A stretch of DNA of 64,000 nt from Actinomycetota bacterium (GTDB lineage: Bacteria; Actinomycetota; Actinomycetes; S36-B12), in NCBI GenBank assembly GCA_016870515.1, contig VGBL01000004.1:62001-126000 (forward strand), given 5' to 3'. How positions within the stretch are numbered: position 1 is the stretch's first letter; every line of letters begins with the position of its first letter. The notes under the pieces were generated by a model, which was not told the origin of the DNA, made no database searches, and worked only from the letters and a program-made list of their open reading frames with translations. Positions 1 to 64,000 of this stretch are shown here, in pieces. The position numbers were made by a program, and so were the translations under genes.

Positions 1-2
1 TC

Positions 3-206
3 GAGGCGGCGCTGTCGTTCCTCGGCGTCGGCATCCTGCCCCCGGAGCCGTCGTTCGGCGCCATGCTCTCGGAGTCGGTCCAGTACTTCACCCTGGTGCC
101 TTCATACCTCTTCATCCCGGGCACCGTGCTCGTCATCGTCGTCGTGGCGTTCAACCTCGCCGGCGATAGCGTGCGCGATGCCCTCGACCCCAAGGCGGCC
201 AAATGA
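3..206 (+). CDS. ABC transporter permease, DppC-like, C-terminal end (partial)
   Basis: Only the last 67 codons lie in the window; the 5' end is outside it. The reading begins with EAALSFLGVG, the EAA loop region typical of DppC/OppC-type permeases that contacts the ATPase, and is followed by a final hydrophobic segment (roughly LFIPGTVLVIVVVAFNLAG) and a short charged tail ending at TGA. It is the second permease of the peptide/nickel family importer whose binding protein, other permease and two ATPases follow. Having this subunit upstream of the binding protein, rather than after the DppB-like subunit, is a rearranged but functional gene order. Confidence 0.85.
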   Translation, partial: EAALSFLGVGILPPEPSFGAMLSESVQYFTLVPSYLFIPGTVLVIVVVAFNLAGDSVRDALDPKAAK

Positions 207-309
207 TGCGCCGCTCCCACAGACTCCCGATCGACACCGATCGGCCCGCCAGGGCCGAGGGAGAAACGGCTCACGTCCGGTGACCGTAGGTGCCACACAA
301 GGAGGAAAC

Positions 310-2022
310 ATGTTGAAGCACAGGAAGGGCGTGGTGCTTGCAGCGATTGCTGCCTCCGGCGCACTTCTCCTCGCCGCTTGCGGCGGATCATCGGACGGTG
401 GCGGTTCCGCCTCGCCCACACAGGAAGGCCAGGCAGGCGGCACGCTCACGATCCTGAGCCCCGCGGAGCAGATCCTCACCCTCGACCCCCAGGTCGTCTA
501 CACCGGTGAAGACCTCGCATTCCTCGGAGCGACGATCCAGCGGTCCCTCACGGCCTATCAGGTTGCGCCCGGAGACGCCGAGGGCACCACCCTCGTGCCC
601 GACATGGCCACCGACACGGGCACCGCCAGCAATGGCGGCAAGACCTGGCAGTTCACGCTGCGTGACGGCATGAAGTGGGAGGACGGCAACCCCGTCACCT
701 GCGCAGACGTCGCCTACGGAACCTCGCGCCAGTACGACATCGGCCTTGCCCAGGGCGGTCCGGTCTACGCCGTGACCTACCTCGACATTCCGACCGAGGA
801 AGACGGCAGCTCGGCCTACAAGGGCCCGTCCGACGGCACCGGCCAGGAGTTGTTCGACAAGGCCGTGGTGTGCGACGGCAACACCATCACGTTCAACCTC
901 AACCAGCCCGTGCCCGACTTCAACTACACGGTCACGCTGGGCTTCAGCGCGGTGCCGGCCGGCATGGCTGCGGGCGAGGAATACGCTAATAAGCCGATGT
1001 CCAACGGCCCCTACAAGATCCAGGAATACTCGAAGGGCAAGGGTGGCAAGCTCGTCCTGGTCCGCAACGAAAACTGGAGCGCCGAGTCCGATCCCTACCG
1101 CAAGGCGTACCCCGATTCGTGGGTCTACAACTTCGGTATCGAGGAGACGGTCGCCGACCAGCGCGTGATCCAGAGCTCCGGCGAGGATCAGTACGCGATG
1201 GTGCAGGGCCTTACGACGGCATCACTGCCGGTCGTGTTCGAGGACCCGCAGTACGAGTCACGTCGCATTGACGCCTTCGACCCCTACACGATCTACGCGG
1301 CCGTCAACGTCGAGAAGATCCCTGATCAGAAGTGCCGCCAGGCCATCGGTGTCGCCCTCGACCGCGACGCGCTCATCAAGAACGCCGGTGGCACGTTCGC
1401 CGGCACCTACGCCGACGGCGTGGTCAAGCCCAACATCGGCATCGACTACGCCCCGACAGGGCTGTGGGATGGCCTGCTCGGCCAGGCCGTGCCCGGCACC
1501 GGCGATCCGGAGTTCGCGAAGAAACTGCTCTCGGAGGGCGCGAACTGCCCCACCGAGATCACGATCGACTACGCCCAGAGCGAGGACAGTGACAAGGCTG
1601 TGGCTATCTGGGTCGAGTCGCTGAAGCGAGCCGGCATCACCGTCAAGCCCAACCCGATCGAGCGCGGCCAGTACTACGGAGTCGTGTTCGAAAACGGCAA
1701 CGAGATCATGACCGGGGGATGGGGTCCGGACTGGCCCAACGCCTCGACCGTGCTCCCGCCGCTGTTCGTGCAGGGCTGGAATCTCTCCCGCGTGGACGAT
1801 CCCGCGTTCGCCGAGAAGGTCAAGGCGGCGTCCGTGGAGACCGATCGCAACAAGCAGGCGACGATGTGGCACGAGCTCAGCAAGGAGGCTGCAGCGCAGA
1901 TGTGGGTCGTTCCCACGCGCTTCGGTCGCGATCAGCGCCTGGCTGGCACCAAGGTCGGCCCGGTCTTCAGTTGGTCGGCGTACGGGTCCTTCCCGTACCC
2001 GATCATGTACGCGACCCAGTAG
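310..2022 (+). CDS. Family 5 extracellular solute-binding lipoprotein of a peptide/nickel ABC importer
   Basis: A 570-residue secreted substrate-binding protein (SBP_bac_5 type). I place the start at the ATG at 310: GGAGGA lies just upstream and the product begins MLKHRKG, then a hydrophobic stretch and the lipobox LAAC followed by a Gly/Ser-rich linker, so it should be lipid-anchored at Cys 24 or nearby. A longer in-frame reading from 178 would bury this signal. The body has the family layout (LTLDPQ near the N-terminus, WQFTLRDGMKWEDG, SNGPYKI, then the second lobe ending in WSAYGSFPYP). It delivers oligopeptides or a similar solute to the DppB/DppC channel. Exact ligand cannot be read from sequence. 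Confidence 0.93.
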   Translation: MLKHRKGVVLAAIAASGALLLAACGGSSDGGGSASPTQEGQAGGTLTILSPAEQILTLDPQVVYTGEDLAFLGATIQRSLTAYQVAPGDAEGTTLVPDMATDTGTASNGGKTWQFTLRDGMKWEDGNPVTCADVAYGTSRQYDIGLAQGGPVYAVTYLDIPTEEDGSSAYKGPSDGTGQELFDKAVVCDGNTITFNLNQPVPDFNYTVTLGFSAVPAGMAAGEEYANKPMSNGPYKIQEYSKGKGGKLVLVRNENWSAESDPYRKAYPDSWVYNFGIEETVADQRVIQSSGEDQYAMVQGLTTASLPVVFEDPQYESRRIDAFDPYTIYAAVNVEKIPDQKCRQAIGVALDRDALIKNAGGTFAGTYADGVVKPNIGIDYAPTGLWDGLLGQAVPGTGDPEFAKKLLSEGANCPTEITIDYAQSEDSDKAVAIWVESLKRAGITVKPNPIERGQYYGVVFENGNEIMTGGWGPDWPNASTVLPPLFVQGWNLSRVDDPAFAEKVKAASVETDRNKQATMWHELSKEAAAQMWVVPTRFGRDQRLAGTKVGPVFSWSAYGSFPYPIMYATQ

Positions 2023-2039
2023 GAGTCGCGACGTGAGTT

Positions 2040-2067
2040 GGGGGGCGGGGCTCGGGCCCCGCCCCCC
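2040..2067. terminator. Strong intercistronic hairpin after the binding-protein gene
   Basis: Between the binding-protein stop (2022) and the permease start (2112) lies a 12-bp GC stem (G6-C-G4-C pairing with G-C4-G-C6) closed by a TCGG tetraloop. There is no T-run. Such hairpins after a binding-protein gene commonly protect its mRNA or attenuate downstream transcription, which would give the excess of binding protein over transporter that importers need; that role is inferred. Confidence 0.6.
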
Positions 2068-2111
2068 AGACCGCTGACGTGGCATGAAGCGGCGAAGACC
2101 AGGGAGGTGAC

Positions 2112-3101
2112 GTGGCCGGATACGTGATCAGGCGCGTCCTGATCATGCTCCTCCTGCTCCTCCTGCTGAGCTTCACCGTCTTCGTGCTCTTCAGCCTCCT
2201 GCCCGCCGACGTGGCACGCCTGACCTGCGGCAAGATCTGCACCCCCGAGACCATCGAGGCCAATCGCATCCGACTGGGCTTGGACAAGTCGGTCATCGAG
2301 CAGTACTGGATCTTTCTGCAGGGTGTGGTGATGGGACGCACCTACGGCCAGGGACCCGGTGCCATCGTCTGCAACGCCCCCTGCCTCGGCTACTCCTTCA
2401 CGCGCCAGGAGCCGGTGCTCAAGCTGATCTTGGAGCGCCTGCCCGCCACGCTCTTCCTGGCGATGGGTGCCTTCGTCCTCTTCCTCATCGGCGGCGTGGC
2501 CCTCGGCGTCTACAGCGCTCTGCGCCGTGGTCGCTGGCAGGACAAGACGGTGATGGGCATCTCGCTCGTCGGCTACTCGCTGCCATCGTTCTTCATCGGC
2601 CTCGTCGTCGTCTACTTCATCATCATCCGCTGGCAGCTGCTGCCCTTCCCGTCGTACGTCAATCCATGGGTCGACCCGCTGCAGTTCGTGCAGACCATGA
2701 TCCTGCCGTGGCTCGTGCTGGCCGTGCTCTACGCGGCGTTCTACACGCGCCTCACGCGAAGCCAGATGCTCGAGACTCTTAACGACGACTACATCCGCAC
2801 GGCGCGCGCCAAGGGCCTCCCCGAGAGGGTGGTTATCCGCAAGCACGCCCTGCGCGCCGGCCTGACCCCGATCGTCACGGCGGCGGGCCTGGACTTCGCG
2901 GGCCTGCTCGGCGGCGCGATCATCCTCGAGACCATCTTCAGCCTGCCCGGGCTCGGCAGCCTCGCGGTCTCCGCGGTGCTCAGCCCTGACCTGCCAATCC
3001 TGGTCGGAGTCACCCTCGTCACCGCCTCGTTCGTCATCGTCGCCAATCTCGTCGTCGACCTGCTCTACGCCGTGATCGATCCCCGGGTGCGACTGGCATG
3101 A
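2112..3101 (+). CDS. ABC transporter permease, DppB-like
   Basis: A 329-residue inner-membrane permease of the peptide/nickel importer. Six hydrophobic segments are visible, the first at about residues 8-30. The cytoplasmic loop near residues 235-255 (IRTARAKGLPERVVI) is the EAA-type coupling helix that docks to the ATPase, and the C-terminus ends in the usual YAVIDPRVRL. GTG start at 2112 has GGGAGG a few bases upstream. Its stop overlaps the next ATPase start by 4 nt (ATGA), so the two are translationally coupled. Confidence 0.93.
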   Translation: MAGYVIRRVLIMLLLLLLLSFTVFVLFSLLPADVARLTCGKICTPETIEANRIRLGLDKSVIEQYWIFLQGVVMGRTYGQGPGAIVCNAPCLGYSFTRQEPVLKLILERLPATLFLAMGAFVLFLIGGVALGVYSALRRGRWQDKTVMGISLVGYSLPSFFIGLVVVYFIIIRWQLLPFPSYVNPWVDPLQFVQTMILPWLVLAVLYAAFYTRLTRSQMLETLNDDYIRTARAKGLPERVVIRKHALRAGLTPIVTAAGLDFAGLLGGAIILETIFSLPGLGSLAVSAVLSPDLPILVGVTLVTASFVIVANLVVDLLYAVIDPRVRLA

Positions 3102-4108
3102 GCGCTTTCCTCGAGGTCAAGGACCTCCACGTCAGCTTCCCCACCGGCGATGGCGTGGTGCGTGCCGTCGACGGCCTGTCCTTCCGTGTCGACAAGGGCA
3201 GGACTCTGGCGATCGTCGGGGAGTCGGGTTCGGGCAAGAGCGTGACCGCCCAGGCCGTCCTGGGCCTGCTCAACCGCAACTTTGCCGACATCACCGGCCA
3301 GGTGTGGCTCGACGGCCAGGACCTGATCGCCATGAGTGACGACCAGGTGCGCGAGTTGCGAGGCGAAGCGATGGCGATGATCTTCCAGGACCCGATGTCG
3401 AGCCTGCATCCCTTCTACCGCATCGGCGATCAGCTCATGGAGGCCGTGCGCACCCATCACAAGGTCAGCAAGCAGGAGGCGCGCGAGCGCGCGATCGACG
3501 CGCTGAAGCAGGTGGGCATCCCGGCACCCGAGCGTCGGGTCGACGACTACCCGCACCAGCTCTCCGGAGGGATGCGGCAGCGCGTGATGATCGCCATGGC
3601 GCTGATAAACTCCCCACAGCTACTCGTCGCCGACGAACCGACCACTGCCCTCGACGTCACGGTACAGGCGCAGATCACCGAGCTGATGCTCAAGCTGCAG
3701 GCCGAGACCGGTACGACGCTCATAATCATTACCCACGACCTCGGCGTCGTCGCCGACATGGCAGATGAGGTGACGGTAATGTACGCCGGCCGCGCGGTGG
3801 AGATGGGCTCCACCGACGACATCTACTACCGCCCCGAGATGCCCTACACCCTCGGTCTGCTCGCGTCGGTGCCGCGCCTGGACTCCGACCTCAACGAGCG
3901 ACTAGATCCGATCCCTGGCAATCCGCCATCGCTAATCAACCTGCCCCCGGGATGCGTCTTCAACCCGCGCTGCACGTTCAAGGACGAGGTGCCGGGCAAT
4001 CGCTGCACGACCGAGCGGCCCGAACTCCTTGCCTCGTCGGCCGGTCACCTGGTGCGCTGCCACCTCGATGCGGCTCAGCGCGTCGCGGCGCGGGAGGCGA
4101 GCACATGA
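3098..4108 (+). CDS. ABC transporter ATPase, DppD/OppD-like
   Basis: A 336-residue nucleotide-binding subunit. Walker A is GESGSGKS near residue 40, the signature is LSGGMRQR near 155, Walker B is LLVADEP near 175, and the switch His follows in [13 protein letters not shown]. The C-terminus has the oligopeptide-transporter domain with three cysteines ([10 protein letters not shown]...C) that, in this family, often bind an iron-sulfur cluster. It overlaps the preceding permease and following ATPase by 4 nt each, so all are one operon. Confidence 0.94.
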
Positions 4109-5253
4109 TCGAGGCCACTGATCGCGTCGAGGTCCTGCGCGTCGAAGACCTGCGGGTCTACTTCCCGGTGAAGTCGCGCGGGATCTTCCCGCGCACTGTC
4201 GGACAGATCAAGGCGGTCGACGGCGTCAGCCTGTCGGTGGGTCAGGGCGAGACCCTGGGCCTGGTTGGCGAGAGCGGATGCGGTAAGTCGACGACCGGCC
4301 GGGCCATCCTTCGCCTGATCAATCCCACGGGCGGACACGTCGTGATCAACGGCACCGAGGTCGCCGGCATGTCGCGACGTCAGCTCCGCCCGGTGCGCAA
4401 GCAGGCGCAAATGATCTTCCAGGACCCCTACAACGCTCTCAACCCGCGACACACGGTGGGCTCGATCATTGGTGCTCCGTACAAGATCCAGCAGATCGAT
4501 CCGCCCGGCGGCGCCCGCACGGCGGTGCGGGAGATCATGGAGCGGGTCGGGCTCAACCCCGAGCACGTCAATCGCTATCCCAACGAGTTCTCCGGCGGCC
4601 AGCGCCAGCGCATCGGCATTGCGCGCGCGATCGCCCTGCGACCCAAGCTCATCATCTGCGATGAGCCCGTGTCGGCACTCGACGTGTCGATCCAGGCGCA
4701 GATCATCAACCTCCTCCAGGACCTCCAGCAGGACTTCAACGTCTCCTATCTCTTCATCGCGCACGACCTGGCCGTCGTGCGGCAGATCGCGCATCGCGTG
4801 GCGGTCATGTACCTCGGCCATATCGTCGAGACCGCGCCGCGATCGGTGCTCTACAGCGAGCCCATGCACCCCTACACCAATGCCCTGCTGTCGGCGGTGC
4901 CGATCCCGGATCCGCGCAAACAGTCCGAGCGCGAGCGCATCCTGCTCGGCGGCGACCTGCCCAGCCCCATCAACCCGCCGTCAGGCTGCGTCTTCCACAC
5001 GCGCTGCTTCATAGCGCAGGACCGCTGCCGCACCGAGGTGCCGCAGATGCGCACGATGGCGCCCGGTCACGAGGTTGCCTGCCACTTCCCGATCACCGAG
5101 CCGCTGAAGGGCGGTGTGATTCACGGCCCCGACCCCGGCCTCACGGCGCCGGTGCCCGGTGAGCCGGGCTACTGGAGCGAGACGGTCACCGACCTCGGCG
5201 GCGTAGGCACCTCGCGTCTGGACTCGGCCAACTCGACCGACGAGGGCGTCTAG
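4105..5253 (+). CDS. ABC transporter ATPase, DppF/OppF-like
   Basis: A 382-residue second ATPase of the importer. The ATG at 4105 overlaps the DppD-like stop in ATGA; a longer open frame exists upstream but lies entirely inside dppD. Walker A is GESGCGKS, signature FSGGQRQR, Walker B IICDEP, and HDLAVV carries the switch His. The C-terminal Cys motif (PSGCVFHTRCFIAQDRC) is present. A roughly 40-residue unconserved tail follows. Its TAG stop forms a CTAG shared with the S9 peptidase gene arriving from the other strand. Confidence 0.94.
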   Translation: MIEATDRVEVLRVEDLRVYFPVKSRGIFPRTVGQIKAVDGVSLSVGQGETLGLVGESGCGKSTTGRAILRLINPTGGHVVINGTEVAGMSRRQLRPVRKQAQMIFQDPYNALNPRHTVGSIIGAPYKIQQIDPPGGARTAVREIMERVGLNPEHVNRYPNEFSGGQRQRIGIARAIALRPKLIICDEPVSALDVSIQAQIINLLQDLQQDFNVSYLFIAHDLAVVRQIAHRVAVMYLGHIVETAPRSVLYSEPMHPYTNALLSAVPIPDPRKQSERERILLGGDLPSPINPPSGCVFHTRCFIAQDRCRTEVPQMRTMAPGHEVACHFPITEPLKGGVIHGPDPGLTAPVPGEPGYWSETVTDLGGVGTSRLDSANSTDEGV

Positions 5254-7364
5254 CCCCGGGCCAAAGCCTCCGCGAAGAAGTCCACCTCGGCGCGCAGCAG
5301 GTTCTCGGCCACGACTTCCTGAGGCGTCATGTGCGTGACACTGCTGAGGGGTAGGACGCCGTGCGGGCGCCCGGCCGCGAGCAGAGCAGACGACAGTTGC
5401 AGGGTGTGCGCGACGACGACGTTGTCATCGGCGAGCCCGTGGATGATGAGTAGCGGGCGTGTCAGTTGCGCAGCCAGCGGCAGGAGAGAGGAGCGGTCGA
5501 ACGCCGCAGGATCCTCCTGCGGCAGCCCGAGGTAGCGCTCGGTGTAGCCCGTGTCATAGAGGCGCCACTCGGTGACGGGAGCGCCGGCGACCCCAGCGTG
5601 GAAGACGTCGGGCCGTCGTAGTACGGCGAGCGCCGCGAGGTAGCCGCCGAAGGACCAGCCGCGAATCCCTACCCGCGAGGTGTCGAGATCATCGGGGTAT
5701 ACCGCCGCGACGCCCTCGAGGGCGGCGACCTGGTCATCGAGTGCCGGCGTCGCAAGGTCGCCGCGCACCGATCGATCCCACGCCGGTCCGCGACCGGGGG
5801 TGCCCCGCCCATCGGCGACGATCACGCAGTAGCCCTGGTCGGCAAGCCACTGCGCGGTGCCAAACATCAGCCCGGACTCGATGGCCATGCGCGCATGCGG
5901 GCCCCCGTAGGGCGACATGATGACCGGCAGCCGACGTGCCCCCGGCACGTGATCGCCGGGGAACAACACGGCTGTGCGCAGGTCGAGCTCGCCCACTCTC
6001 AGCATGGTCACGCTAGGCGAGATGATCGGCACTTCGGCGTAGGACCTCACCGTCGCAATGCGCTCGCCACCTCGCCACACGGCCGTGTCGGTGGCGGTGC
6101 TGCCAAGCGACGTCGTGGCCGCGCAGAGCAGTGGGCCCGCGCGACGAGCCCCTACGGTCCCGCCGGTCAGCACCTCGGTGACGGCTCCGTCGGGCGCGAC
6201 ACGACATACGGCGCTTCGCACGGGATCTCGACCGGCCACGATCAGCACGTCGTCGTCACCGGCGTCCAGCACCGCCTCGACCTGCAGCGCCGGCGAAGTG
6301 ATGGCCGTGCCGTCGACAACCAGGCGATTGGTGTCGCACTCGCGGTCGGCGACGATCTCCACCGCTGCACCAGACGGCGTGCGCGTGGGCACTCCGGGCA
6401 TGACGTCGATCCACTCCGGATCGGTGCGCTCGCGCACGACGACTGTCTTGGCCGTCTCAGGGTCGATCGACAGCACGACTTGGCGGCGCTGGTCGCGCGA
6501 CAGGAGGCTGATGAGCGGATCGCCACCGGACGGGCAGCTCACCGTCGCGAGGTAGGGGAGTGCGGCGTGATCCCACTCCACCTCGGTGCGCACGACATCG
6601 CCCTCGTCGTCGATGCGCACGAGCCACAGCGATACGGCGGCATTGTTGGTGCCGGCTGCCGGGTAGCGGTGCGAGATGGCCGGCTGGTCGGGGTGCGCCG
6701 GGTCGGCGATCCACCACGTGGCCACGGGGGAATCGTCGACGCGCTCCACCAGGAGACCGGCACCGTCGACAAGCCACCAGTAGCCGCGCACGCGGTCAAG
6801 TTCCTCCGCGGCGATGAAGTCGGCGAGCCCCCACGTCACGTCGTCGGCATCCGGACGGCACAGCACGGCGGCTCGGCCACCGGCGAGCGGCACGACGTAG
6901 AGCGAGCGATCGCTCACGAATGCGGCCTTCGTGCCCGTGGGATCCGGCCGGGGGTCGATGGCGGGGCCGGGTGCGTCGAGCGCGACGGCACGGGCGGCGG
7001 GATCGTCGAGCCGCACGGCATAGGGAACGCCGGACAGCGCGAACACCGCCACGCGCGCCTCGCGGTCCACCGCGAAGTCCGTGACGCCTCCGGCAACCTC
7101 GCGCATTCGCTCGCGGCGGGCGCGCTCTTGCGGGGGCAGCGACTCCTCGTCGTCGAGCAGCTCGCGGGGATCGACCACGCAGCGCTCCGTGCCCGACGCG
7201 ACATCGAGGACCCACAGGCAGGTCAACGGGTCGGTGCCCCCGCGCGACCGCAGGAAGGCCACCCGCTCGCCGTCACGCGAGGGAGTCAGCGAGCGTGGAG
7301 CGCCGAGGCGGAAGCCGCGCGTGCGTGCGCGCTGGCGTGGGTAGGAGTCCTGGGGATCGGTCAC
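5250..7364 (-). CDS. Prolyl oligopeptidase family (S9) serine peptidase, DPP-IV-like
   Basis: A 704-residue peptidase: an N-terminal beta-propeller region (about 20-420, DPP_IV N-like) and a C-terminal alpha/beta-hydrolase domain. The catalytic triad is visible as Ser 571 in GWSFGGYL, Asp near 646 in HGLADDNV and His 678 in SVTHMTP. It should cleave dipeptides after Pro/Ala from peptide N-termini, in the cytoplasm since no signal sequence is seen. I choose the GTG at 7364 (MTDPQDSYP) over longer readings because CACGAT sits exactly 6 nt upstream, matching the leaderless pattern seen elsewhere in the window. Together with the neighbouring peptide importer it fits peptide utilisation. It ends in a shared CTAG with dppF. 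Confidence 0.9.
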
Positions 7365-7395
7365 CGCCCTATCGTGCCGCACTACGCTGTTGGGC

Positions 7396-8280
7396 GTGTC
7401 CGATCGCCGCCTCTTGCTGGTCCACGCCCATCCCGACGATGAATCCATCGGAACCGGGGCTGTCATGGCGAAGTACGCCGACGAGGGTGCCGGCGTCACT
7501 CTCGTCACCTGCACTCTCGGGGAAGAGGGCGAGATCCTGATCCCCGGACTCGCGAATCTGGCCGCCGACCAGGAGGACCGACTCGGTGAGCACCGGCGTA
7601 CCGAGCTGGCCGACGCGATGGCAGCTCTCGGCGTCACCGATTGGCGATTGCTGGGCGGCCCCGGTCGATACCGCGACTCGGGCATGTTGGGCACGCCGGG
7701 CAACGAGCGAGCCGAGGCATTCGCACGCGCCGATCTGCTCGAGGCGGCAACCGATCTCGTGGCGATCATCCGCGAGGTGCAACCGCAGGTGCTCGTGACC
7801 TACGACGACTTCGGCGGCTACGGACACCCCGATCACATCCAGGCCCATCGCGTTGCCATGTACGCCGTCCTGCTGGCGGAGGCGGCTAGCTTCCGGCCCG
7901 ACCTCGGCCAGGCCTGGGCCGTCGCCAAGGTCTACTGGGGTGCCTTCCCCCGCGAGGTGGTGCGACGCGGCATAGCGGCGCTCCGCGCGGCCGGCGAGAC
8001 CACGGGATTCGCCGCGATGGATCCCGACGACATCCCCTTCGTCATCGATGACGACCTGGTGACCACGGCCGTACCCGCTGCGGCCTACCTCGACCGCAAG
8101 ATGGATGCCCTGCGCGCCCATGCCACACAGGTCGCTGTCGACGGTGATTTCTTCGCCCTGTCCAACAACCTCGGCAGCGAAGCCCTCGGCATCGAGTACT
8201 TCCGGCTCGTCAGGGGTGCCCTTGCCGGACCGCTCGACGACAGCGGTCGCGAGATGGATCTCTTCGCCGGGATCACCTGA
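7396..8280 (+). CDS. mshB: MshB-type N-acetyl-GlcN-inositol deacetylase
   Basis: A 294-residue zinc deacetylase for the second committed step of mycothiol synthesis, converting GlcNAc-inositol to GlcN-inositol. Zinc ligands are visible as H12 and D15 in AHPDDES and H147 in GYGHPDH, the same spacing as characterised MshB. The blocks TCTLGEEGE and RDSGMLGT are also MshB-specific and argue against the Mca paralogue. I start at GTG 7396 ([15 protein letters not shown]); TACGCT lies 7 nt upstream and there is no Shine-Dalgarno, so the transcript is probably leaderless. A TTG at 7390 is the alternative. Divergent from the S9 gene with only 31 nt between starts, so both promoters lie in that space. 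Connected to ino1 and mycoredoxin elsewhere in the window. Confidence 0.92.
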
Positions 8281-8384
8281 GACAGCCAAGACACGCATCG
8301 CCCCGCGCTCGCCGAAGATGCCTCCACGCCGCGCATCGGCATACGATGCCGAAGTCGAAGCGCGCATGACGAGGGGAGGACGCC

Positions 8385-10256
8385 GTGACCGTAGTGGCGC
8401 CGCCCGAGTCCGTCCGCGACCCCGATAGGGGAGGCGCAGCCGCGCGAGCATCCCTCGCGGCGGCCGCGATAGTGATCGTCGGCAGCGTGGTCTTCTACCT
8501 CGGCATGCTCCTGGGGTCGTCCAGCGATGTTCCGGCCAACACGACGGTGCTGGGGGTCCAGATCGGCGGCCTGTCGCGCGCCGAGGCGGTGGCCACCCTC
8601 GATCGCGAGGTGGGGCCCCGGGCCCTCGCTCCAATCTCAGTCTCGGCTTTCGACACAACGGAGGAGATCTTCCCGTCGGAGGCGGGGCTGGCCTTCGACC
8701 CAATCGCCACCGTCGATGCCGCCGAGGGGCGTCTGTACAACCCGCTCTCGATGGTGCTGCGCCTGTTCGGCTCGACCGCTGTCGACCCCGTCGTCACGGT
8801 CGACGAGGCGGCGCTGAGTGCGCGGCTGCAGTTGTTTGCCGATCTGCTGACGCGGCCAATCACGGAGCCGACCGTCCACTACGAGGGTATGCAGCCCACG
8901 CTGACGTCGGGGCAGGACGGCCGCACGCTCGACGTACCTCTCGGCGCCGACCAGGTTGCCGATGCGTATCTCCTCGCGACCGATCCCGTGCCGCTGCCGG
9001 AGATCGTCCTGCCCGCCGCAGTGTCACCCGAAGAGGCACAGGCATTCGTCGCGGGTCCGGCCACCATCGCTGTCGCCGCGCCGATCGCCGTGCAGGCCGA
9101 CACGGTCACCGCCCAGGTGCCGCCTGAGGCCATCGCCGAGGCGACCCACTACATCGTGGAGGGCGAGGAGCTTGCCCCACAGATAGATGGAGCCATCCTC
9201 TACGCACCCATCGCCAAGGACCTGGGACCGATCAGCACCCCGGGCAACGACGCCACCTTCCAGATCAACGCCGACAACGTCCCCGTGGTCGTCCCCTCGC
9301 GCGTGGGCGCCGGGGTCTCCGACGAGGTCCTCGCGGCGGCCGTGGGCAACGTGCTCTTCGAGGAGGGCGATGCGCGTGTCGCCCTGACCCCCATCACGGT
9401 GCGCGATCCCAAGCTCACCACGGAGCAGGCGATGCAGCTCGGAGTCGTCAAGGAGATCTCGAGCTTCACCCAGCAGGTGAACTACGCCGAATACATGGCG
9501 CACAACCTCGCCCTGGCCGCCGAATACATCAACGGCACCCTGCTGATGCCCGGGGAGGTCTTCTCCATGAACGAGAAGACCGAAAACCGCGATCCCGAAA
9601 ACGGCTACATGGAGGGCTACGTCATCGGCCCCGGCGGCATCTTCACCAGGGCTCTCGGTGGCGGGCTCTCGGCGGCAACCACCACGATGTGGTCGACCGC
9701 CTTCTACGCGGGCCTCGAGCCGGTCGAGGTGCAGGCACACTCGATCTACATCTCCCGCTACGTCCCGGGCCTGGAGGCGACCGTTGCCTGGGAGGGCTTC
9801 GACATGAAATTCCGCAACAACACCCCCTACGGGGTGTTCATCACCGCCTCGACCACCGACACGTCCATGACCGTCACGATGTACAGCACCAGGATCTACA
9901 CCAAGGTCGATGCCGAGGTAGGCGATCGCTACGGGATCACTCCTTCTCGCAAGATCTACAGCGACTCGCCACAGTGCTTGGCCCAATCGGGTGGCGAGGG
10001 CTTCACCATCGACGTCGACCGGGTGTTCTACCAGGGCGCGACCGAGGTCAATCGCGAGACGTTCACCACGACCTATTCGCCGGCGCCCCAGGTGGTGTGC
10101 GGCAAGAAGCCTGACAAGGACAAGGACAAGGACGACGATGCCGGCGGTGGCTCCGAGAGCCCCGCGCCCGAGCCGACCGATGTCCCCGCGCCCGAGCCGA
10201 CCGATGTCCCCGCGCCCGAGCCGACCGATTCGCAGACGGCCAGTAGTCCTAGTTGA
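8385..10256 (+). CDS. VanW-family cell-envelope protein with repeat tail
   Basis: A 623-residue protein with one membrane segment at about residues 23-44, so most of it is outside. A YoaR/PG-binding-4-like region covers about 45-340, and the VanW domain about 365-500 (VNYAEYMAHNLALAAEYINGTLL, PGEVFSMNE, GGGLSAATTTMW). After about residue 580 the tail is charged (KPDKDKDKDDD) and then consists of three near-identical PAPEPTDV units encoded by a 24-bp tandem repeat. GTG at 8385 follows GAGGGGAGGA; TACGAT at 8342 could be its -10. VanW proteins are linked to the cell wall and glycopeptide resistance loci, but the biochemical role is unknown. The 3' end overlaps the convergent SirB1-like gene by 8 nt. 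Confidence 0.88.
   Translation: MTVVAPPESVRDPDRGGAAARASLAAAAIVIVGSVVFYLGMLLGSSSDVPANTTVLGVQIGGLSRAEAVATLDREVGPRALAPISVSAFDTTEEIFPSEAGLAFDPIATVDAAEGRLYNPLSMVLRLFGSTAVDPVVTVDEAALSARLQLFADLLTRPITEPTVHYEGMQPTLTSGQDGRTLDVPLGADQVADAYLLATDPVPLPEIVLPAAVSPEEAQAFVAGPATIAVAAPIAVQADTVTAQVPPEAIAEATHYIVEGEELAPQIDGAILYAPIAKDLGPISTPGNDATFQINADNVPVVVPSRVGAGVSDEVLAAAVGNVLFEEGDARVALTPITVRDPKLTTEQAMQLGVVKEISSFTQQVNYAEYMAHNLALAAEYINGTLLMPGEVFSMNEKTENRDPENGYMEGYVIGPGGIFTRALGGGLSAATTTMWSTAFYAGLEPVEVQAHSIYISRYVPGLEATVAWEGFDMKFRNNTPYGVFITASTTDTSMTVTMYSTRIYTKVDAEVGDRYGITPSRKIYSDSPQCLAQSGGEGFTIDVDRVFYQGATEVNRETFTTTYSPAPQVVCGKKPDKDKDKDDDAGGGSESPAPEPTDVPAPEPTDVPAPEPTDSQTASSPS
10164..10229 (+). repeat. 24-bp tandem repeat encoding PAPEPTDV
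   Basis: Nearly three identical copies of a 24-bp unit (beginning CCCGCGCCCGAGCCGACCGA) at the 3' end of the VanW-like gene. In-frame copy changes would only lengthen or shorten a proline-rich surface tail. Confidence 0.8.
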
Positions 10257-11076
10257 GTCGAGCGCGGACGCCGCGCGCCTCCCGCCGGGCCGTGTCCGCC
10301 TCGTGCGGCGAGGTGTCCTCGACGACCTCGGCGTACTCCTCGAGCCAGCGAGCCGACAGTGGCAGGTGGCCGAGGTCGCGCAGGGCGAGCCCGCGGTCGC
10401 GCAATAACCACGGCGGCGGCTCGGGCAACGCGAGTGCGAGATCGATGGTCCACAGGCGCGTGGCCGCCCGCAGCGGATGGGCGGCCCAGGCTCGAATGTT
10501 GGCCAGGATCCGTTCGACCGTGTTGAGCGGCTGGGCGGGTGCGAGGTGGTCCCGCCTGAAGGGCTGGCCCGTGCGTTCGACCAGATCGCGAGCGGCATCG
10601 AAGCGAAGCAGCCGGCCGCCGGACCACGGGTCGACAAGGAGTCGGTTGCCGTCGGGGAGGTCGGGGTGGAAGGTGTCGGGATCTCCGATCGCGACGACGA
10701 AGTGACCCGGCAGCCCGACGCCGTACGCCGCGATGCCGACTCGGCGGGCCACCTCCGTCCACACGGTGGACAGCAGGATCGGCAGGCCTCGGCGGCGCCG
10801 GAGCACCTCGGGCAGGAGCGACGAGGCGAGCGTCTCGTAGTCCCGTGCCACCCCGCTGAAGTCGCCGAGCACGGCGGCCAGGCGCTCGTGGGGGTCGCCC
10901 TCATCGGGTACGCGTTGGGCCAGGCGGTCAAGTGCGGCCACGCCCCGGGCGAGATAGGAGTCGACGTTCCCCTCCGTGGGAAGGGCCTCGGCGGCGATGA
11001 GCAGGCAGGCAAGGTCGAGTCGGTCGGGGGAGTCGGCCATGACGGCGCGGAACATGTGCCGGGACGCGCGAGTCAT
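10249..11076 (-). CDS. SirB1-like transglutaminase-superfamily protein
   Basis: A 275-residue protein of the SirB1/Transglut_core2 family. The hallmark RRRGLPILLSTVW segment (about residues 85-97) and GLPGHFVV (about 113-120) are present; a Cys nucleophile is not evident, so it may not be an active transglutaminase. It lacks the C-terminal TPR region strongly. ATG at 11076 was chosen because GACCAT lies exactly 6 nt upstream; a much longer open frame runs through the ferredoxin gene on the other strand and is not real. Function unknown. Divergent from the ferredoxin gene and convergent with the VanW-like gene. Confidence 0.8.
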   Translation of the reverse strand: MTRASRHMFRAVMADSPDRLDLACLLIAAEALPTEGNVDSYLARGVAALDRLAQRVPDEGDPHERLAAVLGDFSGVARDYETLASSLLPEVLRRRRGLPILLSTVWTEVARRVGIAAYGVGLPGHFVVAIGDPDTFHPDLPDGNRLLVDPWSGGRLLRFDAARDLVERTGQPFRRDHLAPAQPLNTVERILANIRAWAAHPLRAATRLWTIDLALALPEPPPWLLRDRGLALRDLGHLPLSARWLEEYAEVVEDTSPHEADTARREARGVRARLN

Positions 11077-11169
11077 GCCCCGATGGTCGCACCCGGTACG
11101 GTGTCCCCGGCGACGACGTCGCCCGGTGGGCCGGCCGGCTCGCCGTCCGACCCGGCGAAAGGCGAGCAG

Positions 11170-11496
11170 GTGACCTACGTCATCGCATTCCCCTGTGTCG
11201 ACTTGAAGGACAAGTCCTGCATCGAGGAATGCCCTGTCGACTGCATCTACGAAGGCGATCGGATGCTCTACATCCAGCCCGACGAATGCGTCGATTGCGG
11301 TGCCTGCGAGCCGGTGTGCCCCGTCGAGGCCATCTTCTACGAGGATGATGTGCCCGAGGAGTGGAGCGACTACACCGCGGCCAACGCCGAGTTCTTCGCC
11401 GAGCTCGGCTCTCCGGGCGGCGCGGCCAAGCTTGGCGCCCAGGACTTCGACGCGCCGCTGCTTGCATCGGTCCCTCGCAAGGAGAGCGAGAGCTGA
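11170..11496 (+). CDS. fdxA: Seven-iron ferredoxin
   Basis: A 108-residue ferredoxin with eight cysteines in the FdxA/FdxC arrangement: C9, C17, C21, C25 and C40, C43, C46, C50, which bind one [3Fe-4S] and one [4Fe-4S] cluster. It transfers electrons in the cytoplasm. GTG at 11170 is preceded by AAAGGCGAG. TACGGT at 11097-11102 could be the -10, giving a leader of about 60 nt. Its TGA overlaps the dapC start in CTGA, an arrangement (ferredoxin then dapC) that is conserved in Actinomycetota. Confidence 0.93.
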   Translation: MTYVIAFPCVDLKDKSCIEECPVDCIYEGDRMLYIQPDECVDCGACEPVCPVEAIFYEDDVPEEWSDYTAANAEFFAELGSPGGAAKLGAQDFDAPLLASVPRKESES

Positions 11497-12575
11497 GCCT
11501 CCCTGACTTCCCTTGGGACCGCCTGGCCCCGCTCGCCGAGGTCGCCCGGTCCCACGAGTCCTTCGCCGACCTGTCCATCGGCAGTCCTGTCGATCCAACG
11601 CCGATCTTCATCCAGGACCAACTCGCTGCAGCCGCCAACGCGCCGGGCTATCCCACCGTCGCCGGCACGGAGGCCGTGCGCGGCGCGTTCGTCGACTGGC
11701 TGCGCAGGCGCGGTGGCGTCGAGATCGACCCGCTGACGGCCATTCCCTCCATCGGCTCCAAGGAACTCGTGGCCCTGCTGCCATTCCTGCTCTCCCTGGG
11801 CCCGGGAGATCGCGTCGTCGTTCCCACGGTCGCCTATCCCACGTATGCCGTGGGAGCGCTCGTCGCCGGGTGCGAGGTCGTGGTCTCCGATGACCCGGCC
11901 GCATGCGCGGGGGCGCGCCTTGTCTGGGTCAACTCTCCGTGCAACCCGTCGGGGCGCGTCGCCAGCGCGCACGAGTTGCGAGCCATGGTCGAGGCCGCGC
12001 GAGCGGCGGGTGCGGTCCTGGCGTCCGACGAGTGCTACCTGGAGTTCGGCTACGACGCCACCCCCGTCTCCGTGCTGCATCCTTCGGTCATCGGCGCGGA
12101 CCCCACCCGGGTCCTGTCGCTGCATGCGCTCTCGAAGCGCTCCAACATGGCTGGCTACCGATTCGGGGCGGTGGCGGGCGATCCGGCGCTCATCTCCCGA
12201 CTGCTGGAGATCCGCAAGCACCTGGGCCTCATGGTGCCGGCACCCGTCCAGCATGCTGCCGCTGCGGCGTGGGCCGACGACGCCCACGTCGACCTGCAGC
12301 GCGATCGCTACCTCGGGCGCCGTGCTGTGCTGCGCCCCGCCCTGGAGGCGGCGGGATTCCGGATCGACCACAGTGAGGCCGGCCTCTACCTGTGGGCGAC
12401 ACGGGGCCAGGAGTGCTGGCAGACGGTCGCCGACCTCGCCCGGCTCGGCGTTCTCGCGGCCCCGGGCGACTTCTACGGCGAGGCCGGCGCCCGCCACGTG
12501 CGCCTAGCCCTCACGGCGACCGACGAGGCCATCAGGGGCGCGGCGGAGCGCATCCGCGCCGGAGATACGGTGTGA
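11493..12575 (+). CDS. dapC: N-succinyldiaminopimelate aminotransferase
   Basis: A 360-residue fold-type I PLP aminotransferase for the DapC step of lysine/diaminopimelate synthesis. Visible motifs are SIGSPVDPTP near the start, the PLP lysine in SKRSNMAGYR, and NSPCNPSG. The start is unusual: no ATG, GTG or TTG lies in frame near the conserved N-terminus (LPDFPWDRL). A CTG at 11493 overlaps the ferredoxin stop (CTGA) and has AAGGAG 8 nt upstream, so I propose CTG initiation with translational coupling. Earlier GTG candidates sit inside fdxA and add unconserved residues. Pairs with dapD at 15.3-16.2 kb. Confidence 0.88.
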   Translation: MSLPDFPWDRLAPLAEVARSHESFADLSIGSPVDPTPIFIQDQLAAAANAPGYPTVAGTEAVRGAFVDWLRRRGGVEIDPLTAIPSIGSKELVALLPFLLSLGPGDRVVVPTVAYPTYAVGALVAGCEVVVSDDPAACAGARLVWVNSPCNPSGRVASAHELRAMVEAARAAGAVLASDECYLEFGYDATPVSVLHPSVIGADPTRVLSLHALSKRSNMAGYRFGAVAGDPALISRLLEIRKHLGLMVPAPVQHAAAAAWADDAHVDLQRDRYLGRRAVLRPALEAAGFRIDHSEAGLYLWATRGQECWQTVADLARLGVLAAPGDFYGEAGARHVRLALTATDEAIRGAAERIRAGDTV

Positions 12576-12577
12576 CC

Positions 12578-13864
12578 GTGTCGGATTACGTCCTGAACTA
12601 CCCGGGCGGGGATCTCCCGTTGGACCTCACCCCCTCGACGATCGGCGAATCCGGACTCGATATCAGCTCGATGCTGGCGACGACGGGCAACGTGACGCTC
12701 GACTACGGCTTCGTCAACACGGCTTCCTGCACGTCGGCGATCACTCACATCGATGGTGACAAGGGCATCCTGCGCTACCGCGGCTACCCCATCGAACAAC
12801 TTGCCGAGTTCTCGTCCTACCTTGAGGTCGCCTATCTCCTGATCTACGGCTACCTCCCCAGCGGCGACGAGCTCTCCGAGTTCAAGGCGCAGATCAGGCG
12901 GCACACGATGCTGCACGAGGAGTTACGCGAGTTCTTCAATGGCTTCCCGCGCGATGCCCATCCGATGCCCGTGCTGTCTTCGTCGGTGTCCGCGCTGTCG
13001 ACCTTCTATCAGGACTCACTCGATCCCTTCGATCCCGAGCAGGTTGAGATCTCCACGATCCGCCTGATGGCGAAGGTGCCCACGCTCGCTGCCTATGCCT
13101 ACAAGAAGTCGGTCGGCCAGCCCTTCATGTATCCCGACAATTCCCTGGGCTTTATCGACAACTTCCTGCGCATGACCTTCGGGGTTCCCGCTGAGCCCTA
13201 CGTCGTCGATCCGGTCGTCTCCCGCACGCTTAACATGCTGCTTTTGCTACACGCCGACCACGAGCAGAACTGCTCCACCTCCACGGTGCGTCTCGTGGGG
13301 TCCTCTCACGCCAATCTCTTCGCCTCGGTGTCCGCCGGCATTAATGCGCTGTTCGGCCCTCTTCACGGAGGCGCCAACCAGTCGGTGCTCGAGATGCTCG
13401 AGAAGATCCACATGTCGGGCGGCGGGGTCAACACATTCATTCGCCAGGTCAAGGATCGTCAGGATGGCATTCGGCTGATGGGCTTCGGCCATCGCGTCTA
13501 TAAGAACTACGACCCTCGTGCCGCCTTGGTGAAAGAGGCCGCCTACGACATCTTCGCCACGCTCGACGTTAGGGATCCGCTCCTCGACATCGCGATGCGC
13601 CTCGAAGAAGCAGCCCTTGCCGACGACTTCTTCATCTCGCGCAAGCTCTATCCCAACGTCGACTTCTACACCGGGCTCATCTACAAGGCGATGGGCTTCC
13701 CGACGCGGATGTTCACGGTGCTGTTCGCCCTGGGTCGACTCCCCGGCTGGATCGCTCAGTGGCGCGAGATGATCTCCGACCCCGACACCAAGATCGGCCG
13801 ACCGCGCCAGATCTACACCGGCGTTCCGCTCCGTGACTACGTTCCGATCGAAGACCGCACCTAA
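12578..13864 (+). CDS. gltA: Citrate synthase
   Basis: A 428-residue type II citrate synthase condensing oxaloacetate and acetyl-CoA at the entry of the TCA cycle. The catalytic set is visible: H263 in GPLHGGANQ, H305 in GFGHRVYKNYDPR and D312; H225 and H228 lie in LLHADHEQN. GTG at 12578 lies exactly 6 nt after TACGGT, itself overlapping the end of dapC, so a leaderless transcript starting inside dapC is likely. No ribosome site is needed or seen. The 3' side faces the inverted-repeat cassette. Confidence 0.95.
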   Translation: MSDYVLNYPGGDLPLDLTPSTIGESGLDISSMLATTGNVTLDYGFVNTASCTSAITHIDGDKGILRYRGYPIEQLAEFSSYLEVAYLLIYGYLPSGDELSEFKAQIRRHTMLHEELREFFNGFPRDAHPMPVLSSSVSALSTFYQDSLDPFDPEQVEISTIRLMAKVPTLAAYAYKKSVGQPFMYPDNSLGFIDNFLRMTFGVPAEPYVVDPVVSRTLNMLLLLHADHEQNCSTSTVRLVGSSHANLFASVSAGINALFGPLHGGANQSVLEMLEKIHMSGGGVNTFIRQVKDRQDGIRLMGFGHRVYKNYDPRAALVKEAAYDIFATLDVRDPLLDIAMRLEEAALADDFFISRKLYPNVDFYTGLIYKAMGFPTRMFTVLFALGRLPGWIAQWREMISDPDTKIGRPRQIYTGVPLRDYVPIEDRT

Positions 13865-13880
13865 TCACCCACCCCATCCG

Positions 13881-13954
13881 CCGTTTCTCCCACAACGTGG
13901 GACAAGCGGTGCAACTTGGTGCCCTGTCAGGGCGAAAACGACTGTTTGTCCCAG
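13881..13954 (+). repeat. Left 74-nt inverted repeat
   Basis: Starts CCGTTTCTCCCAC-AAC-GTGGGACAAGCGG, a 13-position imperfect stem with a 3-nt loop, then a second perfect palindrome GCCCTGTCAGGGC at 13921-13933, then the half-site CTGTTTGTCCCAG. It begins 17 nt after the citrate synthase stop, so the first hairpin may also serve as that gene's terminator. The rest, up to 14059, contains no gene I can support. Confidence 0.75.
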
Positions 13955-14059
13955 TTCTCGCGCGTGGACGGCCAGGTCTTGGTCGCACATGGCAAGGAAC
14001 CGATTGCCGGCGGTTGCGTCAGTGCAGGCCGGAACGGCGAGCCAGAGCCGGGGCCACCG

Positions 14060-15061
14060 CTAGGCGATGCGTCTTGATGCGATGTCCATGGCGCGCACGA
14101 TGCGGGCGATGACGACGTGAGGCCTGCGAAGCATCTCGTCCCACGTCCACCTAACGACTGTCCACCCCTGGGCCCGGAGTCGATCCTCGCGAGCCTTCTC
14201 GGCGATGAGGTCAGATCGGTCCTGGTACTTGAGCAGTCCGTCCGCCTCGCCGATGACCTTGTGATCTGGCCACGCCATGTCGGCGTATCCAATGAGGCCG
14301 TCGGCATCGAACACAGGCAACTGGAGAATGGGCTCTGGCAGACCTGCCTCGATGAGGCGGAATCGCGAAAGGGACTCGAGCGGTGTCTGGGCGCCCGGGC
14401 GGGTGAGGTCCAAGGCCTTGCGTACCGTCCCGATTCCCTTGATCCTGTGCCAGTCTTCGACGAGGTCAGACAGTCGGTCCTGTTGCGTGGAGTCGCGCCA
14501 CAGAAGTGAATCGAGAGTGGCCACCGCCCACATGAGCTCCGACTGGGCTGCGGTCGTCAAGGCTGCGGTTGCCAAGTCGACCGTGGGTATCCCGTCAACC
14601 ACTGTTAGGTGCGCCTCGTTGAGCGCATGCGAATGAATCGAGACCGACCCAAGCTCCGTTGATCCCGAGATGCGTCGACGAAATGCGCGCTGGTCGTGGA
14701 GTAAGGGGCGAACGATCGACACGTGCGAGCGGAGCGCTTGATCAACGGTGAGTTCATGAAGGGCTGCTGCGCTCGCGGCAAAGGCATAGGCAGGGCCGGG
14801 CAGGGACGCCATGGCTGCGGAGAGAAAGATGGACGTCCTGGCTCGAGGGTCTCCGGCGGACCTGAAAACGTCCGTGTCGATGTAGACACCGTGGTGAAGG
14901 CGCGTCCACCAGCCCCGCCTCACAAACGTCCGGATGACCGCGTGATCGATGCCCAAGGCATCAAGGTCCGCACGTTGGAAGATCCCGTGACGACGGTGGG
15001 CATGTGCCTGCACGGCGTCGCGCAGAGCCAGGTGCTCGAGTTGGCGTCGGCCGCTAGTCAC
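14060..15061 (-). CDS. AbiEi-type winged-helix protein with DUF559/Vsr-like nuclease domain
   Basis: A 333-residue two-domain protein. The N-terminal part (about residues 20-60, HGIFQRADLDALGI...RRGWWTRLHHGVY) looks like the winged-helix domain of AbiEi-type antitoxins. The C-terminal about 100 residues resemble the DUF559/Vsr branch of the PD-(D/E)XK nucleases: D261 in GYADMAWPD, E272 and D274 in VIGEADG, then REDRLRAQGWTVVRWTWDE. GTG at 15061 is preferred because CACAGT lies exactly 6 nt upstream; GTG at 15013 is possible. No toxin partner (AbiEii) is adjacent, so a classic type IV toxin-antitoxin pair is unlikely. It is the only gene in the inverted-repeat cassette. Whether it cuts DNA or binds the repeats is unknown. 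Confidence 0.75.
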   Translation of the reverse strand: MTSGRRQLEHLALRDAVQAHAHRRHGIFQRADLDALGIDHAVIRTFVRRGWWTRLHHGVYIDTDVFRSAGDPRARTSIFLSAAMASLPGPAYAFAASAAALHELTVDQALRSHVSIVRPLLHDQRAFRRRISGSTELGSVSIHSHALNEAHLTVVDGIPTVDLATAALTTAAQSELMWAVATLDSLLWRDSTQQDRLSDLVEDWHRIKGIGTVRKALDLTRPGAQTPLESLSRFRLIEAGLPEPILQLPVFDADGLIGYADMAWPDHKVIGEADGLLKYQDRSDLIAEKAREDRLRAQGWTVVRWTWDEMLRRPHVVIARIVRAMDIASRRIA

Positions 15062-15128
15062 GCGGGCACTGTGGAGTCGAGCCAGCTGATTGGCAATCGG
15101 CTGTCCACAGGCGCGGCGTTCATCCCCA

Positions 15129-15144
15129 GGCCTGCGCGCAGGCC
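15129..15144. promoter_or_regulatory. Perfect 16-bp palindrome upstream of the cassette gene
   Basis: GGCCTGCGCGCAGGCC lies about 68 nt upstream of the GTG at 15061 and inside the cassette. It could be an operator for the winged-helix domain of the encoded protein; this is inference from position and symmetry only. Confidence 0.35.
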
Positions 15145-15182
15145 AGGGACCCCGGCACCCCTGCACACGCCGCGCCTGAAGC

Positions 15183-15256
15183 CTGGGACAAACGGTGACT
15201 TAGGGCCCCCATCAGGGGTCAAACGCACCGTTTATCCCACTTTGTGGGACAAACGG
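15183..15256 (-). repeat. Right 74-nt inverted repeat
   Basis: Reverse complement of the left repeat's plan: CCGTTTGTCCCAC-AAA-GTGGGATAAACGG forms a 13-bp stem including one G-T wobble, followed by a CCCC/GGGG mini-hairpin at about 15207-15218 and the half-site CCGTTTGTCCCAG. It ends 21 nt from the dapD stop (15278), so it could also terminate dapD transcription. Confidence 0.75.
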
Positions 15257-15277
15257 AGAGGGGTTGAGGGGGTGCGG

Positions 15278-16213
15278 CTAGTCGTTGGCGTGCAGGGCGG
15301 TGTTGAGGCCGCCCCAGCCGCCCTCGCGCAACACGACCTCGATGGCGCCGCTTTGCGAGTTGCGCCGGAAGAGGAGTCCGCTGCCACCGGAGAGTTCGCG
15401 CGCCTTGACGACATTGCCGTCGGGCAGCGTCACCCTGGCTCCTGCGGTCACGTAGGTGCCGGCCTCGACGATGCAGCGATCGCCGAGGCTGATGCCGATG
15501 CCGGCGTTGGCCCCGATGAGGCAGCCTTCGCCGACGCTGATGACGTCGGTGCCGCCCCCTGAGAGCGTGCCCATGATGGATGCGCCGCCCCCGATATCGG
15601 AGCCGTCACCCACGACGACTCCCGCGGATATCCGCCCTTCCACCATCGACGTGCCGAGGGTGCCCGCATTGAAGTTGACGAAGCCCTCGTGCATCACGAC
15701 GGTTCCCTCCGCCAGGTGGGCGCCGAGTCGCACGCGATCGGCGTCGGCGATCCGCACACCGGACGGGATCACGTAGTCGACCATGCGGGGGAACCTGTCG
15801 ATGCCGAGCACGATGAGGCTCTCGCCGTGGGTGCGTGCTCGCAATCGGGCATCGGTCATGGCATCGGGCGCGACCGGTCCGCGCGACGTCCACGCGACCA
15901 GCGGGAGCACGCCGAAGATCCCGTCGAGGTTGATGGTGTGCGGGAGAGCGAGGCGGTGCGAGAGCAGGTGGAGTCGCAGGTAGGCATCGGCCGCATCACC
16001 CGGTGGCGACTGCAGGTCGTCGATGCACGTCAGGATCGGGCGTACGTCGACGCCGCGGATGTCGTCTCGGCGGCTGGCCGCATCGATGCCCGCGACGGCG
16101 AGGGGCACGGAGCCCAGGGCAGGATGGGGATACCAGGCGTCGAGAAGGGCGCCGCCCGCGTAGGTCGCGAGCCCGTGAGCACAGGCGGGGCCGGTGACGG
16201 GTTCGAGATCCAC
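15278..16213 (-). CDS. dapD: Tetrahydrodipicolinate N-succinyltransferase
   Basis: A 311-residue acyltransferase of diaminopimelate synthesis, succinylating tetrahydrodipicolinate before DapC. The C-terminal half has left-handed beta-helix hexapeptide repeats ([33 protein letters not shown]), and [19 protein letters not shown] is characteristic of the actinobacterial long DapD type. GTG at 16213 ([10 protein letters not shown]) was chosen because TAACGT lies 7 nt upstream; the open frame continues much further but without conserved sequence. Length agrees with actinobacterial DapD. Confidence 0.92.
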
Positions 16214-16274
16214 GCGGGCGACGTTAGCCCATCGTCGAGCACCCGGACGGGTCGGCCAAGCCGACCCGGGACGG

Positions 16275-16826
16275 CTAGGCCTGCTTGACCGCCTCGATGT
16301 CGAGCTCGAGCTTGACGGTGTCGCCGACGAGCACGCCGCCGGTCTCCAGCGCGACGTTCCAGACGAGGCCGAACTCCTTGCGGCTGATCTCGGCCTTGCC
16401 CTCGAAGCCAATGCGGGTGTTGCCCCACGGGTCCTGGTTGACTCCGAGCAGCTCGAACTTGACGTCGACCGAGTGGGTGACGCCGTGGATGGTGAGGTCA
16501 CCGGTGACGATGAACTCGTCGTCGTCCTTCTGGGTGACCGCGGTGCTCGTGAAGGTGAGTGTGGGGAACTGGTCGACGTCGAGGAAGTCGGCGGACTTCA
16601 CGTGGGCATCACGCTCGTCATTGGAGGACGTGAAGCTGGAAGTGACGATCGTGAGCACAGCGGAGGACTTGGCCGGATCGGCGCCATCAAGCGTGAGCGT
16701 GCCGGTGAATTCGGTGAAGCCGCCGCGCACCTTGGCGATCATCGCGTGACGCGCGACGAAGCCGACGGTGGAGTGGGTGGGGTCGATTTGCCAGGTGCCG
16801 GTGGTGGCGGCAAGGTCGGCACTCAT
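16275..16826 (-). CDS. YceI-family lipocalin-like protein
   Basis: A 183-residue YceI protein: [19 protein letters not shown] opens the beta-barrel, followed by [26 protein letters not shown] and [12 protein letters not shown], all family landmarks. YceI proteins bind isoprenoid-like ligands; no signal peptide is present here, so it is probably cytoplasmic. ATG at 16826 has GGAAGG upstream; an in-frame ATG further up lies in the operator region. A palindromic operator sits immediately upstream. The gene is followed by dapD in the same direction after 61 nt. Confidence 0.9.
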
Positions 16827-16849
16827 GGGGTCCTTCCGGGTCGCGAGTG

Positions 16850-16869
16850 ATGGTTGAGTGTTCAACCAT
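16850..16869. promoter_or_regulatory. 20-bp palindromic operator, MarR-type, upstream of the yceI gene
   Basis: ATGGTTGAGTGTTCAACCAT has perfect 8-nt arms around GTGT. TTGA-N4-TCAA cores are typical of MarR/OhrR-type repressors. On the minus strand it overlaps the possible -10 TATGGT and lies 24 nt before the yceI start, so a bound repressor would block initiation. No MarR gene is in the window. Confidence 0.6.
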
Positions 16870-16897
16870 ATTGCCCGCGACCCGGAAGGTCAAGTCC

Positions 16898-17434
16898 TCA
16901 GTCGCGAGGCGGCATCGCGTGGATGTCTTCGGCCGTGACCGCGGTGCCCTCCACCGTCGCCCGCACGTGGACCTCGTCGCCGACCTGGGCTGGCGTGTCT
17001 TCGGCGCGGCCGCGCTCCTGTTCGGTCGCTGCGGTGATGGCGTAGGTCGCGGTGAAGCCGTCGGTGCTCGCCACCGTGATGGATGTGGCGGAGACCGCCG
17101 TGGCCTGGCCCTCCTGCAGGCGCAGGGTCACGACGGGCCCGTCGGGGCGCTCGACGACGAGTTCGCCGTGCAGGACGTCGCCCCCCGGTCGGCCGGGGCG
17201 TCCTCGGCCGGGGCCGGGGCGTCCTCGGCCGGGGCCGTGGCATCCTCGGCCGGGGCCGGGGTCACCCATGCCGGGCCGCTCGGGCCGGCGGTCGTCGGTC
17301 GGTGAGCCAACCGGTGGCTGGCCGTGCTGGCCGAGGGCGACCATGGTCGCCGCGGCTGCGGCTGCGCCCCCCGCGAGTACGGCGACGCCGAGGACGCCAG
17401 CGGCCGAGATCACCACGATCCTGGAGGTCTTCAT
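16898..17434 (-). CDS. Secreted protein with Gly-Pro-Arg repeats
   Basis: A 178-residue protein with a Sec-type N-terminus (MKTSRI then a long Ala/Val hydrophobic stretch to about residue 33). Residues about 55-90 are a GPGRGRP-like repeat region encoded by a 21-bp DNA repeat. The C-terminal about 85 residues (ELVVERPDGPVVTLRLQEG...VGDEVHVRATVEG) form a beta-rich domain resembling DUF5666-type modules. ATG at 17434 has AAGGGAG upstream. Function unknown. Confidence 0.7.
   Translation of the reverse strand: MKTSRIVVISAAGVLGVAVLAGGAAAAAATMVALGQHGQPPVGSPTDDRRPERPGMGDPGPGRGCHGPGRGRPGPGRGRPGRPGGDVLHGELVVERPDGPVVTLRLQEGQATAVSATSITVASTDGFTATYAITAATEQERGRAEDTPAQVGDEVHVRATVEGTAVTAEDIHAMPPRD
17190..17270. 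repeat. 21-bp tandem repeat in the secreted-protein gene
   Basis: About three to four copies of GGGGCGTCCTCGGCCGGGGCC with a few substitutions. The unit is a multiple of three, so the reading frame is preserved and each copy adds seven residues. Confidence 0.7.
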
Positions 17435-17552
17435 GGGACTCCCTTCTGCGACGCGGCGTTCGCCGGGCGCATGGTCAGCCTGCGTCCATGACGTGCGAGA
17501 GCCGTGTGCCCCGGGTAAGCGTCACGTAAGAGCCGTGCCACGATAGTTGGCC

Positions 17553-17855
17553 ATGAGCCTGCTCTTCCTCCTGATCGGCGTCGCCGTGATCGGCGGCGTG
17601 GTCGTGCTCGCCACAGGCCGGGTGCAAGGCTCGCTGTCCGAGCCGGAGCCACCCGCCGGCGACCTGCCCGCCGACCTTGCCGACGTGCGGATCGATCAGG
17701 CTTTGCGTGGCTACCGCATGGACCAGGTCGACGCGCTCGTGGAGCGCCTCGAAGCCGAGGTCTCCGCGCGCGATGAGCAGTTGGCCGAGCAGCAGGCCGA
17801 GATCGACCGACTGCGTGCCGCCCGGGGGGAGTTCCCGCCCCCCCATGGGGGATAA
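17553..17855 (+). CDS. Small DivIVA-domain membrane-anchored protein
   Basis: A 100-residue protein with an N-terminal membrane segment (about 2-22) and a short DivIVA-like module (LRGYRMDQVDALVERLEAEV, about 51-72) running into a coiled coil. Similar small actinobacterial proteins exist next to DUF3117 genes. ATG at 17553 follows GATAGT by 5 nt and lacks a ribosome site. It is likely a polar or septal membrane protein, by family analogy only. Confidence 0.75.
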   Translation: MSLLFLLIGVAVIGGVVVLATGRVQGSLSEPEPPAGDLPADLADVRIDQALRGYRMDQVDALVERLEAEVSARDEQLAEQQAEIDRLRAARGEFPPPHGG

Positions 17856-17911
17856 TGCTGTGACACCGCCGGGCGGCGGGGGTCGGATGCGTTCCCACGA
17901 AGGGGGTCACG

Positions 17912-18079
17912 ATGGCCGCCATGAAGCCGCGTACCGGCGATGGGCCCATGGAGGTGACCAAGGAGGGGCGTGGCTACGTCATGCGCGTGCCCCTCGAGGG
18001 GGGCGGACGCCTCGTGGTCGAACTGAACGGCGCTGAGGCGAAGGAATTGGGCGACAAGCTGCTCGCCGTCTTCGGCTGA
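17912..18079 (+). CDS. DUF3117 family protein
   Basis: A 55-residue protein (MAAMKPRTGDGPMEVTKEGR...) that matches the highly conserved actinobacterial DUF3117 family over its whole length. It is too short for many gene callers. GATAAT at 17851-17856, at the end of the DivIVA-like gene, is a plausible -10. Function unknown; conserved position near dapD and the O-methyltransferase. Confidence 0.88.
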   Translation: MAAMKPRTGDGPMEVTKEGRGYVMRVPLEGGGRLVVELNGAEAKELGDKLLAVFG

Positions 18080-18089
18080 TCTCGCACCC

Positions 18090-18118
18090 GACCCGGGTTG
18101 CCCCAGGGCACCCGGGTC
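18090..18118. terminator. Bidirectional hairpin between DUF3117 and O-methyltransferase genes
   Basis: GACCCGGGTTGCCC pairs with GGGCACCCGGGTC around a CA loop, about 13 bp of stem with one mismatch. It sits 10 nt after the DUF3117 stop and 20 nt before the end of the convergent gene. No strong T-run, as usual in high-GC genomes. Confidence 0.6.
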
Positions 18119-18137
18119 GTTGCATGCCCGGGACCGG

Positions 18138-18803
18138 CTACTCGGAGTCTGCCTCCGGGGCCTCGGGGGGTCGGCGTACGGCGATAGCCATGCCCTCGCC
18201 GACCGTCAGCAGGCTCGCGAGCCAGTGGGGATCGTCGCGCAGATGCTGGAGCAGGTCGCGGTGGCTGGGCTCCGCACCGTCGTCGGCCAGCGCATGGGTG
18301 ATGGCGATGGCACCACCCGGACGCAGCAGGCGATCGGCCTGTCGCAGCAGATCGTTCTCCTCCCCTACGCCCAGGGAGACACCCGGTCCGATGACCAGGA
18401 GGTCGTAGGCGCCGTCGGTCAGGCGGGTCAGGACGTCGAAGGGATTGCCCGCGATGGCACGGACCCTGGTGTGGGGGATGTGCATGCGCGTGAACGTCGA
18501 CCGCGCCGCAGCAGCCATTTCCGCATCATGATCGACGGTGGTCAACGTGCCTGAGTCGTCGAGGCCTCCGAGAATCCACCCACCGGAAACGCCGGTGCCC
18601 GAACCGACTTCGACGACGGCCTGCGCACCCAGCGATGCGGCGATCAGCCGCAGAACGGATCCGGCCGGACGACTGAGCGCGGGAGAGCCCATGCTCGCGG
18701 CGATGCGCCGCGCCGCCACGATCTGCGGATCCTCCTCGACCCAACCATCGACGTAGGCCCAGGTCAGCGGGCTCGGGGGGATGTCGGTCGCGGCATGATC
18801 CAC
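18138..18803 (-). CDS. SAM-dependent O-methyltransferase
   Basis: A 221-residue class I methyltransferase of the caffeoyl-CoA/catechol O-methyltransferase type. Motif I is VVEVGSGTGVSGGW (about 63-76), with the acidic end of strand 2 in TTVDHDAEM. Substrate is unknown. GTG at 18803 lies exactly 6 nt after TAGGCT. In the M. tuberculosis order this gene is followed divergently by sigE, rseA, htrA; here the next gene is htrA directly. Confidence 0.88.
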   Translation of the reverse strand: MDHAATDIPPSPLTWAYVDGWVEEDPQIVAARRIAASMGSPALSRPAGSVLRLIAASLGAQAVVEVGSGTGVSGGWILGGLDDSGTLTTVDHDAEMAAAARSTFTRMHIPHTRVRAIAGNPFDVLTRLTDGAYDLLVIGPGVSLGVGEENDLLRQADRLLRPGGAIAITHALADDGAEPSHRDLLQHLRDDPHWLASLLTVGEGMAIAVRRPPEAPEADSE

Positions 18804-18858
18804 GGGGGGAGCCTAGTGGGCACGCTTTCGAGTTCTGACCGGATGGGACCATGGGGGC

Positions 18859-19947
18859 ATGCAGGCTCCGCGACGCGGCCTCCCGACATGGGCCTTTGTG
18901 TCCCTCGTTGCGGTCGCGGCCGTCGCGCTCGGGGCCATCATGGGGGTCGTCGGAGGCAGTCTGGGATTCCTGCTCTCGCGGACCTCTCCCGATGATCTGA
19001 CCGGGCGCGGGTCGGCGCCGCCGACGGCCAGCGTGGGACCCCGCGCCCCCGGCTCGGTGGCGGACATCGCCGAGTCGGCCCTGCCCGGCGTGGTCTCGAT
19101 TGCTGTCGATGCCGCGGCGCAGTCAGGGAGCGGATCTGGGTTCGTGCTTCGTGAAGACGGCTACGTGGTCACCAACAACCACGTCGTTGCCGGGGCTGCC
19201 GACGGGGCCGGAAGTGTCGACGTGGTTCTCGCCGACGGTCGACGGCTGCCGGCCACGATCATCGGACGCAACGTGTCGTACGACATCGCCGTGCTGTCGG
19301 TCGCGGCCGATGGGCTGCCCGTGCTCGATGTTGGTGATTCCGACCGGGTCACGGTCGGCGACACCGTGATCGCCATCGGCGCGCCACTCGGGCTCGACGG
19401 CACGGTGACCGTAGGCATCGTCAGTGCCCTCGACCGACCGGTGACGACGGGTGAAGACGAGGATGCCTCCTTCATCAGCGCCATCCAGACCGATGCGGCT
19501 ATCAATCCCGGCAATTCCGGCGGCCCCCTGCTCGATGGTGCTGGTCGAGTCATCGGGGTGACGTCGGCGATCGCCGCTCTGGCCGAGGAGCGCGGCAGCA
19601 TCGGTCTCGGCTTCGCGATCCCGGTCAATGCCGTGCAGCGCATCGCGCGCGAGATCATCGAAACGGGGTCGTCGTCCACCCCGATCATGGGCGTCACTCT
19701 CGACACGCGATTCGAGGGGCGCGGGGCGCTCATCGACACCGTGACGTCAGGCGGACCCGCTGAGCGAGCGGGTCTGGAGCCGGGTGACGTCGTGACGACC
19801 CTCCAGGGCCGGCCCGTCGCCAACGCCGATGAGCTCGTCGTGGCCATTCGTGACAACAGTCCCGGAGACATCATCACCGTCGTCGTGGAGCGCGGTGGCG
19901 TGGTGCGGGAGTTGCAGGTGACGCTCGGCTCCCGGCCCGACGAGTAG
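18859..19947 (+). CDS. htrA: HtrA/DegP-type serine protease with PDZ domain
   Basis: A 362-residue membrane-anchored envelope protease. One membrane segment at about residues 11-40, then the trypsin-like domain with H108 (TNNHVV), D142 (YDIAVL) and S220 (NPGNSGGP), then one PDZ domain (about 260-355). It degrades or refolds misfolded envelope proteins. ATG at 18859 lies 6 nt after GACCAT. It precedes tatB, the conserved order, and no sigE or anti-sigma gene is present upstream. Confidence 0.93.
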   Translation: MQAPRRGLPTWAFVSLVAVAAVALGAIMGVVGGSLGFLLSRTSPDDLTGRGSAPPTASVGPRAPGSVADIAESALPGVVSIAVDAAAQSGSGSGFVLREDGYVVTNNHVVAGAADGAGSVDVVLADGRRLPATIIGRNVSYDIAVLSVAADGLPVLDVGDSDRVTVGDTVIAIGAPLGLDGTVTVGIVSALDRPVTTGEDEDASFISAIQTDAAINPGNSGGPLLDGAGRVIGVTSAIAALAEERGSIGLGFAIPVNAVQRIAREIIETGSSSTPIMGVTLDTRFEGRGALIDTVTSGGPAERAGLEPGDVVTTLQGRPVANADELVVAIRDNSPGDIITVVVERGGVVRELQVTLGSRPDE

Positions 19948-19969
19948 CGGGGCGGCGTACTCTAATCAC

Positions 19970-20302
19970 GTGTTCGACATCGGATTGGGAGAGATCCTCA
20001 TCCTTGCCGTGCTCGGGTTGCTCATCTTCGGCCCCGAGCGGCTGCCGCGTGCTGCGTCGGATGCGGCCAAGATGATCCGCAATGTGCGCGCGATGGCGGG
20101 CAATGCCCGGCGCGACCTGGCCGACTCCGCCGGTGTCGACCTGAGTGATGCCAAGGATGCCCTGCGCGACCTGCAGGACCTGCACCCGCGGCGCATGGTC
20201 GCCGGGATCTTCGACGACGACGACGACGATGACGCCCCCGCCCCGAAGAAGTCGACCGAACCCGGCGCTGCGTCTGCGAAGTTCGACCCCGACTCGACGT
20301 AG
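19970..20302 (+). CDS. tatB: Sec-independent translocase protein TatB
   Basis: A 110-residue TatB: one N-terminal membrane helix (about 6-20), the hallmark FGPERLP, an amphipathic helix, and an acidic tail with a seven-Asp run. It forms the twin-arginine receptor with TatC. GTG at 19970 follows TACTCT by 6 nt. The position after htrA supports TatB rather than TatA. Confidence 0.9.
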   Translation: MFDIGLGEILILAVLGLLIFGPERLPRAASDAAKMIRNVRAMAGNARRDLADSAGVDLSDAKDALRDLQDLHPRRMVAGIFDDDDDDDAPAPKKSTEPGAASAKFDPDST

Positions 20303-20320
20303 ACGCGACCCGGTCGCGAC

Positions 20321-21463
20321 TCAGCCGCGGCTCGCGGGGGAGATTCCCAACGACATCCCGGCGAGCCCGCGAGGCTGGCGAGCCAGCGTGCTCGCGAGCT
20401 CGATGAGCGTGGCAGCCGCCGGGGCCGATGGGTCGGCCAGCACCAGGGGCTGCCCGGCGTCGCCGCCCTCGCGGAGCCGCACGTCGAAGGGAATGCGGCC
20501 GAGCAGGGGAACGTCGGCGCTCAGACCGGCCGACAACTGCTCGGCGACGCGCTGGCCCCCCCCGATGCCGAAGAGGTCGATGGGCTCGCCGCAGTGCGGG
20601 CACGGGAAGCCGCTCATGTTCTCGATGACCCCAGCGATCTTCTGGTGCGTCTGCCCGGCCAGCATCCCCGCGCGCACGGCAACGTCGGCGGCCGCCGTCT
20701 GCGGTGTCGTGACGACGACGACCTGCGAGCCGGGGAGGAGCTGCGCCGTGGAGATCGCGATATCGCCGGTGCCGGGCGGTAGGTCGAGCAGGAGCACGTC
20801 GAGGTCGCCCCACCACACGTCGGTGAGGAACTGCTGGAGGGCGCGGTGCAGCATCGGACCCCGGAAGGCCACGGGCTCCGCACTGCCTCCCGGCTTGAAG
20901 GGAAGCATTGAGATCGCGCGTACGCCGAAGGCTTCGGGCGGCATGATCATGCCCTCGACGACGGTCGGCGGGGCGGTGATGCCGAGCAGCCCGGGCACTG
21001 AGTGGCCGTAGATGTCGGCGTCGACGATTCCCACCGACATCCCCTGCCCGGCCATGGCCACGCCGAGATTGACCGTGAGGGAGCTCTTGCCCACTCCGCC
21101 CTTGCCCGATGTGATGGCGTAGACGTGGGTGCGCGAGCCCGGCTGAGCGAAGGGAATCTCCTTCTCCTCGCGGCCACCGCGCAGGGTGCTGCGCAGAGCT
21201 GCCCGCTGCTCGTCGTTCATGACATCGAGTTCGACATCAACATGGCGCACCCCGGGGACCGATCCCACCGCGATCGAGACGCGCTGGGTGATGGTGTCGC
21301 GCATGGGACACCCGGAGACCGTGAGGTAGATCGCGACCCTGACCCGGTCTGCGTCGATCTCGACAGACTTGACCATGCCGAGCTCGGTGATGGGGCGGTG
21401 GATCTCGGGGTCTTCGACACGCGCGAGGGCGGCGTCAACCAGGGACCGATCGATGGAGGTCAT
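20321..21463 (-). CDS. mrp: Mrp/ApbC-type iron-sulfur carrier P-loop ATPase
   Basis: A 380-residue protein: N-terminal DUF59/MIP18 domain (about 8-90) and an Mrp/NBP35-type ATPase with Walker A GKGGVGKS near residue 120. The CPHCGEP motif (about 292-298) provides the CxxC that bridges a [4Fe-4S] cluster in the dimer. It should carry iron-sulfur clusters to apoproteins. ATG at 21463 follows TAGCAT by 6 nt and also overlaps the DUF1003 stop in ATGA, so it may be both coupled and independently transcribed. Confidence 0.92.
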   Translation of the reverse strand: MTSIDRSLVDAALARVEDPEIHRPITELGMVKSVEIDADRVRVAIYLTVSGCPMRDTITQRVSIAVGSVPGVRHVDVELDVMNDEQRAALRSTLRGGREEKEIPFAQPGSRTHVYAITSGKGGVGKSSLTVNLGVAMAGQGMSVGIVDADIYGHSVPGLLGITAPPTVVEGMIMPPEAFGVRAISMLPFKPGGSAEPVAFRGPMLHRALQQFLTDVWWGDLDVLLLDLPPGTGDIAISTAQLLPGSQVVVVTTPQTAAADVAVRAGMLAGQTHQKIAGVIENMSGFPCPHCGEPIDLFGIGGGQRVAEQLSAGLSADVPLLGRIPFDVRLREGGDAGQPLVLADPSAPAAATLIELASTLARQPRGLAGMSLGISPASRG

Positions 21464-22002
21464 GCGTTGATGCTAGGCCCCGGCTGCTCGCCCTGCGATT
21501 CGTGCCTTTCGGCCAGCGCCTCCGAGATTTCGTCGGCTAGGTCGCGCAGCTCGCTTCGGACGTAGTCGCGCGTGGCAACCTCGCCAAGGGCCATCCGCAG
21601 GGCCGCGATCTCCCGGGTGAGGTACTCAGTGTCGGCGATCAAACGATCGGTGCTGGCACGGTCCTCGAGATATTGCACGCGATCGCGGTCGGCCTGCCGG
21701 TTTTGCGCGAGCAGGATGAGAGGCGCGGCGTACGAGGCCTGGAGCGAAAGCAGGAGCGTCAGGAAGATGAAGGGATAGGGATCAGGCTTGAGCTGCTCGG
21801 GAGCAAAGATGTTCCACAGGAGCCAGGCGATGATGACGGCGGTCATCCACGCGATGAAGCGCCAGCTGCCGATGAAGCGCGCGATGCGCTCGCTCAGGCG
21901 ACCCCACTGCTCCGGATCGTAGGAGGGCCCACGCAGGCGGCTGCGCTCCAGAGGCTGATCCATGCGGAGCTCGGCGCGACGGCCGGGGCGTGGCGGCTTC
22001 AT
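21460..22002 (-). CDS. DUF1003 membrane protein
   Basis: A 180-residue DUF1003 protein with two membrane segments (about 45-66 and 75-98, including PYPFIFLTLLLSLQASYAAP, a family hallmark) and a C-terminal coiled region. It overlaps the MgtE-like gene upstream and mrp downstream by 4 nt each, a tight operon. Function unknown; see the finding on its possible partnership with the soluble MgtE-like protein. Confidence 0.87.
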   Translation of the reverse strand: MKPPRPGRRAELRMDQPLERSRLRGPSYDPEQWGRLSERIARFIGSWRFIAWMTAVIIAWLLWNIFAPEQLKPDPYPFIFLTLLLSLQASYAAPLILLAQNRQADRDRVQYLEDRASTDRLIADTEYLTREIAALRMALGEVATRDYVRSELRDLADEISEALAERHESQGEQPGPSINA

Positions 22003-23270
22003 GACGTTGCCCCGGGGGTCTCGTAGTCGCGCCAGTGCTCGGGAAGCATGTGATCGATGAGGTCATCGACGGTGACGGCCCCGATGAGTCGATTGTCCTG
22101 GTCGACGACGGGCAGTGCGACGAGGTTGTAGGTCGCGAAGTAGCGAGCGACGGTGGCGACGTCCGTCTCGGGGCCGATCGGCTCCAGGTTGGTGTCGACG
22201 ACACCTGAGACCAGGGCCGCGGGCGGCTCGCGCAGCAGCCGCTGGAAGTGGCACGTGCCGAGGAATCGGCCGGTGGGGGTGTCGGTCGGCGGTCGCACCA
22301 CATAGATCTGAGCGGCGAGCGAGGGAGCGAGTTCGGGATTGCGCACCCGCGCCAGGGCTTCGGCCACGGTGGCGTCGGGAGGGAGCACGACGGGCTCCGT
22401 CGTCATCATGCCGCCGGCGGTGTAGTCGCCGTAGGTGAGCAGGCGCCGGATGTCGTCGGCCTCGCCCGGCTCCATGCGCTCCAGCAGGTCGGCGGCCTGC
22501 TCGGGTGGCAGCTCAGAGATGAGGTCGGCGGCGTCGTCGGGATCCATCTCCTCGAGGACGTCGGCCGCGCGCTCGGCCTCGAGCGACTGCATGATCTCGA
22601 CCTGCTCGTCCTCGGGCAGCTCCTCGAGCACGTCGGCAAGACGCTCGTCGTCGATTTCGCGCACGATGTCGAGACGTCGTGCCGGTGGCATCTGCTGGAT
22701 CGCGTGCGCGAAGTCGGGTGCGCTCAGTCCGTCGAGCGATGCGAGCAGGTGAGCCGCGCCCTGCTCGCCGGATGCGACCGTGAGGCCCTCGACCGCGCTC
22801 CATTCCACGATGCGGGCCTGCCCTTTGCGTCGCAGGCCGTGGCCCTCGCGGATGAACAACTGGGTGACAAACCAGTCGCGGTTGGCCCGCTGCTCGATGG
22901 CGGCATCGATGATGGTGACTGTCGCGGGGTGCCCGGAGCGACCGGGTTCGATGCAGTTGACGCGACGGTCGAGGAGCTCGCCCATGACGAGCGTCTCGCC
23001 CGAGCGCTGCTCGAACCGGCGCAGGTTAACGACCCCGTTGACGACCACCTGGCCACTGTCGATCGTCGATACGCGGGTCATCGGAACGAAGATCCGGCGG
23101 CGTCCGACCACCTCGACAACGAGTCCGACCACGCGAGGAGGCTGCGCGTCGGAACGCAGCAGCGTGACCACATCACGCACCCGGCCCACCTGCTCGGCAT
23201 TGGGGTCGAAGACCTCAGCCCGGGCAAGGCGCGCCACGAAGACTCGAGGAGGGGTGGTCACGTGGCCCAA
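21999..23270 (-). CDS. Soluble MgtE-like protein with PRC-like, MgtE-N and CBS domains
   Basis: A 423-residue protein (420 from the GTG at 23261). A PRC-barrel-like N-terminus (about 15-150), an MgtE N-terminal superhelical domain (about 175-275, repeating LADVLEELPEDEQVEIM, AADLLERMEP), and two CBS domains (about 285-415). The five-helix MgtE channel domain is missing, so it is not itself a transporter. The magnesium-sensing half of MgtE is preserved. The TTG start at 23270 has GAGGGGAG upstream; the GTG is the alternative. It heads an overlapping operon with DUF1003 and mrp. Confidence 0.85.
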   Translation of the reverse strand: MGHVTTPPRVFVARLARAEVFDPNAEQVGRVRDVVTLLRSDAQPPRVVGLVVEVVGRRRIFVPMTRVSTIDSGQVVVNGVVNLRRFEQRSGETLVMGELLDRRVNCIEPGRSGHPATVTIIDAAIEQRANRDWFVTQLFIREGHGLRRKGQARIVEWSAVEGLTVASGEQGAAHLLASLDGLSAPDFAHAIQQMPPARRLDIVREIDDERLADVLEELPEDEQVEIMQSLEAERAADVLEEMDPDDAADLISELPPEQAADLLERMEPGEADDIRRLLTYGDYTAGGMMTTEPVVLPPDATVAEALARVRNPELAPSLAAQIYVVRPPTDTPTGRFLGTCHFQRLLREPPAALVSGVVDTNLEPIGPETDVATVARYFATYNLVALPVVDQDNRLIGAVTVDDLIDHMLPEHWRDYETPGATS

Positions 23271-23306
23271 GGGTACTCCCCTCGGGATGGTGGGTAGGGT
23301 CGCCGC

Positions 23307-24281
23307 ATGAGCACTGCCAGCCCCGCGCGTGCCATGCGCTCACGTCGCTCAAACCTCGCCGTGCCCGGCTCGAGCCCGAAGATGCTCGACAAGGCCCGGA
23401 GCCTTCCGGCCGATCAGGTGTTCATGGACATCGAAGACGCCGTCGCACCCCTGGCGAAGCCGGAGGCGCGCAAAAACATCGTGGCAGCCCTCAATGAGGG
23501 CGGCTACGACGGCAAGGTACGCGCGGTCCGCGTCAACGACTGGACGACGCAGTGGACCTACGCCGACGTCGTCGAGGTCGTCGAGGGTGCCGGCCCCAAC
23601 CTCGACTGCATCATGCTGCCCAAGGTCCAGACCGCCGAGCAGGTCGTCGCCCTCGATCTCCTGCTCACCCAGATCGAGAAGGCCAACGGCTTCGAGGTGG
23701 GACGCATCGGCATCGAGGCGCAGATCGAGAACGCGATGGGGCTGACCAGGGTCGAGGCAATCGCCGAAGCATCACCGCGCGTGGAGACCATCATTTTCGG
23801 TCCGGCCGACTTCATGGCCAGCATCAATATGAAGTCCCTGGTGGTTGGCGAGCAGCCCCCCGGATACGATGTTGGTGACGCTTACCACCACATCCTGATG
23901 CGTATTCTCATGGCAGCCCGCGCCTACGACAAGCAGGCGATCGACGGCCCCTACCTGCAGATCAAGGACGTCGACGGCTATCGCCGTGTCGCTGGTCGAA
24001 GCGCAGCGCTCGGTTTCGATGGCAAGTGGGTCCTCCACCCGGGCCAGATCCATGCGGCCAACGAGATCTACAGCCCGCGCCAGGAGGACTACGACAAGGC
24101 CGAGCTCATCCTCGATGCCTACGACTACGCCACGTCCGCCCAGGGCGGTGCCAAGGGCGCGGTCATGCTCGGGGACGAGATGATCGATGAGGCTTCCCGC
24201 AAGATGGCACTGGTCGTTTCAGCCAAGGGCCGCGCCGCCGGCATGCAGCGCACCAGCACCTTCACGCCACCGGAGTCGTGA
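23307..24281 (+). CDS. HpcH/HpaI-family CoA-ester lyase (malyl/citramalyl-CoA lyase type)
   Basis: A 324-residue TIM-barrel lyase. FMDIEDAV, RVNDWTT, IGIEAQIENAMG and IIFGPADFMAS are the metal- and CoA-ester-binding blocks of the CitE/Mcl family. It would cleave or condense malyl-, methylmalyl- or citramalyl-CoA. ATG at 23307 lies exactly 6 nt after TAGGGT. Its stop overlaps the J-domain gene (GTGA). An acyl-CoA dehydrogenase follows, consistent with acyl-CoA catabolism, but the exact substrate is open. Confidence 0.88.
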   Translation: MSTASPARAMRSRRSNLAVPGSSPKMLDKARSLPADQVFMDIEDAVAPLAKPEARKNIVAALNEGGYDGKVRAVRVNDWTTQWTYADVVEVVEGAGPNLDCIMLPKVQTAEQVVALDLLLTQIEKANGFEVGRIGIEAQIENAMGLTRVEAIAEASPRVETIIFGPADFMASINMKSLVVGEQPPGYDVGDAYHHILMRILMAARAYDKQAIDGPYLQIKDVDGYRRVAGRSAALGFDGKWVLHPGQIHAANEIYSPRQEDYDKAELILDAYDYATSAQGGAKGAVMLGDEMIDEASRKMALVVSAKGRAAGMQRTSTFTPPES

Positions 24282-24880
24282 CCGGCATGCATCGCGCCGA
24301 GGCGGCAGCGGTCCTGGGGCTGGGTGACCGCCCAACCCCCGACGAGATCAAGCGGGCCTGGCGCCTGTGGGCGCGAGAGGCCCATCCCGACTGCGGTGGG
24401 AGCGAGTCGGAGTTTGCCCGGCTCTGCCAGGCGCGCACCGTGCTGTTGGAGCCGCTGGCTGGCGATCCTTACGTTGCATCCGACCGACCCGTCCCTCGAC
24501 GCGCCTGGCGCGACGTCCTCGTGAGACCCGACTCACGTGGGGCTCTCCAGCTCGCGTGCCTGTGCGCGGTGTCGCTCGTCGCCGTTCTGGTCGCTTCGTT
24601 CCTCCCCATGCCCTGGGGGCTCTCTGGTGCGGCGGTCGTCGCAACGGCCGCGTGCGTGGTCACCAGCCGTCGCCTGCTAGACGGACCCGACCACGGGCAC
24701 GTGATCGTCGTGCGGAGCGTCGCGTGGATCACCATCACGGCCCTGCAGTGCGGCCTCGCCGCACTCGTCGGAATTCCGGCCTTTGAGGCCCTTCCCCTGC
24801 TGGCGGTCCCTTTCGTCGCCTGCATCTCGCTGGTCAACCCGGGAGCCGGGTTATGGCGTCCCGCTCGCCCTGCTCGTTGA
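24278..24880 (+). CDS. J-domain membrane protein
   Basis: A 200-residue protein whose first 60 residues form a compact J-domain (AAAVLGLGDRPTPDEIKRAWRLWAREAHPDCGG) with the catalytic HPD at about 37-39. It is followed by four membrane segments between about 88 and 190. It overlaps the CoA-ester lyase by 4 nt; an ATG at 24287 is an alternative start. It probably recruits DnaK to the membrane, by the general role of J-domains. Confidence 0.75.
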   Translation: MTGMHRAEAAAVLGLGDRPTPDEIKRAWRLWAREAHPDCGGSESEFARLCQARTVLLEPLAGDPYVASDRPVPRRAWRDVLVRPDSRGALQLACLCAVSLVAVLVASFLPMPWGLSGAAVVATAACVVTSRRLLDGPDHGHVIVVRSVAWITITALQCGLAALVGIPAFEALPLLAVPFVACISLVNPGAGLWRPARPAR

Positions 24881-24924
24881 GTTAACGTCCATTAGCATCA
24901 GGTGACCAGCTCGAGGAGGCAACG

Positions 24925-26130
24925 ATGCCACGTTTGGCGCACACCGAAGGACTCACCGATCTCCAGATGGAGATCCTCAAGGCCGTGCGCGACTTCGTCG
25001 ACAACGAGATCCTGCCCAACGCGACGATGCTCGAGCACAAGGATGAATACCCGGCCGACATTGTGGAAGGCCTGAAGGACCTCGGCGTGTTCGGCCTGAT
25101 GATCCCTGAGGAATACGGCGGACTCGGCGAGTCACTGCTGACCTACGCACTCGTAGTGGAGGAGATCGCACGCGGGTGGATGAGCGTCTCCGGTGTCATA
25201 AACACCCACTTCATCGTCGCCTACATGATCATGCAGCACGGCACCGAGGAGCAGAAGGCGCACTACCTACCCCGCATGGCGACGGGCGAAATCCGCGGGG
25301 CGTTCAGCATGAGCGAGCCCGGCTGCGGCTCCGACGTGTCGGCCATTCAGTCGCGCGCGATTCGCGATGGCGACGACTACGTGCTCAACGGCCAGAAGAT
25401 GTGGCTCACCAACGGCGGTAGCTCAACAGTCGTGGCCGTGCTGGTGCGCAGCGATGCCGAAGCCCCCGAGGGCGCATCGGTCTACAAGCGCATGACGACG
25501 TTCCTGGTCGACAAGCCGTCCGGTTTCGGCGAGGTCCGACCGGGCCTGACGATCCCCGGCAAGATCGAGAAGATGGGATATAAGGGCGTCGACACGACCG
25601 AGCTCGTGATGGAAGACCTTCGGCTGCCCGCGTCGACCATCCTCGGCGGTGAGCCGGGCCGCGGCTTCTACCAGATGATGGACGGGGTCGAGGTTGGCCG
25701 TGTCAATGTTGCCGCGCGTGCATGCGGTCTCGCGCAGCGTGCCTTCGAGCTCGGGGTCGAGTACGCGCAGCAACGCATCACCTTCGGCAAGCCGATCGCC
25801 GAGCACCAGGCCGTGGCCTTCCGCCTCGCTGACATGGGCACCAAGGTCGAGGCCGCCCATCAGATGATGGTGATGGCGGCCCGCAAGAAGGACTCCGGCG
25901 AGCGCAACGACCTCGAGTCAGGCATGGCCAAGCTCCTGGCCAGTGAGTACTGCAAGGAGGTCGTCGAGGATTCCTTCCGCATCCACGGCGGCTACGGCTA
26001 CTCCAAGGAATACGAGATCGAGCGCCTCTACCGCGAGGCCCCCATGCTCATGATCGGCGAGGGCACCGCCGACATCCAAAAGATGATCATCGCCCGCAGG
26101 CTGCTTGAGGAATACAAGACCCGCGGCTAG
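24925..26130 (+). CDS. Acyl-CoA dehydrogenase
   Basis: A 401-residue flavoprotein oxidising acyl-CoA to enoyl-CoA. Visible are AFSMSEPGCGSDVSA and MWLTNGG (FAD/substrate binding), and the C-terminal RIHGGYGYSKEY...IGEGTADIQK, where the Glu of EGT is the usual catalytic base position. ATG at 24925 follows GAGGAGG; TAGCAT about 30 nt upstream may be its -10. The stop shares a CTAG with the convergent membrane protein gene. Confidence 0.93.
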   Translation: MPRLAHTEGLTDLQMEILKAVRDFVDNEILPNATMLEHKDEYPADIVEGLKDLGVFGLMIPEEYGGLGESLLTYALVVEEIARGWMSVSGVINTHFIVAYMIMQHGTEEQKAHYLPRMATGEIRGAFSMSEPGCGSDVSAIQSRAIRDGDDYVLNGQKMWLTNGGSSTVVAVLVRSDAEAPEGASVYKRMTTFLVDKPSGFGEVRPGLTIPGKIEKMGYKGVDTTELVMEDLRLPASTILGGEPGRGFYQMMDGVEVGRVNVAARACGLAQRAFELGVEYAQQRITFGKPIAEHQAVAFRLADMGTKVEAAHQMMVMAARKKDSGERNDLESGMAKLLASEYCKEVVEDSFRIHGGYGYSKEYEIERLYREAPMLMIGEGTADIQKMIIARRLLEEYKTRG

Positions 26131-26816
26131 GCCGAGGCCGTAGCTCGCTTCCCCGACGTGACCCGCCGGATCAGCCAGTCGATTCCCCAGAAGATCATGC
26201 ACAGGACGAGGGCGAACACGACGATGCCGGCCACGTTGGTGAGCACCGTGGCGTAGCCGTAGGTGGCCACGTCGACGAAGCCGTAGGGATAGGCGCCGAT
26301 GAAGGCTCCGCGGATGAGGGCAAAGACGAGCCAGACGATCGGAATGATGAGGCTCGCGAGGATGATGCGCCAGGAGAACCATCCGCGCGGTCCGGCGACG
26401 AGCCACACCAGCAGCGACACGATGGGCGTTAGGATGTGCTGGAAGAGGTTGGTGATGACCTCGAGCCCCTGGAGTTGGGCGCTCGCAGCCAGGATCGCGT
26501 TATAGATGATGCCGGTGACCACGATCATCAGCAGCGCACTGAGCCGAACGGCGCGGAACCAGAAGCTGTCGCGGTCGGGGCGCACGAAGAGCATGGCCAT
26601 CACGATGGCAACGAGGATGTTGGACCAGATGGTGAAGTAGGTGAAGAAGTCCAGGACGCGGCCGATCATTCCCTGACCGGCATATCCCAGTGAGGTCGGA
26701 TTGGTGTTGAGGCTAGAGTAAGTGCCGAGCACGCTGAGGATGAAGGACAGGCCAACGCCGAGGGCGGCGAAGACCGCGTTGATGCCAAGTAGGGCGCGCT
26801 TCCCGGTGGGGTCATG
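26127..26816 (-). CDS. Pr6Pr-type membrane protein, start unresolved
   Basis: A polytopic membrane protein of about 230 residues with six hydrophobic segments and the Pr6Pr family pattern GRVLDFFTYFTIWSNILVAIV. The first membrane helix (GINAVFAALGVGLSFILSV) has no in-frame ATG, GTG or TTG before it; the ATG at 26815 lies one base out of frame and 8 nt after TACCGT. The first in-frame GTG, at 26732, would remove helix 1. Either a small frameshift lies near 26791-26815 or a rare start is used. Coordinates are given to the frame boundary by the out-of-frame ATG. Confidence 0.6.
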   Translation of the reverse strand, partial: HDPTGKRALLGINAVFAALGVGLSFILSVLGTYSSLNTNPTSLGYAGQGMIGRVLDFFTYFTIWSNILVAIVMAMLFVRPDRDSFWFRAVRLSALLMIVVTGIIYNAILAASAQLQGLEVITNLFQHILTPIVSLLVWLVAGPRGWFSWRIILASLIIPIVWLVFALIRGAFIGAYPYGFVDVATYGYATVLTNVAGIVVFALVLCMIFWGIDWLIRRVTSGKRATASA

Positions 26817-26885
26817 TGTCCAGACGGTACGCCGTTCGGCGGGCTCGTGAGGGGATGTCGCGAGCGTGAAGCCTACGGTGGGGCG

Positions 26886-28313
26886 ATGGGCATCCGCCGA
26901 GACGACAGGCCCGGCCTGTCGGGGCTCTTCGCCGACATGGCGGACAACTGCGAGCGCCTCGGCGCGCCCACCTATGCCGATCTCGCGGGCTCGGTGGCAC
27001 GTGATCCGGCCCGGTTTCCCCTGCTGGAGCCCTATGGCGACGCCCGCATCGGTGACATGGTGCCGCTGCGGTTCTTCGCCTCGGTACATCGCCTGGTGCT
27101 CGGACGCAAGGTGCCGGCCCTTGCGATGTTCTACGCGTCCGTCGGCGGAACACCCCCGATGAGCGAGCGCGCGCGGTTGATCTGCCGGGAGGCCTTCGCC
27201 GAGGCGGTCGATGAGTATGCAAGCGACATCGCGGAGGGCCTTCTGCGGTTTCCCCAGACCAATGAGGTCGGCCGTACGTCGTCGTTGGCCGACATCCTCG
27301 GGCGTGTCCATCGCCAGTGGGGTGTACCCGCGCGCCTGGTAGAGATCGGATCGTCGGCCGGACTCGCACTACGGGTCGATGAGCTCGTTGCTGCCGGGAT
27401 CGTGCCCACTGCCGGACGCGAAGCGATGCCGCCTATCGTCGAGCGCCGTGGCTGCGACATCCATCCGGTGGACCCGGCCTCGACCGATGGCCGTCTCCTC
27501 CTGACGTCCTTCGTGTGGCCCGATCATGTGGAGCGCTTCGAGCGACTGCGGGGCGCACTCCAAGTCGCCGCGCGCGTGCCGGCCGTCGTCGTCGAGCAGG
27601 ACGCGGTGTCCTTCGTGGGCGACCTTCGCCTCCGCGACGGCGAGGCCCTCGTGCTGTGGCATTCGGCGATGTGGATGTACCTGCCGCCCGAGGATCGGGC
27701 GGCAATCGATGCCGAGCTGACCCGGCTCGGGGCGTCCGCGACCGCGAGGTCTCCGCTCGTGCACGTGGCTCTGGAGCCCGTGTCGGAACTACCGGGCGAG
27801 CAGCACGTCTTCCACCTGCGCGTCACGGCCTGGCCGGAGTGCGACGACGTGCCGCCCGGGGTGACGGTGACGATCGGGCGCACGCCGCCGAGCGGTGTGC
27901 CCGTCGACTGGTCCGTCCCCTGCGTCGGCGCGATCGTGCACGACGCTGAGGGGCGACTGCTCGTCATCAAGCGTGGCCGCGCGCCAGCCCGGGGGCGTTG
28001 GTCACTGCCGGGTGGGCGCGTGCACACGGGGGAGTCCTTCCGCGATGCGGTCGTGCGGGAGACACTTGAGGAGACCGGCCTGCGTGTGCATCCCGTGCGG
28101 ATGATCGGCTCGGTCGAGCGGACGGCACCGGACGGGTCGACGTACGACATCCGCGACTTCGCCGCCACGGTCGTCGACGGAGGGGATCCGGTGGCCGGCG
28201 ATGACGCCGATGATGCCCGCTGGGTCGGATTGGCCGAACTGCACGCACTGCCGACATCGCCCGGACTGCTCGATGCCCTCGAGTCGTGGGGGGCTCTTCC
28301 GCCGGCGCCCTAA
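26886..28313 (+). CDS. DUF2332 - NUDIX fusion protein
   Basis: A 475-residue two-domain protein. Residues 10-315 match the DUF2332 family, including the methyltransferase-like LVEIGSSAGLALRVDEL (151-167). After a short Pro-rich linker, residues 343-470 form a NUDIX hydrolase with an intact box: G377, E383, R391-E392, E395-E396, G398. DUF2332 proteins normally stand alone at about 330 residues. ATG at 26886 lies exactly 6 nt after TACGGT; a longer in-frame reading upstream is rejected for that reason. Substrate unknown. Confidence 0.85.
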   Translation: MGIRRDDRPGLSGLFADMADNCERLGAPTYADLAGSVARDPARFPLLEPYGDARIGDMVPLRFFASVHRLVLGRKVPALAMFYASVGGTPPMSERARLICREAFAEAVDEYASDIAEGLLRFPQTNEVGRTSSLADILGRVHRQWGVPARLVEIGSSAGLALRVDELVAAGIVPTAGREAMPPIVERRGCDIHPVDPASTDGRLLLTSFVWPDHVERFERLRGALQVAARVPAVVVEQDAVSFVGDLRLRDGEALVLWHSAMWMYLPPEDRAAIDAELTRLGASATARSPLVHVALEPVSELPGEQHVFHLRVTAWPECDDVPPGVTVTIGRTPPSGVPVDWSVPCVGAIVHDAEGRLLVIKRGRAPARGRWSLPGGRVHTGESFRDAVVRETLEETGLRVHPVRMIGSVERTAPDGSTYDIRDFAATVVDGGDPVAGDDADDARWVGLAELHALPTSPGLLDALESWGALPPAP

Positions 28314-28387
28314 ATGCGCCGGGCGCGCGTCGCGGGCGGCTCGAGGAGGGCGATGAAGTCCTCCTTGCTGCCGGTGAGGAGATGTGC

Positions 28388-29914
28388 TCATGCCTCGGGT
28401 GACGACGAACCGGTCCTGCGCGTGCGGCGACGACGGCGCTTGGGTGCGTCGTCGCTCGAGCCCTCCGCCTTCGGTCTATTCGACTTCGGCCGATCCGACT
28501 TCGGTCGGCCGGACTTCGGGCGATCCGACTTCGGCCGGCCGGACTTCGGGCGATCCGACTTCGGACGATCTGAGCGCAAGCGCTCCTTGGGCTTGGGCTT
28601 CTTGCCCGTCTCGCCGATGTCTTCGAGTTCCTCGGCGGCGAGCCCGGCGCGCGTGCGCTCCCCCTCGGTGAGTCGACCGTTGGCATCGCGGGGGATGCCA
28701 AGACCGGTGTAGACGTGATCTGAGGTGGAGTAGGTCTCGAGTGGATCCTTGAAGGGCAGCCCGAGGATCTTGTCGATCATCTGCCAGCGCGCGACATCTT
28801 CCCAGTCGACGAAGGTAACGGCCACGCCGCTCGCACCCGCGCGTCCCGTGCGGCCGATGCGGTGCAGGTAGGTCTTCTCGTCGTCGGGGCACTCGTAGTT
28901 GATGACGTGGGTGACGCCGTCGACATCGATGCCGCGGGCTGCGACATCGGTGGCCACGAGGACGTCGACCTTGCCCTTGCGGAAGGCACGCAGCGCCTGC
29001 TCCCGCGCGCCTTGGCCGAGATCGCCATGGACTGTCCCCACGGCAAAGCCGCGCTCGGTGAGATCGTCCATGATCTTCTGCGCCTTGCGCTTGGTGCGGG
29101 TGAACACCATCGTGAGGCCGCGGCCGTTGGCCTGCAGGATCCGGGCCAGGAGCTCGGGCTTGTCGAGGGGATGAGCGCGCCACACGTGCTGCTCGATCGC
29201 GTCCACCGTGGCGCGGTCGTCGCCGGGGTCCGCCGCGCGGATGTGGGTGGGCTGGGTCATGTAGCGGCGAGCCAGGGCGACGATCTGGCCGGGCATCGTC
29301 GCCGAGAAGAGCATCGTCTGCCGCTGGGCGGGGATCTGCGACACGATCCGCTCGACGTCTGGCAGGAAGCCCATGTCGAGCATCTCATCGGCTTCGTCGA
29401 GCACGAGCACAGCGACCCGCGCGAGGTTGAGGGATCCGCGGTTGGCTAGGTCGATCAAGCGCCCAGGGGTGCCGACCACGACTTCCACGCCCCGAGTAAG
29501 CGCGTCGACCTGAGGCTCGTAGGCGCGCCCACCGTAGACGCTGAGCACCCGCAGGCCGCGGTGCGAACTTGCCTGCTCGAGGTCTTCGGCGACCTGGATG
29601 CACAGTTCGCGCGTGGGCACGACGACCAGCGCCTGCGGAGTCGCGCCCGGCGCGTCATCGCGCGAGATACGCTGCAGCAGCGGGATGCCGAAGCCGAGGG
29701 TCTTGCCGGTGCCGGTCTTGGCCTGTCCGATCAGGTCGCGACCCTCGAGTGCGAGGGGGAGGGTCATCTCCTGGATGGGGAATGCCCGCTCGATACCGAT
29801 ATCCGCCAATGCCTGGGCGATGTCGTCGTCGGCGCCGAGATCTCGAAAGGTGGGGGCCTGCGTGAGGCTCTCCGTGCTGCTCAGTTGTGCTCCTGTGGGA
29901 GGGACCGCGGGCAC
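28388..29914 (-). CDS. DEAD-box RNA helicase, RhlE-like
   Basis: A 508-residue ATP-dependent RNA helicase. Q motif FRDLG...FPIQEMTLP, Walker A AKTGTGKT, DEAD as VLDEADEM, SAT in LFSATMP, and HRIGRTGRAG are all present. The C-terminus is a basic tail of about eight RPKSD/RPKSG units followed by RRRRRRTRR, which should bind RNA. GTG at 29914 is the nearest canonical start, but CTG at 29884 has AGGAG 5 nt upstream and begins at the conserved N-terminus, so CTG initiation is plausible. TACACT at 29960-29965 may be its -10. Confidence 0.9.
   Translation of the reverse strand: MPAVPPTGAQLSSTESLTQAPTFRDLGADDDIAQALADIGIERAFPIQEMTLPLALEGRDLIGQAKTGTGKTLGFGIPLLQRISRDDAPGATPQALVVVPTRELCIQVAEDLEQASSHRGLRVLSVYGGRAYEPQVDALTRGVEVVVGTPGRLIDLANRGSLNLARVAVLVLDEADEMLDMGFLPDVERIVSQIPAQRQTMLFSATMPGQIVALARRYMTQPTHIRAADPGDDRATVDAIEQHVWRAHPLDKPELLARILQANGRGLTMVFTRTKRKAQKIMDDLTERGFAVGTVHGDLGQGAREQALRAFRKGKVDVLVATDVAARGIDVDGVTHVINYECPDDEKTYLHRIGRTGRAGASGVAVTFVDWEDVARWQMIDKILGLPFKDPLETYSTSDHVYTGLGIPRDANGRLTEGERTRAGLAAEELEDIGETGKKPKPKERLRSDRPKSDRPKSGRPKSDRPKSGRPKSDRPKSNRPKAEGSSDDAPKRRRRRTRRTGSSSPEA
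28478..28572 (-). repeat. 15/30-bp repeat encoding RPKS(D/G) units
   Basis: Alternating 15-bp units (GACTTCGGTCGGCCG / GACTTCGGGCGATCC on the plus strand) in the helicase tail give a 30-bp super-repeat. The frame is kept in all copies. Confidence 0.75.
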
Positions 29915-29985
29915 CGCACCCTGAGGCGGGGGCGCCGACGCACGGTCTTCGTGGAAGAAAGTGTACCTCCCACTACGCTCCGAGC

Positions 29986-30669
29986 ATGACCGAGGATGCT
30001 GCGCTCGCGGACCCCGCATACCGCGCCGCTGTGATCGATCTGCTCGGCGTACTCGCCTACGGCGAGCTCATGGCCTTCGAGCGACTCGCTGCTGACGCGG
30101 CGCTTGCGCCGACGATCACCGATGAGGCCGAGTTGGCTGCGATGGCCAATGCCGAATACCGTCACTTCGCGCGAATTCACGATCGCCTGGTCGAGTTGGG
30201 CGCTGATCCCGCGCTGGCGATGGCGCCGTTCAAGCAGCCGCTCGAGAGTTTCCATGCCATGACGGCGCCCAGTGACTGGCTGGAGGGACTGGTCAAGGCC
30301 TATGTCGGCGATGGCATCGGCACGGACTTCTACCGCGAGATTGCCATCTTCCTCGATCCGCAGACCCAGGCGCTGGTCCTCGACGTGTGCGCCGACCTCG
30401 GCCAGTCCGCCTTCGTCGTCGACCGCGTGCGCGCGGCCATCGAGGCCGACCCCCGCGTGGCTGGCCGCTTGGCCCTGTGGGCGCGGCGACTGGTTGGGGA
30501 GGCGCTGTCTCAGGCGCAGCACGTGGCCGCGGAGCGCGATGCGTTGACCGCGATGCTCATGGGCGGTGCCAGTGGTGCGTCGATGGACCTCACGGCGATC
30601 GGCGAGATGTTCAGGCGACTGACCGACGAGCACACGCGACGGATGCAGGCCCTTGGCCTGTCGGCCTAG
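29986..30669 (+). CDS. Ferritin-like domain protein
   Basis: A 227-residue four-helix protein of the ferritin-like/MiaE-like group common in Actinomycetota. Candidate metal ligands lie in LAYGELMAFER, NAEYRHFARIHDR and the C-terminal DEHTRRMQALG. Its chemistry is not established. ATG at 29986 lies exactly 6 nt after TACGCT; the gene is divergent from the helicase. It shares a CTAG stop with the DUF3107 gene. Confidence 0.8.
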   Translation: MTEDAALADPAYRAAVIDLLGVLAYGELMAFERLAADAALAPTITDEAELAAMANAEYRHFARIHDRLVELGADPALAMAPFKQPLESFHAMTAPSDWLEGLVKAYVGDGIGTDFYREIAIFLDPQTQALVLDVCADLGQSAFVVDRVRAAIEADPRVAGRLALWARRLVGEALSQAQHVAAERDALTAMLMGGASGASMDLTAIGEMFRRLTDEHTRRMQALGLSA

Positions 30670-30890
30670 GCGGCGCCGAAGCCCACGCGGCGCGAGGCCG
30701 ACGGGCCAATCTCGACGTAGGCGAGGCGGTCGGCGGGGACCAGGACGCGGCGCCCCTTATCGTCTTCGAGCGCGAGCAACCCGCCGGCGGTGATCGCTGC
30801 CTGCACGGCCTCGGCGACCTGATCGGGGGTCTGGCCGCTCTCCAACACCATCTCGCGCGCGGCGTTTTGCACGCCGATCTTGACCTCCAC
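30666..30890 (-). CDS. DUF3107 family protein
   Basis: A 74-residue protein (VEVKIGVQNAAREMVLESGQ...) that matches the small actinobacterial DUF3107 family over its full length. GTG at 30890 follows GAGGAGG by 7 nt. It follows the TetR gene in the same orientation, the order also seen in M. tuberculosis. Function unknown. Confidence 0.88.
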   Translation of the reverse strand: MEVKIGVQNAAREMVLESGQTPDQVAEAVQAAITAGGLLALEDDKGRRVLVPADRLAYVEIGPSASRRVGFGAA

Positions 30891-30943
30891 GGCACGGCCT
30901 CCTCGTCTGACTCGGTAGCGGTAGGCTAACCCAGGCGGGTGAC

Positions 30944-31579
30944 TCAGGCCGACGGCGGGTGTGACAGCGGGAACCCGCCGATGCCGCGCCACCCGAGCGA
31001 CGAGATCAACTCGACGGCGGCGTCTCGCGGAAGAGCCCCGGGCTCTCGCAGCCAGTGGCGCGCAGCGATCTGCGCCATGCCGAGCAGTCCCGCTGCGAGC
31101 AGCTCGGCCTGAGTGTCGAAGAGTCCGGTGTCCTCAGCGATCACGCCGGCCATCAGGTGCGCGCACGCCGCGTCGGCGGACTCCAGGCGATCGCGGACCG
31201 CCGGCTCATTGGGCAGATCGCTTTCAAACACGAGTCGATAGGCACCGTCGGGGTCGTCGACGAATGCGAAGTAGGCCGAGATCGCGCCGCGCACGCGCTG
31301 CTTGTTGTCGGTGGTCGATCCGAGGGCGTTGCGAAGCGACTCCAGCAGCGAGGCGATGCCCTCGTCGAGAAGGGCGAGGTAGAGGTCGAGCTTGCCCGGG
31401 AAGTGCTGGTAGAGCACCGGCTTGCTCACCCCGGCGCACACGGCGATGTCGTCCATGCCCGCGGTGTGATAGCCCTGCGCGACGAAGACCTCTCGTGCCG
31501 CTGCCAGGACCTGGGCGCGCCGCTCCTGGCGGGACAGCCGAGACGCGGGCCGGCTAGCTACGTCATCGGCCGCGGTCAC
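30944..31579 (-). CDS. TetR/AcrR-family transcriptional regulator
   Basis: A 211-residue regulator. The helix-turn-helix is at about 38-62 (TAGMDDIAVCAGVSKPVLYQHFPGK). The ligand domain is divergent, as usual. GTG at 31579 lies exactly 6 nt after TAGCAT. It is divergent from the alpha/beta hydrolase with 37 nt between starts, so it may control that gene as well as itself. Confidence 0.9.
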   Translation of the reverse strand: MTAADDVASRPASRLSRQERRAQVLAAAREVFVAQGYHTAGMDDIAVCAGVSKPVLYQHFPGKLDLYLALLDEGIASLLESLRNALGSTTDNKQRVRGAISAYFAFVDDPDGAYRLVFESDLPNEPAVRDRLESADAACAHLMAGVIAEDTGLFDTQAELLAAGLLGMAQIAARHWLREPGALPRDAAVELISSLGWRGIGGFPLSHPPSA

Positions 31580-31616
31580 CGGACCATGCTAGTGGCCCGC
31601 ATGATCTCATGGAGCC

Positions 31617-32537
31617 GTGAGCCACGCGTTGTCCGAGAGGTGGGACCTGCCCACCGGCGAGGTCTACGTCCGCCATGTGCCCGGGCATTCCGCAAGCGGG
31701 GGTTTCGCCGTCTTCGTCCACGGGCTGGGTGGTTCATCGCTCAACTGGGTCGATCTCATGCCGCTGCTGGCCTCCGATGTGGAGTGCCTCGCGCTTGACC
31801 TGCCGGGATTCGGTGCATCACCGCCTCCGCACGATGGCGACTACTCCCCGGCCGGGCACGCGCGTGCGGTGGCACGCACCGTGCGGCACTGGCAGAGCGT
31901 GAGCGGAGACGATCGGCCGGTGCACGTCTTCGGCAACTCGATGGGCGGAGCGGTCGCGCTTCAACTGGCAGTCCGCGAGCCAGGGCTTGTCGCCTCTCTC
32001 ACGCTGATCTCGCCAGCGCTTCCGACGCGTCGTACGCGCCGGGGCAATGCGCACCTCCCCGTGGTCGCCGTGCCAGGCCTCGGGGAGTCACTTCTTCGCC
32101 GCTACCGGCAGGTTTCCGCCGAGGCGCGCGTGGCGGCGACCCTCGACGCATGCTTCGTCGACGTGTCGTCGGTATCCCCCGCCCTGCGCGAGGCGCTGAC
32201 CGCCGAGGTGATCGCACGCGACGCCTATCCCTATGTCGGCGATGCGTTCCTGTCGTCGCTCCGGGGCCTTCTGCGCGGATTCGCCGACCCGACCCCGCAG
32301 CGACCGTGGGCCCTGGCCCGCCGCATCACGCGACCGGTGCTCGCGCTCTACGGGGAGGACGACGTTCTCGTGCATCCCTCTGGCGCCCGTCGTGCGGCGC
32401 GTGAGTTCCCCGACGCCCAAGTCGTCCTCCTCTCGCGCACCGGTCACGCGGCCCAAATGGAGCACCCCGAGCTGGTCGCCGACCTCTGGCGCCGCGCGAT
32501 TCTCGACCGGGCTCCGCGCCCCGTGACCTCCCCCTAG
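31617..32537 (+). CDS. Alpha/beta-fold hydrolase
   Basis: A 306-residue hydrolase: oxyanion segment HGLGGSSLNW, nucleophile in GNSMGGAV, acid in GEDDVLVHP, and His in RTGHAAQMEHP. Substrate unknown. GTG start at 31617 without a ribosome site; a TCTCAT hexamer lies 6 nt upstream. Divergent from the TetR gene. Confidence 0.87.
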   Translation: MSHALSERWDLPTGEVYVRHVPGHSASGGFAVFVHGLGGSSLNWVDLMPLLASDVECLALDLPGFGASPPPHDGDYSPAGHARAVARTVRHWQSVSGDDRPVHVFGNSMGGAVALQLAVREPGLVASLTLISPALPTRRTRRGNAHLPVVAVPGLGESLLRRYRQVSAEARVAATLDACFVDVSSVSPALREALTAEVIARDAYPYVGDAFLSSLRGLLRGFADPTPQRPWALARRITRPVLALYGEDDVLVHPSGARRAAREFPDAQVVLLSRTGHAAQMEHPELVADLWRRAILDRAPRPVTSP

Positions 32538-32582
32538 ACTCGCTCGCGGCCGAGGCATTCGGCACGAACCCAGGGAGGCGCC

Positions 32583-33941
32583 ATGGCTGCGCGGATCGAC
32601 GTCGACACCCTCATTCGGGAGGTCGAGTCGGGTGACGTCGACACGGTGGTCGTCGCGATCACCGACATGCAGGGGCGGCTGCAGGGCAAGCGCATCCACG
32701 GTGAGCACTTCGTCAACGAGGTCCTCGCCCAGGGCACTGAGGGATGCAACTACCTCCTAGCCGTCGATGTCGACATGAACACCGTCTCCGGCTACGCGAT
32801 GTCGTCGTGGGATTCGGGCTACGGCGACATGGTCATGAAGCCCGACCTGTCTACCCTCCATCGAATCCCCTGGCAGGAGGGTGCCATCGGCCTGCTGTGC
32901 GACGTGCTCTGGGAGGACGGTCGCGACGTCGTGGCCTCACCCCGTCAGGTGCTGCGCAAGCAGATCGATCGCCTTGCCGGCAAGGGCATGCAGGCGCTGG
33001 TGGGCACCGAGTTGGAGTTCATCGTCTTCCTCGACAGCTACGAGGAGGCGTGGGAGTCAGGATATCGCGACCTCACGCCGGCCAACCTCTACAACATCGA
33101 CTATTCCATTCTAGGCGGTGCGCGTGTCGAGCCATTGCTCCGTCGTATCCGCCTTGGCATGGCCGGGGCGGGTCTTGACGTCGAGAGCGCCAAGGGCGAA
33201 TGCAATCTCGGCCAGCATGAGATCGCATTCAAATACAACGATGCTCTCGTCACCTGTGATCGGCATTCCATTTACAAGACCGGTGCCAAGGAGATTGCCG
33301 CGCAAGAAGGGGTATCGCTCACCTTCATGGCCAAGTACAACGAGCGCGAAGGCAACTCCTGCCACATCCACCTGTCCTTCCGGGGGCTGGATGGCTCGTT
33401 AGTGATGGCCGATCACAACTCGCCCGATGGCATGAGCGACCTCGGCCGCGCGTTTGTCGCGGGCCAGCTCGCCCGCATGGAGGAGCTCACGCTGCTCTTC
33501 GCTCCGCAAATCAACTCCTACAAGCGCTACGTCGAGGGTTCTTTCGCGCCGACCGCGATCAAGTGGGGACGCGACAACCGCACCTGTGCATTCCGCCTCG
33601 TAGGGCACGGCCCATCGCTGCGCCTGGAAAGCCGAGTGCCCGGCGGAGACGTCAACCCCTATCTCGCGGTGGCCGGCATAATCGCCGCCGGCCTCGACGG
33701 CATCGAGCGCGGCCTGACTCTCGAGCCGGAGTTCACCGGCAACGCCTATATCTCCGACGCCAAGCGCGTCCCGGACTCGCTCGACAAGGCCGTGGCTCTG
33801 TGGGAGGGGTCGCCGTGGGTGCGCGACACCTTCGGTGAAGAGGTCCAGGCGCACTACACCAGGATGGGTCGCGTGGAACTCGAAGCCTTCGGCCGCGCCA
33901 TCACCGATTGGGAACGCTATAGGGGGTTTGAGCGTCTGTGA
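32583..33941 (+). CDS. Glutamine-synthetase-family gamma-glutamylamine ligase (PuuA/GlnA3-like)
   Basis: A 452-residue GS-fold ligase. Metal-binding Glu and His residues are in [21 protein letters not shown] and [10 protein letters not shown], and [12 protein letters not shown] closes the active site. It is shorter at the adenylylation region than nitrogen-assimilating GlnA, and the operon (aldehyde dehydrogenase, short-chain dehydrogenase, nearby PuuD-like hydrolase) points to gamma-glutamylation of a polyamine or similar amine. ATG at 32583 has GGGAGG upstream and TAGACT farther up. Confidence 0.85.
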
Positions 33942-35293
33942 CCGCTGTCATCAGCCCCGTCACCGGGGAGTCCATCGCTGTTATTCCTGCGACGAGTCTT
34001 GAGGAGACCGATCACGCCATCGAGCGCGCCCACGCGGCCTTCGACTCCTGGCGCAAGGTGGCCCCCGGTGATCGGGCACGCCTGCTGCGACGCTTCTCCG
34101 ACCTGGTGGGTGAGCGGAATGAGGAGCTCGCGCGCCTCGAGGTCGCCAACGCCGGGCACACCATCGGCAATGCGCGCTGGGAGGCTGGCAACGTCCGCGA
34201 CGTCCTCGCCTACTACGCCGGGGCTCCCGAGCGGCTCTTCGGCCGGCAGATCCCGGTCGCGGGCGGCGTCGACGTGACCTTCAACGAGCCCATCGGCGTC
34301 GTCGGAGTGATCGTGCCCTGGAACTTCCCCATGCCGATTGCGGGCTGGGGCTTCGCGCCGGCGCTCGCCGCGGGCTGCACGGTCGTGCTCAAGCCCGCCG
34401 AGGTCACGCCGCTGACAGCCATCCGTCTCGGCGAGCTGGCACTGGAGGCCGGGATTCCCGAGGGCGTCTTCACCGTCATCCCCGGCAAGGGATCGGTGGT
34501 TGGCGATCGCTTCGTCACCCATCCGCTGGTGCGCAAGGTCGTCTTCACCGGTTCCACGGAGATAGGCGAGCGAATCATGGCCGGCTGTGCTGCGCAGATC
34601 AAGCGCGTCACCCTCGAACTCGGCGGCAAGAGCGCCAATGTCGTCTTCGCCGACTGCGACCTCGAAAGGGCTGCGGCAACCGCGCCTTACTCGGTCTTCG
34701 ACAATGCCGGGCAGGATTGCTGCGCACGCTCGCGCTTCCTCGTCCAGCGCTCGGTGTTCGACCGCTTCATGCAGCTGCTCGAGCCGGCCGTCATGGGGGT
34801 GCGCGTTGAGGATCCGTCGCTCGACACCGCCGAGATGGGACCGCTGATCACCTCGGCGCATCGCGAGACCGTGGCCTCCTTCGTGCTAGACAGCGCGCCC
34901 GTTGCCTTCCGCGGCACCTGCCCTGATGGGCCGGGCTGGTGGTTCCCGCCCACGGTGCTGGCGCCCGTCTCGGAGTCGGACCGCGCATACCGCGAGGAGA
35001 TCTTCGGCCCGGTCGTCGTGGTGGTGCCGTTCGACGACGAGGCCGATGCGATCCGCATGGCCAATGACTCCGACTACGGGCTCTCCGGCTCGATCTGGAC
35101 CCGCGATGTCGGCCGCGCGCTCCGCGTGGCGCGAGGCGTGGAGTCGGGCAACCTGTCGGTCAACTCGCACTCGTCCGTGCGCTACTGGACGCCGTTCGGT
35201 GGCTTCAAGCGATCGGGCCTGGGTCGTGAACTCGGCCCGGACGCGCCCGATGCCTTCACCGAGACCAAGAACGTCTTCATTTCCACCGACTGA
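33938..35293 (+). CDS. Aldehyde dehydrogenase
   Basis: A 451-residue NAD(P)-dependent aldehyde dehydrogenase. [25 protein letters not shown], the catalytic Glu in LELGGKS and the Cys in [11 protein letters not shown] are present. Begins with GTG overlapping the upstream gene by 4 nt. In a gamma-glutamylamine pathway it would oxidise the gamma-glutamyl aminoaldehyde, PuuC-like; the substrate is inferred from the operon. Confidence 0.9.
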
Positions 35294-35303
35294 GAGGAAG
35301 CAC

Positions 35304-36083
35304 ATGTCCGACGTCGTCTGCCGGCGCCTGGTCGGCCGCACCGCGCTCATCACCGGGGGAGCCAGCGGCATCGGCTTCGCGTCGGCCAAGCGCCTGGCCA
35401 GCGAGGGAGCCAACGTCGTCATCGCCGACATGGACGACAAAGCCGGCGAGGCTGCGGCCGCGGAGGTGGGCGGCACGTTCGTTAGGGCCAACGTCACCTC
35501 GCCGGAGGACAACGACCGGATGTACAAGGTGGCGGTCGAGACCTACGGCTCGATCGACGTGGCCTTCCACAACGCCGGCATCTCGCCGCCCGACGACGAC
35601 TCGATCCTCGACACGGGTCTCGAGGCGTGGAAGCGCGTGCAGGACGTCAACCTGACGTCCGTCTACCTCGGGTGCAAGGCCGTACTGCCCTACATGCTCG
35701 AGCAGGGACGTGGCTCGATCGTGAATGTCGCGTCGTTCGTCGCCACCATGGGCGCGGCTACGTCGCAGATCTCCTACACCGCGTCGAAGGGAGGCGTGCT
35801 GGCCATGTCGCGCGAGCTCGGCGTGCAGTTCGCTCGGCAGGGAGTGCGCGTCAATGCGCTGTCGCCAGGGCCGGTGAAGACGCCGCTGCTCATGGATCTC
35901 TTCGCCAAGGATCCCGAGCGCGCAGCGCGGCGCTACGTCCACATCCCCTTTGGTCGCTTCGGCGAGCCAGAGGAGATCGCGGCCGCCGTGGCGTTCCTCG
36001 CCTCCGACGACTCGTCGTTCATCACGGCGTCGAACTTCCTCGTCGACGGCGGGATCTCCGGCGCCTACGTCACCCCGCTGTAG
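35304..36083 (+). CDS. Short-chain dehydrogenase/reductase
   Basis: A 259-residue SDR with the cofactor motif TGGASGIG (about 17-24), NAGIS, and the catalytic YTASK. The acidic residue after strand 2 (IADMDD) favours NAD. ATG at 35304 has GAGAGGAAG upstream; a longer in-frame reading overlaps the aldehyde dehydrogenase and is rejected. It is the third gene of the amine operon. In this setting it may form the aldehyde from an alcohol intermediate. Confidence 0.9.
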   Translation: MSDVVCRRLVGRTALITGGASGIGFASAKRLASEGANVVIADMDDKAGEAAAAEVGGTFVRANVTSPEDNDRMYKVAVETYGSIDVAFHNAGISPPDDDSILDTGLEAWKRVQDVNLTSVYLGCKAVLPYMLEQGRGSIVNVASFVATMGAATSQISYTASKGGVLAMSRELGVQFARQGVRVNALSPGPVKTPLLMDLFAKDPERAARRYVHIPFGRFGEPEEIAAAVAFLASDDSSFITASNFLVDGGISGAYVTPL

Positions 36084-36134
36084 GAGCAGCCGCTCCGCGC
36101 CACCGCCGCTCGCTCGGCCTCACCGCGGTACGCG

Positions 36135-36169
36135 GGGCTGAATATGCAGATGAGGTGCACATTCAGCCC
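36135..36169. terminator. 35-nt near-perfect hairpin between convergent genes
   Basis: GGGCTGAATATGCA pairs with TGCACATTCAGCCC, 13 of 14 positions, around a 7-nt loop. It lies in the 111-nt gap between the SDR and AIM24 genes and is AT-richer than its surroundings. It can terminate both directions; a dispersed palindromic repeat is the alternative. Confidence 0.6.
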
Positions 36170-36194
36170 GAAGAAGGCGCACGGATCGCGTCGG

Positions 36195-36875
36195 CTAGCT
36201 ACGGCTGAACGGCAGGACGTTAGTCAGCCAGGTGATCAGGCCGTTGGGGTTGCGCGACTGAGTCCACACCAGGCCCGGGCCGGTGATCTCGAGCACGATC
36301 CCCTCACCTGACTTCAGCGACTTCATGATCCCGCCGGTGGTCTGGGCCTGCATCGCGATGTAGGCGTCGTAGGCCACGAGGTGGCCCGAGTCGATCACCA
36401 TGCGCTCGCCCTCGTGCAGTGCGTGCTGGTCGAGCGCGCCGTAGGACGCGATCACGACCTTGCCCGCACCGTCGAACCGCGAGACGAATCCGCCCTCGCC
36501 ACCGAAGAGGTTGTTGGCGCCACCCCACTTGGTGTCCATTACGAGGCTTTGCTCATTGGCCAGCCACGATCCACGTGTGACCGCCAGTGGTCGCTCGGGG
36601 GTGGACTCCAGGACGGCAATGTCGCCGGGGAGCACGGCCGTGACATCGACCCAGGCCCCGTCCTTGGACGCGGTGTACGACGTGACGAAGAAGGAGTTTC
36701 CGCCGAGGGCACTGCGGCCCAGGGACTTCAGGAAGCCGCCCTCCATCTTGGCGTCAAGGGTGACGCCGTCGCTCATGGCGGCCATGGCGCCGGACTCGAC
36801 TTTGACGTGTTCGGTGTTGGCGAGGGTGCAGCGGGCAACGGCGAAGGATGGGCCGTGGCGGACATCTACGAGCAT
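36195..36875 (-). CDS. AIM24-family protein
   Basis: A 226-residue AIM24 (DUF124) protein, a beta-rich fold with repeated Gly-rich turns (EGGFLKSLGRSALGGNSFF, GGEGGFVSRFDG). Bacterial members are of unknown function. ATG at 36875 follows AAGGAG by 5 nt and lies 10 nt inside the end of the PuuD-like gene, so translation is coupled. Confidence 0.85.
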   Translation of the reverse strand: MLVDVRHGPSFAVARCTLANTEHVKVESGAMAAMSDGVTLDAKMEGGFLKSLGRSALGGNSFFVTSYTASKDGAWVDVTAVLPGDIAVLESTPERPLAVTRGSWLANEQSLVMDTKWGGANNLFGGEGGFVSRFDGAGKVVIASYGALDQHALHEGERMVIDSGHLVAYDAYIAMQAQTTGGIMKSLKSGEGIVLEITGPGLVWTQSRNPNGLITWLTNVLPFSRS

Positions 36876-37597
36876 AACGACTCCTTCTGGGGGTTGGTGG
36901 CGGCCGCGTCCATCAGGGCGCGGAAGAGGGGTAGTTCGGTAGCGCGACGGTCGGGATGCTCGGGGTGCCACTGCACGCCGATGGCGAAGCGCGCGTCGGG
37001 AGCCTCGCACACCTCGACGAGGCCGTCGTGCGACCAGCCTGTCGGCACCAGCGAGCCCGGGTCCGCGATGCCCTGGTGGTGCGAGGAGTTGGTGCCTAGC
37101 GTCGTGGTGCCGTAGATCGCGGCGATGCGCGAGCCGTCGGCGAAGGCAACGTCGTGCTGGGTGAAGGTGCCGGGCTGCTCGCGATGCGCGAGGCCGTAGC
37201 CGGCATCGGGCAGGTCTTGGATCAGCGTGCCGCCGTGGGCCACCGCCATGACCTGCAATCCTCGGCAGATCCCGAGCAGGGGTAGGTCGCGGTCGCGGGC
37301 ACCGCGGCACAGCAGGATCTCGCTGACGTCGCGCTGCAGGCGTGGCTGGTCGGTCGTGGGGTGGGGCTCGGCGCCGTAGGTGGCGGGGCCGATGTCGGCT
37401 CCGCCGATCAGGATGAGCCCGTCGACGCGATCCAGGACGTCAGCGTCGTCGATATCAGGGGGCAGGAGCACGGCGCGGCCGCCGGCCTCGCGCACAGCAT
37501 CGACGTACCACTCGTGCAGCAGTGCGGCCGGCACCTCCCAGGCCCCCCAGCGCGCAGGCTCGACGTATGTGGAGACGCCGATGACGGGGCGGGCCAT
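36866..37597 (-). CDS. PuuD-like gamma-glutamyl hydrolase (class I glutamine amidotransferase fold)
   Basis: A 243-residue C26-type hydrolase. Nucleophile C111 lies in GICRGLQVM and H211/E213 in VQWHPEH; IGGADIGP and SSHHQG are family blocks. It should release glutamate from gamma-glutamyl amino acids, the last step of the amine pathway encoded 1 kb away. ATG at 37597 is chosen (MARPVIGVSTY); ATG at 37615 is possible. It overlaps AIM24 by 10 nt and is divergent from moeZ. Confidence 0.87.
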   Translation of the reverse strand: MARPVIGVSTYVEPARWGAWEVPAALLHEWYVDAVREAGGRAVLLPPDIDDADVLDRVDGLILIGGADIGPATYGAEPHPTTDQPRLQRDVSEILLCRGARDRDLPLLGICRGLQVMAVAHGGTLIQDLPDAGYGLAHREQPGTFTQHDVAFADGSRIAAIYGTTTLGTNSSHHQGIADPGSLVPTGWSHDGLVEVCEAPDARFAIGVQWHPEHPDRRATELPLFRALMDAAATNPQKESLCS

Positions 37598-37684
37598 GAC
37601 AGCAGTCTTCACCATGGACCCAGAGGAGGGGGCCGAACCCGCGGGGGTCATCATGGTCGGGTAGGCCGTTCCCGAGGAGTCCTG

Positions 37685-38875
37685 ATGTCACTGCCCGCGC
37701 TCGTCGAGCCCGCCGATGCCCTGTCGGCCGACGAGGTTCGCCGCTACAGCCGTCACCTGATCATCCCCGACGTCGGGATGACCGGGCAGAAGCGGCTGAA
37801 CAACGCGCGCGTGCTGTGCGTGGGCGCGGGAGGCCTGGGCAGCCCGACCCTGATGTATCTCGCCGCGGCCGGCGTGGGCACCCTCGGCATCGTCGAGTTC
37901 GACGTCGTTGACGAGTCCAACCTGCAGCGCCAGATCATTCACGGCCAAAGCGACATCGGCCGCTCCAAGGCCGAGAGCGCCCGGGACTCCGTCAAGGAGA
38001 TCAATCCCTACGTCGAGGTCATCCTCCATGAGGAGCGCCTCGACTCCAGCAACGTCATGCGGCTGTTCGCGCAATACGACCTGATCGTCGATGGCACCGA
38101 CAACTTCGCCACGCGCTACCTCGTCAACGACGCCTGCGTGCTGCTGGGCAAGCCCTATGTCTGGGGATCAATCTACCGATTCGACGGACAGGCCAGCGTC
38201 TTCTGGGCCGAGCACGGCCCGTGCTACCGCTGCCTCTACCCCGAGCCGCCGCCGCCCGGCATGGTTCCGTCGTGTGCCGAGGGCGGCGTGCTCGGCGTGC
38301 TGTGCGCGAGTATCGGCTCCATCCAGGTGACCGAGGCCATCAAGCTACTCACCAACGTCGGTGATCCGCTGCTGGGTCGACTGCTCGTCTACGACGCCCT
38401 CGAGATGACCTTCCGCGAGGTGCGGATCCGCAAGGATCCCAACTGCGCCGTCTGCGGGCCGAGCGCCACTGTCACCGAGCTCATCGACTACGACGCCTTC
38501 TGCGGGGTCATCTCTGACGCCGCGGCTGAGGCGGCGCGCGACAGCACCATCAGCGTGCACGAGCTCAAGGAGATGCTCGACGCCCGCGAGCGCGGGGAGC
38601 GCGACTTCGTCCTCATCGACGTGCGCGAGCCCATCGAGTGGGAGATCGCGACGATCGAGGGAGCGGAGTTCATCCCCAAGGGTGAGTTCCTCGACGGGTC
38701 CGTGCTGGAGAAGCTCCCGCAGGACAGGCAGATCGTGCTGCACTGCAAGGTGGGCGGCCGGTCGGCGGAGGTGCTTGCCGTGCTGCACGGCGCGGGCTTC
38801 GCCGACGCGATCCATGTCGGCGGCGGCATCAACGCCTGGTCGCTGCAGGTTGACCCCGACACGCCGTACTACTGA
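37685..38875 (+). CDS. moeZ: MoeZ-type adenylyltransferase/sulfurtransferase
   Basis: A 396-residue E1-like protein: adenylation domain with GAGGLGSP, DGTDNFATRYLVND and zinc ligands CYRC and CAVC, then a C-terminal rhodanese domain with Cys 354 in LHCKVGGRS. It adenylates the C-terminus of small sulfur carriers (MoaD or CysO types) and transfers sulfur. ATG at 37685 follows GAGGAG. Confidence 0.92.
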   Translation: MSLPALVEPADALSADEVRRYSRHLIIPDVGMTGQKRLNNARVLCVGAGGLGSPTLMYLAAAGVGTLGIVEFDVVDESNLQRQIIHGQSDIGRSKAESARDSVKEINPYVEVILHEERLDSSNVMRLFAQYDLIVDGTDNFATRYLVNDACVLLGKPYVWGSIYRFDGQASVFWAEHGPCYRCLYPEPPPPGMVPSCAEGGVLGVLCASIGSIQVTEAIKLLTNVGDPLLGRLLVYDALEMTFREVRIRKDPNCAVCGPSATVTELIDYDAFCGVISDAAAEAARDSTISVHELKEMLDARERGERDFVLIDVREPIEWEIATIEGAEFIPKGEFLDGSVLEKLPQDRQIVLHCKVGGRSAEVLAVLHGAGFADAIHVGGGINAWSLQVDPDTPYY

Positions 38876-38904
38876 TCGACTGATCGCCTGATCGATGCGG
38901 ATGG

Positions 38905-39984
38905 TCAGCGGTCGATGCGTCCGGCGATGAAGTCCTCCACTCGCTGTCGGCACACGTCGTCGCTGTACTGCTCGGGGGGTGACTTCATGAAGTACGACGA
39001 GGCCGAGAGCAGCGGGCCGCCGATCCCCCGGTCGAGTCCGATCTTGGCGGCGCGGACAGCGTCGATGATGACGCCCGCCGAGTTGGGGGAGTCCCATACC
39101 TCGAGCTTGTACTCGAGGTTGAGCGGCACGTCACCGAAGGCCTTGCCCTCGATACGCACGAAGGCCCACTTGCGATCGTCAAGCCACGCGACGTAGTCGC
39201 TGGGGCCGATGTGCACGTTGCGGCTCTCCATCGGCCGGTCGATCTGTGACGTCACCGCCTGTGTCTTGGAGATCTTCTTCGACTCCAGACGATCGCGCTC
39301 GAGCATGTTCATGAAGTCCATGTTGCCGCCGACATTGAGCTGGTAGGTGCGCTGCACCTCGACTCCGCGGTCCTCGAAGAGCTTGGTGAGCACGCGGTGC
39401 GTGATCGTGGCGCCCACCTGGGACTTGATGTCATCTCCCACGACGGGAAGGCCGGCATCGGAGAACTTCTGCGCCCACTCAGGAGTCCCGGCGATGAAGA
39501 CCGGGAGGGCATTGACGAAGGCGCACCCGGCGTCGATCGCGCACTGGGCATAGAACTTCGCAGCCTGCTCAGATCCCACCGGGAGATAGCAGACCACGAC
39601 ATCCACCACCGCTTCGCGCAAGACGGACACGACGTCGACCGGATGGGCGTCGGACTCCGCGATGGTCTCGCGGTAGTACTTGCCCAGGCCGTCGAGCGTG
39701 TGGCCACGCTGGACGACGACCCCGGTCGGAGGCACGTCGCAGATCCTGACGGTGTTGTTCTCGCTTGCGGCGATGGCCTCGGCGAGGTCTTGGCCGACCT
39801 TCTTGGCATCGACGTCAAAGGCGGCGACGAACTCCACGTCGCGCACGTGGTAGTCGCCGAACTGGACGTGCATCAGTCCCGGGACGGTCTGATCCAAGGA
39901 TGCATCTCGGTAGTAGTGGACGCCCTGGACAAGGGACGAGGCACAGTTGCCCACGCCGACGATGGCGACGCGAATGGATCCCAT
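38905..39984 (-). CDS. ino1: myo-Inositol-1-phosphate synthase
   Basis: A 359-residue NAD-dependent isomerase converting glucose-6-phosphate to inositol-1-phosphate, the inositol source for mycothiol and phosphatidylinositol. [14 protein letters not shown] is the NAD-binding loop, and [13 protein letters not shown] with SKTQAVTSQ is family-typical. ATG at 39984. The padR gene lies 33 nt upstream in the same orientation, so they form an operon. Confidence 0.94.
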
Positions 39985-40017
39985 GATGTTCCTTCCGTGG
40001 AGGGGTAATGCCGAGGC

Positions 40018-40566
40018 TCAGTGGCTGCGCTCGGCCGCGATGAGCTCCTCAAGCCACCGGACTTCGCTCTCGACGCGATCGATGCCGTGCTCCTGCAGCT
40101 GGGTTGCGTAGGGATCAAGCCGCTCGGAGGTGTGCCGGAATGACTCCCGCAGCATCGCCATGCGCTCCTGGAGGCGTGCCCGACGTCCCTCGAGGATGCG
40201 CACGCGCATCTCGGTCGGCGTACTCGCGAAGAAGGCCAGATGTGCCGCGAACCTCTCGTCCTCCCAGGCCTCCGGCCCGGGATTCGCGACGAAGGACGTG
40301 AAGCGCTCGGTGCCCGCTGGTGTCACCTCGTAGACGATGCGGGCCCGCTTGGTCGTGACGGTCGGCATCGGCTTGGGGCTGGTCTCAGCGATGAGGCCCC
40401 GGGCTTGCAGGTCCCTCAGCGCGGGATACAGGGAGCCGTAGGAGATGGCGCGGAAGGGGCCAAGGACGCCGGTGAGGCGCTTGCGGAGCTCGTAGCCGTG
40501 CAGCGGGGACTCCAGAAGGAGCCCGAGGATCGCGAACTCCAGCACATCCCCTCGGCGTCTCACCAT
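40018..40566 (-). CDS. PadR-family transcriptional regulator
   Basis: A 182-residue PadR regulator: winged helix LEFAILGLLLESPLHGYELRKRL...SYGSLYPALRDLQARGLI (about 10-65) and a C-terminal coiled dimerisation helix. ATG at 40566 lies exactly 6 nt after TATAGT. It heads the padR-ino1 operon and probably represses it through the operator that overlaps the promoter. Confidence 0.9.
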   Translation of the reverse strand: MVRRRGDVLEFAILGLLLESPLHGYELRKRLTGVLGPFRAISYGSLYPALRDLQARGLIAETSPKPMPTVTTKRARIVYEVTPAGTERFTSFVANPGPEAWEDERFAAHLAFFASTPTEMRVRILEGRRARLQERMAMLRESFRHTSERLDPYATQLQEHGIDRVESEVRWLEELIAAERSH

Positions 40567-40575
40567 GCCAAGACT

Positions 40576-40594
40576 ATATATCGAAATGATGTAT
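40576..40594. promoter_or_regulatory. Candidate PadR operator overlapping the padR-ino1 promoter
   Basis: ATATATCGAAATGATGTAT is an imperfect palindrome, ATA-ATC arms around a 5-nt centre, in an AT-rich island unlike its surroundings. On the minus strand it overlaps the upstream end of the -10 TATAGT (40573-40578) by three bases. Confidence 0.55.
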
Positions 40595-40650
40595 TTATGC
40601 AAACCTCAGGGCCGGCCCGCCGCCCAGACGAGGCCCCCTAGGCTGCGCGG

Positions 40651-41284
40651 GTGATCGGGCTCGGGACCCTCCTCAACATGGCGGCGATCGTCGTCGGCGC
40701 GGGCCTGGGCGTCGGGATCGGCAACCGATTGCCCGACCACACCCGCGAGTTGATCATGCAGGCCCTGGGGCTGATCACCCTAGTCGTCGCTGCTTCGCCT
40801 CGAGCAGCGGGCCGAGGCCTTCGGGGGCTGGGTCCAGCGCAAGGTCAGTCGCGGGGCCGACGCTACGGCACGCGCACGCTTCATCGAGGGCTTCGTCGAT
40901 GCCTCGCTCCTCTTCTGCATCGGGCCGCTCGCGATCCTCGGATCGGTCTCCGACGGACTCGGCAGGGGTATCGACCAGCTCGCGCTCAAGTCGGTCATCG
41001 ACGGATTCGCCTCCATTGCCTTCGCTGCATCCCTCGGCTGGGGCGTGGCGCTGTCAGCCGTGTCGGTGGGCATCGTGCAGGGTGTCTTCACCCTGCTGGG
41101 CGTCATCGTGGGACAGGTGCTCGCGACATCGGCCATCGCTGCCATCACGGCGACTGGCGGAGTGATCCTGCTCGGGCTGTCCCTGCGCCTGCTGAAGGTC
41201 AGTCGAATCGCGGTGGCGGACCTCTTGCCCGCCCTGGTGATCGCGCCGCTTCTCACCCTCGCCGTCGCGGCCTGGACGACCTAG
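40651..41284 (+). pseudogene. DUF554 membrane protein gene, frameshifted and internally shortened
   Basis: The N-terminal 47 residues (MIGLGTLLNMAAIVVGAG...GLITLVV) are in one frame, and the C-terminal part (LRLEQRAEAFGGWVQRK, FIEGFVDASLLFCIGPLAILG, to AVAAWTT at 41284) is in another. DUF554 proteins are about 230 residues; the roughly 35-40 residues normally between these parts are absent. So there is a deletion as well as a frame change near 40790. GTG at 40651 still lies 6 nt after TAGGCT. It could be a real decay event or an assembly error. Confidence 0.7.
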
Positions 41285-41589
41285 ACGAGCCACACCCCCG
41301 CGGGCGCGCCGCTGATCGTGCCGGACACCAGCAACCCCGGACCCCAGGCATGCTCACCGCGTGCGACCGCGCGTACGTCGTCCACCCGAAACACGCCGTC
41401 GCTGAGTACGAGTAGGAGCGACTCATCGTCAACACGGCCGGACATCAAGATGTCGGGGTAGTCCCAAGGGCGCGCGCGATGATCGAATGGGTCACCGTCG
41501 GTGCCCGTGAACACACCGCAGTGATGCTCGGGGCGTGTCAGCACGCCGGCGATCCAGCCCTCGAGGAGTGCGCGGCTGGCGGGGTCCAC
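41281..41589 (-). CDS. Hypothetical protein
   Basis: A 102-residue protein with no family I recognise (VDPASRALLEGWIAGVLTRPEHHCGVFTG...). It follows the CDGSH gene after 7 nt in the same orientation, so likely co-transcribed. GTG start at 41589 is the nearest to the upstream stop. Ends in a CTAG shared with the DUF554 gene. Confidence 0.55.
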   Translation of the reverse strand: MDPASRALLEGWIAGVLTRPEHHCGVFTGTDGDPFDHRARPWDYPDILMSGRVDDESLLLVLSDGVFRVDDVRAVARGEHAWGPGLLVSGTISGAPAGVWLV

Positions 41590-41596
41590 CGGGTGA

Positions 41597-41794
41597 CTAG
41601 GCCTCGATGTTGGACACGAAGCCGATCTTCTTGTGCGATCCGTCGCAGAAGGGCTTCTTCTCGGAGGCGCCGCAGCGGCAGAGATAGACCTTGTCGGCGC
41701 TGCGGATCTCGGTGCCATCGGAGGCGTTGACGCGGCAGGCGCCGGAGACCTCGAGGGGCCCATCGACTAGGGGCGTGATGCTCACTTCACTCAT
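41597..41794 (-). CDS. CDGSH-type iron-sulfur protein
   Basis: A 65-residue protein with the [2Fe-2S] ligand set C39, C41, C50 and H54 in YLCRCGASEKKPFCDGSHK, the CDGSH signature. Likely a small redox or cluster-transfer protein. It starts 10 nt after the end of the large membrane protein gene. Confidence 0.9.
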   Translation of the reverse strand: MSEVSITPLVDGPLEVSGACRVNASDGTEIRSADKVYLCRCGASEKKPFCDGSHKKIGFVSNIEA

Positions 41795-41803
41795 GCGGCG
41801 AAC

Positions 41804-44305
41804 CTACAGGTAGCCCTTCTTGGTGAGCCAATTGAACGATAGGTAGCCCGGCACGGTCGGGATCCAGAAGGTCACCAGGCGGAACAGCAGCACGGACGAC
41901 ACGGCAAGGCCACCGGGAAGGCCGGCCGCGGTGAGGCCCGCGGCGAGCGCGGCCTCGACCGCGCCGAGTCCGCCGGGCGTGGGCGCCACCTGGCCGATGG
42001 TTGCACCGGCGAGGTAGACCACGGCGATGGCCGCGATGTTGGTATCGCCGCCGAAGGCACGCACACACGCGACGAGGCAGGCGATGTAGGCGGCGTTGAG
42101 CAGCAGGATGCCACCGATGCCCTCGACCAGCTTGGCGGGCCGCTGCGCGACCGTGATCAGTCGTGGCACGACCTCCCGCAGGAGCGGGCGCACGCGCCCG
42201 AAGACATAGCGGCGCAGGCGCGGGACCGCGAAGGCCGACAGGAAGAGGATCGCCACGGCGATGACCGCGATCACCGCCCAGGCCGGCGGGTCGAAGGTGA
42301 AGTCTGCCTGCGTGCCCGCGGCGATGCCGAACCCGAGGAGGAGTAGCAGGTGCATGACGAACGCCGCGACCTGCGACACGCCCACGCTCGCTCCCGCGAG
42401 AGCCGGGTGCAGCCCCGCCTTGGTAAGGAAGCGCAAATTGATCGCGACAGCGCCCAGGGTCGGGGGAGAGACAAGAGTGGCGAAGTCGCCGGCTACCTGC
42501 GCCATCATCGTGCGATGCAGCGGGATGCGCTCGGGCACGAAACCAACAAGCGACCAGGCTGCACCGACGTAGGTGACGAGCGAGGCGATGAAGGCGACGG
42601 CAAGCCACTCCAGCGATGCCGTGGCCAGGAGCTCGCCGAGGTCGACCTGGGCGAGTTGCGACAGTAGGACGTAGGCGGCGATCGTGCCGACGACGATCAT
42701 GATCAGGGTGCGCGGCTTGATGCGTTCGACGTCGATCTGCTCGATGGCGCCGTCGGGCCTGATCTCCACCAGGGCATCGCGCAGATGGACCGTGAGGTCG
42801 CGCCGTTTGCGCATGGCCTTGCGCGTCACAGGATTGAAGGCGACCGGCTGCAGCACCGGCAGGGCACGGGCCAGGCTGTGCACGCCGAGCACGCGTCGGC
42901 CCGAGCGCACGGCCCGGTCGGGCCCGACCAGCATCGCCAGGGTGCACAGCAGCTCGGCGACGTCGATGCGCATCGCCACGTCGCTGGCGGCGACAGAGCC
43001 GGACGACTCGCCCAGCAGCCAGATGTCACCGGAGCGGTCGCGCAGGAGGTGCTCGGCGGTGAGGCTGCGATGGGCCATTTGGTGCTCGTGCATGAGACGC
43101 ATCGCGCGCCAGGCCCCCTCGAGATCGGCCTCGGTGATCTGATCACCCTCCAGATCGCTCAGTCGGGTGCCGACCGTGTATTCGTAGGCGAGGAGCGATG
43201 AGTCGGGACCGACCTCGCTGGTCAGGAGCAGTCGGGGCATGGGCGTGCCCGCCGTCTGCGCGGCGTAGGCCATGAGCGCTGCGTGGTCGAGTTCGCGGCG
43301 CATGTTGAAGGCGCCTCGGCTGGGCTCCTCGCGCAGCCGCAGCGACTTCCACGCGGCGTTGGCTAGGCCCGCGCCCTCCAGGTCTCGGTCGAGGACGACG
43401 ACCTCGAGTGAGTCGCCGCTGCGCGTTGTCGCGACGTAGCGACGGCCCACGCTGGTCTGCCGGGAAGCACGCAGCATGGTGAGGGGATAGCCACCGCGCC
43501 CGAGTGCCTCGGCGACCTCGGTGCCGGAAGGACGGGTCGTCGGAGTGCCCAGGATGTAGCGGGCGAGCAGCCCCAGTCCCCAGCCCGCGAAGACCGAGAT
43601 GAGCAGCCCGGCGACATTGGCGGTGCCGCTCAGGAGCGCCACGATGAGGAGGGAGGCGATGACGATGCCGGATAGGACGTTCCAGGGGCGGCGTCCCATG
43701 AGGCGGGTGACCGTGATGAAGGCAACGAGGCCGCCGATGATGGGTGCGGTCGCCGACGTCTGGCTGCCGATGTTGCCGGTCAGCGCGGCGACCAGGCGGT
43801 CGCTGCCGTATTGCTCGACCAGGTATGACGCGAGGGTGAGCGCGATGACGGTGACGAGCAGGGCGATGAGCGCATCAAAGAGCTGACGCATGCGACGGCG
43901 AATGACGAGGCTGATGGCCGTCGCGATGGGCAGGCCGAGCAGGCCGATGCCACCGATGACATTGAGGGCCAGGATCACGATCGACGGGAGGAGTTGGGCG
44001 CCGCCGGTGAGGTCCTCCTCGAGGCCCTCCGTGGTGCCGGTCGCGAAGTAGGCGATGAGCACCGTCGCGGCGACGGCGGCGGCGGCGACGAGGAAGCGGG
44101 CAAGGTCGAGGGGTCGGCGCAGGCGACGGGGGATGACGCCGTCCTCGATGACCACGGTCGTAGAGGGTGCGGTGGCGGGGGGCGCCTCGGGGCGGGGCAG
44201 CGCCACCGTGGGCTGGGACTCCCCGGCGCCAGGCTCGGCGGCGCCATGGCGACTCCGGGCCGGCGTCGCCGGCTCCGTGCCCCGGGGGGCGGCCTCCTGC
44301 GTCAC
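41804..44305 (-). CDS. UPF0104/LPG-synthase-TM flippase-like protein with pseudokinase domain
   Basis: An 833-residue polytopic protein. A disordered N-terminus (to about 70), about seven membrane segments (about 75-270), a kinase-like cytoplasmic region (about 285-520) and a C-terminal UPF0104 domain (about 555-833) with about seven membrane segments (GQVAPTPGGLGAVEAAL is a hallmark). The kinase-like part reads MHEHQMAHRSLTAEHLL, so the catalytic Asp of HRD is Ser, and the DFG position reads LGE: a pseudokinase. GTG at 44305 lies 6 nt after GACCAT. Likely moves or senses a lipid or glycolipid; inferred. Confidence 0.82.
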   Translation of the reverse strand: MTQEAAPRGTEPATPARSRHGAAEPGAGESQPTVALPRPEAPPATAPSTTVVIEDGVIPRRLRRPLDLARFLVAAAAVAATVLIAYFATGTTEGLEEDLTGGAQLLPSIVILALNVIGGIGLLGLPIATAISLVIRRRMRQLFDALIALLVTVIALTLASYLVEQYGSDRLVAALTGNIGSQTSATAPIIGGLVAFITVTRLMGRRPWNVLSGIVIASLLIVALLSGTANVAGLLISVFAGWGLGLLARYILGTPTTRPSGTEVAEALGRGGYPLTMLRASRQTSVGRRYVATTRSGDSLEVVVLDRDLEGAGLANAAWKSLRLREEPSRGAFNMRRELDHAALMAYAAQTAGTPMPRLLLTSEVGPDSSLLAYEYTVGTRLSDLEGDQITEADLEGAWRAMRLMHEHQMAHRSLTAEHLLRDRSGDIWLLGESSGSVAASDVAMRIDVAELLCTLAMLVGPDRAVRSGRRVLGVHSLARALPVLQPVAFNPVTRKAMRKRRDLTVHLRDALVEIRPDGAIEQIDVERIKPRTLIMIVVGTIAAYVLLSQLAQVDLGELLATASLEWLAVAFIASLVTYVGAAWSLVGFVPERIPLHRTMMAQVAGDFATLVSPPTLGAVAINLRFLTKAGLHPALAGASVGVSQVAAFVMHLLLLLGFGIAAGTQADFTFDPPAWAVIAVIAVAILFLSAFAVPRLRRYVFGRVRPLLREVVPRLITVAQRPAKLVEGIGGILLLNAAYIACLVACVRAFGGDTNIAAIAVVYLAGATIGQVAPTPGGLGAVEAALAAGLTAAGLPGGLAVSSVLLFRLVTFWIPTVPGYLSFNWLTKKGYL

Positions 44306-44383
44306 CCCTCGATGGTCCCAGACGACGGCCCCCGGACCAGCCATGGCGGGTAGACCGTCACACCCTCCTGGTGGGATGAGGGC

Positions 44384-47300
44384 GTGGTGGCCCCGGTGAT
44401 CCTGCGCACGCCGCCCCCGCCTGCCGCCCATCCGGTCCTCGACCCGGCCCAGCAGCGCGTGGTCGAGCACCGCAGCGGCTCCCTGATCGCCTTGGGAGCG
44501 CCGGGCACCGGCAGGTCGCTCACCTTGGTCGAGTCAGTGGCCGCCCGACTGGCCGAGGGCGTGCCCGCCGAGGCGATCCTCGTGCTGGCCTTCGATCGCA
44601 CGTCCGCCCGCGATCTGCGAGATCGCATCGCCGCTCGCGGGGGCGGTGGGGCAATGCCCACCGTCACGACATTCCACGCCTTCGCCTTCTCGATGGTCAC
44701 GCGCGCCATGGCCCAGCATCCCGATGCCCTGCTCCCGCGCCTGCTCTCCGGTGCCGAAGAAGACGTGCGCATCCGGGAGCTGCTCCTTGGCGCAGTGGCC
44801 GACGGTGAGATCGACTGGCCGGAGGAGCTCACGGTTGCACTTCCTACCCTCGGATTCGCCAACGACGTGCGTGCCTTCCTCGCCCGCGTCCGCGAACTCG
44901 CGATCGATCCGGCCGAGCTCGTCGAGGCTGGCCATGCCCTCGGGCATCCGGTCTGGCCCGCACTCGCACGATTCGCCGAGATGGAAGACGAGGTCATGGC
45001 ACTCGAGGGCGTGATCGACTACAGCCGGCTCATCTCCCTCGCCGGCCAGATTGCCGCCAGCCCCGAGGCGGCGCCGCTTCGCTCATCCCTGCAGTGCGTC
45101 TACGTCGACGACGCCCACGAGGCCGACCCGCTGCAGGTGCGACTCATCCAGGCGCTGGCCACGCCGTGCGTGGTGGCCTTCACCGATCCTGACACCAGCG
45201 TCTACCGCTTCCGGGGAGCCGATCGCGAGGCGATCTTCCGCCTCAGCGACGCGCAGGTCGTCGTCCTCGACCAATGCCATCGCGGCGGGCCCCGACTGCG
45301 GGCCGCGATAGCGGCGGTCCAGCGCGGCACCGCGCTGGCTGCCCTCCCGGCCGACACCCTGCGCCGCTACCGCTCGCCGGCCGCGGGCGACACCGACGAT
45401 GCCGTTTCGGTGATCTCTTACGACTCCGCGGGCGATCTCGCCGCCCACGTCGGGCACGCCCTGCGTCAACGCCATCTTGCTGGCATGTCGTGGCGCCAGA
45501 TGGCGGTTCTCGTGCGCGGCAAGGGCGACGTCGATCTCATGCGCCGCTCGCTCGGCATGGCCGGCGTACCCGCACGTGTCCTGTCCGACGACGTGCCCCT
45601 GCGCGCCGAACCCGCCGTCGCCGTCCTGCTGACGGCCCTCGAGGCCGCGCTCGATCCTGGCTCCCTGGCACCCGAGGTCGCGGTCGAGGTCATCTGCGGC
45701 CCGCTCGGTTCGATCGATCCGGTCGACCTTCGGGTGCTCATGCGTGCGCTGCGGCGTTCCTTTCGCCAAGCGCATCCCGCTTCGCAGGCGCCGGCCGGCA
45801 CCCTCCTGCTGGTCGCGGAGTTCCGCCGGGCGATCCAGGGCGAGTCGGCGACCTCCGTCAACGACGAGGCGGTCCCCGTCCTCCAACGCGTGCGGCGAGT
45901 CGGCGAACTCCTGGGCGCAGCTAGGCGCCAGGCCCTCGACGGTGCCTTGCCGGGTGACATCCTGTGGATCCTGTGGCAGGGATCCGGCGATGAGCGCTCC
46001 TGGCCCGAGCGACTTCGACGCGCTGCCCTGAGTGGTCACCGGCCGTCGAGCCACGACCTCGACGCTGTCGGCGCGCTCTTCGACGCTGCCGAGCGATTCA
46101 GCGAGCGCTACGCCGGCGTCGTGGGAGCCCCGGCGTTCCTGGCATCGCTGACCAGCCAGCGCGTTCCGGCCGAGGCGGTGTCCGCGCGCGAAGCCGACTC
46201 GCACGCGGTCGTGATCGCCACGGCGCATCTCACCGTTGGGCGATCGTGGGACCACGTCACCATCGTGGGAGCACAGGAGGGCGCCTGGCCATCGCTGCGC
46301 GGTCGTTCGAGCGTGCTGCACATCGAGCAGCTCGATGCGATCGTCAGTGGCACGGCGTTCGACTCGCACGCACTCGCCCGACACGAGGCCGCACAGCAGG
46401 TTGCCGAAGAGCGCCGGCTCTTCGCGCTCGCCCTGTCCCGTGCCAGTCGCAGCGTGTGCGTCGCCGTGGTTGCCGCCGAGCAACTGACGGGAGATCAGCC
46501 CAGTCGCTTCGTCGACGACCTGGGCGTGGCCGTCGAGCATGCGGCGGGTCGTCCACCGCGACCTCTGACTCTCGAGGGGCTCGTGGCCGAACTCCGCACG
46601 GTGGCGCAGGACCCGGCGTCGAGTGAGGCCCTGCGCATCGAAGCCGCCCGGCGACTGGCCGGCCTGTCGGACGCGGCAGAGCCGCCGCCACCAGATCAGG
46701 GGGAGCGCCTCGCACCGCTCGCCGATCCCGCCGCGTGGTGGGGGCTGCTCGATCGCACAACGGGTGTCGCTCCCGTGCGCCCGGCTGATCTGCCTGTCGC
46801 CCTGTCGGCATCCACGCTCGAGGGCCTGCAGGCGTGTCCACGACGGTGGTTCCTCCAACGCGAGGTGCATGCCGACTCACCGCGATCTGACGCGCTGTCC
46901 TTCGGATCGATCGTCCACGCACTCGCCGAGGCGGTGGCGCGAGGAGAGCTGCCAGCCGACCCCGAGGTGCTGGTGGCCCGCGCCGAGCTCGTGTGGCCGC
47001 ACCTTGCCTTTGAGGCGCCATGGCGCAGCGATGCCGAACGCCTGGCGCTGCTCCAGGTGATGCGTCGATTCTGCGACTACCACCGCACGTCCCAACGCAC
47101 TGTGGCTGCATCCGAGCAACGCTTCGAGGTGTCGCTTCCACTCGCTTCGATCGACGGCGAGCTCCTCGATGTCGACGCGTCCGTCGTCGTGCGCGGGGCG
47201 ATCGACCGCGTGGAGGTCGACGACGATGGCCGTGCCTATGCTGTCGACCTCAAGACGGGTAAGGCAGCGCCCTCCAAGGCAACCCTTGCCCAGCATGCGC

Positions 47301-47617
47301 AACTGGCCCTCTACCAGGCTGCGATCCTTGGCGGCGGACTCGAGGATGTACTGGGCCCCGATGCCGAGCCCGGCGGGGCCAGCCTGGTGCAGCTGCGCAT
47401 CGAGTCATCGCGTTCGCCGGGTGTGGCCAAGGTCCAGGAGCAGGCCGCGCTGCCGTGTGATGACCCAGCCGAGGCCCCGATCGTCGAGGCCCTTCGCTCG
47501 GCGGTCATCCAGGTGCGGTCGGAGTCCTTCGAGGCTGTCCCGTCCGGTGAGTGCCGACGTTGCAGGTTCTCGGCCACGTGCCCGGCCCAGCCCATGGCGC
47601 AGGAGGTGCTGCCATGA
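44384..47617 (+). CDS. adnA: AdnA-like helicase-nuclease subunit
   Basis: A 1077-residue UvrD-fold protein with a C-terminal RecB-type nuclease, the AdnA half of the mycobacterial double-strand-break resection enzyme. Walker A reads GAPGTGRS, so the catalytic Lys is Arg 44, and motif II reads VDDAHE, so the motor is probably inactive. The nuclease motif YAVDLKTGK is intact. Cysteines in LQACPRRW and CRRCRFSATC should bind an AddB-like [4Fe-4S] cluster. GTG at 44384. Its stop overlaps adnB in ATGA. In the characterised enzyme AdnB is the main motor, matching this degeneracy. Confidence 0.88.
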   Translation: MVAPVILRTPPPPAAHPVLDPAQQRVVEHRSGSLIALGAPGTGRSLTLVESVAARLAEGVPAEAILVLAFDRTSARDLRDRIAARGGGGAMPTVTTFHAFAFSMVTRAMAQHPDALLPRLLSGAEEDVRIRELLLGAVADGEIDWPEELTVALPTLGFANDVRAFLARVRELAIDPAELVEAGHALGHPVWPALARFAEMEDEVMALEGVIDYSRLISLAGQIAASPEAAPLRSSLQCVYVDDAHEADPLQVRLIQALATPCVVAFTDPDTSVYRFRGADREAIFRLSDAQVVVLDQCHRGGPRLRAAIAAVQRGTALAALPADTLRRYRSPAAGDTDDAVSVISYDSAGDLAAHVGHALRQRHLAGMSWRQMAVLVRGKGDVDLMRRSLGMAGVPARVLSDDVPLRAEPAVAVLLTALEAALDPGSLAPEVAVEVICGPLGSIDPVDLRVLMRALRRSFRQAHPASQAPAGTLLLVAEFRRAIQGESATSVNDEAVPVLQRVRRVGELLGAARRQALDGALPGDILWILWQGSGDERSWPERLRRAALSGHRPSSHDLDAVGALFDAAERFSERYAGVVGAPAFLASLTSQRVPAEAVSAREADSHAVVIATAHLTVGRSWDHVTIVGAQEGAWPSLRGRSSVLHIEQLDAIVSGTAFDSHALARHEAAQQVAEERRLFALALSRASRSVCVAVVAAEQLTGDQPSRFVDDLGVAVEHAAGRPPRPLTLEGLVAELRTVAQDPASSEALRIEAARRLAGLSDAAEPPPPDQGERLAPLADPAAWWGLLDRTTGVAPVRPADLPVALSASTLEGLQACPRRWFLQREVHADSPRSDALSFGSIVHALAEAVARGELPADPEVLVARAELVWPHLAFEAPWRSDAERLALLQVMRRFCDYHRTSQRTVAASEQRFEVSLPLASIDGELLDVDASVVVRGAIDRVEVDDDGRAYAVDLKTGKAAPSKATLAQHAQLALYQAAILGGGLEDVLGPDAEPGGASLVQLRIESSRSPGVAKVQEQAALPCDDPAEAPIVEALRSAVIQVRSESFEAVPSGECRRCRFSATCPAQPMAQEVLP

Positions 47618-50600
47618 GCGATGCACGCGTACGCATCCAGACTCTCCTTGGTCATCCCCTCAGCGACGAGCAGTGGATGGCCGTAAGCGCGCCCCTCGAG
47701 CCGGCCGCCATCGTCGCGGGTGCGGGCTCGGGCAAGACGACGGTCATGGCCGCGCGCGTGGCATGGCTCGTGATCGAGGGCTACGCGCCGCCCGATGGCG
47801 TGCTCGGGCTGACCTTCACCAACAAGGCAGCGGCTGAATTGCTCTCGCGCAGTCGACGATTCCTCCTGGCCGCTCAAGACCACGGGTGGATCGATGCCGA
47901 GGCCGTGCTCGAGCCTGCCGTGTCCACCTACCACTCCTTCGCGGCCCGCCTTCTGATCGACCACGGCGTGCTGGTCGGGCTCGAGCCCGGTGCCGAGGTG
48001 CTTGCCCACGGGGCGCGCGAGGCCCTGGCCGCTCAGGTCGTTCGTGCGACTACGCTTCCCCTTGCCGATCGAGGTCGCGCGATGGCGTCGGTGATCTCGT
48101 CGACACTGCGCTTCGACGATGCGCTGACCGAGCTCGATCTCACCCCGGCAGAGGTGCTCGAGGATGCGTGCGCGCTCATCTGCGGCCTCGAGGCGTTGCC
48201 GAAGCGGCAAAGGATCGGCGACCAAATGCTCGAGGCTGCCCGCATGCGTGCGGCCCTGTGCGGTCTCGTCGATGAGTTCCGTGCCGCCAAGCGATCGCGG
48301 CAGGTCCTCGACTTCGCAGATCAGGTGCGGTGGGCCCTGGCGATCGTCCGGCAGTCGAGTGATGTGCGCACCCAGCTTCGGGGGCGCTATCCATGCGTCC
48401 TGCTCGACGAATACCAAGACACCTCCGTCGCCCAGCGGCTGCTTCTGCAGACGGCATTCGGCGACGGCCATCCGGTCACGGCCGTGGGCGATCCCTGCCA
48501 GGCCATCTACGAGTGGCGTGGCGCCACCGTCGACAACCTCGATCGATTCCCGGCCCACTTCCCCCGTGTCGTCGACGGCGTGCCGTCCCGGGCACTGCGC
48601 TATTCCCTTGCCGACAATCGACGCTCGGGCCCGCTCATCCTCGACCTGGCCAACCACGTGGCCGCGCCGTTGCGCGCGATTCACGCTGGCGTCGAGCCCT
48701 TGACGGCGGCGTCGTCTGGTCGGGGCCGAGGGGATGTCAGGTGCGCACTCCTGCCGACGGTGGTCGACGAAACGTCGTGGGTGGCCGACGAGGTCCAGCG
48801 ACTTTATGCCGCGCACGGTGCGTGGCGAGGGATCGCCATCCTCTCCCGCCGCGCGGAGACCCTGGTCGACATCGACCGAGAGCTGCGTCTGCGCACAGTG
48901 CCCACTCACCTCGTCGGAGTGGCAGGGCTCCTCGACGTGCCCGTCGTTGCCGAAGTGCGCGCGATCCTCGAGGTGCTGGACGATCCCACTGCCAATGCCG
49001 CCTGTCTGCGACTCCTCGAAGGTCCACGCTGGAGGCTCGGCGTCCGCGATCTGGCCGCACTAGGCCGGTTGGCGTCGCCCGATCGCGAGTCGCTCGACGC
49101 GGGTCAAGGGGTCGATAGCCGGCTTCGCGCTGCCATCCTGGGCACCGACCCCACGGACCTCGCGAGCCTGCCCGAAGCGATCGACCGCGCAGCGGCCGGG
49201 GCGGGTGCCGATATCTCGCCCCAGGCACGCGATCGTCTGGTGCGCCTATCGGCCGAGCTCTCGCTGCTCCGACGACATCGCGATGACCCTGCGGCCGAAC
49301 TCATCTCTCGTGTGCTGCGCATCACCGGTCTTGGCGTCGAGATGGCCATCGGTCCCGCCGACGAGGCCGCCGAACGCGCGCGCGCCATGTCGGCCTTCCG
49401 CGAGCTCGCTGCGCGATTCCCCGTCTGTGTCGGCGGCGCACGCTCGACGCTGGGAGCCTTCCTGGCACGCCTTCGCGAGGCGGAGCAATTCGATGCCTGT
49501 CCCACCCTTGACGACCTGCCCCGAGGCGACGCCGTCGTGCTCATGACCATCCACAAGGCCAAGGGACTTGAGTTCGCGCACGTGATCGTTCCGGGGAGTT
49601 GCGATGGCATCTTCCCCGGCACGGGGCGCGATCGGTGGCCGACCAACGCCCAGGTGGTCCCCTGGCCGCTACGCGATGGCGCCCCGGCTGCGCTGACGGC
49701 CTTCCCCGATCCCGTCGGCGGGCCGACCTCGACAAGCCACCGTGAATTCCTGCGGGCGAGCGGCGACCTGGAGCGAGCGGAGGAGCGGCGCCTGGCCTAC
49801 GTCGCCTTCACGCGCGCCGAGCGCACCCTCGCCGTCAGCGGCCACTGGTGGGGGCCATCGCAGACCACCCCGCGAGGTCCGGGTGAGTTTCTCGGCGAGG
49901 TTCACCAGTGGTGCCTCGAGGGAGCTGGAGACGTCGCCGTCTGGGCGCCTCCGCCCGTCGACGGCGACCTCAATCCGCTCGTGGCCGAGCGGGCGGCAGC
50001 CTGGCCACGCGAGCCCGACCCGCACGTCCAGGCCTCGCGCCAGCATGCCGCCGATCTGGTAGCGCGGGCGCGCGACGATGGTCTTGCGTCACTGCCGCTG
50101 ACACCCGCCGAAGCCGCGACGGTGGCCGACTGGGACAACACAACGCACCGCCTCCTCGAAGAGGAGCGCATCGCTCGGCGCGCCCGTGAGATCGAGCTGC
50201 CCTTCGCCCTCTCGGTCAGCGACGTCGTTCGCCTTCACGACGATCCTGATGCGTTCGCCCTCGACCTGGCGCGACCCATGCCGCGCCAGCCGTCCGCGGC
50301 GGCACGCCGCGGCACAGCACTCCACTCCTGGATCGAGGGCCAGTACGCCGTGCAGACCCTGTTCGATCTCGACGACCTCGACAGCGCCGATGCCCTGGCG
50401 ACCGACGCCGAGCTCGAGCGACTTCGCCGGGCCTTCCTCAGCACGCCATATGCGCTGCGTGCCCCTCTGGCGGTGGAGGCGCCGTTCGCGATCGTGCTGG
50501 GAGGTCGACTCGTCCGCGGACGCATCGATGCTGTCTTCGCGGGCCCGCACGGCCGAGTGGAGATCGTCGACTGGAAGTCCGGGGGCCCGGGCGGGCTCCG

Positions 50601-50763
50601 CGACCTTCAGCTCGCGATCTATCGAGTGGCATGGTCCGAGGCCGTTGGCACACCGCTCGACCGCATCGAGGCGTCCTTCGTCCTGGTGGGCACCGGCGAG
50701 GTCGTCTCTCCAGCGCGCCTACCCGACCGAGCGGAGTTAGATCGCATGCTCAGCGGTCCGTGA
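47614..50763 (+). CDS. adnB: AdnB-like helicase-nuclease subunit
   Basis: A 1049-residue UvrD-type helicase with a C-terminal nuclease. Walker A GAGSGKT (K41) and motif II LLDEYQDTS are intact. The nuclease has HSWIEGQYA and VEIVDWKSGG with a following Q-x-x-x-Y. ATG at 47614 follows AGGAGG, overlapping adnA; an earlier in-frame start inside adnA is rejected. It drives DNA translocation for end resection. The 3' end overlaps the convergent acyltransferase gene by 14 nt. Confidence 0.9.
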   Translation: MSDARVRIQTLLGHPLSDEQWMAVSAPLEPAAIVAGAGSGKTTVMAARVAWLVIEGYAPPDGVLGLTFTNKAAAELLSRSRRFLLAAQDHGWIDAEAVLEPAVSTYHSFAARLLIDHGVLVGLEPGAEVLAHGAREALAAQVVRATTLPLADRGRAMASVISSTLRFDDALTELDLTPAEVLEDACALICGLEALPKRQRIGDQMLEAARMRAALCGLVDEFRAAKRSRQVLDFADQVRWALAIVRQSSDVRTQLRGRYPCVLLDEYQDTSVAQRLLLQTAFGDGHPVTAVGDPCQAIYEWRGATVDNLDRFPAHFPRVVDGVPSRALRYSLADNRRSGPLILDLANHVAAPLRAIHAGVEPLTAASSGRGRGDVRCALLPTVVDETSWVADEVQRLYAAHGAWRGIAILSRRAETLVDIDRELRLRTVPTHLVGVAGLLDVPVVAEVRAILEVLDDPTANAACLRLLEGPRWRLGVRDLAALGRLASPDRESLDAGQGVDSRLRAAILGTDPTDLASLPEAIDRAAAGAGADISPQARDRLVRLSAELSLLRRHRDDPAAELISRVLRITGLGVEMAIGPADEAAERARAMSAFRELAARFPVCVGGARSTLGAFLARLREAEQFDACPTLDDLPRGDAVVLMTIHKAKGLEFAHVIVPGSCDGIFPGTGRDRWPTNAQVVPWPLRDGAPAALTAFPDPVGGPTSTSHREFLRASGDLERAEERRLAYVAFTRAERTLAVSGHWWGPSQTTPRGPGEFLGEVHQWCLEGAGDVAVWAPPPVDGDLNPLVAERAAAWPREPDPHVQASRQHAADLVARARDDGLASLPLTPAEAATVADWDNTTHRLLEEERIARRAREIELPFALSVSDVVRLHDDPDAFALDLARPMPRQPSAAARRGTALHSWIEGQYAVQTLFDLDDLDSADALATDAELERLRRAFLSTPYALRAPLAVEAPFAIVLGGRLVRGRIDAVFAGPHGRVEIVDWKSGGPGGLRDLQLAIYRVAWSEAVGTPLDRIEASFVLVGTGEVVSPARLPDRAELDRMLSGP

Positions 50764-51991
50764 CCGCGTTGTCCTTCTTCGCATCGGGATCGGCGGTCGT
50801 CTCCTCTGGCGCGACGGGCTTTACTCCCACGGCCCTGCGCATGACTCGCCGGCAGGGTTCCTCCACGATGCGCCACATCAGCCAGGCGACGATGAACGCC
50901 CCGGCGATGCCGACGATCCATGCGATGGCGAAGAGGATGCCCGCTTCGATGCCTAGTGCGTTCATTCCGGCTCGCCAGACGCCGAACCACACCAGGTGCG
51001 TCATGTAGAGCGAATACGACACCACTCCGCCAAGGATGAGCGTGTCGGTGGCCAGCCAGCGCGCCTGGCCGCGTCGTGACAGCGCGAGGGCGCCGATCCA
51101 GACGATGAGCAGCGGTACGAGCCAGAGGTGGAAGAAGGGCGGAAGCGGCTCCGCCTCGGGGTCGTTGAGCGTGATCGGTGACTGGGCGCCACTCCAGCGG
51201 CCGAGGAACACCGCTCCGGCCACGACGAGAATCGGCATGACGACCGACACGGTGGTGGCAAGGCGCTCCACGCGCTGGTGCGGATCGCTGGCTCCCTCGG
51301 GGATGAACCGCAGCACGATCAGGTAGGTGATCGCCCCGGCGGTGAATTCGGTGAGGACGCGAACGACCGAGCCCCACAGATCGGTGTAGTAGGGATCGAC
51401 GGTGTAACTGCCGCGGATGAGCAGCGGCAGGAGCGCCACGAACCACGCCACGATGAGCACGGGCATTGCCACGCGCTTGTGCAGGGCGAGGAGCACCAGG
51501 ATCAGCAGCGGGAAGATAAGATAAGCGAGCCATTCCATCGACAGTGACCAGGCGACGATGTTCCAGCCTCGCGACGGATGCGGCCCCCACTCCTGGACGA
51601 GCAGCAGGTTGCGGACGTAGTCAACGGGGTTGAGCCATGGGCGCTCTCGGTCGACGCCCGTGATGAGAGCCTGCGCGACGATCGCGAGACCAGCAATGTT
51701 GAGCATGACGAAGTGCACCGGGTAGATGCGGGCCAGTCGCAGCCACCAGAACTCCAAGGTGGCACCCGCGGCCAGTCGGCCCCCCATCTTGTTGATGTAG
51801 GTGTGGGTGAGGATGAACCCCGAGAGGGCGAAGAACAGGTCGACGCCGAGGCGGCCTACCCGAATCACGTCATTGAGCACGGGAATGGCCATGACGCCCA
51901 TGGTGTTGAGGGGCCCCTGCAGGTGATAGAGGAGCACCCAGAGGGCGGCCACGAAGCGAATGCCCGTGAGCTGGCGAATGAACACAGCCAC
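50750..51991 (-). CDS. Acyltransferase 3 family membrane protein
   Basis: A 413-residue O-acetyl/acyltransferase of the OafA/acyltransferase-3 type, with about ten membrane segments. IRQLTGIRFVAALWVLLYH carries the catalytic His near the N-terminus, and RLGVDLFFALSGFILTH is the second hallmark. It likely modifies an envelope glycan or lipid. GTG at 51991 follows GGGAGCG; a longer reading to 52048 adds an unconserved piece. Divergent from nudC. Confidence 0.87.
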   Translation of the reverse strand: MAVFIRQLTGIRFVAALWVLLYHLQGPLNTMGVMAIPVLNDVIRVGRLGVDLFFALSGFILTHTYINKMGGRLAAGATLEFWWLRLARIYPVHFVMLNIAGLAIVAQALITGVDRERPWLNPVDYVRNLLLVQEWGPHPSRGWNIVAWSLSMEWLAYLIFPLLILVLLALHKRVAMPVLIVAWFVALLPLLIRGSYTVDPYYTDLWGSVVRVLTEFTAGAITYLIVLRFIPEGASDPHQRVERLATTVSVVMPILVVAGAVFLGRWSGAQSPITLNDPEAEPLPPFFHLWLVPLLIVWIGALALSRRGQARWLATDTLILGGVVSYSLYMTHLVWFGVWRAGMNALGIEAGILFAIAWIVGIAGAFIVAWLMWRIVEEPCRRVMRRAVGVKPVAPEETTADPDAKKDNAVTDR

Positions 51992-52060
51992 GCTGTTTGT
52001 CGCTCCCTTCCGCCGATCTCCCACATCGTTGCACGCGTGGGGCCTCACTAGGCTCCCGCC

Positions 52061-52987
52061 ATGGGCGTCTGGAGGGCTGACCGCTCGCTGCTGGCCGACC
52101 TCTCGCTCGCTCGGAGCACCCTCGGGCGCGTCGCCGAGCGACGCGGCGACGCTGACTGGATCGCCACGCGCTGGGCCGATCCCGCATCGCGGGTGCTACT
52201 CGTCAATGCCGGCACAGCGCCGGTCATCACCTCTGGCGCCCCGCGACTGCGGCTGGTGGCGCCAGCCGACGTCGATAGCGACGAGGTCGTGTTGCTGGGG
52301 GTCGACGACTCAGGTACGGCGTATTTCTGCGCAAGGGTCGCCGACGACTCGGCAGTGCCAGGAGAGTGGTCCGATCTTCGCGAGATCGGCGCGACACTGG
52401 ATGATCGCGATGTCGGGCTCATGGTGGCGGCGGTCGCCCTCGACAACTGGCATGCCGCACACCCGTGCTGCGCACGGTGTGGCGCACCCACGCGCATGGC
52501 GACGGCAGGCTGGGTGCGAGTGTGCGTCGTCGATGGAAGCGAGCACTACCCGCGCACCGACCCTGCCGTAATAGTCCTCGTGGTCGATGACGACGATCGC
52601 GCGCTCCTCGGGCGTCAGGGACGCTGGCAGCCATCGTGGTTCTCCACGCTCGCGGGTTTCGTCGAGCCCGGCGAGTCGGCCGAGGCGGCGGTACGACGAG
52701 AGGTGCTCGAGGAGTCGGGGGTCCAGGTGGCCGAACTCGCCTATCTCGGCAGCCAGCCGTGGCCGTTCCCGTGCTCGCTCATGCTGGGCTACCACGCATG
52801 GGCCACCTCGACCGACGTGCAGGTCGACGGCGAGGAGATCGTCGAAGCGCGATGGTTCAGTCGAAGCGAACTCGCCGACGCCTGTCGGGCCGGCGAGGTG
52901 GCGTTGCCGCCTGCAGTGTCGATCGCGCGACGCCTCATCGAGCGCTGGTATGGCGAGTCGCTGCCAGGCGACTGGATCAGGCCCTAG
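52061..52987 (+). CDS. nudC: NudC-type NAD(H) pyrophosphatase
   Basis: A 308-residue NUDIX enzyme cleaving NADH to NMNH and AMP and decapping NAD-capped RNA in characterised homologues. The NUDIX box GFVEPGESAEAAVRREVLEESG and the NudC-specific SQPWPFPCSLM are present. The zinc site keeps C137, C140 and C155, but the fourth position is D158. ATG at 52061 lies exactly 6 nt after TAGGCT. Shares a CTAG stop with mycoredoxin. Confidence 0.92.
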   Translation: MGVWRADRSLLADLSLARSTLGRVAERRGDADWIATRWADPASRVLLVNAGTAPVITSGAPRLRLVAPADVDSDEVVLLGVDDSGTAYFCARVADDSAVPGEWSDLREIGATLDDRDVGLMVAAVALDNWHAAHPCCARCGAPTRMATAGWVRVCVVDGSEHYPRTDPAVIVLVVDDDDRALLGRQGRWQPSWFSTLAGFVEPGESAEAAVRREVLEESGVQVAELAYLGSQPWPFPCSLMLGYHAWATSTDVQVDGEEIVEARWFSRSELADACRAGEVALPPAVSIARRLIERWYGESLPGDWIRP

Positions 52988-53229
52988 ACCCCGAGCTTCT
53001 CCTTGACCTTGCCCAGTGACGGGTTGGTCATCGCGGTGCCGTCGGGGAAGACGACGGTCGGGACGGTCTGGTTGCCGCCGTTGACGCTCTCGACAAACGC
53101 GGCCGCCTCGGGATCGATCTCGATATCGACCTCGGCCACCTCGATCCCCTCGCGGGCAAGTTGGGCCTTCAGGCGCATGCAGAAGCCACACCACCGGGTG
53201 GTGTACATCGTCAGGGCTGGGGTGGTCAC
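52984..53229 (-). CDS. mrx1: Mycoredoxin (glutaredoxin-like)
   Basis: An 81-residue glutaredoxin-fold protein with active site C14-GF-C17 and TVPTVVFPDG (cis-Pro loop). In Actinomycetota this neighbourhood (nudC, mycoredoxin, uvrD2) encodes mycoredoxin-1, which reduces protein-mycothiol mixed disulfides. GTG at 53229 follows GAGAGGA. Characterised mycoredoxin uses CGYC; here it is CGFC. Confidence 0.88.
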   Translation of the reverse strand: MTTPALTMYTTRWCGFCMRLKAQLAREGIEVAEVDIEIDPEAAAFVESVNGGNQTVPTVVFPDGTAMTNPSLGKVKEKLGV

Positions 53230-53268
53230 ATTGTCATCCTCTCGTATCGCTCGGCCGACCGGGTCCAG

Positions 53269-53289
53269 CAGGGTCAACGTTGGACCCTG
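53269..53289. promoter_or_regulatory. 21-nt inverted repeat in the uvrD2 promoter region
   Basis: CAGGGTC and GACCCTG form perfect 7-nt arms around AACGTTG, ending 5 nt before the -10-like GACGAT of uvrD2. It does not match the usual actinobacterial LexA box (TCGAAC-N4-GTTCGA). Operator role is inferred from place and symmetry. Confidence 0.4.
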
Positions 53290-53305
53290 ATGCGACGATT
53301 CCCGC

Positions 53306-55354
53306 GTGGACGACCCCCTGGAGGCCCTTGATCCCGAGCAGCGGGCCGTTGCCTTGGCTCTCGAGGGGCCCGTCGTGGTGTGGGCCGGGGCCGGCACCGG
53401 CAAGACGCGTGCGGTCACGCATCGCATCGCCCACGCCGTGCAGGTGGGAGCGCACGATCCTCGCCGCAGCCTGGCCGTCACCTTCACCACGCGCGCCGCC
53501 GGCGAGATGCGCGAGCGCCTGCGCTCCCTGGGAGTCGACGGCGTGCAGGTGCGCACGTTCCATTCCGCGGCGTTGCGCCAGCTCCGCCACTTCTGGCCGC
53601 GGGTCGTCGGCGGCGCACCCCCCGAGCTGGTCGGGCGTGCCGCGCCACTCGTGGCCGAGGCAGCAGCTCGATGCCATCTGCCCACCGATCCCGCGGTCAT
53701 TCGCGACCTGGCGGCAGAGATCGCGTGGGCCAAGCAGGTCCAGACCGCTCCCGAGGGTTACCCCGAGGCCGCCCTGCAGCGCACCCCTCCCGTATCGCTC
53801 GCCGACATGGCGCGGGCCTATGCCGCCTACGACGAGATCAAGTCCGAGCGCGGACTGATCGACTTCGACGACGTGCTCCTTCTGACTGTCGGGGCCCTCG
53901 CCGAGCGCCCCGACGTCGCCGAGGAGGTCCGCACGGCCTATCGCTGGTTCACCGTCGACGAATTCCAAGACGTCAGTCCGGTGCAGAGTCGGCTGCTCGA
54001 CCTGTGGCTGGGTGATCGCGACGACGTGTGCGTCGTGGGAGACGGCGCGCAGACCATTTACTCCTTCGCCGGGGCCAACGATCGCTTCCTCCGCGAGTTC
54101 CCCGCGCGCTTCCCCGGGGCCACTGCGGTGCGGCTCTTCCGCACATATCGCAGCACGGAGCAGATCGTGGCGATGTCAAACCGGATCCTTACCGCGGGCG
54201 CAGGCGACCAAGGCCTGACCTCCCAGGTCGGTCCGGGCCCCGACCCGGTGGTGGAGGCATTCGACGATGAGGTCGCCGAGGCCCAGGCCGTGGCCGATCG
54301 CATCCAGCGACTGATAGCCGAGGGCATGGCAGCGCGTGGCATCTGCATCCTGGTTCGCATCAACGGTCAGATGCCCGCCTTCGAAGAGGCACTAGCCGAG
54401 AGGGGCATCCCCGTTGTCCTGCGCGGAGGTGAGCGATTCTTCGATCGCGGCGAGGTGCGCGAGGCGCTGACTCGCCTGCGTGGTGCCGCGCGGGCCGACG
54501 GCACCGAGCCCGCTGCCGCCGGGATGCTCGGCATACTCAGCGCGATGGGCCACACACCAGACCCACCGCGCAGCACCGGTGCCGTTCGGGAGCGCTGGGA
54601 GTCGCTGTCGGCGCTCGTTGGCCTGGCCGAGTCCCTTGGTCCGGATGTCGACCTCGCCGGTTTCGTCATCGAGGTGGATCGACGTGCCGAAGCGCAGCAT
54701 GCACCGGTAGCAGATGGGGTTGTCCTGGCCACCATTCACGCTGCCAAGGGGCTGGAATGGGAGGCCGTCTTCGTCGCCGGACTGGCCGAGGGCTCGCTCC
54801 CGCACGCGCAGTCCCTCGCCGACGACGGCCTTGCCGAGGAGCGCCGTCTGTTCTACGTCGCCATCACAAGGGCACGGCGCCACCTGACTCTGACGTGGGC
54901 GCGTTCGCGCCAGCCCGGTGGACGAGGGCAGCGGCAGCGCAGCCGCTTTGTCGATGAGGCCGAGGCGATATCCGCCGGTCCGCTCGGTGCCGCGAGCGTG
55001 TCGCGGGGAGCCGCGCGAGCACGTCGAGCGGAGCGGCGCGGTCCGGCGTCCTGCCGCGTGTGCGGCCGGTCGCTCGTCACCGGTCCGGAGCGCGCGCGCA
55101 TGCGCTGTCGCACGTGTCCGTCAACCGCGCAGGAGGCTCTCGTCGAGGAGCTCAAGGCGTGGCGCCTGCAGCGTGCCCGTGAACGCAACGTGCCAGCCTA
55201 CGTCGTCTTCACCGATGCGACCCTCGATGCCCTGGCCGAGGCCATGCCCAGCGATGCCGACGGCCTCCTGGCGATCACCGGCATCGGTCCCGACAAGGCC
55301 GGTCGCTACGGCGAGCAGATCCTCGACCTCCTCGAGCAGCATCGAGGTGGCTAG
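53306..55354 (+). CDS. uvrD2: ATP-dependent DNA helicase UvrD2
   Basis: A 682-residue superfamily 1 helicase. Walker A GAGTGKT (K33), motif II DEFQDVS, and GLAEGSLPHAQ in the C-terminal motor region. It ends with a tetracysteine module (CRVC...CRTC, about residues 575-600) and an HRDC domain (about 608-680), the specific UvrD2 architecture. GTG at 53306 lies exactly 6 nt after GACGAT. Stop is in a shared CTAG. Confidence 0.93.
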   Translation: MDDPLEALDPEQRAVALALEGPVVVWAGAGTGKTRAVTHRIAHAVQVGAHDPRRSLAVTFTTRAAGEMRERLRSLGVDGVQVRTFHSAALRQLRHFWPRVVGGAPPELVGRAAPLVAEAAARCHLPTDPAVIRDLAAEIAWAKQVQTAPEGYPEAALQRTPPVSLADMARAYAAYDEIKSERGLIDFDDVLLLTVGALAERPDVAEEVRTAYRWFTVDEFQDVSPVQSRLLDLWLGDRDDVCVVGDGAQTIYSFAGANDRFLREFPARFPGATAVRLFRTYRSTEQIVAMSNRILTAGAGDQGLTSQVGPGPDPVVEAFDDEVAEAQAVADRIQRLIAEGMAARGICILVRINGQMPAFEEALAERGIPVVLRGGERFFDRGEVREALTRLRGAARADGTEPAAAGMLGILSAMGHTPDPPRSTGAVRERWESLSALVGLAESLGPDVDLAGFVIEVDRRAEAQHAPVADGVVLATIHAAKGLEWEAVFVAGLAEGSLPHAQSLADDGLAEERRLFYVAITRARRHLTLTWARSRQPGGRGQRQRSRFVDEAEAISAGPLGAASVSRGAARARRAERRGPASCRVCGRSLVTGPERARMRCRTCPSTAQEALVEELKAWRLQRARERNVPAYVVFTDATLDALAEAMPSDADGLLAITGIGPDKAGRYGEQILDLLEQHRGG

Positions 55355-56367
55355 GAGCCGGTCGTCGGCCACCGGCATCCGCACAGCGGGTGCGACGGAG
55401 CGGTCTCGCGCGTGACCGTGCCACCGGGGAGCGCGATGACCAACCGCGCCCGGACGCTGGGCGGCGCTGCATCGGGCCACCCCGCGGGCCATCGAAGCGC
55501 GCCGGTGCCCTCCCAGGCGTCAATCCACGCGAGTGCCTGCAGCGCGGTCAAGGCCGCGGCCGCAGCGGCCAGTGCCGAGTCCACGGGCTGCACCGCGGGT
55601 CGACGGTGCTGCAATTGCACGGCGATACGAGGCCAGGCGGCATCGTCGTCACCGCGGTGCAGGTCACGGCAGCGCAGGCACCCGGTCAATCCGGGGAGCA
55701 CGAAGGGACCGATGACGGCCTTGGCCCCGCGTACCGACACGGGCAGGTGCGGAACGTCGAGCGCGACATCATCAGGGTCGGATGGCGCATCGGGATGCGG
55801 GACATCGCACAGCACGTGACATGTGCGCGAGGCGCTCGAGCGTCGTGCGCGCCGCGAGGACGAACTCAGTCTGGTCTCGCGAACGATGTCACCGACGCCC
55901 GCCTGCGTCAGGGCGGCCGCCACGGCATCGGCTAGCTCACCGACGCCGTGGATCGCCACGCTGGCACTCAGGCGTCGATCCACGGCACGGGCGGCGAGTG
56001 CGGGTGAGCCCAGCACGAGCCGTGCGGCAGCAAGCCCGGGGGCGAGCCGCGTGCGCAACTGCGGGGTGGCCTCGCGGAGCCGGTCAGGGAGCACGGCTGC
56101 GTCGTCAAGAGCTCCGGTGCAACTGAGTGTGCGTAGCAGGTGCACGGCAGCGGAGCGGCGTACGCCGGACTCCTCGGCTGCGGTGAGCGCCTGCTCGAGC
56201 GTTCGCTCGCCCTGTAGGGATGCCGCCCACGCGATGACCGCGTGATCGACATCGCCGATGACGGCCCGACGATCGTCGTCTCCCACCTGAATGGTGGTGT
56301 CATCGCGCCAAATGATGGGGCTGTCATCGCGGAGCCACGGTCGGCGAGGAAGCAGTGAAGGCGTCAT
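55351..56367 (-). CDS. ThiF/E1-like protein, partner-free actinobacterial family
   Basis: A 338-residue protein related to ThiF/cyclodehydratase-like proteins (GPFVLPGLTGCLRCRDLHRGDDD...WP, SHPLCGCRW at the C-terminus, with CxxC and C-G-C zinc ligands). A canonical ATP-binding GxGxxG is weak (IHGVGELADAVAAAL). No precursor peptide or partner enzyme is adjacent, so a peptide-modification role is not supported. ATG at 56367 lies 6 nt after CACAGT. It occupies the place of Rv3196 in the conserved order. Confidence 0.75.
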   Translation of the reverse strand: MTPSLLPRRPWLRDDSPIIWRDDTTIQVGDDDRRAVIGDVDHAVIAWAASLQGERTLEQALTAAEESGVRRSAAVHLLRTLSCTGALDDAAVLPDRLREATPQLRTRLAPGLAAARLVLGSPALAARAVDRRLSASVAIHGVGELADAVAAALTQAGVGDIVRETRLSSSSRRARRSSASRTCHVLCDVPHPDAPSDPDDVALDVPHLPVSVRGAKAVIGPFVLPGLTGCLRCRDLHRGDDDAAWPRIAVQLQHRRPAVQPVDSALAAAAAALTALQALAWIDAWEGTGALRWPAGWPDAAPPSVRARLVIALPGGTVTRETAPSHPLCGCRWPTTGS

Positions 56368-56379
56368 GGCGGCACTGTG

Positions 56380-56971
56380 CCAGGCAATCCCGGATGCTCG
56401 CTGGCGCCATCCACAGGGAAGGAGGGGGCGCGGGTCAGGGGAGTCGCCTGTCCTGAGTCTGTCTGCTTGATCACGCAATCGCTGGAAGTACTCCGTCTCG
56501 GTGATCTCGCTGACCTGCTCGTCGACTCGCGACTGGTCGATCTCCACGCACAGCATGGCGACCTGCTCACGCAGGGCACGTTCGCGTTCGGCCACCTCGG
56601 CGCCGCAGGTCGCGGAAGCCATCGTTGAGCGTGCCCACGTCGTAGCCCTCGCGCAGCACTCGCGCGATATCTCCGGCCTTCATGCTGGAGGGCACGAGAT
56701 GCAGGGCACCTCCCTCGGCGACGGTGACTGACTCTCGAACGCGATTGGTCGCGTCGTGTCCTGCCTGCTGGATCGGGATCGTGCCCCACAGGAAGTCGTT
56801 CAGCGTGTTGTCGAGGGTTTCGTCGAAGCCGAGGAGCACATGGATGCCGGGGCTTTGGATGTCGGTGTCGATGACGCCTACGCGAGCGCCCATCGCAGCG
56901 AGATTGGCCGCGGTGTTGGACGTGTTGTTGTGTATCCTTATGCCTCCTCGAAAGCAGTGGACGCAAACCAC
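56380..56971 (-). pseudogene. Decayed ParA/MinD-type ATPase with a coiled tail in another frame
   Basis: A minus-strand reading VCVHCFRGG... then NLAAMGARVGVIDTDIQSPGIHVLLGF and LHLVPSSMKAGDIARVLREGYD is clearly a MinD/ParA-type ATPase, but where GGTGKSN should be, 12 extra bases replace Walker A with GGIRIHNNTSN. The frame ends after NDGFRDL, about half the normal length. A second frame continues from there with a charged helix (AERERALREQVAMLCVEIDQ...YFQRLRDQADRL), possibly a GvpG-like or other coiled fragment fused by deletion. No full gene is present. 56972-57074 holds nothing I recognise. Confidence 0.6.
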
Positions 56972-57074
56972 GGTGGTAGAACATCACTGTGCGCCAGTGT
57001 GCCGTGAAGCGATCGTGCGCGGTCATCACCGCACGCTGCACCCCGGGCCGAGGCGCATGCAGGCTGACCGTCGG

Positions 57075-58322
57075 TCAGGCGACCCCGCTGAAAACCATGG
57101 CGAAGGCCGCCAGCGCTCGTGCACACGCGACCGTGTCGGTCGTTGAGACCCACTCGTCGGGAGCGTGTGCGGCGGCGCTTTCGCCAGGCCCGAAGTGCAC
57201 CGTAGGGATCCCGGCGCCGACGAGCAGCCGCAGATCCGAGCCGAAGGGGCCGCCGTAGACCTGTGGTGTGCGGTCGAGCACCTCGCGGATGGTGTCGCTG
57301 AGATCTCGGACGAGCGAATGGCCCGGGTCGGTGCGTCCGGACGCGAACTGGCCGCCCCACCATTCGATCTCGACCGGATGCTCGGCTAGCCATGGATCGG
57401 TGGCGCAGAGGCCGGCGAGGGCATCCTCGAGGTCGGCGCGTGCCTGCGCGGGAGTCTCGCCCAGGGCAACCCCGAGTCGGCCCTCGGCGATCAGCAGATC
57501 GGGCACGGTCGACGACCAGTCGCCGGCGTGGACGGTACCGACCGACAGGGGGTAGGCAATGGGCCAGCGCTGCATCAGCGGGTCGACGTTGTCGTTGCGT
57601 CGGGCCTCAAGGCGCACGAGCTCCTCGAGCACAGGGACGAACTTGGCAATGGCGCTCACGCCCTCGGTGCGCCGTGACGCGTGCGTGGCGAGCCCGCGAA
57701 CGCGGACCCGGAAGGTCAGGGCGCCGCCGTTGGCCGGGATGAGATCGAGGTTGGTCGGCTCGGGGATGACGCAGGCATCTGCACGCAGTCCACGCTGCAG
57801 CAGCGCGTAGGTGCCGAGTCCGCCGTCCTCTTCGCCGCACACCGGAGCCAGCAGGACGTCGCCGCGAAGGCGGACCCCCGCATCGCGCAGGGCGCGCAGC
57901 GCGAACCACATGGCGGCGGTACCGGCCTTCATATCGCAGCTGCCCCGGCCGAGCAGCCGATCGCCGGCGATGCGGGGAGCGAAGGGGTCGCCCGACCACG
58001 CGGCGAGATCGCCGGGCGGCACCACATCGGTGTGTCCGAGGAAGAGGAGGGTGGGACCATCGCCGGTTCCTGGCCAGCGGGCGAGCACGCCCCGTGCGCA
58101 GTTGCGGTCTACTTCCATGCCAGGGAAGTCCGGTCGCGCCGAGAGCTCGGCGATATCGATGTCCCATGTCTGGACGTCGAGACCATCGGCCCGCCAGGCG
58201 TCGGCCAGGAAGTCTTGGATGTCGATCTCGGCGGCCGTTGCGCCCATGGAAGGCATGGCCACAAGACGCTCGACGGCGCCGACGAGCCCAGGGCCGTCGA
58301 CGCCGTCGATGACTTCTGTCAA
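57075..58322 (-). CDS. M20-family ArgE/DapE-type metallodeacylase
   Basis: A 415-residue two-zinc deacylase. Ligands are visible in FLGHTDVVPPGD, GRGSCDMKAG, CGEEDGG (catalytic Glu), PEPTN and a C-terminal His in VHFGPGES...HAPDEW. It belongs to the ArgE/DapE/carboxypeptidase-G2 group; desuccinylation of succinyl-diaminopimelate is possible, and dapC/dapD are in the window, but it lies 41 kb away and is longer than typical DapE. TTG at 58322 is the only sensible start found. Downstream of the DUF5679 gene. Confidence 0.82.
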   Translation of the reverse strand: MTEVIDGVDGPGLVGAVERLVAMPSMGATAAEIDIQDFLADAWRADGLDVQTWDIDIAELSARPDFPGMEVDRNCARGVLARWPGTGDGPTLLFLGHTDVVPPGDLAAWSGDPFAPRIAGDRLLGRGSCDMKAGTAAMWFALRALRDAGVRLRGDVLLAPVCGEEDGGLGTYALLQRGLRADACVIPEPTNLDLIPANGGALTFRVRVRGLATHASRRTEGVSAIAKFVPVLEELVRLEARRNDNVDPLMQRWPIAYPLSVGTVHAGDWSSTVPDLLIAEGRLGVALGETPAQARADLEDALAGLCATDPWLAEHPVEIEWWGGQFASGRTDPGHSLVRDLSDTIREVLDRTPQVYGGPFGSDLRLLVGAGIPTVHFGPGESAAAHAPDEWVSTTDTVACARALAAFAMVFSGVA

Positions 58323-58360
58323 GCCACGCGGAGCGATATGCGCCGCGTGGGGGTGGTGCG

Positions 58361-58516
58361 TCAGGCCTTGCCCAGGATGCGGGTCACCTTGGTGCCGCAG
58401 ACGGGGCAGATGCCCTTGGCGAAGCGCCGCCCATTGGTCTCCTCGACATTGCCGGTGAAGTCGCGCTTCTCCTTGCACTTCACGCAGTACGCCGTACCCG
58501 TATACGACTCGGCCAT
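58361..58516 (-). CDS. DUF5679 zinc-ribbon protein
   Basis: A 51-residue protein with two CxxC pairs (CVKC and CPVC) and the DUF5679 core GTAYCVKCKEKRDF...CPVCGTKV. ATG at 58516 follows GAGGAGG. Likely a small RNA- or protein-binding zinc ribbon. It lies 38 nt upstream of the M20 gene, same strand. Confidence 0.85.
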   Translation of the reverse strand: MAESYTGTAYCVKCKEKRDFTGNVEETNGRRFAKGICPVCGTKVTRILGKA

Positions 58517-58996
58517 GGCCGTCCTCCTCGTCTCGCTGTGGAGCTGGTGAGGCGTCGCCTCACGCAGGGGCTCCTCACGGCCCGTCGCCACCCTAGGGCA
58601 GCCATGGGGGCCTCGGGGGACCGGTGAGCGCCCGGCCAGCGTGTCGTGGGCGATATAGGCAAAATCACCCGATTATCGCGCCGGCGGGAGGCCGTAGGTG
58701 CGCCACGGGGCACGCGGGTCGTTCCCGGGGGAAAGGAGCGCCCCCGGGTCGCAGAGCGGGGCGCGCGCCTTCCCCTAGCGCACGCCCGCCCGTTATCCCG
58801 GGGGCTGGCCGCGACGCTAGGGCGACCGATGTTGGGCGTCAACGCACCCTGTGGACGCGGCTGGGGACAGGGTGGGGACAGCGCAGGGATATCGGGGGAT
58901 GACAGGTGGATGACCTGGGGACGCCGCATTTTCTTTTCCCCGCAAACTGCACCTGACGTGCATCAACGCCGTGCACGGGCTGTGGAGCGCAGAAAG
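58517..58996. other. 480-nt region without a supported gene
   Basis: Contains the DUF5679 promoter side, a GC hairpin at 58724-58748 and a tract at about 58859-58922 with repeated GGGGACAG / GGGGATGACAG / TGGATGAC motifs. Plus-strand open frames here are Arg/Pro-rich and look like high-GC shadows. No whiB7-like gene, which occupies this neighbourhood in mycobacteria, is present. Confidence 0.6.
58724..58748. terminator. GC-rich hairpin in the 58.5-59.0 kb intergenic region
   Basis: CCCGGGGG and CCCCCGGG arms with a 9-nt purine-rich loop AAAGGAGCG. The loop carries AAAGGAG, so it could hide a ribosome site, but no start codon with a real product follows. It may be a terminator or leader element. 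Confidence 0.4.
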
Positions 58997-59563
58997 TCAG
59001 GAAGTGCAGCGCTCGCGGGCGGCCGCGACGAGGTTGCGGACGGACGCGTCAATGCCGTCGGGCAGCCGAGCCCAGTGCCACCACCGAAGGTCGAGGGACT
59101 CTCGTGTGCGCGTCTCCTGCGCGTACGCCGGTGCCAGCGCGAGGAACTGCACATCGAGGTGATCGAGCACGGTGGGATCACCTGTAGTGGGCCGGCATCG
59201 CACCGCATGCCGGTCGAGGCGCAGCGGCATGGCGTCGATACGCAGGTCGTCGACGCCGCTCTCCTCGGTGGCCTCTCGGTGAGCAGCGCCTATCAACGTT
59301 GTGTCGTCGCTTTCGCAGTGGCCGCCTGTCTGCAGCCACCGGCCGACCATGGGATGCAGCGTCAGCAGGACTGACTCGCGCGTGACATCGACGATGAGGG
59401 AGCTCGCGGTGACGTGACCGAATCGGCACTCGCGCAGCATCGCGTTGTCGTGGGCATCGAGGTGTGCGAGGTATTGCCCGCGGAGTTCTCGCTGGCCGGC
59501 GTCACTCGACCGCCAGGCGCTCAACGTCCGATAGGCGTCGGCCTGGAGGCCGGAGGGGCTCAC
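58997..59563 (-). CDS. NUDIX hydrolase
   Basis: A 188-residue NUDIX protein. The box reads GGHCESDDTTLIGAAHREATEESGV, with RE..EE.G intact and Asp in place of the first Glu. Substrate unknown. It overlaps the zincin gene by 4 nt (ATGA), so the two are co-translated. Confidence 0.85.
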   Translation of the reverse strand: MSPSGLQADAYRTLSAWRSSDAGQRELRGQYLAHLDAHDNAMLRECRFGHVTASSLIVDVTRESVLLTLHPMVGRWLQTGGHCESDDTTLIGAAHREATEESGVDDLRIDAMPLRLDRHAVRCRPTTGDPTVLDHLDVQFLALAPAYAQETRTRESLDLRWWHWARLPDGIDASVRNLVAAARERCTS

Positions 59564-60840
59564 GGAGCGTCAGGCTCGGGGCCGGTCAGCGGCTCGCCGG
59601 AGGTGCGGTCGAGGAACCCCTGTGGATCGCGCAGGTCTTCGGCGTCGGGCAGAAGGTCGGGGTGGCCCCACAGCGCGTCGCGACCGTTGATCCCGCGCGA
59701 TTGGCGCAGCAGTCGCCAGAGCTGCTCGGCCTCACGCAGGGCGCGCGGGCGAAGTTCGAGTCCCACCAGAGAGGCGAATGTCCGCTCGGCCGGACCGCCC
59801 GCTGCACGGCGACGGCGTACGGCCTCTTCCATCCGCTCGGACGAGGGAAGTGTCGCTGAACTCGCCTGAGAGACCACGTCGCTGACCCAGCCCTCGACAA
59901 GCGCCAAGACAGTCTCGAGGCGAGCGAGCGCGGCCTGCTGCTCGGGTGACTCGGCAAGTGCGAACATGTCTGAGCCCAGTGCTTCCGGCAGGCGCGCCGG
60001 ATCCTGCAGCGACGCGGGATCGATGCTCCGCATCGCTTCACCGAGCCGATCGGGATCCACGCGAATGCCGCGTGCGTAGCCATCGATAGCGCCTTCGAGT
60101 CGTGCGGGCAGCCACGGGACGTGGGCAAAGAGACGCTGGTGCGCGCATTCGCGGAGCGCGAGGTAGAGCCGCACCTCGTCGACGGGGATGCCGAGGCCGT
60201 CTCCGAACTGCTCGACGTTGCGGGGCACCAGCACCGGGCGGGCGTCGGTCGTCAGGGGCACGCCGACGTCGGCCGCGCCCACGACCTCGGTGGACAGTGC
60301 GGCCAGGGCCTGGCCGACCTGCATGCCGAACATCGCCGCACCCATCTGCCGCGCCATCGCCATCAGCGGGGCGATCATGGCCGCCGCCTCCGGGGGGAGT
60401 CCCTCGGGGAGGATCGCTGCGATCTCGGGAGGCGTCGCTTCGCCTTCGCCGGCCGCCATCACCGTCTGCACGTGCTCGGCGATCGGACCGACGATTCGCT
60501 GCCAAGCGGGGAAGGTGCCCTCGAGCCACTCGGAGCGGCTCCATGCCATGCCATCGGCTGACGACGCGGGAAACGACGTTGCGGGATCGAGCCAGATCTG
60601 AGCGAGGCTGATCGCCTCGACCACTGCCTGACGCTGCGCTTGGGACACCGACGAATCGCCTTGGCCGGAGATGGCTTGACGCGCGCCGTCGCGCGCGAGA
60701 TCCCAGCTGATGCCGCCCTCGGTGCCGCCCTGCTGCATGAGGCGACCGAGCTGCTGGAGCATGGCGCCAAGCTGCGACATGTCGAACGGCGGCTGCCCCC
60801 CATCGGGGGCTCCGAAGCCGAAGGGCAGGTTGCCGCTCAT
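59560..60840 (-). CDS. DUF2342 zincin-like protein
   Basis: A 426-residue actinobacterial protein of the zincin_2/DUF2342 family. The diagnostic helix LRECAHQRLFAHVPWL holds a H-x-R-L-F pattern rather than a full HExxH, so catalysis is doubtful. ATG at 60840 lies exactly 6 nt after TACCGT. It is divergent from the small membrane protein and Lon-like protease genes, the conserved order. Confidence 0.88.
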   Translation of the reverse strand: MSGNLPFGFGAPDGGQPPFDMSQLGAMLQQLGRLMQQGGTEGGISWDLARDGARQAISGQGDSSVSQAQRQAVVEAISLAQIWLDPATSFPASSADGMAWSRSEWLEGTFPAWQRIVGPIAEHVQTVMAAGEGEATPPEIAAILPEGLPPEAAAMIAPLMAMARQMGAAMFGMQVGQALAALSTEVVGAADVGVPLTTDARPVLVPRNVEQFGDGLGIPVDEVRLYLALRECAHQRLFAHVPWLPARLEGAIDGYARGIRVDPDRLGEAMRSIDPASLQDPARLPEALGSDMFALAESPEQQAALARLETVLALVEGWVSDVVSQASSATLPSSERMEEAVRRRRAAGGPAERTFASLVGLELRPRALREAEQLWRLLRQSRGINGRDALWGHPDLLPDAEDLRDPQGFLDRTSGEPLTGPEPDAP

Positions 60841-60941
60841 GCGAACACGGTAAGGGAAGGGGTAGGTTCAGGCAGGGGGCGTACCCTGGAGCCCGGGCCC
60901 GGCGGCCCCGAATCGATTCGACCCGACCCGAGGAGTGACGC

Positions 60942-61217
60942 GTGTCTGCCCTGCTGTGGTGGCTCATCCCCGCGGGTGCCACCCTGCTCGCCCTCGCCTG
61001 GGCAGCGCTGCGCAATCGTCCTCGGCGTCCGCTCGACACCCATTCATCGTTGAGCGACATGGCCCGGTTTCGGGCCGCCATGCGACGTTCCATGCCCGAA
61101 CGGCGGTCCGCCCGGACACGGCGCCCAGGTCTGCCCCGCTCACCGCGACCCTCCCGCCCATCGGCGAGCGCAGCTCGTGCACGCCGCGGGCATGGCGGCG
61201 ACGGCCCCTCCGAGTGA
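60942..61217 (+). CDS. Small membrane protein upstream of the Lon-like protease
   Basis: A 91-residue protein with one N-terminal membrane segment (VSALLWWLIPAGATLLALAWAALR) and a basic Arg/Pro-rich tail. Similar small proteins precede the PDZ-Lon gene in other Actinomycetota. GTG at 60942 follows GAGGAG; its stop overlaps the next start (GTGA). Function unknown. Confidence 0.7.
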   Translation: MSALLWWLIPAGATLLALAWAALRNRPRRPLDTHSSLSDMARFRAAMRRSMPERRSARTRRPGLPRSPRPSRPSASAARARRGHGGDGPSE

Positions 61218-62290
61218 CATTTGAAGGACCGTCGCGGCGCCGACCCGGTGCTCGCGCCATTACCGCCTTCATCAGCGGGGGAGGGCTCCTTGCCCTGTTA
61301 GTCCTGGCAGGACTCCTTCCGGTCCCCTACGTCGTCCTGTCACCCGGTCCGACGTTCAACACCATCGGCGATGTCAATGGAGTGCCGTTGGTGGAGATCA
61401 GCGAGACGACGACCTACCCCGTTACGGGCAACCTCGACATGACGACCATCCGCGAAGAGGGCGAGCCGCGCAGTCCCCTGACCGTCTACGGCGCCCTCGT
61501 TGCCTGGGTCGACCCCGACCGCGCCGTGCTCCCGCGCGAGCTGCTCTACGGCGAGGAGGAGACCGGGGAGGAGGTCGAGCAGCGCAATGCCGTGCTCTTC
61601 TCCACGTCGCAGTCCAACGCTGTCGCTGCGGCGATGAGAGCGCTCGACAAGCCCGTGATCGGGGATGTCGTGATCACGGCGGTCGTGGAGGGTACCCCGG
61701 CCTTCGGGGTGCTCGACGCGGGGGAGCTCATCCTTCGCGTCGATGGTCGCCAGGTCACGCGACCGGAGGACGTGGTGACGGCCGTGCGCGCGAAGCCCGT
61801 GGGTTCGACGCTCGACTTCACGGTGGAGCGCGATGGCACTGAGGCCGACGTGCAGCTTGATTCCGCTCCCAAGCCCGACGAGCCTGACGTCCCCTACGTA
61901 GGCATCACTGTCGGCATCAACTACCGCGCTGAGTTCCCGATCACCTTCACGCTCGAGGATATTGGGGGTCCGAGCGCGGGCCTGATGTTCGCGCTGGCCA
62001 TCGTCGATAAGCTAACGCCTGAGAATCTGGCGGCGGGGGGGCACGTGGCGGGCACCGGCACCATCGATCCCGCGGGCCGGGTCGGAGCGATTGGCGGCAT
62101 CCGCCAAAAGCTTGCGGGCGCGCGTGGCGCAGGCGCGACGCTCTTCCTGATGCCGGATGTCCACTGCGAGGAAGCACAGGGCCATATTCCCGACGGCCTC
62201 ACCGTCGTGCCGGTCTCTACGCTGGACGAGGCACTGGATGCGCTGGCCGCGTGGAGATCGGGCGGGCCCCTGCCCGCCTGCCCCGCCTAG
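61214..62290 (+). CDS. PDZ-containing Lon-like (S16) membrane protease
   Basis: A 358-residue protease: one membrane segment (about 15-40), a PDZ domain (about 145-215), then an S16 proteolytic domain with the Ser-Lys dyad S254 (GGPSAG) and K299 (GGIRQKL). It lacks the AAA ATPase, as is usual for this YlbL-like family. Its active site faces outside. GTG at 61214 overlaps the upstream gene by 4 nt; a longer frame from 60935 is rejected. Confidence 0.9.
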   Translation: MTFEGPSRRRPGARAITAFISGGGLLALLVLAGLLPVPYVVLSPGPTFNTIGDVNGVPLVEISETTTYPVTGNLDMTTIREEGEPRSPLTVYGALVAWVDPDRAVLPRELLYGEEETGEEVEQRNAVLFSTSQSNAVAAAMRALDKPVIGDVVITAVVEGTPAFGVLDAGELILRVDGRQVTRPEDVVTAVRAKPVGSTLDFTVERDGTEADVQLDSAPKPDEPDVPYVGITVGINYRAEFPITFTLEDIGGPSAGLMFALAIVDKLTPENLAAGGHVAGTGTIDPAGRVGAIGGIRQKLAGARGAGATLFLMPDVHCEEAQGHIPDGLTVVPVSTLDEALDALAAWRSGGPLPACPA

Positions 62291-62319
62291 TGAGATCGGC
62301 CCGCCTGACGTAAGTTGTC

Positions 62320-64000
62320 ATGGTGGCATCCCCAGCGCCCACGGTGATCGGGCAGGCTCCCCGTCGCGGACGGGTCCTCCTCCCGACCATCATCATCCTG
62401 GGCGCCCTGGTCATCGGTTTCGTGCTCTTCACGAGCTTCTACACCGACTGGCTGTGGTTCGACTCCGTGGGCAATACCAGCGTCTACACGACCCAGCTGA
62501 CCACGCGCGCGGTGATGTTTGGCACCTTCGGCCTAACGATGGCGGTGGTCATCGGCGGCACCATGTGGCTGGCCTACCGGATTCGACCTGTCGTCACCCC
62601 GCTCACTCAGGAGCAGGCCGGCCTGGAGCGCTATCGCGCCAGCCTCGCGCCCTTCCGCGTCCTCATCACCTTCGTCGTGACCTTCCTCGTGTCGCTGCTG
62701 GCCGCCATCTCGGCGTCCTCCGAGTGGTCGAACTTCCTGCAGTGGCGAAATGCCACCGACTTCGGCATCACCGACCCGCAGTTCGGCCTCGATCTGGGCT
62801 TCTACGTCTTCACGTATCCCTTCCTGCGCTTCGTCCTCGGCTTCGCATTCACCGCTGTGATCCTGGCCATCCTGCTGGCCATTGCCATTCACTATCTCTA
62901 CGGCGGCCTTCGGCTGCAGCCCAAGGGCGATCGCGCCAGCGTCGGCGCGCAGGTGCACCTGTCACTGCTGATCGCCATCTTCCTGCTCCTGAAGGCAGCC
63001 GCCTACTGGCTCGATCGCTACGGCCTCATGGTCAAGAGCGAGGCGCTGGTGCAGGGGTTCACGGGCATGAAGTACACCGATGCCAACGCCGTCCTACCCG
63101 CCCTGACGATCCTGACCTTCGTGGCCCTGCTGGTGGCAGTGCTCTTCCTGGTCAACGTCCTCGTGCGCAACTGGGTCATCCCCACGATCGGGCTCGGCCT
63201 CCTGGTCGGCTCATCCACCCTGATCGGCGGGGTCTACCCGGCAATCGTCCAGCAGTTCCAGGTGCGGCCGAGCGAACTCGTGCGCGAGCAGCCCTTCATC
63301 GAGCGCAACATCACCGCCACGCGATCGGCCTACGGCATTGCCCGTGCCGACGTGCAGGACTACGCGGGCACGGTAGATCCGCCGAGCCCTGAGGTCATCG
63401 CTGCCAACTCCGGCACGCTCGACAACATCCGGTTGCTCGACCCAGCGCTGGCCTCGCCCACTTACAACCAGCTCCAGCAGATCCGCGCCTACTACTCCTT
63501 CAACGACACCCTCGATGTCGACCGCTACATGATGGAGGGCGGCCGGCGTGGTGCGGTCGTGGCGGCTCGCGAGATCAACATCGCCGGGATCCCCGAAAAC
63601 CAGCGCAACTGGGCCAATGATCACGCCGTCTATACCCACGGATACGGCTTCGTCTCGGCCTATGACAACACGGCGCTGACCAATGGGCAGCCCGACTTCT
63701 TCGAGAGCGACATCCCACCGGAGGGCTTGCTCGATATCGAGCAGCCGCGTATCTACTTCGGCGAACTCTCGCCGGTGTTCTCCATCGTCGGCGGCCCCGA
63801 GGGTTTGCCGCCGATCGAACTGGACTACCCCGACGATGCGAGCCCGACCGGGCAGGTCAACAACACCTACACCGGCACGGGGGGCGTCCGGGTCGGTTCG
63901 CTCTTACACCGCCTTCTCTTCGCCACGAAGTTCCAGGACAGCAACATCCTGCTGACCGACCTCATCAACGAGGAATCTCGGATCCTGTGGGATCGCCCCC
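62320..64000 (+). CDS. UPF0182 membrane protein (3' end outside the window)
   Basis: At least 560 residues of a large UPF0182 protein, normally about 950-1000. About seven membrane segments lie in the first 320 residues, then the extracellular region begins (RPSELVREQPFIERNITATRSAYG, NQLQQIRAYYSFNDTLDVDRY, HGYGFVSAYDN). ATG at 62320 is in frame with GTG at 62323; TAAGTT lies 3 and 6 nt upstream respectively, so by the window's leaderless pattern the GTG is the better start. Function unknown. Confidence 0.9.
   Translation, partial: MVASPAPTVIGQAPRRGRVLLPTIIILGALVIGFVLFTSFYTDWLWFDSVGNTSVYTTQLTTRAVMFGTFGLTMAVVIGGTMWLAYRIRPVVTPLTQEQAGLERYRASLAPFRVLITFVVTFLVSLLAAISASSEWSNFLQWRNATDFGITDPQFGLDLGFYVFTYPFLRFVLGFAFTAVILAILLAIAIHYLYGGLRLQPKGDRASVGAQVHLSLLIAIFLLLKAAAYWLDRYGLMVKSEALVQGFTGMKYTDANAVLPALTILTFVALLVAVLFLVNVLVRNWVIPTIGLGLLVGSSTLIGGVYPAIVQQFQVRPSELVREQPFIERNITATRSAYGIARADVQDYAGTVDPPSPEVIAANSGTLDNIRLLDPALASPTYNQLQQIRAYYSFNDTLDVDRYMMEGGRRGAVVAAREINIAGIPENQRNWANDHAVYTHGYGFVSAYDNTALTNGQPDFFESDIPPEGLLDIEQPRIYFGELSPVFSIVGGPEGLPPIELDYPDDASPTGQVNNTYTGTGGVRVGSLLHRLLFATKFQDSNILLTDLINEESRILWDRP

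Follow-up and report, generated by a model that had tools for sequence, protein, structure and literature searches.

REPINs have been described as REP doublets arranged as inverted repeats and linked to RAYTs (PMC3116915). One account describes RAYTs as vertically inherited genes present in single copy, which had not been observed on plasmids (PMC8049555). The CGTC REPs are presented as a palindromic REP family without a dedicated transposase (PMC3733652). AbiEi is reported to bind inverted repeats in its own promoter and thereby to autoregulate (PMC3985639), which makes an AbiEi-like domain a plausible reader of repeats.

The window, a 64,000-nucleotide stretch of the genome of an Actinomycetota bacterium, holds a unit in which a single gene for a predicted AbiEi-Vsr fusion nuclease is enclosed by two inverted hairpin repeats (Table 1). 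Judged by sequence comparison, the association of the gene with hairpin repeats is firm. We consider it probable that the sequence-only reading was right in proposing a REP/RAYT-like unit with a different enzyme, and that this unit is the full-length member, coding for that enzyme, of a repeat system of the REPIN/RAYT kind.

Table 1 Features of the unit and its surroundings (positions in the window).
Feature	Position	Strand	Evidence or remark
Gap between the citrate synthase stop and the dapD stop, occupied by the unit	13865–15277		Protein matches, neighbours
C-rich outer edge, left	13865–13880	+	Sequence; mirrored on the right by a G-rich edge, 15257–15277
Left repeat: 13-nt arm, 3-nt loop, 13-nt arm, 32-nt middle, third arm	13881–13954	+	Alignment; eight further genome sites
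Left repeat, 29-nt hairpin	13881–13909	+	
Left repeat, third arm	13942–13954	+	
Gene, AbiEi antitoxin fold and Vsr-like (DUF559) nuclease	14060–15166	−	Pfam, PADLOC, AlphaFold2, fold matches
Right repeat, inverted copy of the left	15183–15256	−	Hairpin 15228–15256, third arm 15183–15195

The unit is ordered as arm-loop-arm-middle-arm, gene, and mirror image. The two 74-nt ends pair without gaps when one is reversed, in agreement with the sequence-only reading, and 11 copies of the repeat from the same genome fill exactly 74 alignment columns, 26 of which are invariant (the truncated copy on contig C10 was left out). The 29-nt outer hairpin is near invariant, and its covariation is therefore uninformative. 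The same reading had proposed a central mini-hairpin with changed bases and kept pairing. RNAalifold predicted no central helix from the alignment, and the central 32 nt had a mean z of −0.55 against single-base shuffles over the 11 copies, one of them below −2, with a combined z of −1.8 for copies that overlap one another. A conserved central mini-hairpin in the window repeat is thus weakly supported at most. Kept pairing was found in copies of another family, those of Labedella endophytica, which align as single hairpins. The 18 copies (17 distinct) carry compensatory changes; of 500 shuffles, which ignore the relatedness of the copies, none attained their covariation score and 22 attained their count of pairs in which both bases had changed. 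By eye, GTAG is absent from the repeat ends in both the window and the Labedella families. Across families, the inward strand carries a C4 run at 48 of 84 outer edges, against 2 of 84 for G4; further out from the repeat edges, the numbers are 18 for C4 and 11 for G4. The region 15224–15365 (minus strand), which overlaps the right repeat and the dapD end, matches the sucA RNA motif with 26.7 bits; since the Rfam cut-off is 40, this identity was rejected as a probable chance match.

The gene encodes 368 amino acids counted from the first GTG; the true start is uncertain, and homology begins at about residue 45. Pfam models AbiEi_4 (PF13338, residues 52–95, E = 6e-11) and DUF559 (PF04480, residues 296–360, E = 6e-5) match above the Pfam cut-offs, and PADLOC models label the N-terminal half AbiEi. 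An AlphaFold2 model built from 57 sequences has a mean pLDDT of 89.7. Residues 44–256 of the model form an AbiEi fold, winged helix included, which resembles AbiEi of Streptococcus agalactiae (6y8q; Z 11.7, 185 residues aligned, rmsd 5.6; Foldseek E = 2e-5) and Rv2827c (1zel; Z 8.7, 210 residues aligned, rmsd 4.8). Residues 260–365 form a Vsr/EDxHD-type nuclease fold. Its structural relatives are NGO0050 (3hrl; Z 12.6, matched by sequence as well with E = 1.7e-4), the homing endonuclease I-Bth0305I (3r3p; Z 12.3, 96 residues aligned, rmsd 2.5) and Vsr (1cw0; Z 10.2). TnsA was discarded as a fold relative, its Z of 6.7 being too weak for use. In the 57-sequence alignment E264, E307, D309 and K313 are invariant and D296 is conserved at over 90%, so the nuclease half looks active. 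K313 lies opposite a gap in the NGO0050 alignment. The domain matches and folds uphold the earlier description of a single gene joining an AbiEi winged helix to a DUF559/Vsr domain, and the reported absence of a toxin partner holds for the genes adjoining the unit. These are citrate synthase (PF00285) and dapD, the gene for tetrahydrodipicolinate N-succinyltransferase (PF14789), both of which run towards the unit.

The PADLOC label would suit a solitary antitoxin-nuclease fusion serving defence or addiction, with the dispersed hairpins labelling self DNA or activating the nuclease against phage DNA. We regard this as very improbable, as no AbiEii partner adjoins the gene and relatives were found in 0 of 50,697 phage records, 2 of 72,556 plasmid records and none of 55 pattern-matching viral stretches, counts with which a chromosomal defence function is compatible. 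On the same counts, plasmid, phage or viral carriage of the unit was rejected. The protein is chromosomal and, by analogy with RAYTs, perhaps partly domesticated.

Homologues were collected from 40 relatives, from 166 genomes of the order and, as the best 80 of 359, from 84,980 species genomes; with its further loci, this survey leans to closer relatives. Rows with a profile score below 60, a profile start beyond 60 or less than 200 nt of flank on either side were dropped. Removal of identical protein cores reduced 102 genes to 75, and removal at 70% identity or more reduced these to 64, all from Actinomycetota, with both flanks present, less than 70% identical and including the window gene. 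In this set, which derives from the best 80 of 359 and the other loci, 42 of 64 genes have an inverted flank pair with a score higher than 19, the top value among 153 neighbouring ORFs that served as controls and were scored for inverted repeats only. Homologous genes elsewhere are thus often enclosed by inverted repeats of their own; the median of the best inverted match is 24 for the 64 homologues and 11 for the control ORFs. With flank pairs taken across loci as the null, which the presence of related loci inflates, only 21 of 64 genes score beyond its 99th percentile. The repeat sequences differ from gene to gene and most are hairpins; among the 42 genes, 34 upstream and 28 downstream arms fold with z below −2, and several arms form almost perfect stems, about 29 bp long and unrelated in sequence. 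The pairs at L110 and L134 score above the threshold and are not hairpins (fold z near zero). No inverted pair above the threshold was found in 22 of 64. One of these, L073, has repeats all the same, scoring 9.5 by gene ends and 19.5 by gap ends (as L166), and four others, L092, L117, L099 and L094, have direct repeats above 19.

The window repeat is not confined to the unit. Its matches in the own genome fall at nine sites, the unit and eight others on eight contigs (C1, C3, C6, C15, C19, C43, C49 and, truncated, C10), and the core pattern CGTTTNTCCCA has 23 matches in the genome versus 3 for a reversed control pattern. The site on C1 is a two-hairpin site. On C43 (L045:5512–5646) the repeat forms a tandem array with a 61-nt period, in which arm-loop-arm-middle is repeated. 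In its layout, the window unit resembles such an array with a gene placed in the loop of its central hairpin. Among 85 genomes of the window's family, the search detected the window repeat in two, its own and G084, the latter with a single 33-nt match. None of ten same-genus relatives had a match with E ≤ 1e-4; the same query found 6 of the 9 own-genome sites, so divergent copies in other genomes could be missed.

Homologous genes elsewhere have dispersed repeats of their own. Counting the ends of the units, Labedella endophytica has 27 sites of the cognate repeat and Gordonia effusa has 11; G084 has at least 40, a number based on scoring 40 of the 50 candidates from a first look. In 20 stretches of G084, picked with apparent pairs in mind, there are 12 close inverted doublets with spacers of 33–100 nt, every one of them in the same +/− orientation as the gene-bearing unit. 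Two of them are 90% identical over 176 nt including the spacer and lie in unrelated flanks, which indicates that the doublet was copied as a unit. The spacers were considered as products of gene deletion, an origin rejected because none of the 12 resembles the interior of the unit beyond shuffles. G084 also contains wide repeat pairs, at L245, L246 and L256, around unrelated genes (PfkB, HEAT repeat and MPAB_Lcp_cat by Pfam). Those at L245 (2439–3424, PfkB) and L246 (2532–3550, HEAT repeat) are in unit orientation around a single gene, possibly a chance enclosure or captured cargo.

Further AbiEi-DUF559-like genes lie on contigs C18 (L047:58–130), C22 (L048) and C32 (L051; a weak family match of 54.8 bits) of the window's genome. 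Each is inside its own, different inverted flanking pair; two distant paralogues in the same genome (C8 and C1:99k) have no flanking pair. The search found the C18 repeat in four of the 85 genomes. The own genome has it at the C18 unit and at one solitary site (C13), G073 at 10 sites, G008 once and G001 twice. The C18 branch of the protein tree holds genes from G073, G008, G010 and G072. The repeat was not found in G010 or G072, though both carry related genes with related repeats.

Among the 42 genes, repeat similarity tracks protein similarity (rho 0.23, reached by 0 of 2000 permutations). Of the 18 pairs whose protein similarity is above 0.5, 12 have a repeat score of at least 20; of the 788 pairs below 0.35, none does. 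Such a correlation could equally arise from joint inheritance alone. The change of repeat with protein, and the presence of the same protein family inside repeats in many genera, argue against the gene being a passenger among non-autonomous relics moved by an unrelated transposase. Palindromic REP families of the kind reported for CGTC REPs, without a dedicated transposase (PMC3733652), offer this view a precedent. A search for the Y1/RAYT transposase (PF01797, Y1_Tnp), the only transposase family covered, found none in the four genomes searched (the own, Labedella endophytica, Gordonia effusa and G084), while the control was positive in 5 of 14. We give the passenger explanation hardly any credence.

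The site of the unit was compared in 85 genomes of the family, of which 78 have a dapD match; 30 loci were fetched for reading of the gap. The citrate synthase-dapD gap measures 2–75 nt in 16 of these loci and is filled in six, and eight have no citrate synthase in the locus. The relatives do not share repeats without the gene at this site: among nine same-genus relatives with dapD, the gap is empty in seven (5–54 nt), and in the closest two of those examined the protein matches are 5 nt apart. In the other two (G002 and G007) it holds a unit from a distant branch. Eight filled gaps were read, including that of the window unit and some from homologue loci, seven of them with both neighbours seen. 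An AbiEi-DUF559 gene with its own hairpin pair around it occupies seven of the eight. In the remaining one (G078, L288:2452–3648) there is no hairpin pair and the gene is unrelated, resembling a hydrolase by eye; the convergent gap may therefore accept insertions in general. On a protein tree of 89 rows, built by a quick method, the site label needs five changes, at least three of which are forced by starred branches. The window gene and L059 are sister genes with related repeats, and their common site may reflect either repeated insertion or old inheritance with loss.

Occupation of one gap by different lineages, in seven filled cases with both neighbours and with five changes on the tree, at least three forced, is what a homing-like nuclease could produce. 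Such an enzyme would break both strands at unit-free sites, repair would copy the unit in, and the unit would be a free-standing homing endonuclease gene with structured ends. The match of the nuclease half to the I-Bth0305I catalytic domain (Z 12.3) fits this mechanism. It leaves the many solitary hairpins and gene-less doublets unexplained, however, and the repeated occupation may mean that convergent gaps are favoured; an unrelated gene fills one of the gaps. We consider homing of this kind quite improbable. The window unit lies between genes, outside any intron or intein.

A preference for gaps after stop codons is seen across the units. With orientation called by codon-position G+C, convergent neighbours flank 27 of 36 units, and 27 of 178 gene pairs are convergent (p = 3e-12), where the control pairs were under slightly stricter limits, 6 of 42 units were uncallable and some units share the dapD site. 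The median distance from the repeat edge to the facing stop codon is 14 nt. Counted with the unit ends, the dispersed copies lie between convergent genes in 11 of 18 cases in Labedella, 4 of 10 in Gordonia and 7 of 23 in G084 (5 uncalled). Many solitary copies are near stop codons, where the hairpins could be kept as terminators.

This position near stop codons, both of the units and of many solitary copies, would also be expected if the protein were a repeat-binding regulator of its own gene and the neighbours, with the hairpins as operators and bidirectional terminators and ordinary recombination spreading the repeats. Autoregulation by AbiEi through inverted repeats in the promoter, as reported (PMC3985639), supports this alternative. 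A regulator has no need, however, of a conserved nuclease half (E264, E307, D309 and K313 invariant, D296 over 90%), of matched repeats on both sides of the gene, or of whole doublets copied with their spacer, and the 5-nt gap in the closest relatives implies that no terminator is needed there. We consider this regulatory explanation unlikely.

The reading that we prefer is that of a repeat system that works like REPIN/RAYT but is outside that family. It draws comparative support from the inverted hairpin pair around the gene, the dispersed copies, the lineage-specific repeats, the empty site in relatives, the correlation between repeat and gene similarity, and the preferred gaps after stop codons between convergent genes. 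The 22 of 64 homologues without a pair and the C18 repeat with its one solitary site count against it, as does the weakness of the case for a central mini-hairpin. The core of the sequence-only reading, a REP/RAYT-like unit with a different enzyme, has withstood the comparisons of repeat copies, homologue flanks and the site in relatives. On sequence grounds, the protein likely acts on the hairpins, and it probably moves them. We hypothesize that the AbiEi-like half binds the palindrome, and that the Vsr-like half nicks or cuts the palindrome once this has been extruded as a hairpin, as might happen at a replication fork. Repair or rejoining would then place a copy of a hairpin, of a doublet or, in rare cases, of the entire unit at a new intergenic position. 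More broadly, we lean slightly towards an Actinomycetota-wide class of palindromic repeats that is convergent with REPIN/RAYT. Its enzyme would be an AbiEi-Vsr nuclease directed at hairpins, joining a DNA reader of the antitoxin type to a cutter of the repair or homing type, and each gene lineage would keep its own hairpin population.

Homologues of this family bear labels such as AbiEi antitoxin or DUF559. A function for the AbiEi-DUF559 fusion, or a description of the unit, was not found in the literature searched, which took in few subscription papers and no bioRxiv preprints. The comparisons point to a small genetic element, mobile or tamed, of an undescribed kind. If this is true, the system would be a second, independently evolved answer to the role of RAYTs, in genomes in which no Y1 enzyme was found (four of four). 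It would also supply candidate enzymes for palindromic repeats without a known transposase, a reason for the existence of AbiEi-like proteins without toxins, and many natural enzyme-hairpin pairs of differing specificities for study.

The unit has inverted ends in common with canonical insertion sequences; comparison with neighbours about 89% identical revealed no target-site duplication, the closest empty-site junction being too diverged to read. The enzyme of IS1272-type elements is presumably unrelated to the window protein. Those elements, described as replacing inverted repeats (PMC5678879), resemble the unit, which looks like an enzyme gene placed in the loop of a hairpin array and around which no target duplication was seen. 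With the AbiE type IV toxin-antitoxin systems (Rv2827c-like) the unit shares the AbiEi fold of residues 44–256, whereas it has no adjacent AbiEii nucleotidyltransferase toxin and does have a C-terminal nuclease and flanking, dispersed hairpins. The EDxHD/Vsr nucleases I-Bth0305I, Vsr and NGO0050 share the fold of residues 260–365; unlike them, the window enzyme is fused to AbiEi and tied to repeats, and neither an intron or intein nor a mismatch-repair setting was seen around it. The REP/REPIN-RAYT systems (REPtrons, TIRtrons) differ in their enzyme, an HUH/Y1 tyrosine transposase in place of AbiEi plus a Vsr-like nuclease, and in their repeats, which here are longer (about 60–80 nt) and without a GTAG end in the two aligned families. 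They are alike in the gene between inverted palindromic repeats, in the dispersed singlets, in the inverted doublets with a spacer (here in G084 only), in the joint divergence of enzyme and repeat, and in a chromosomal location with near absence from plasmids.
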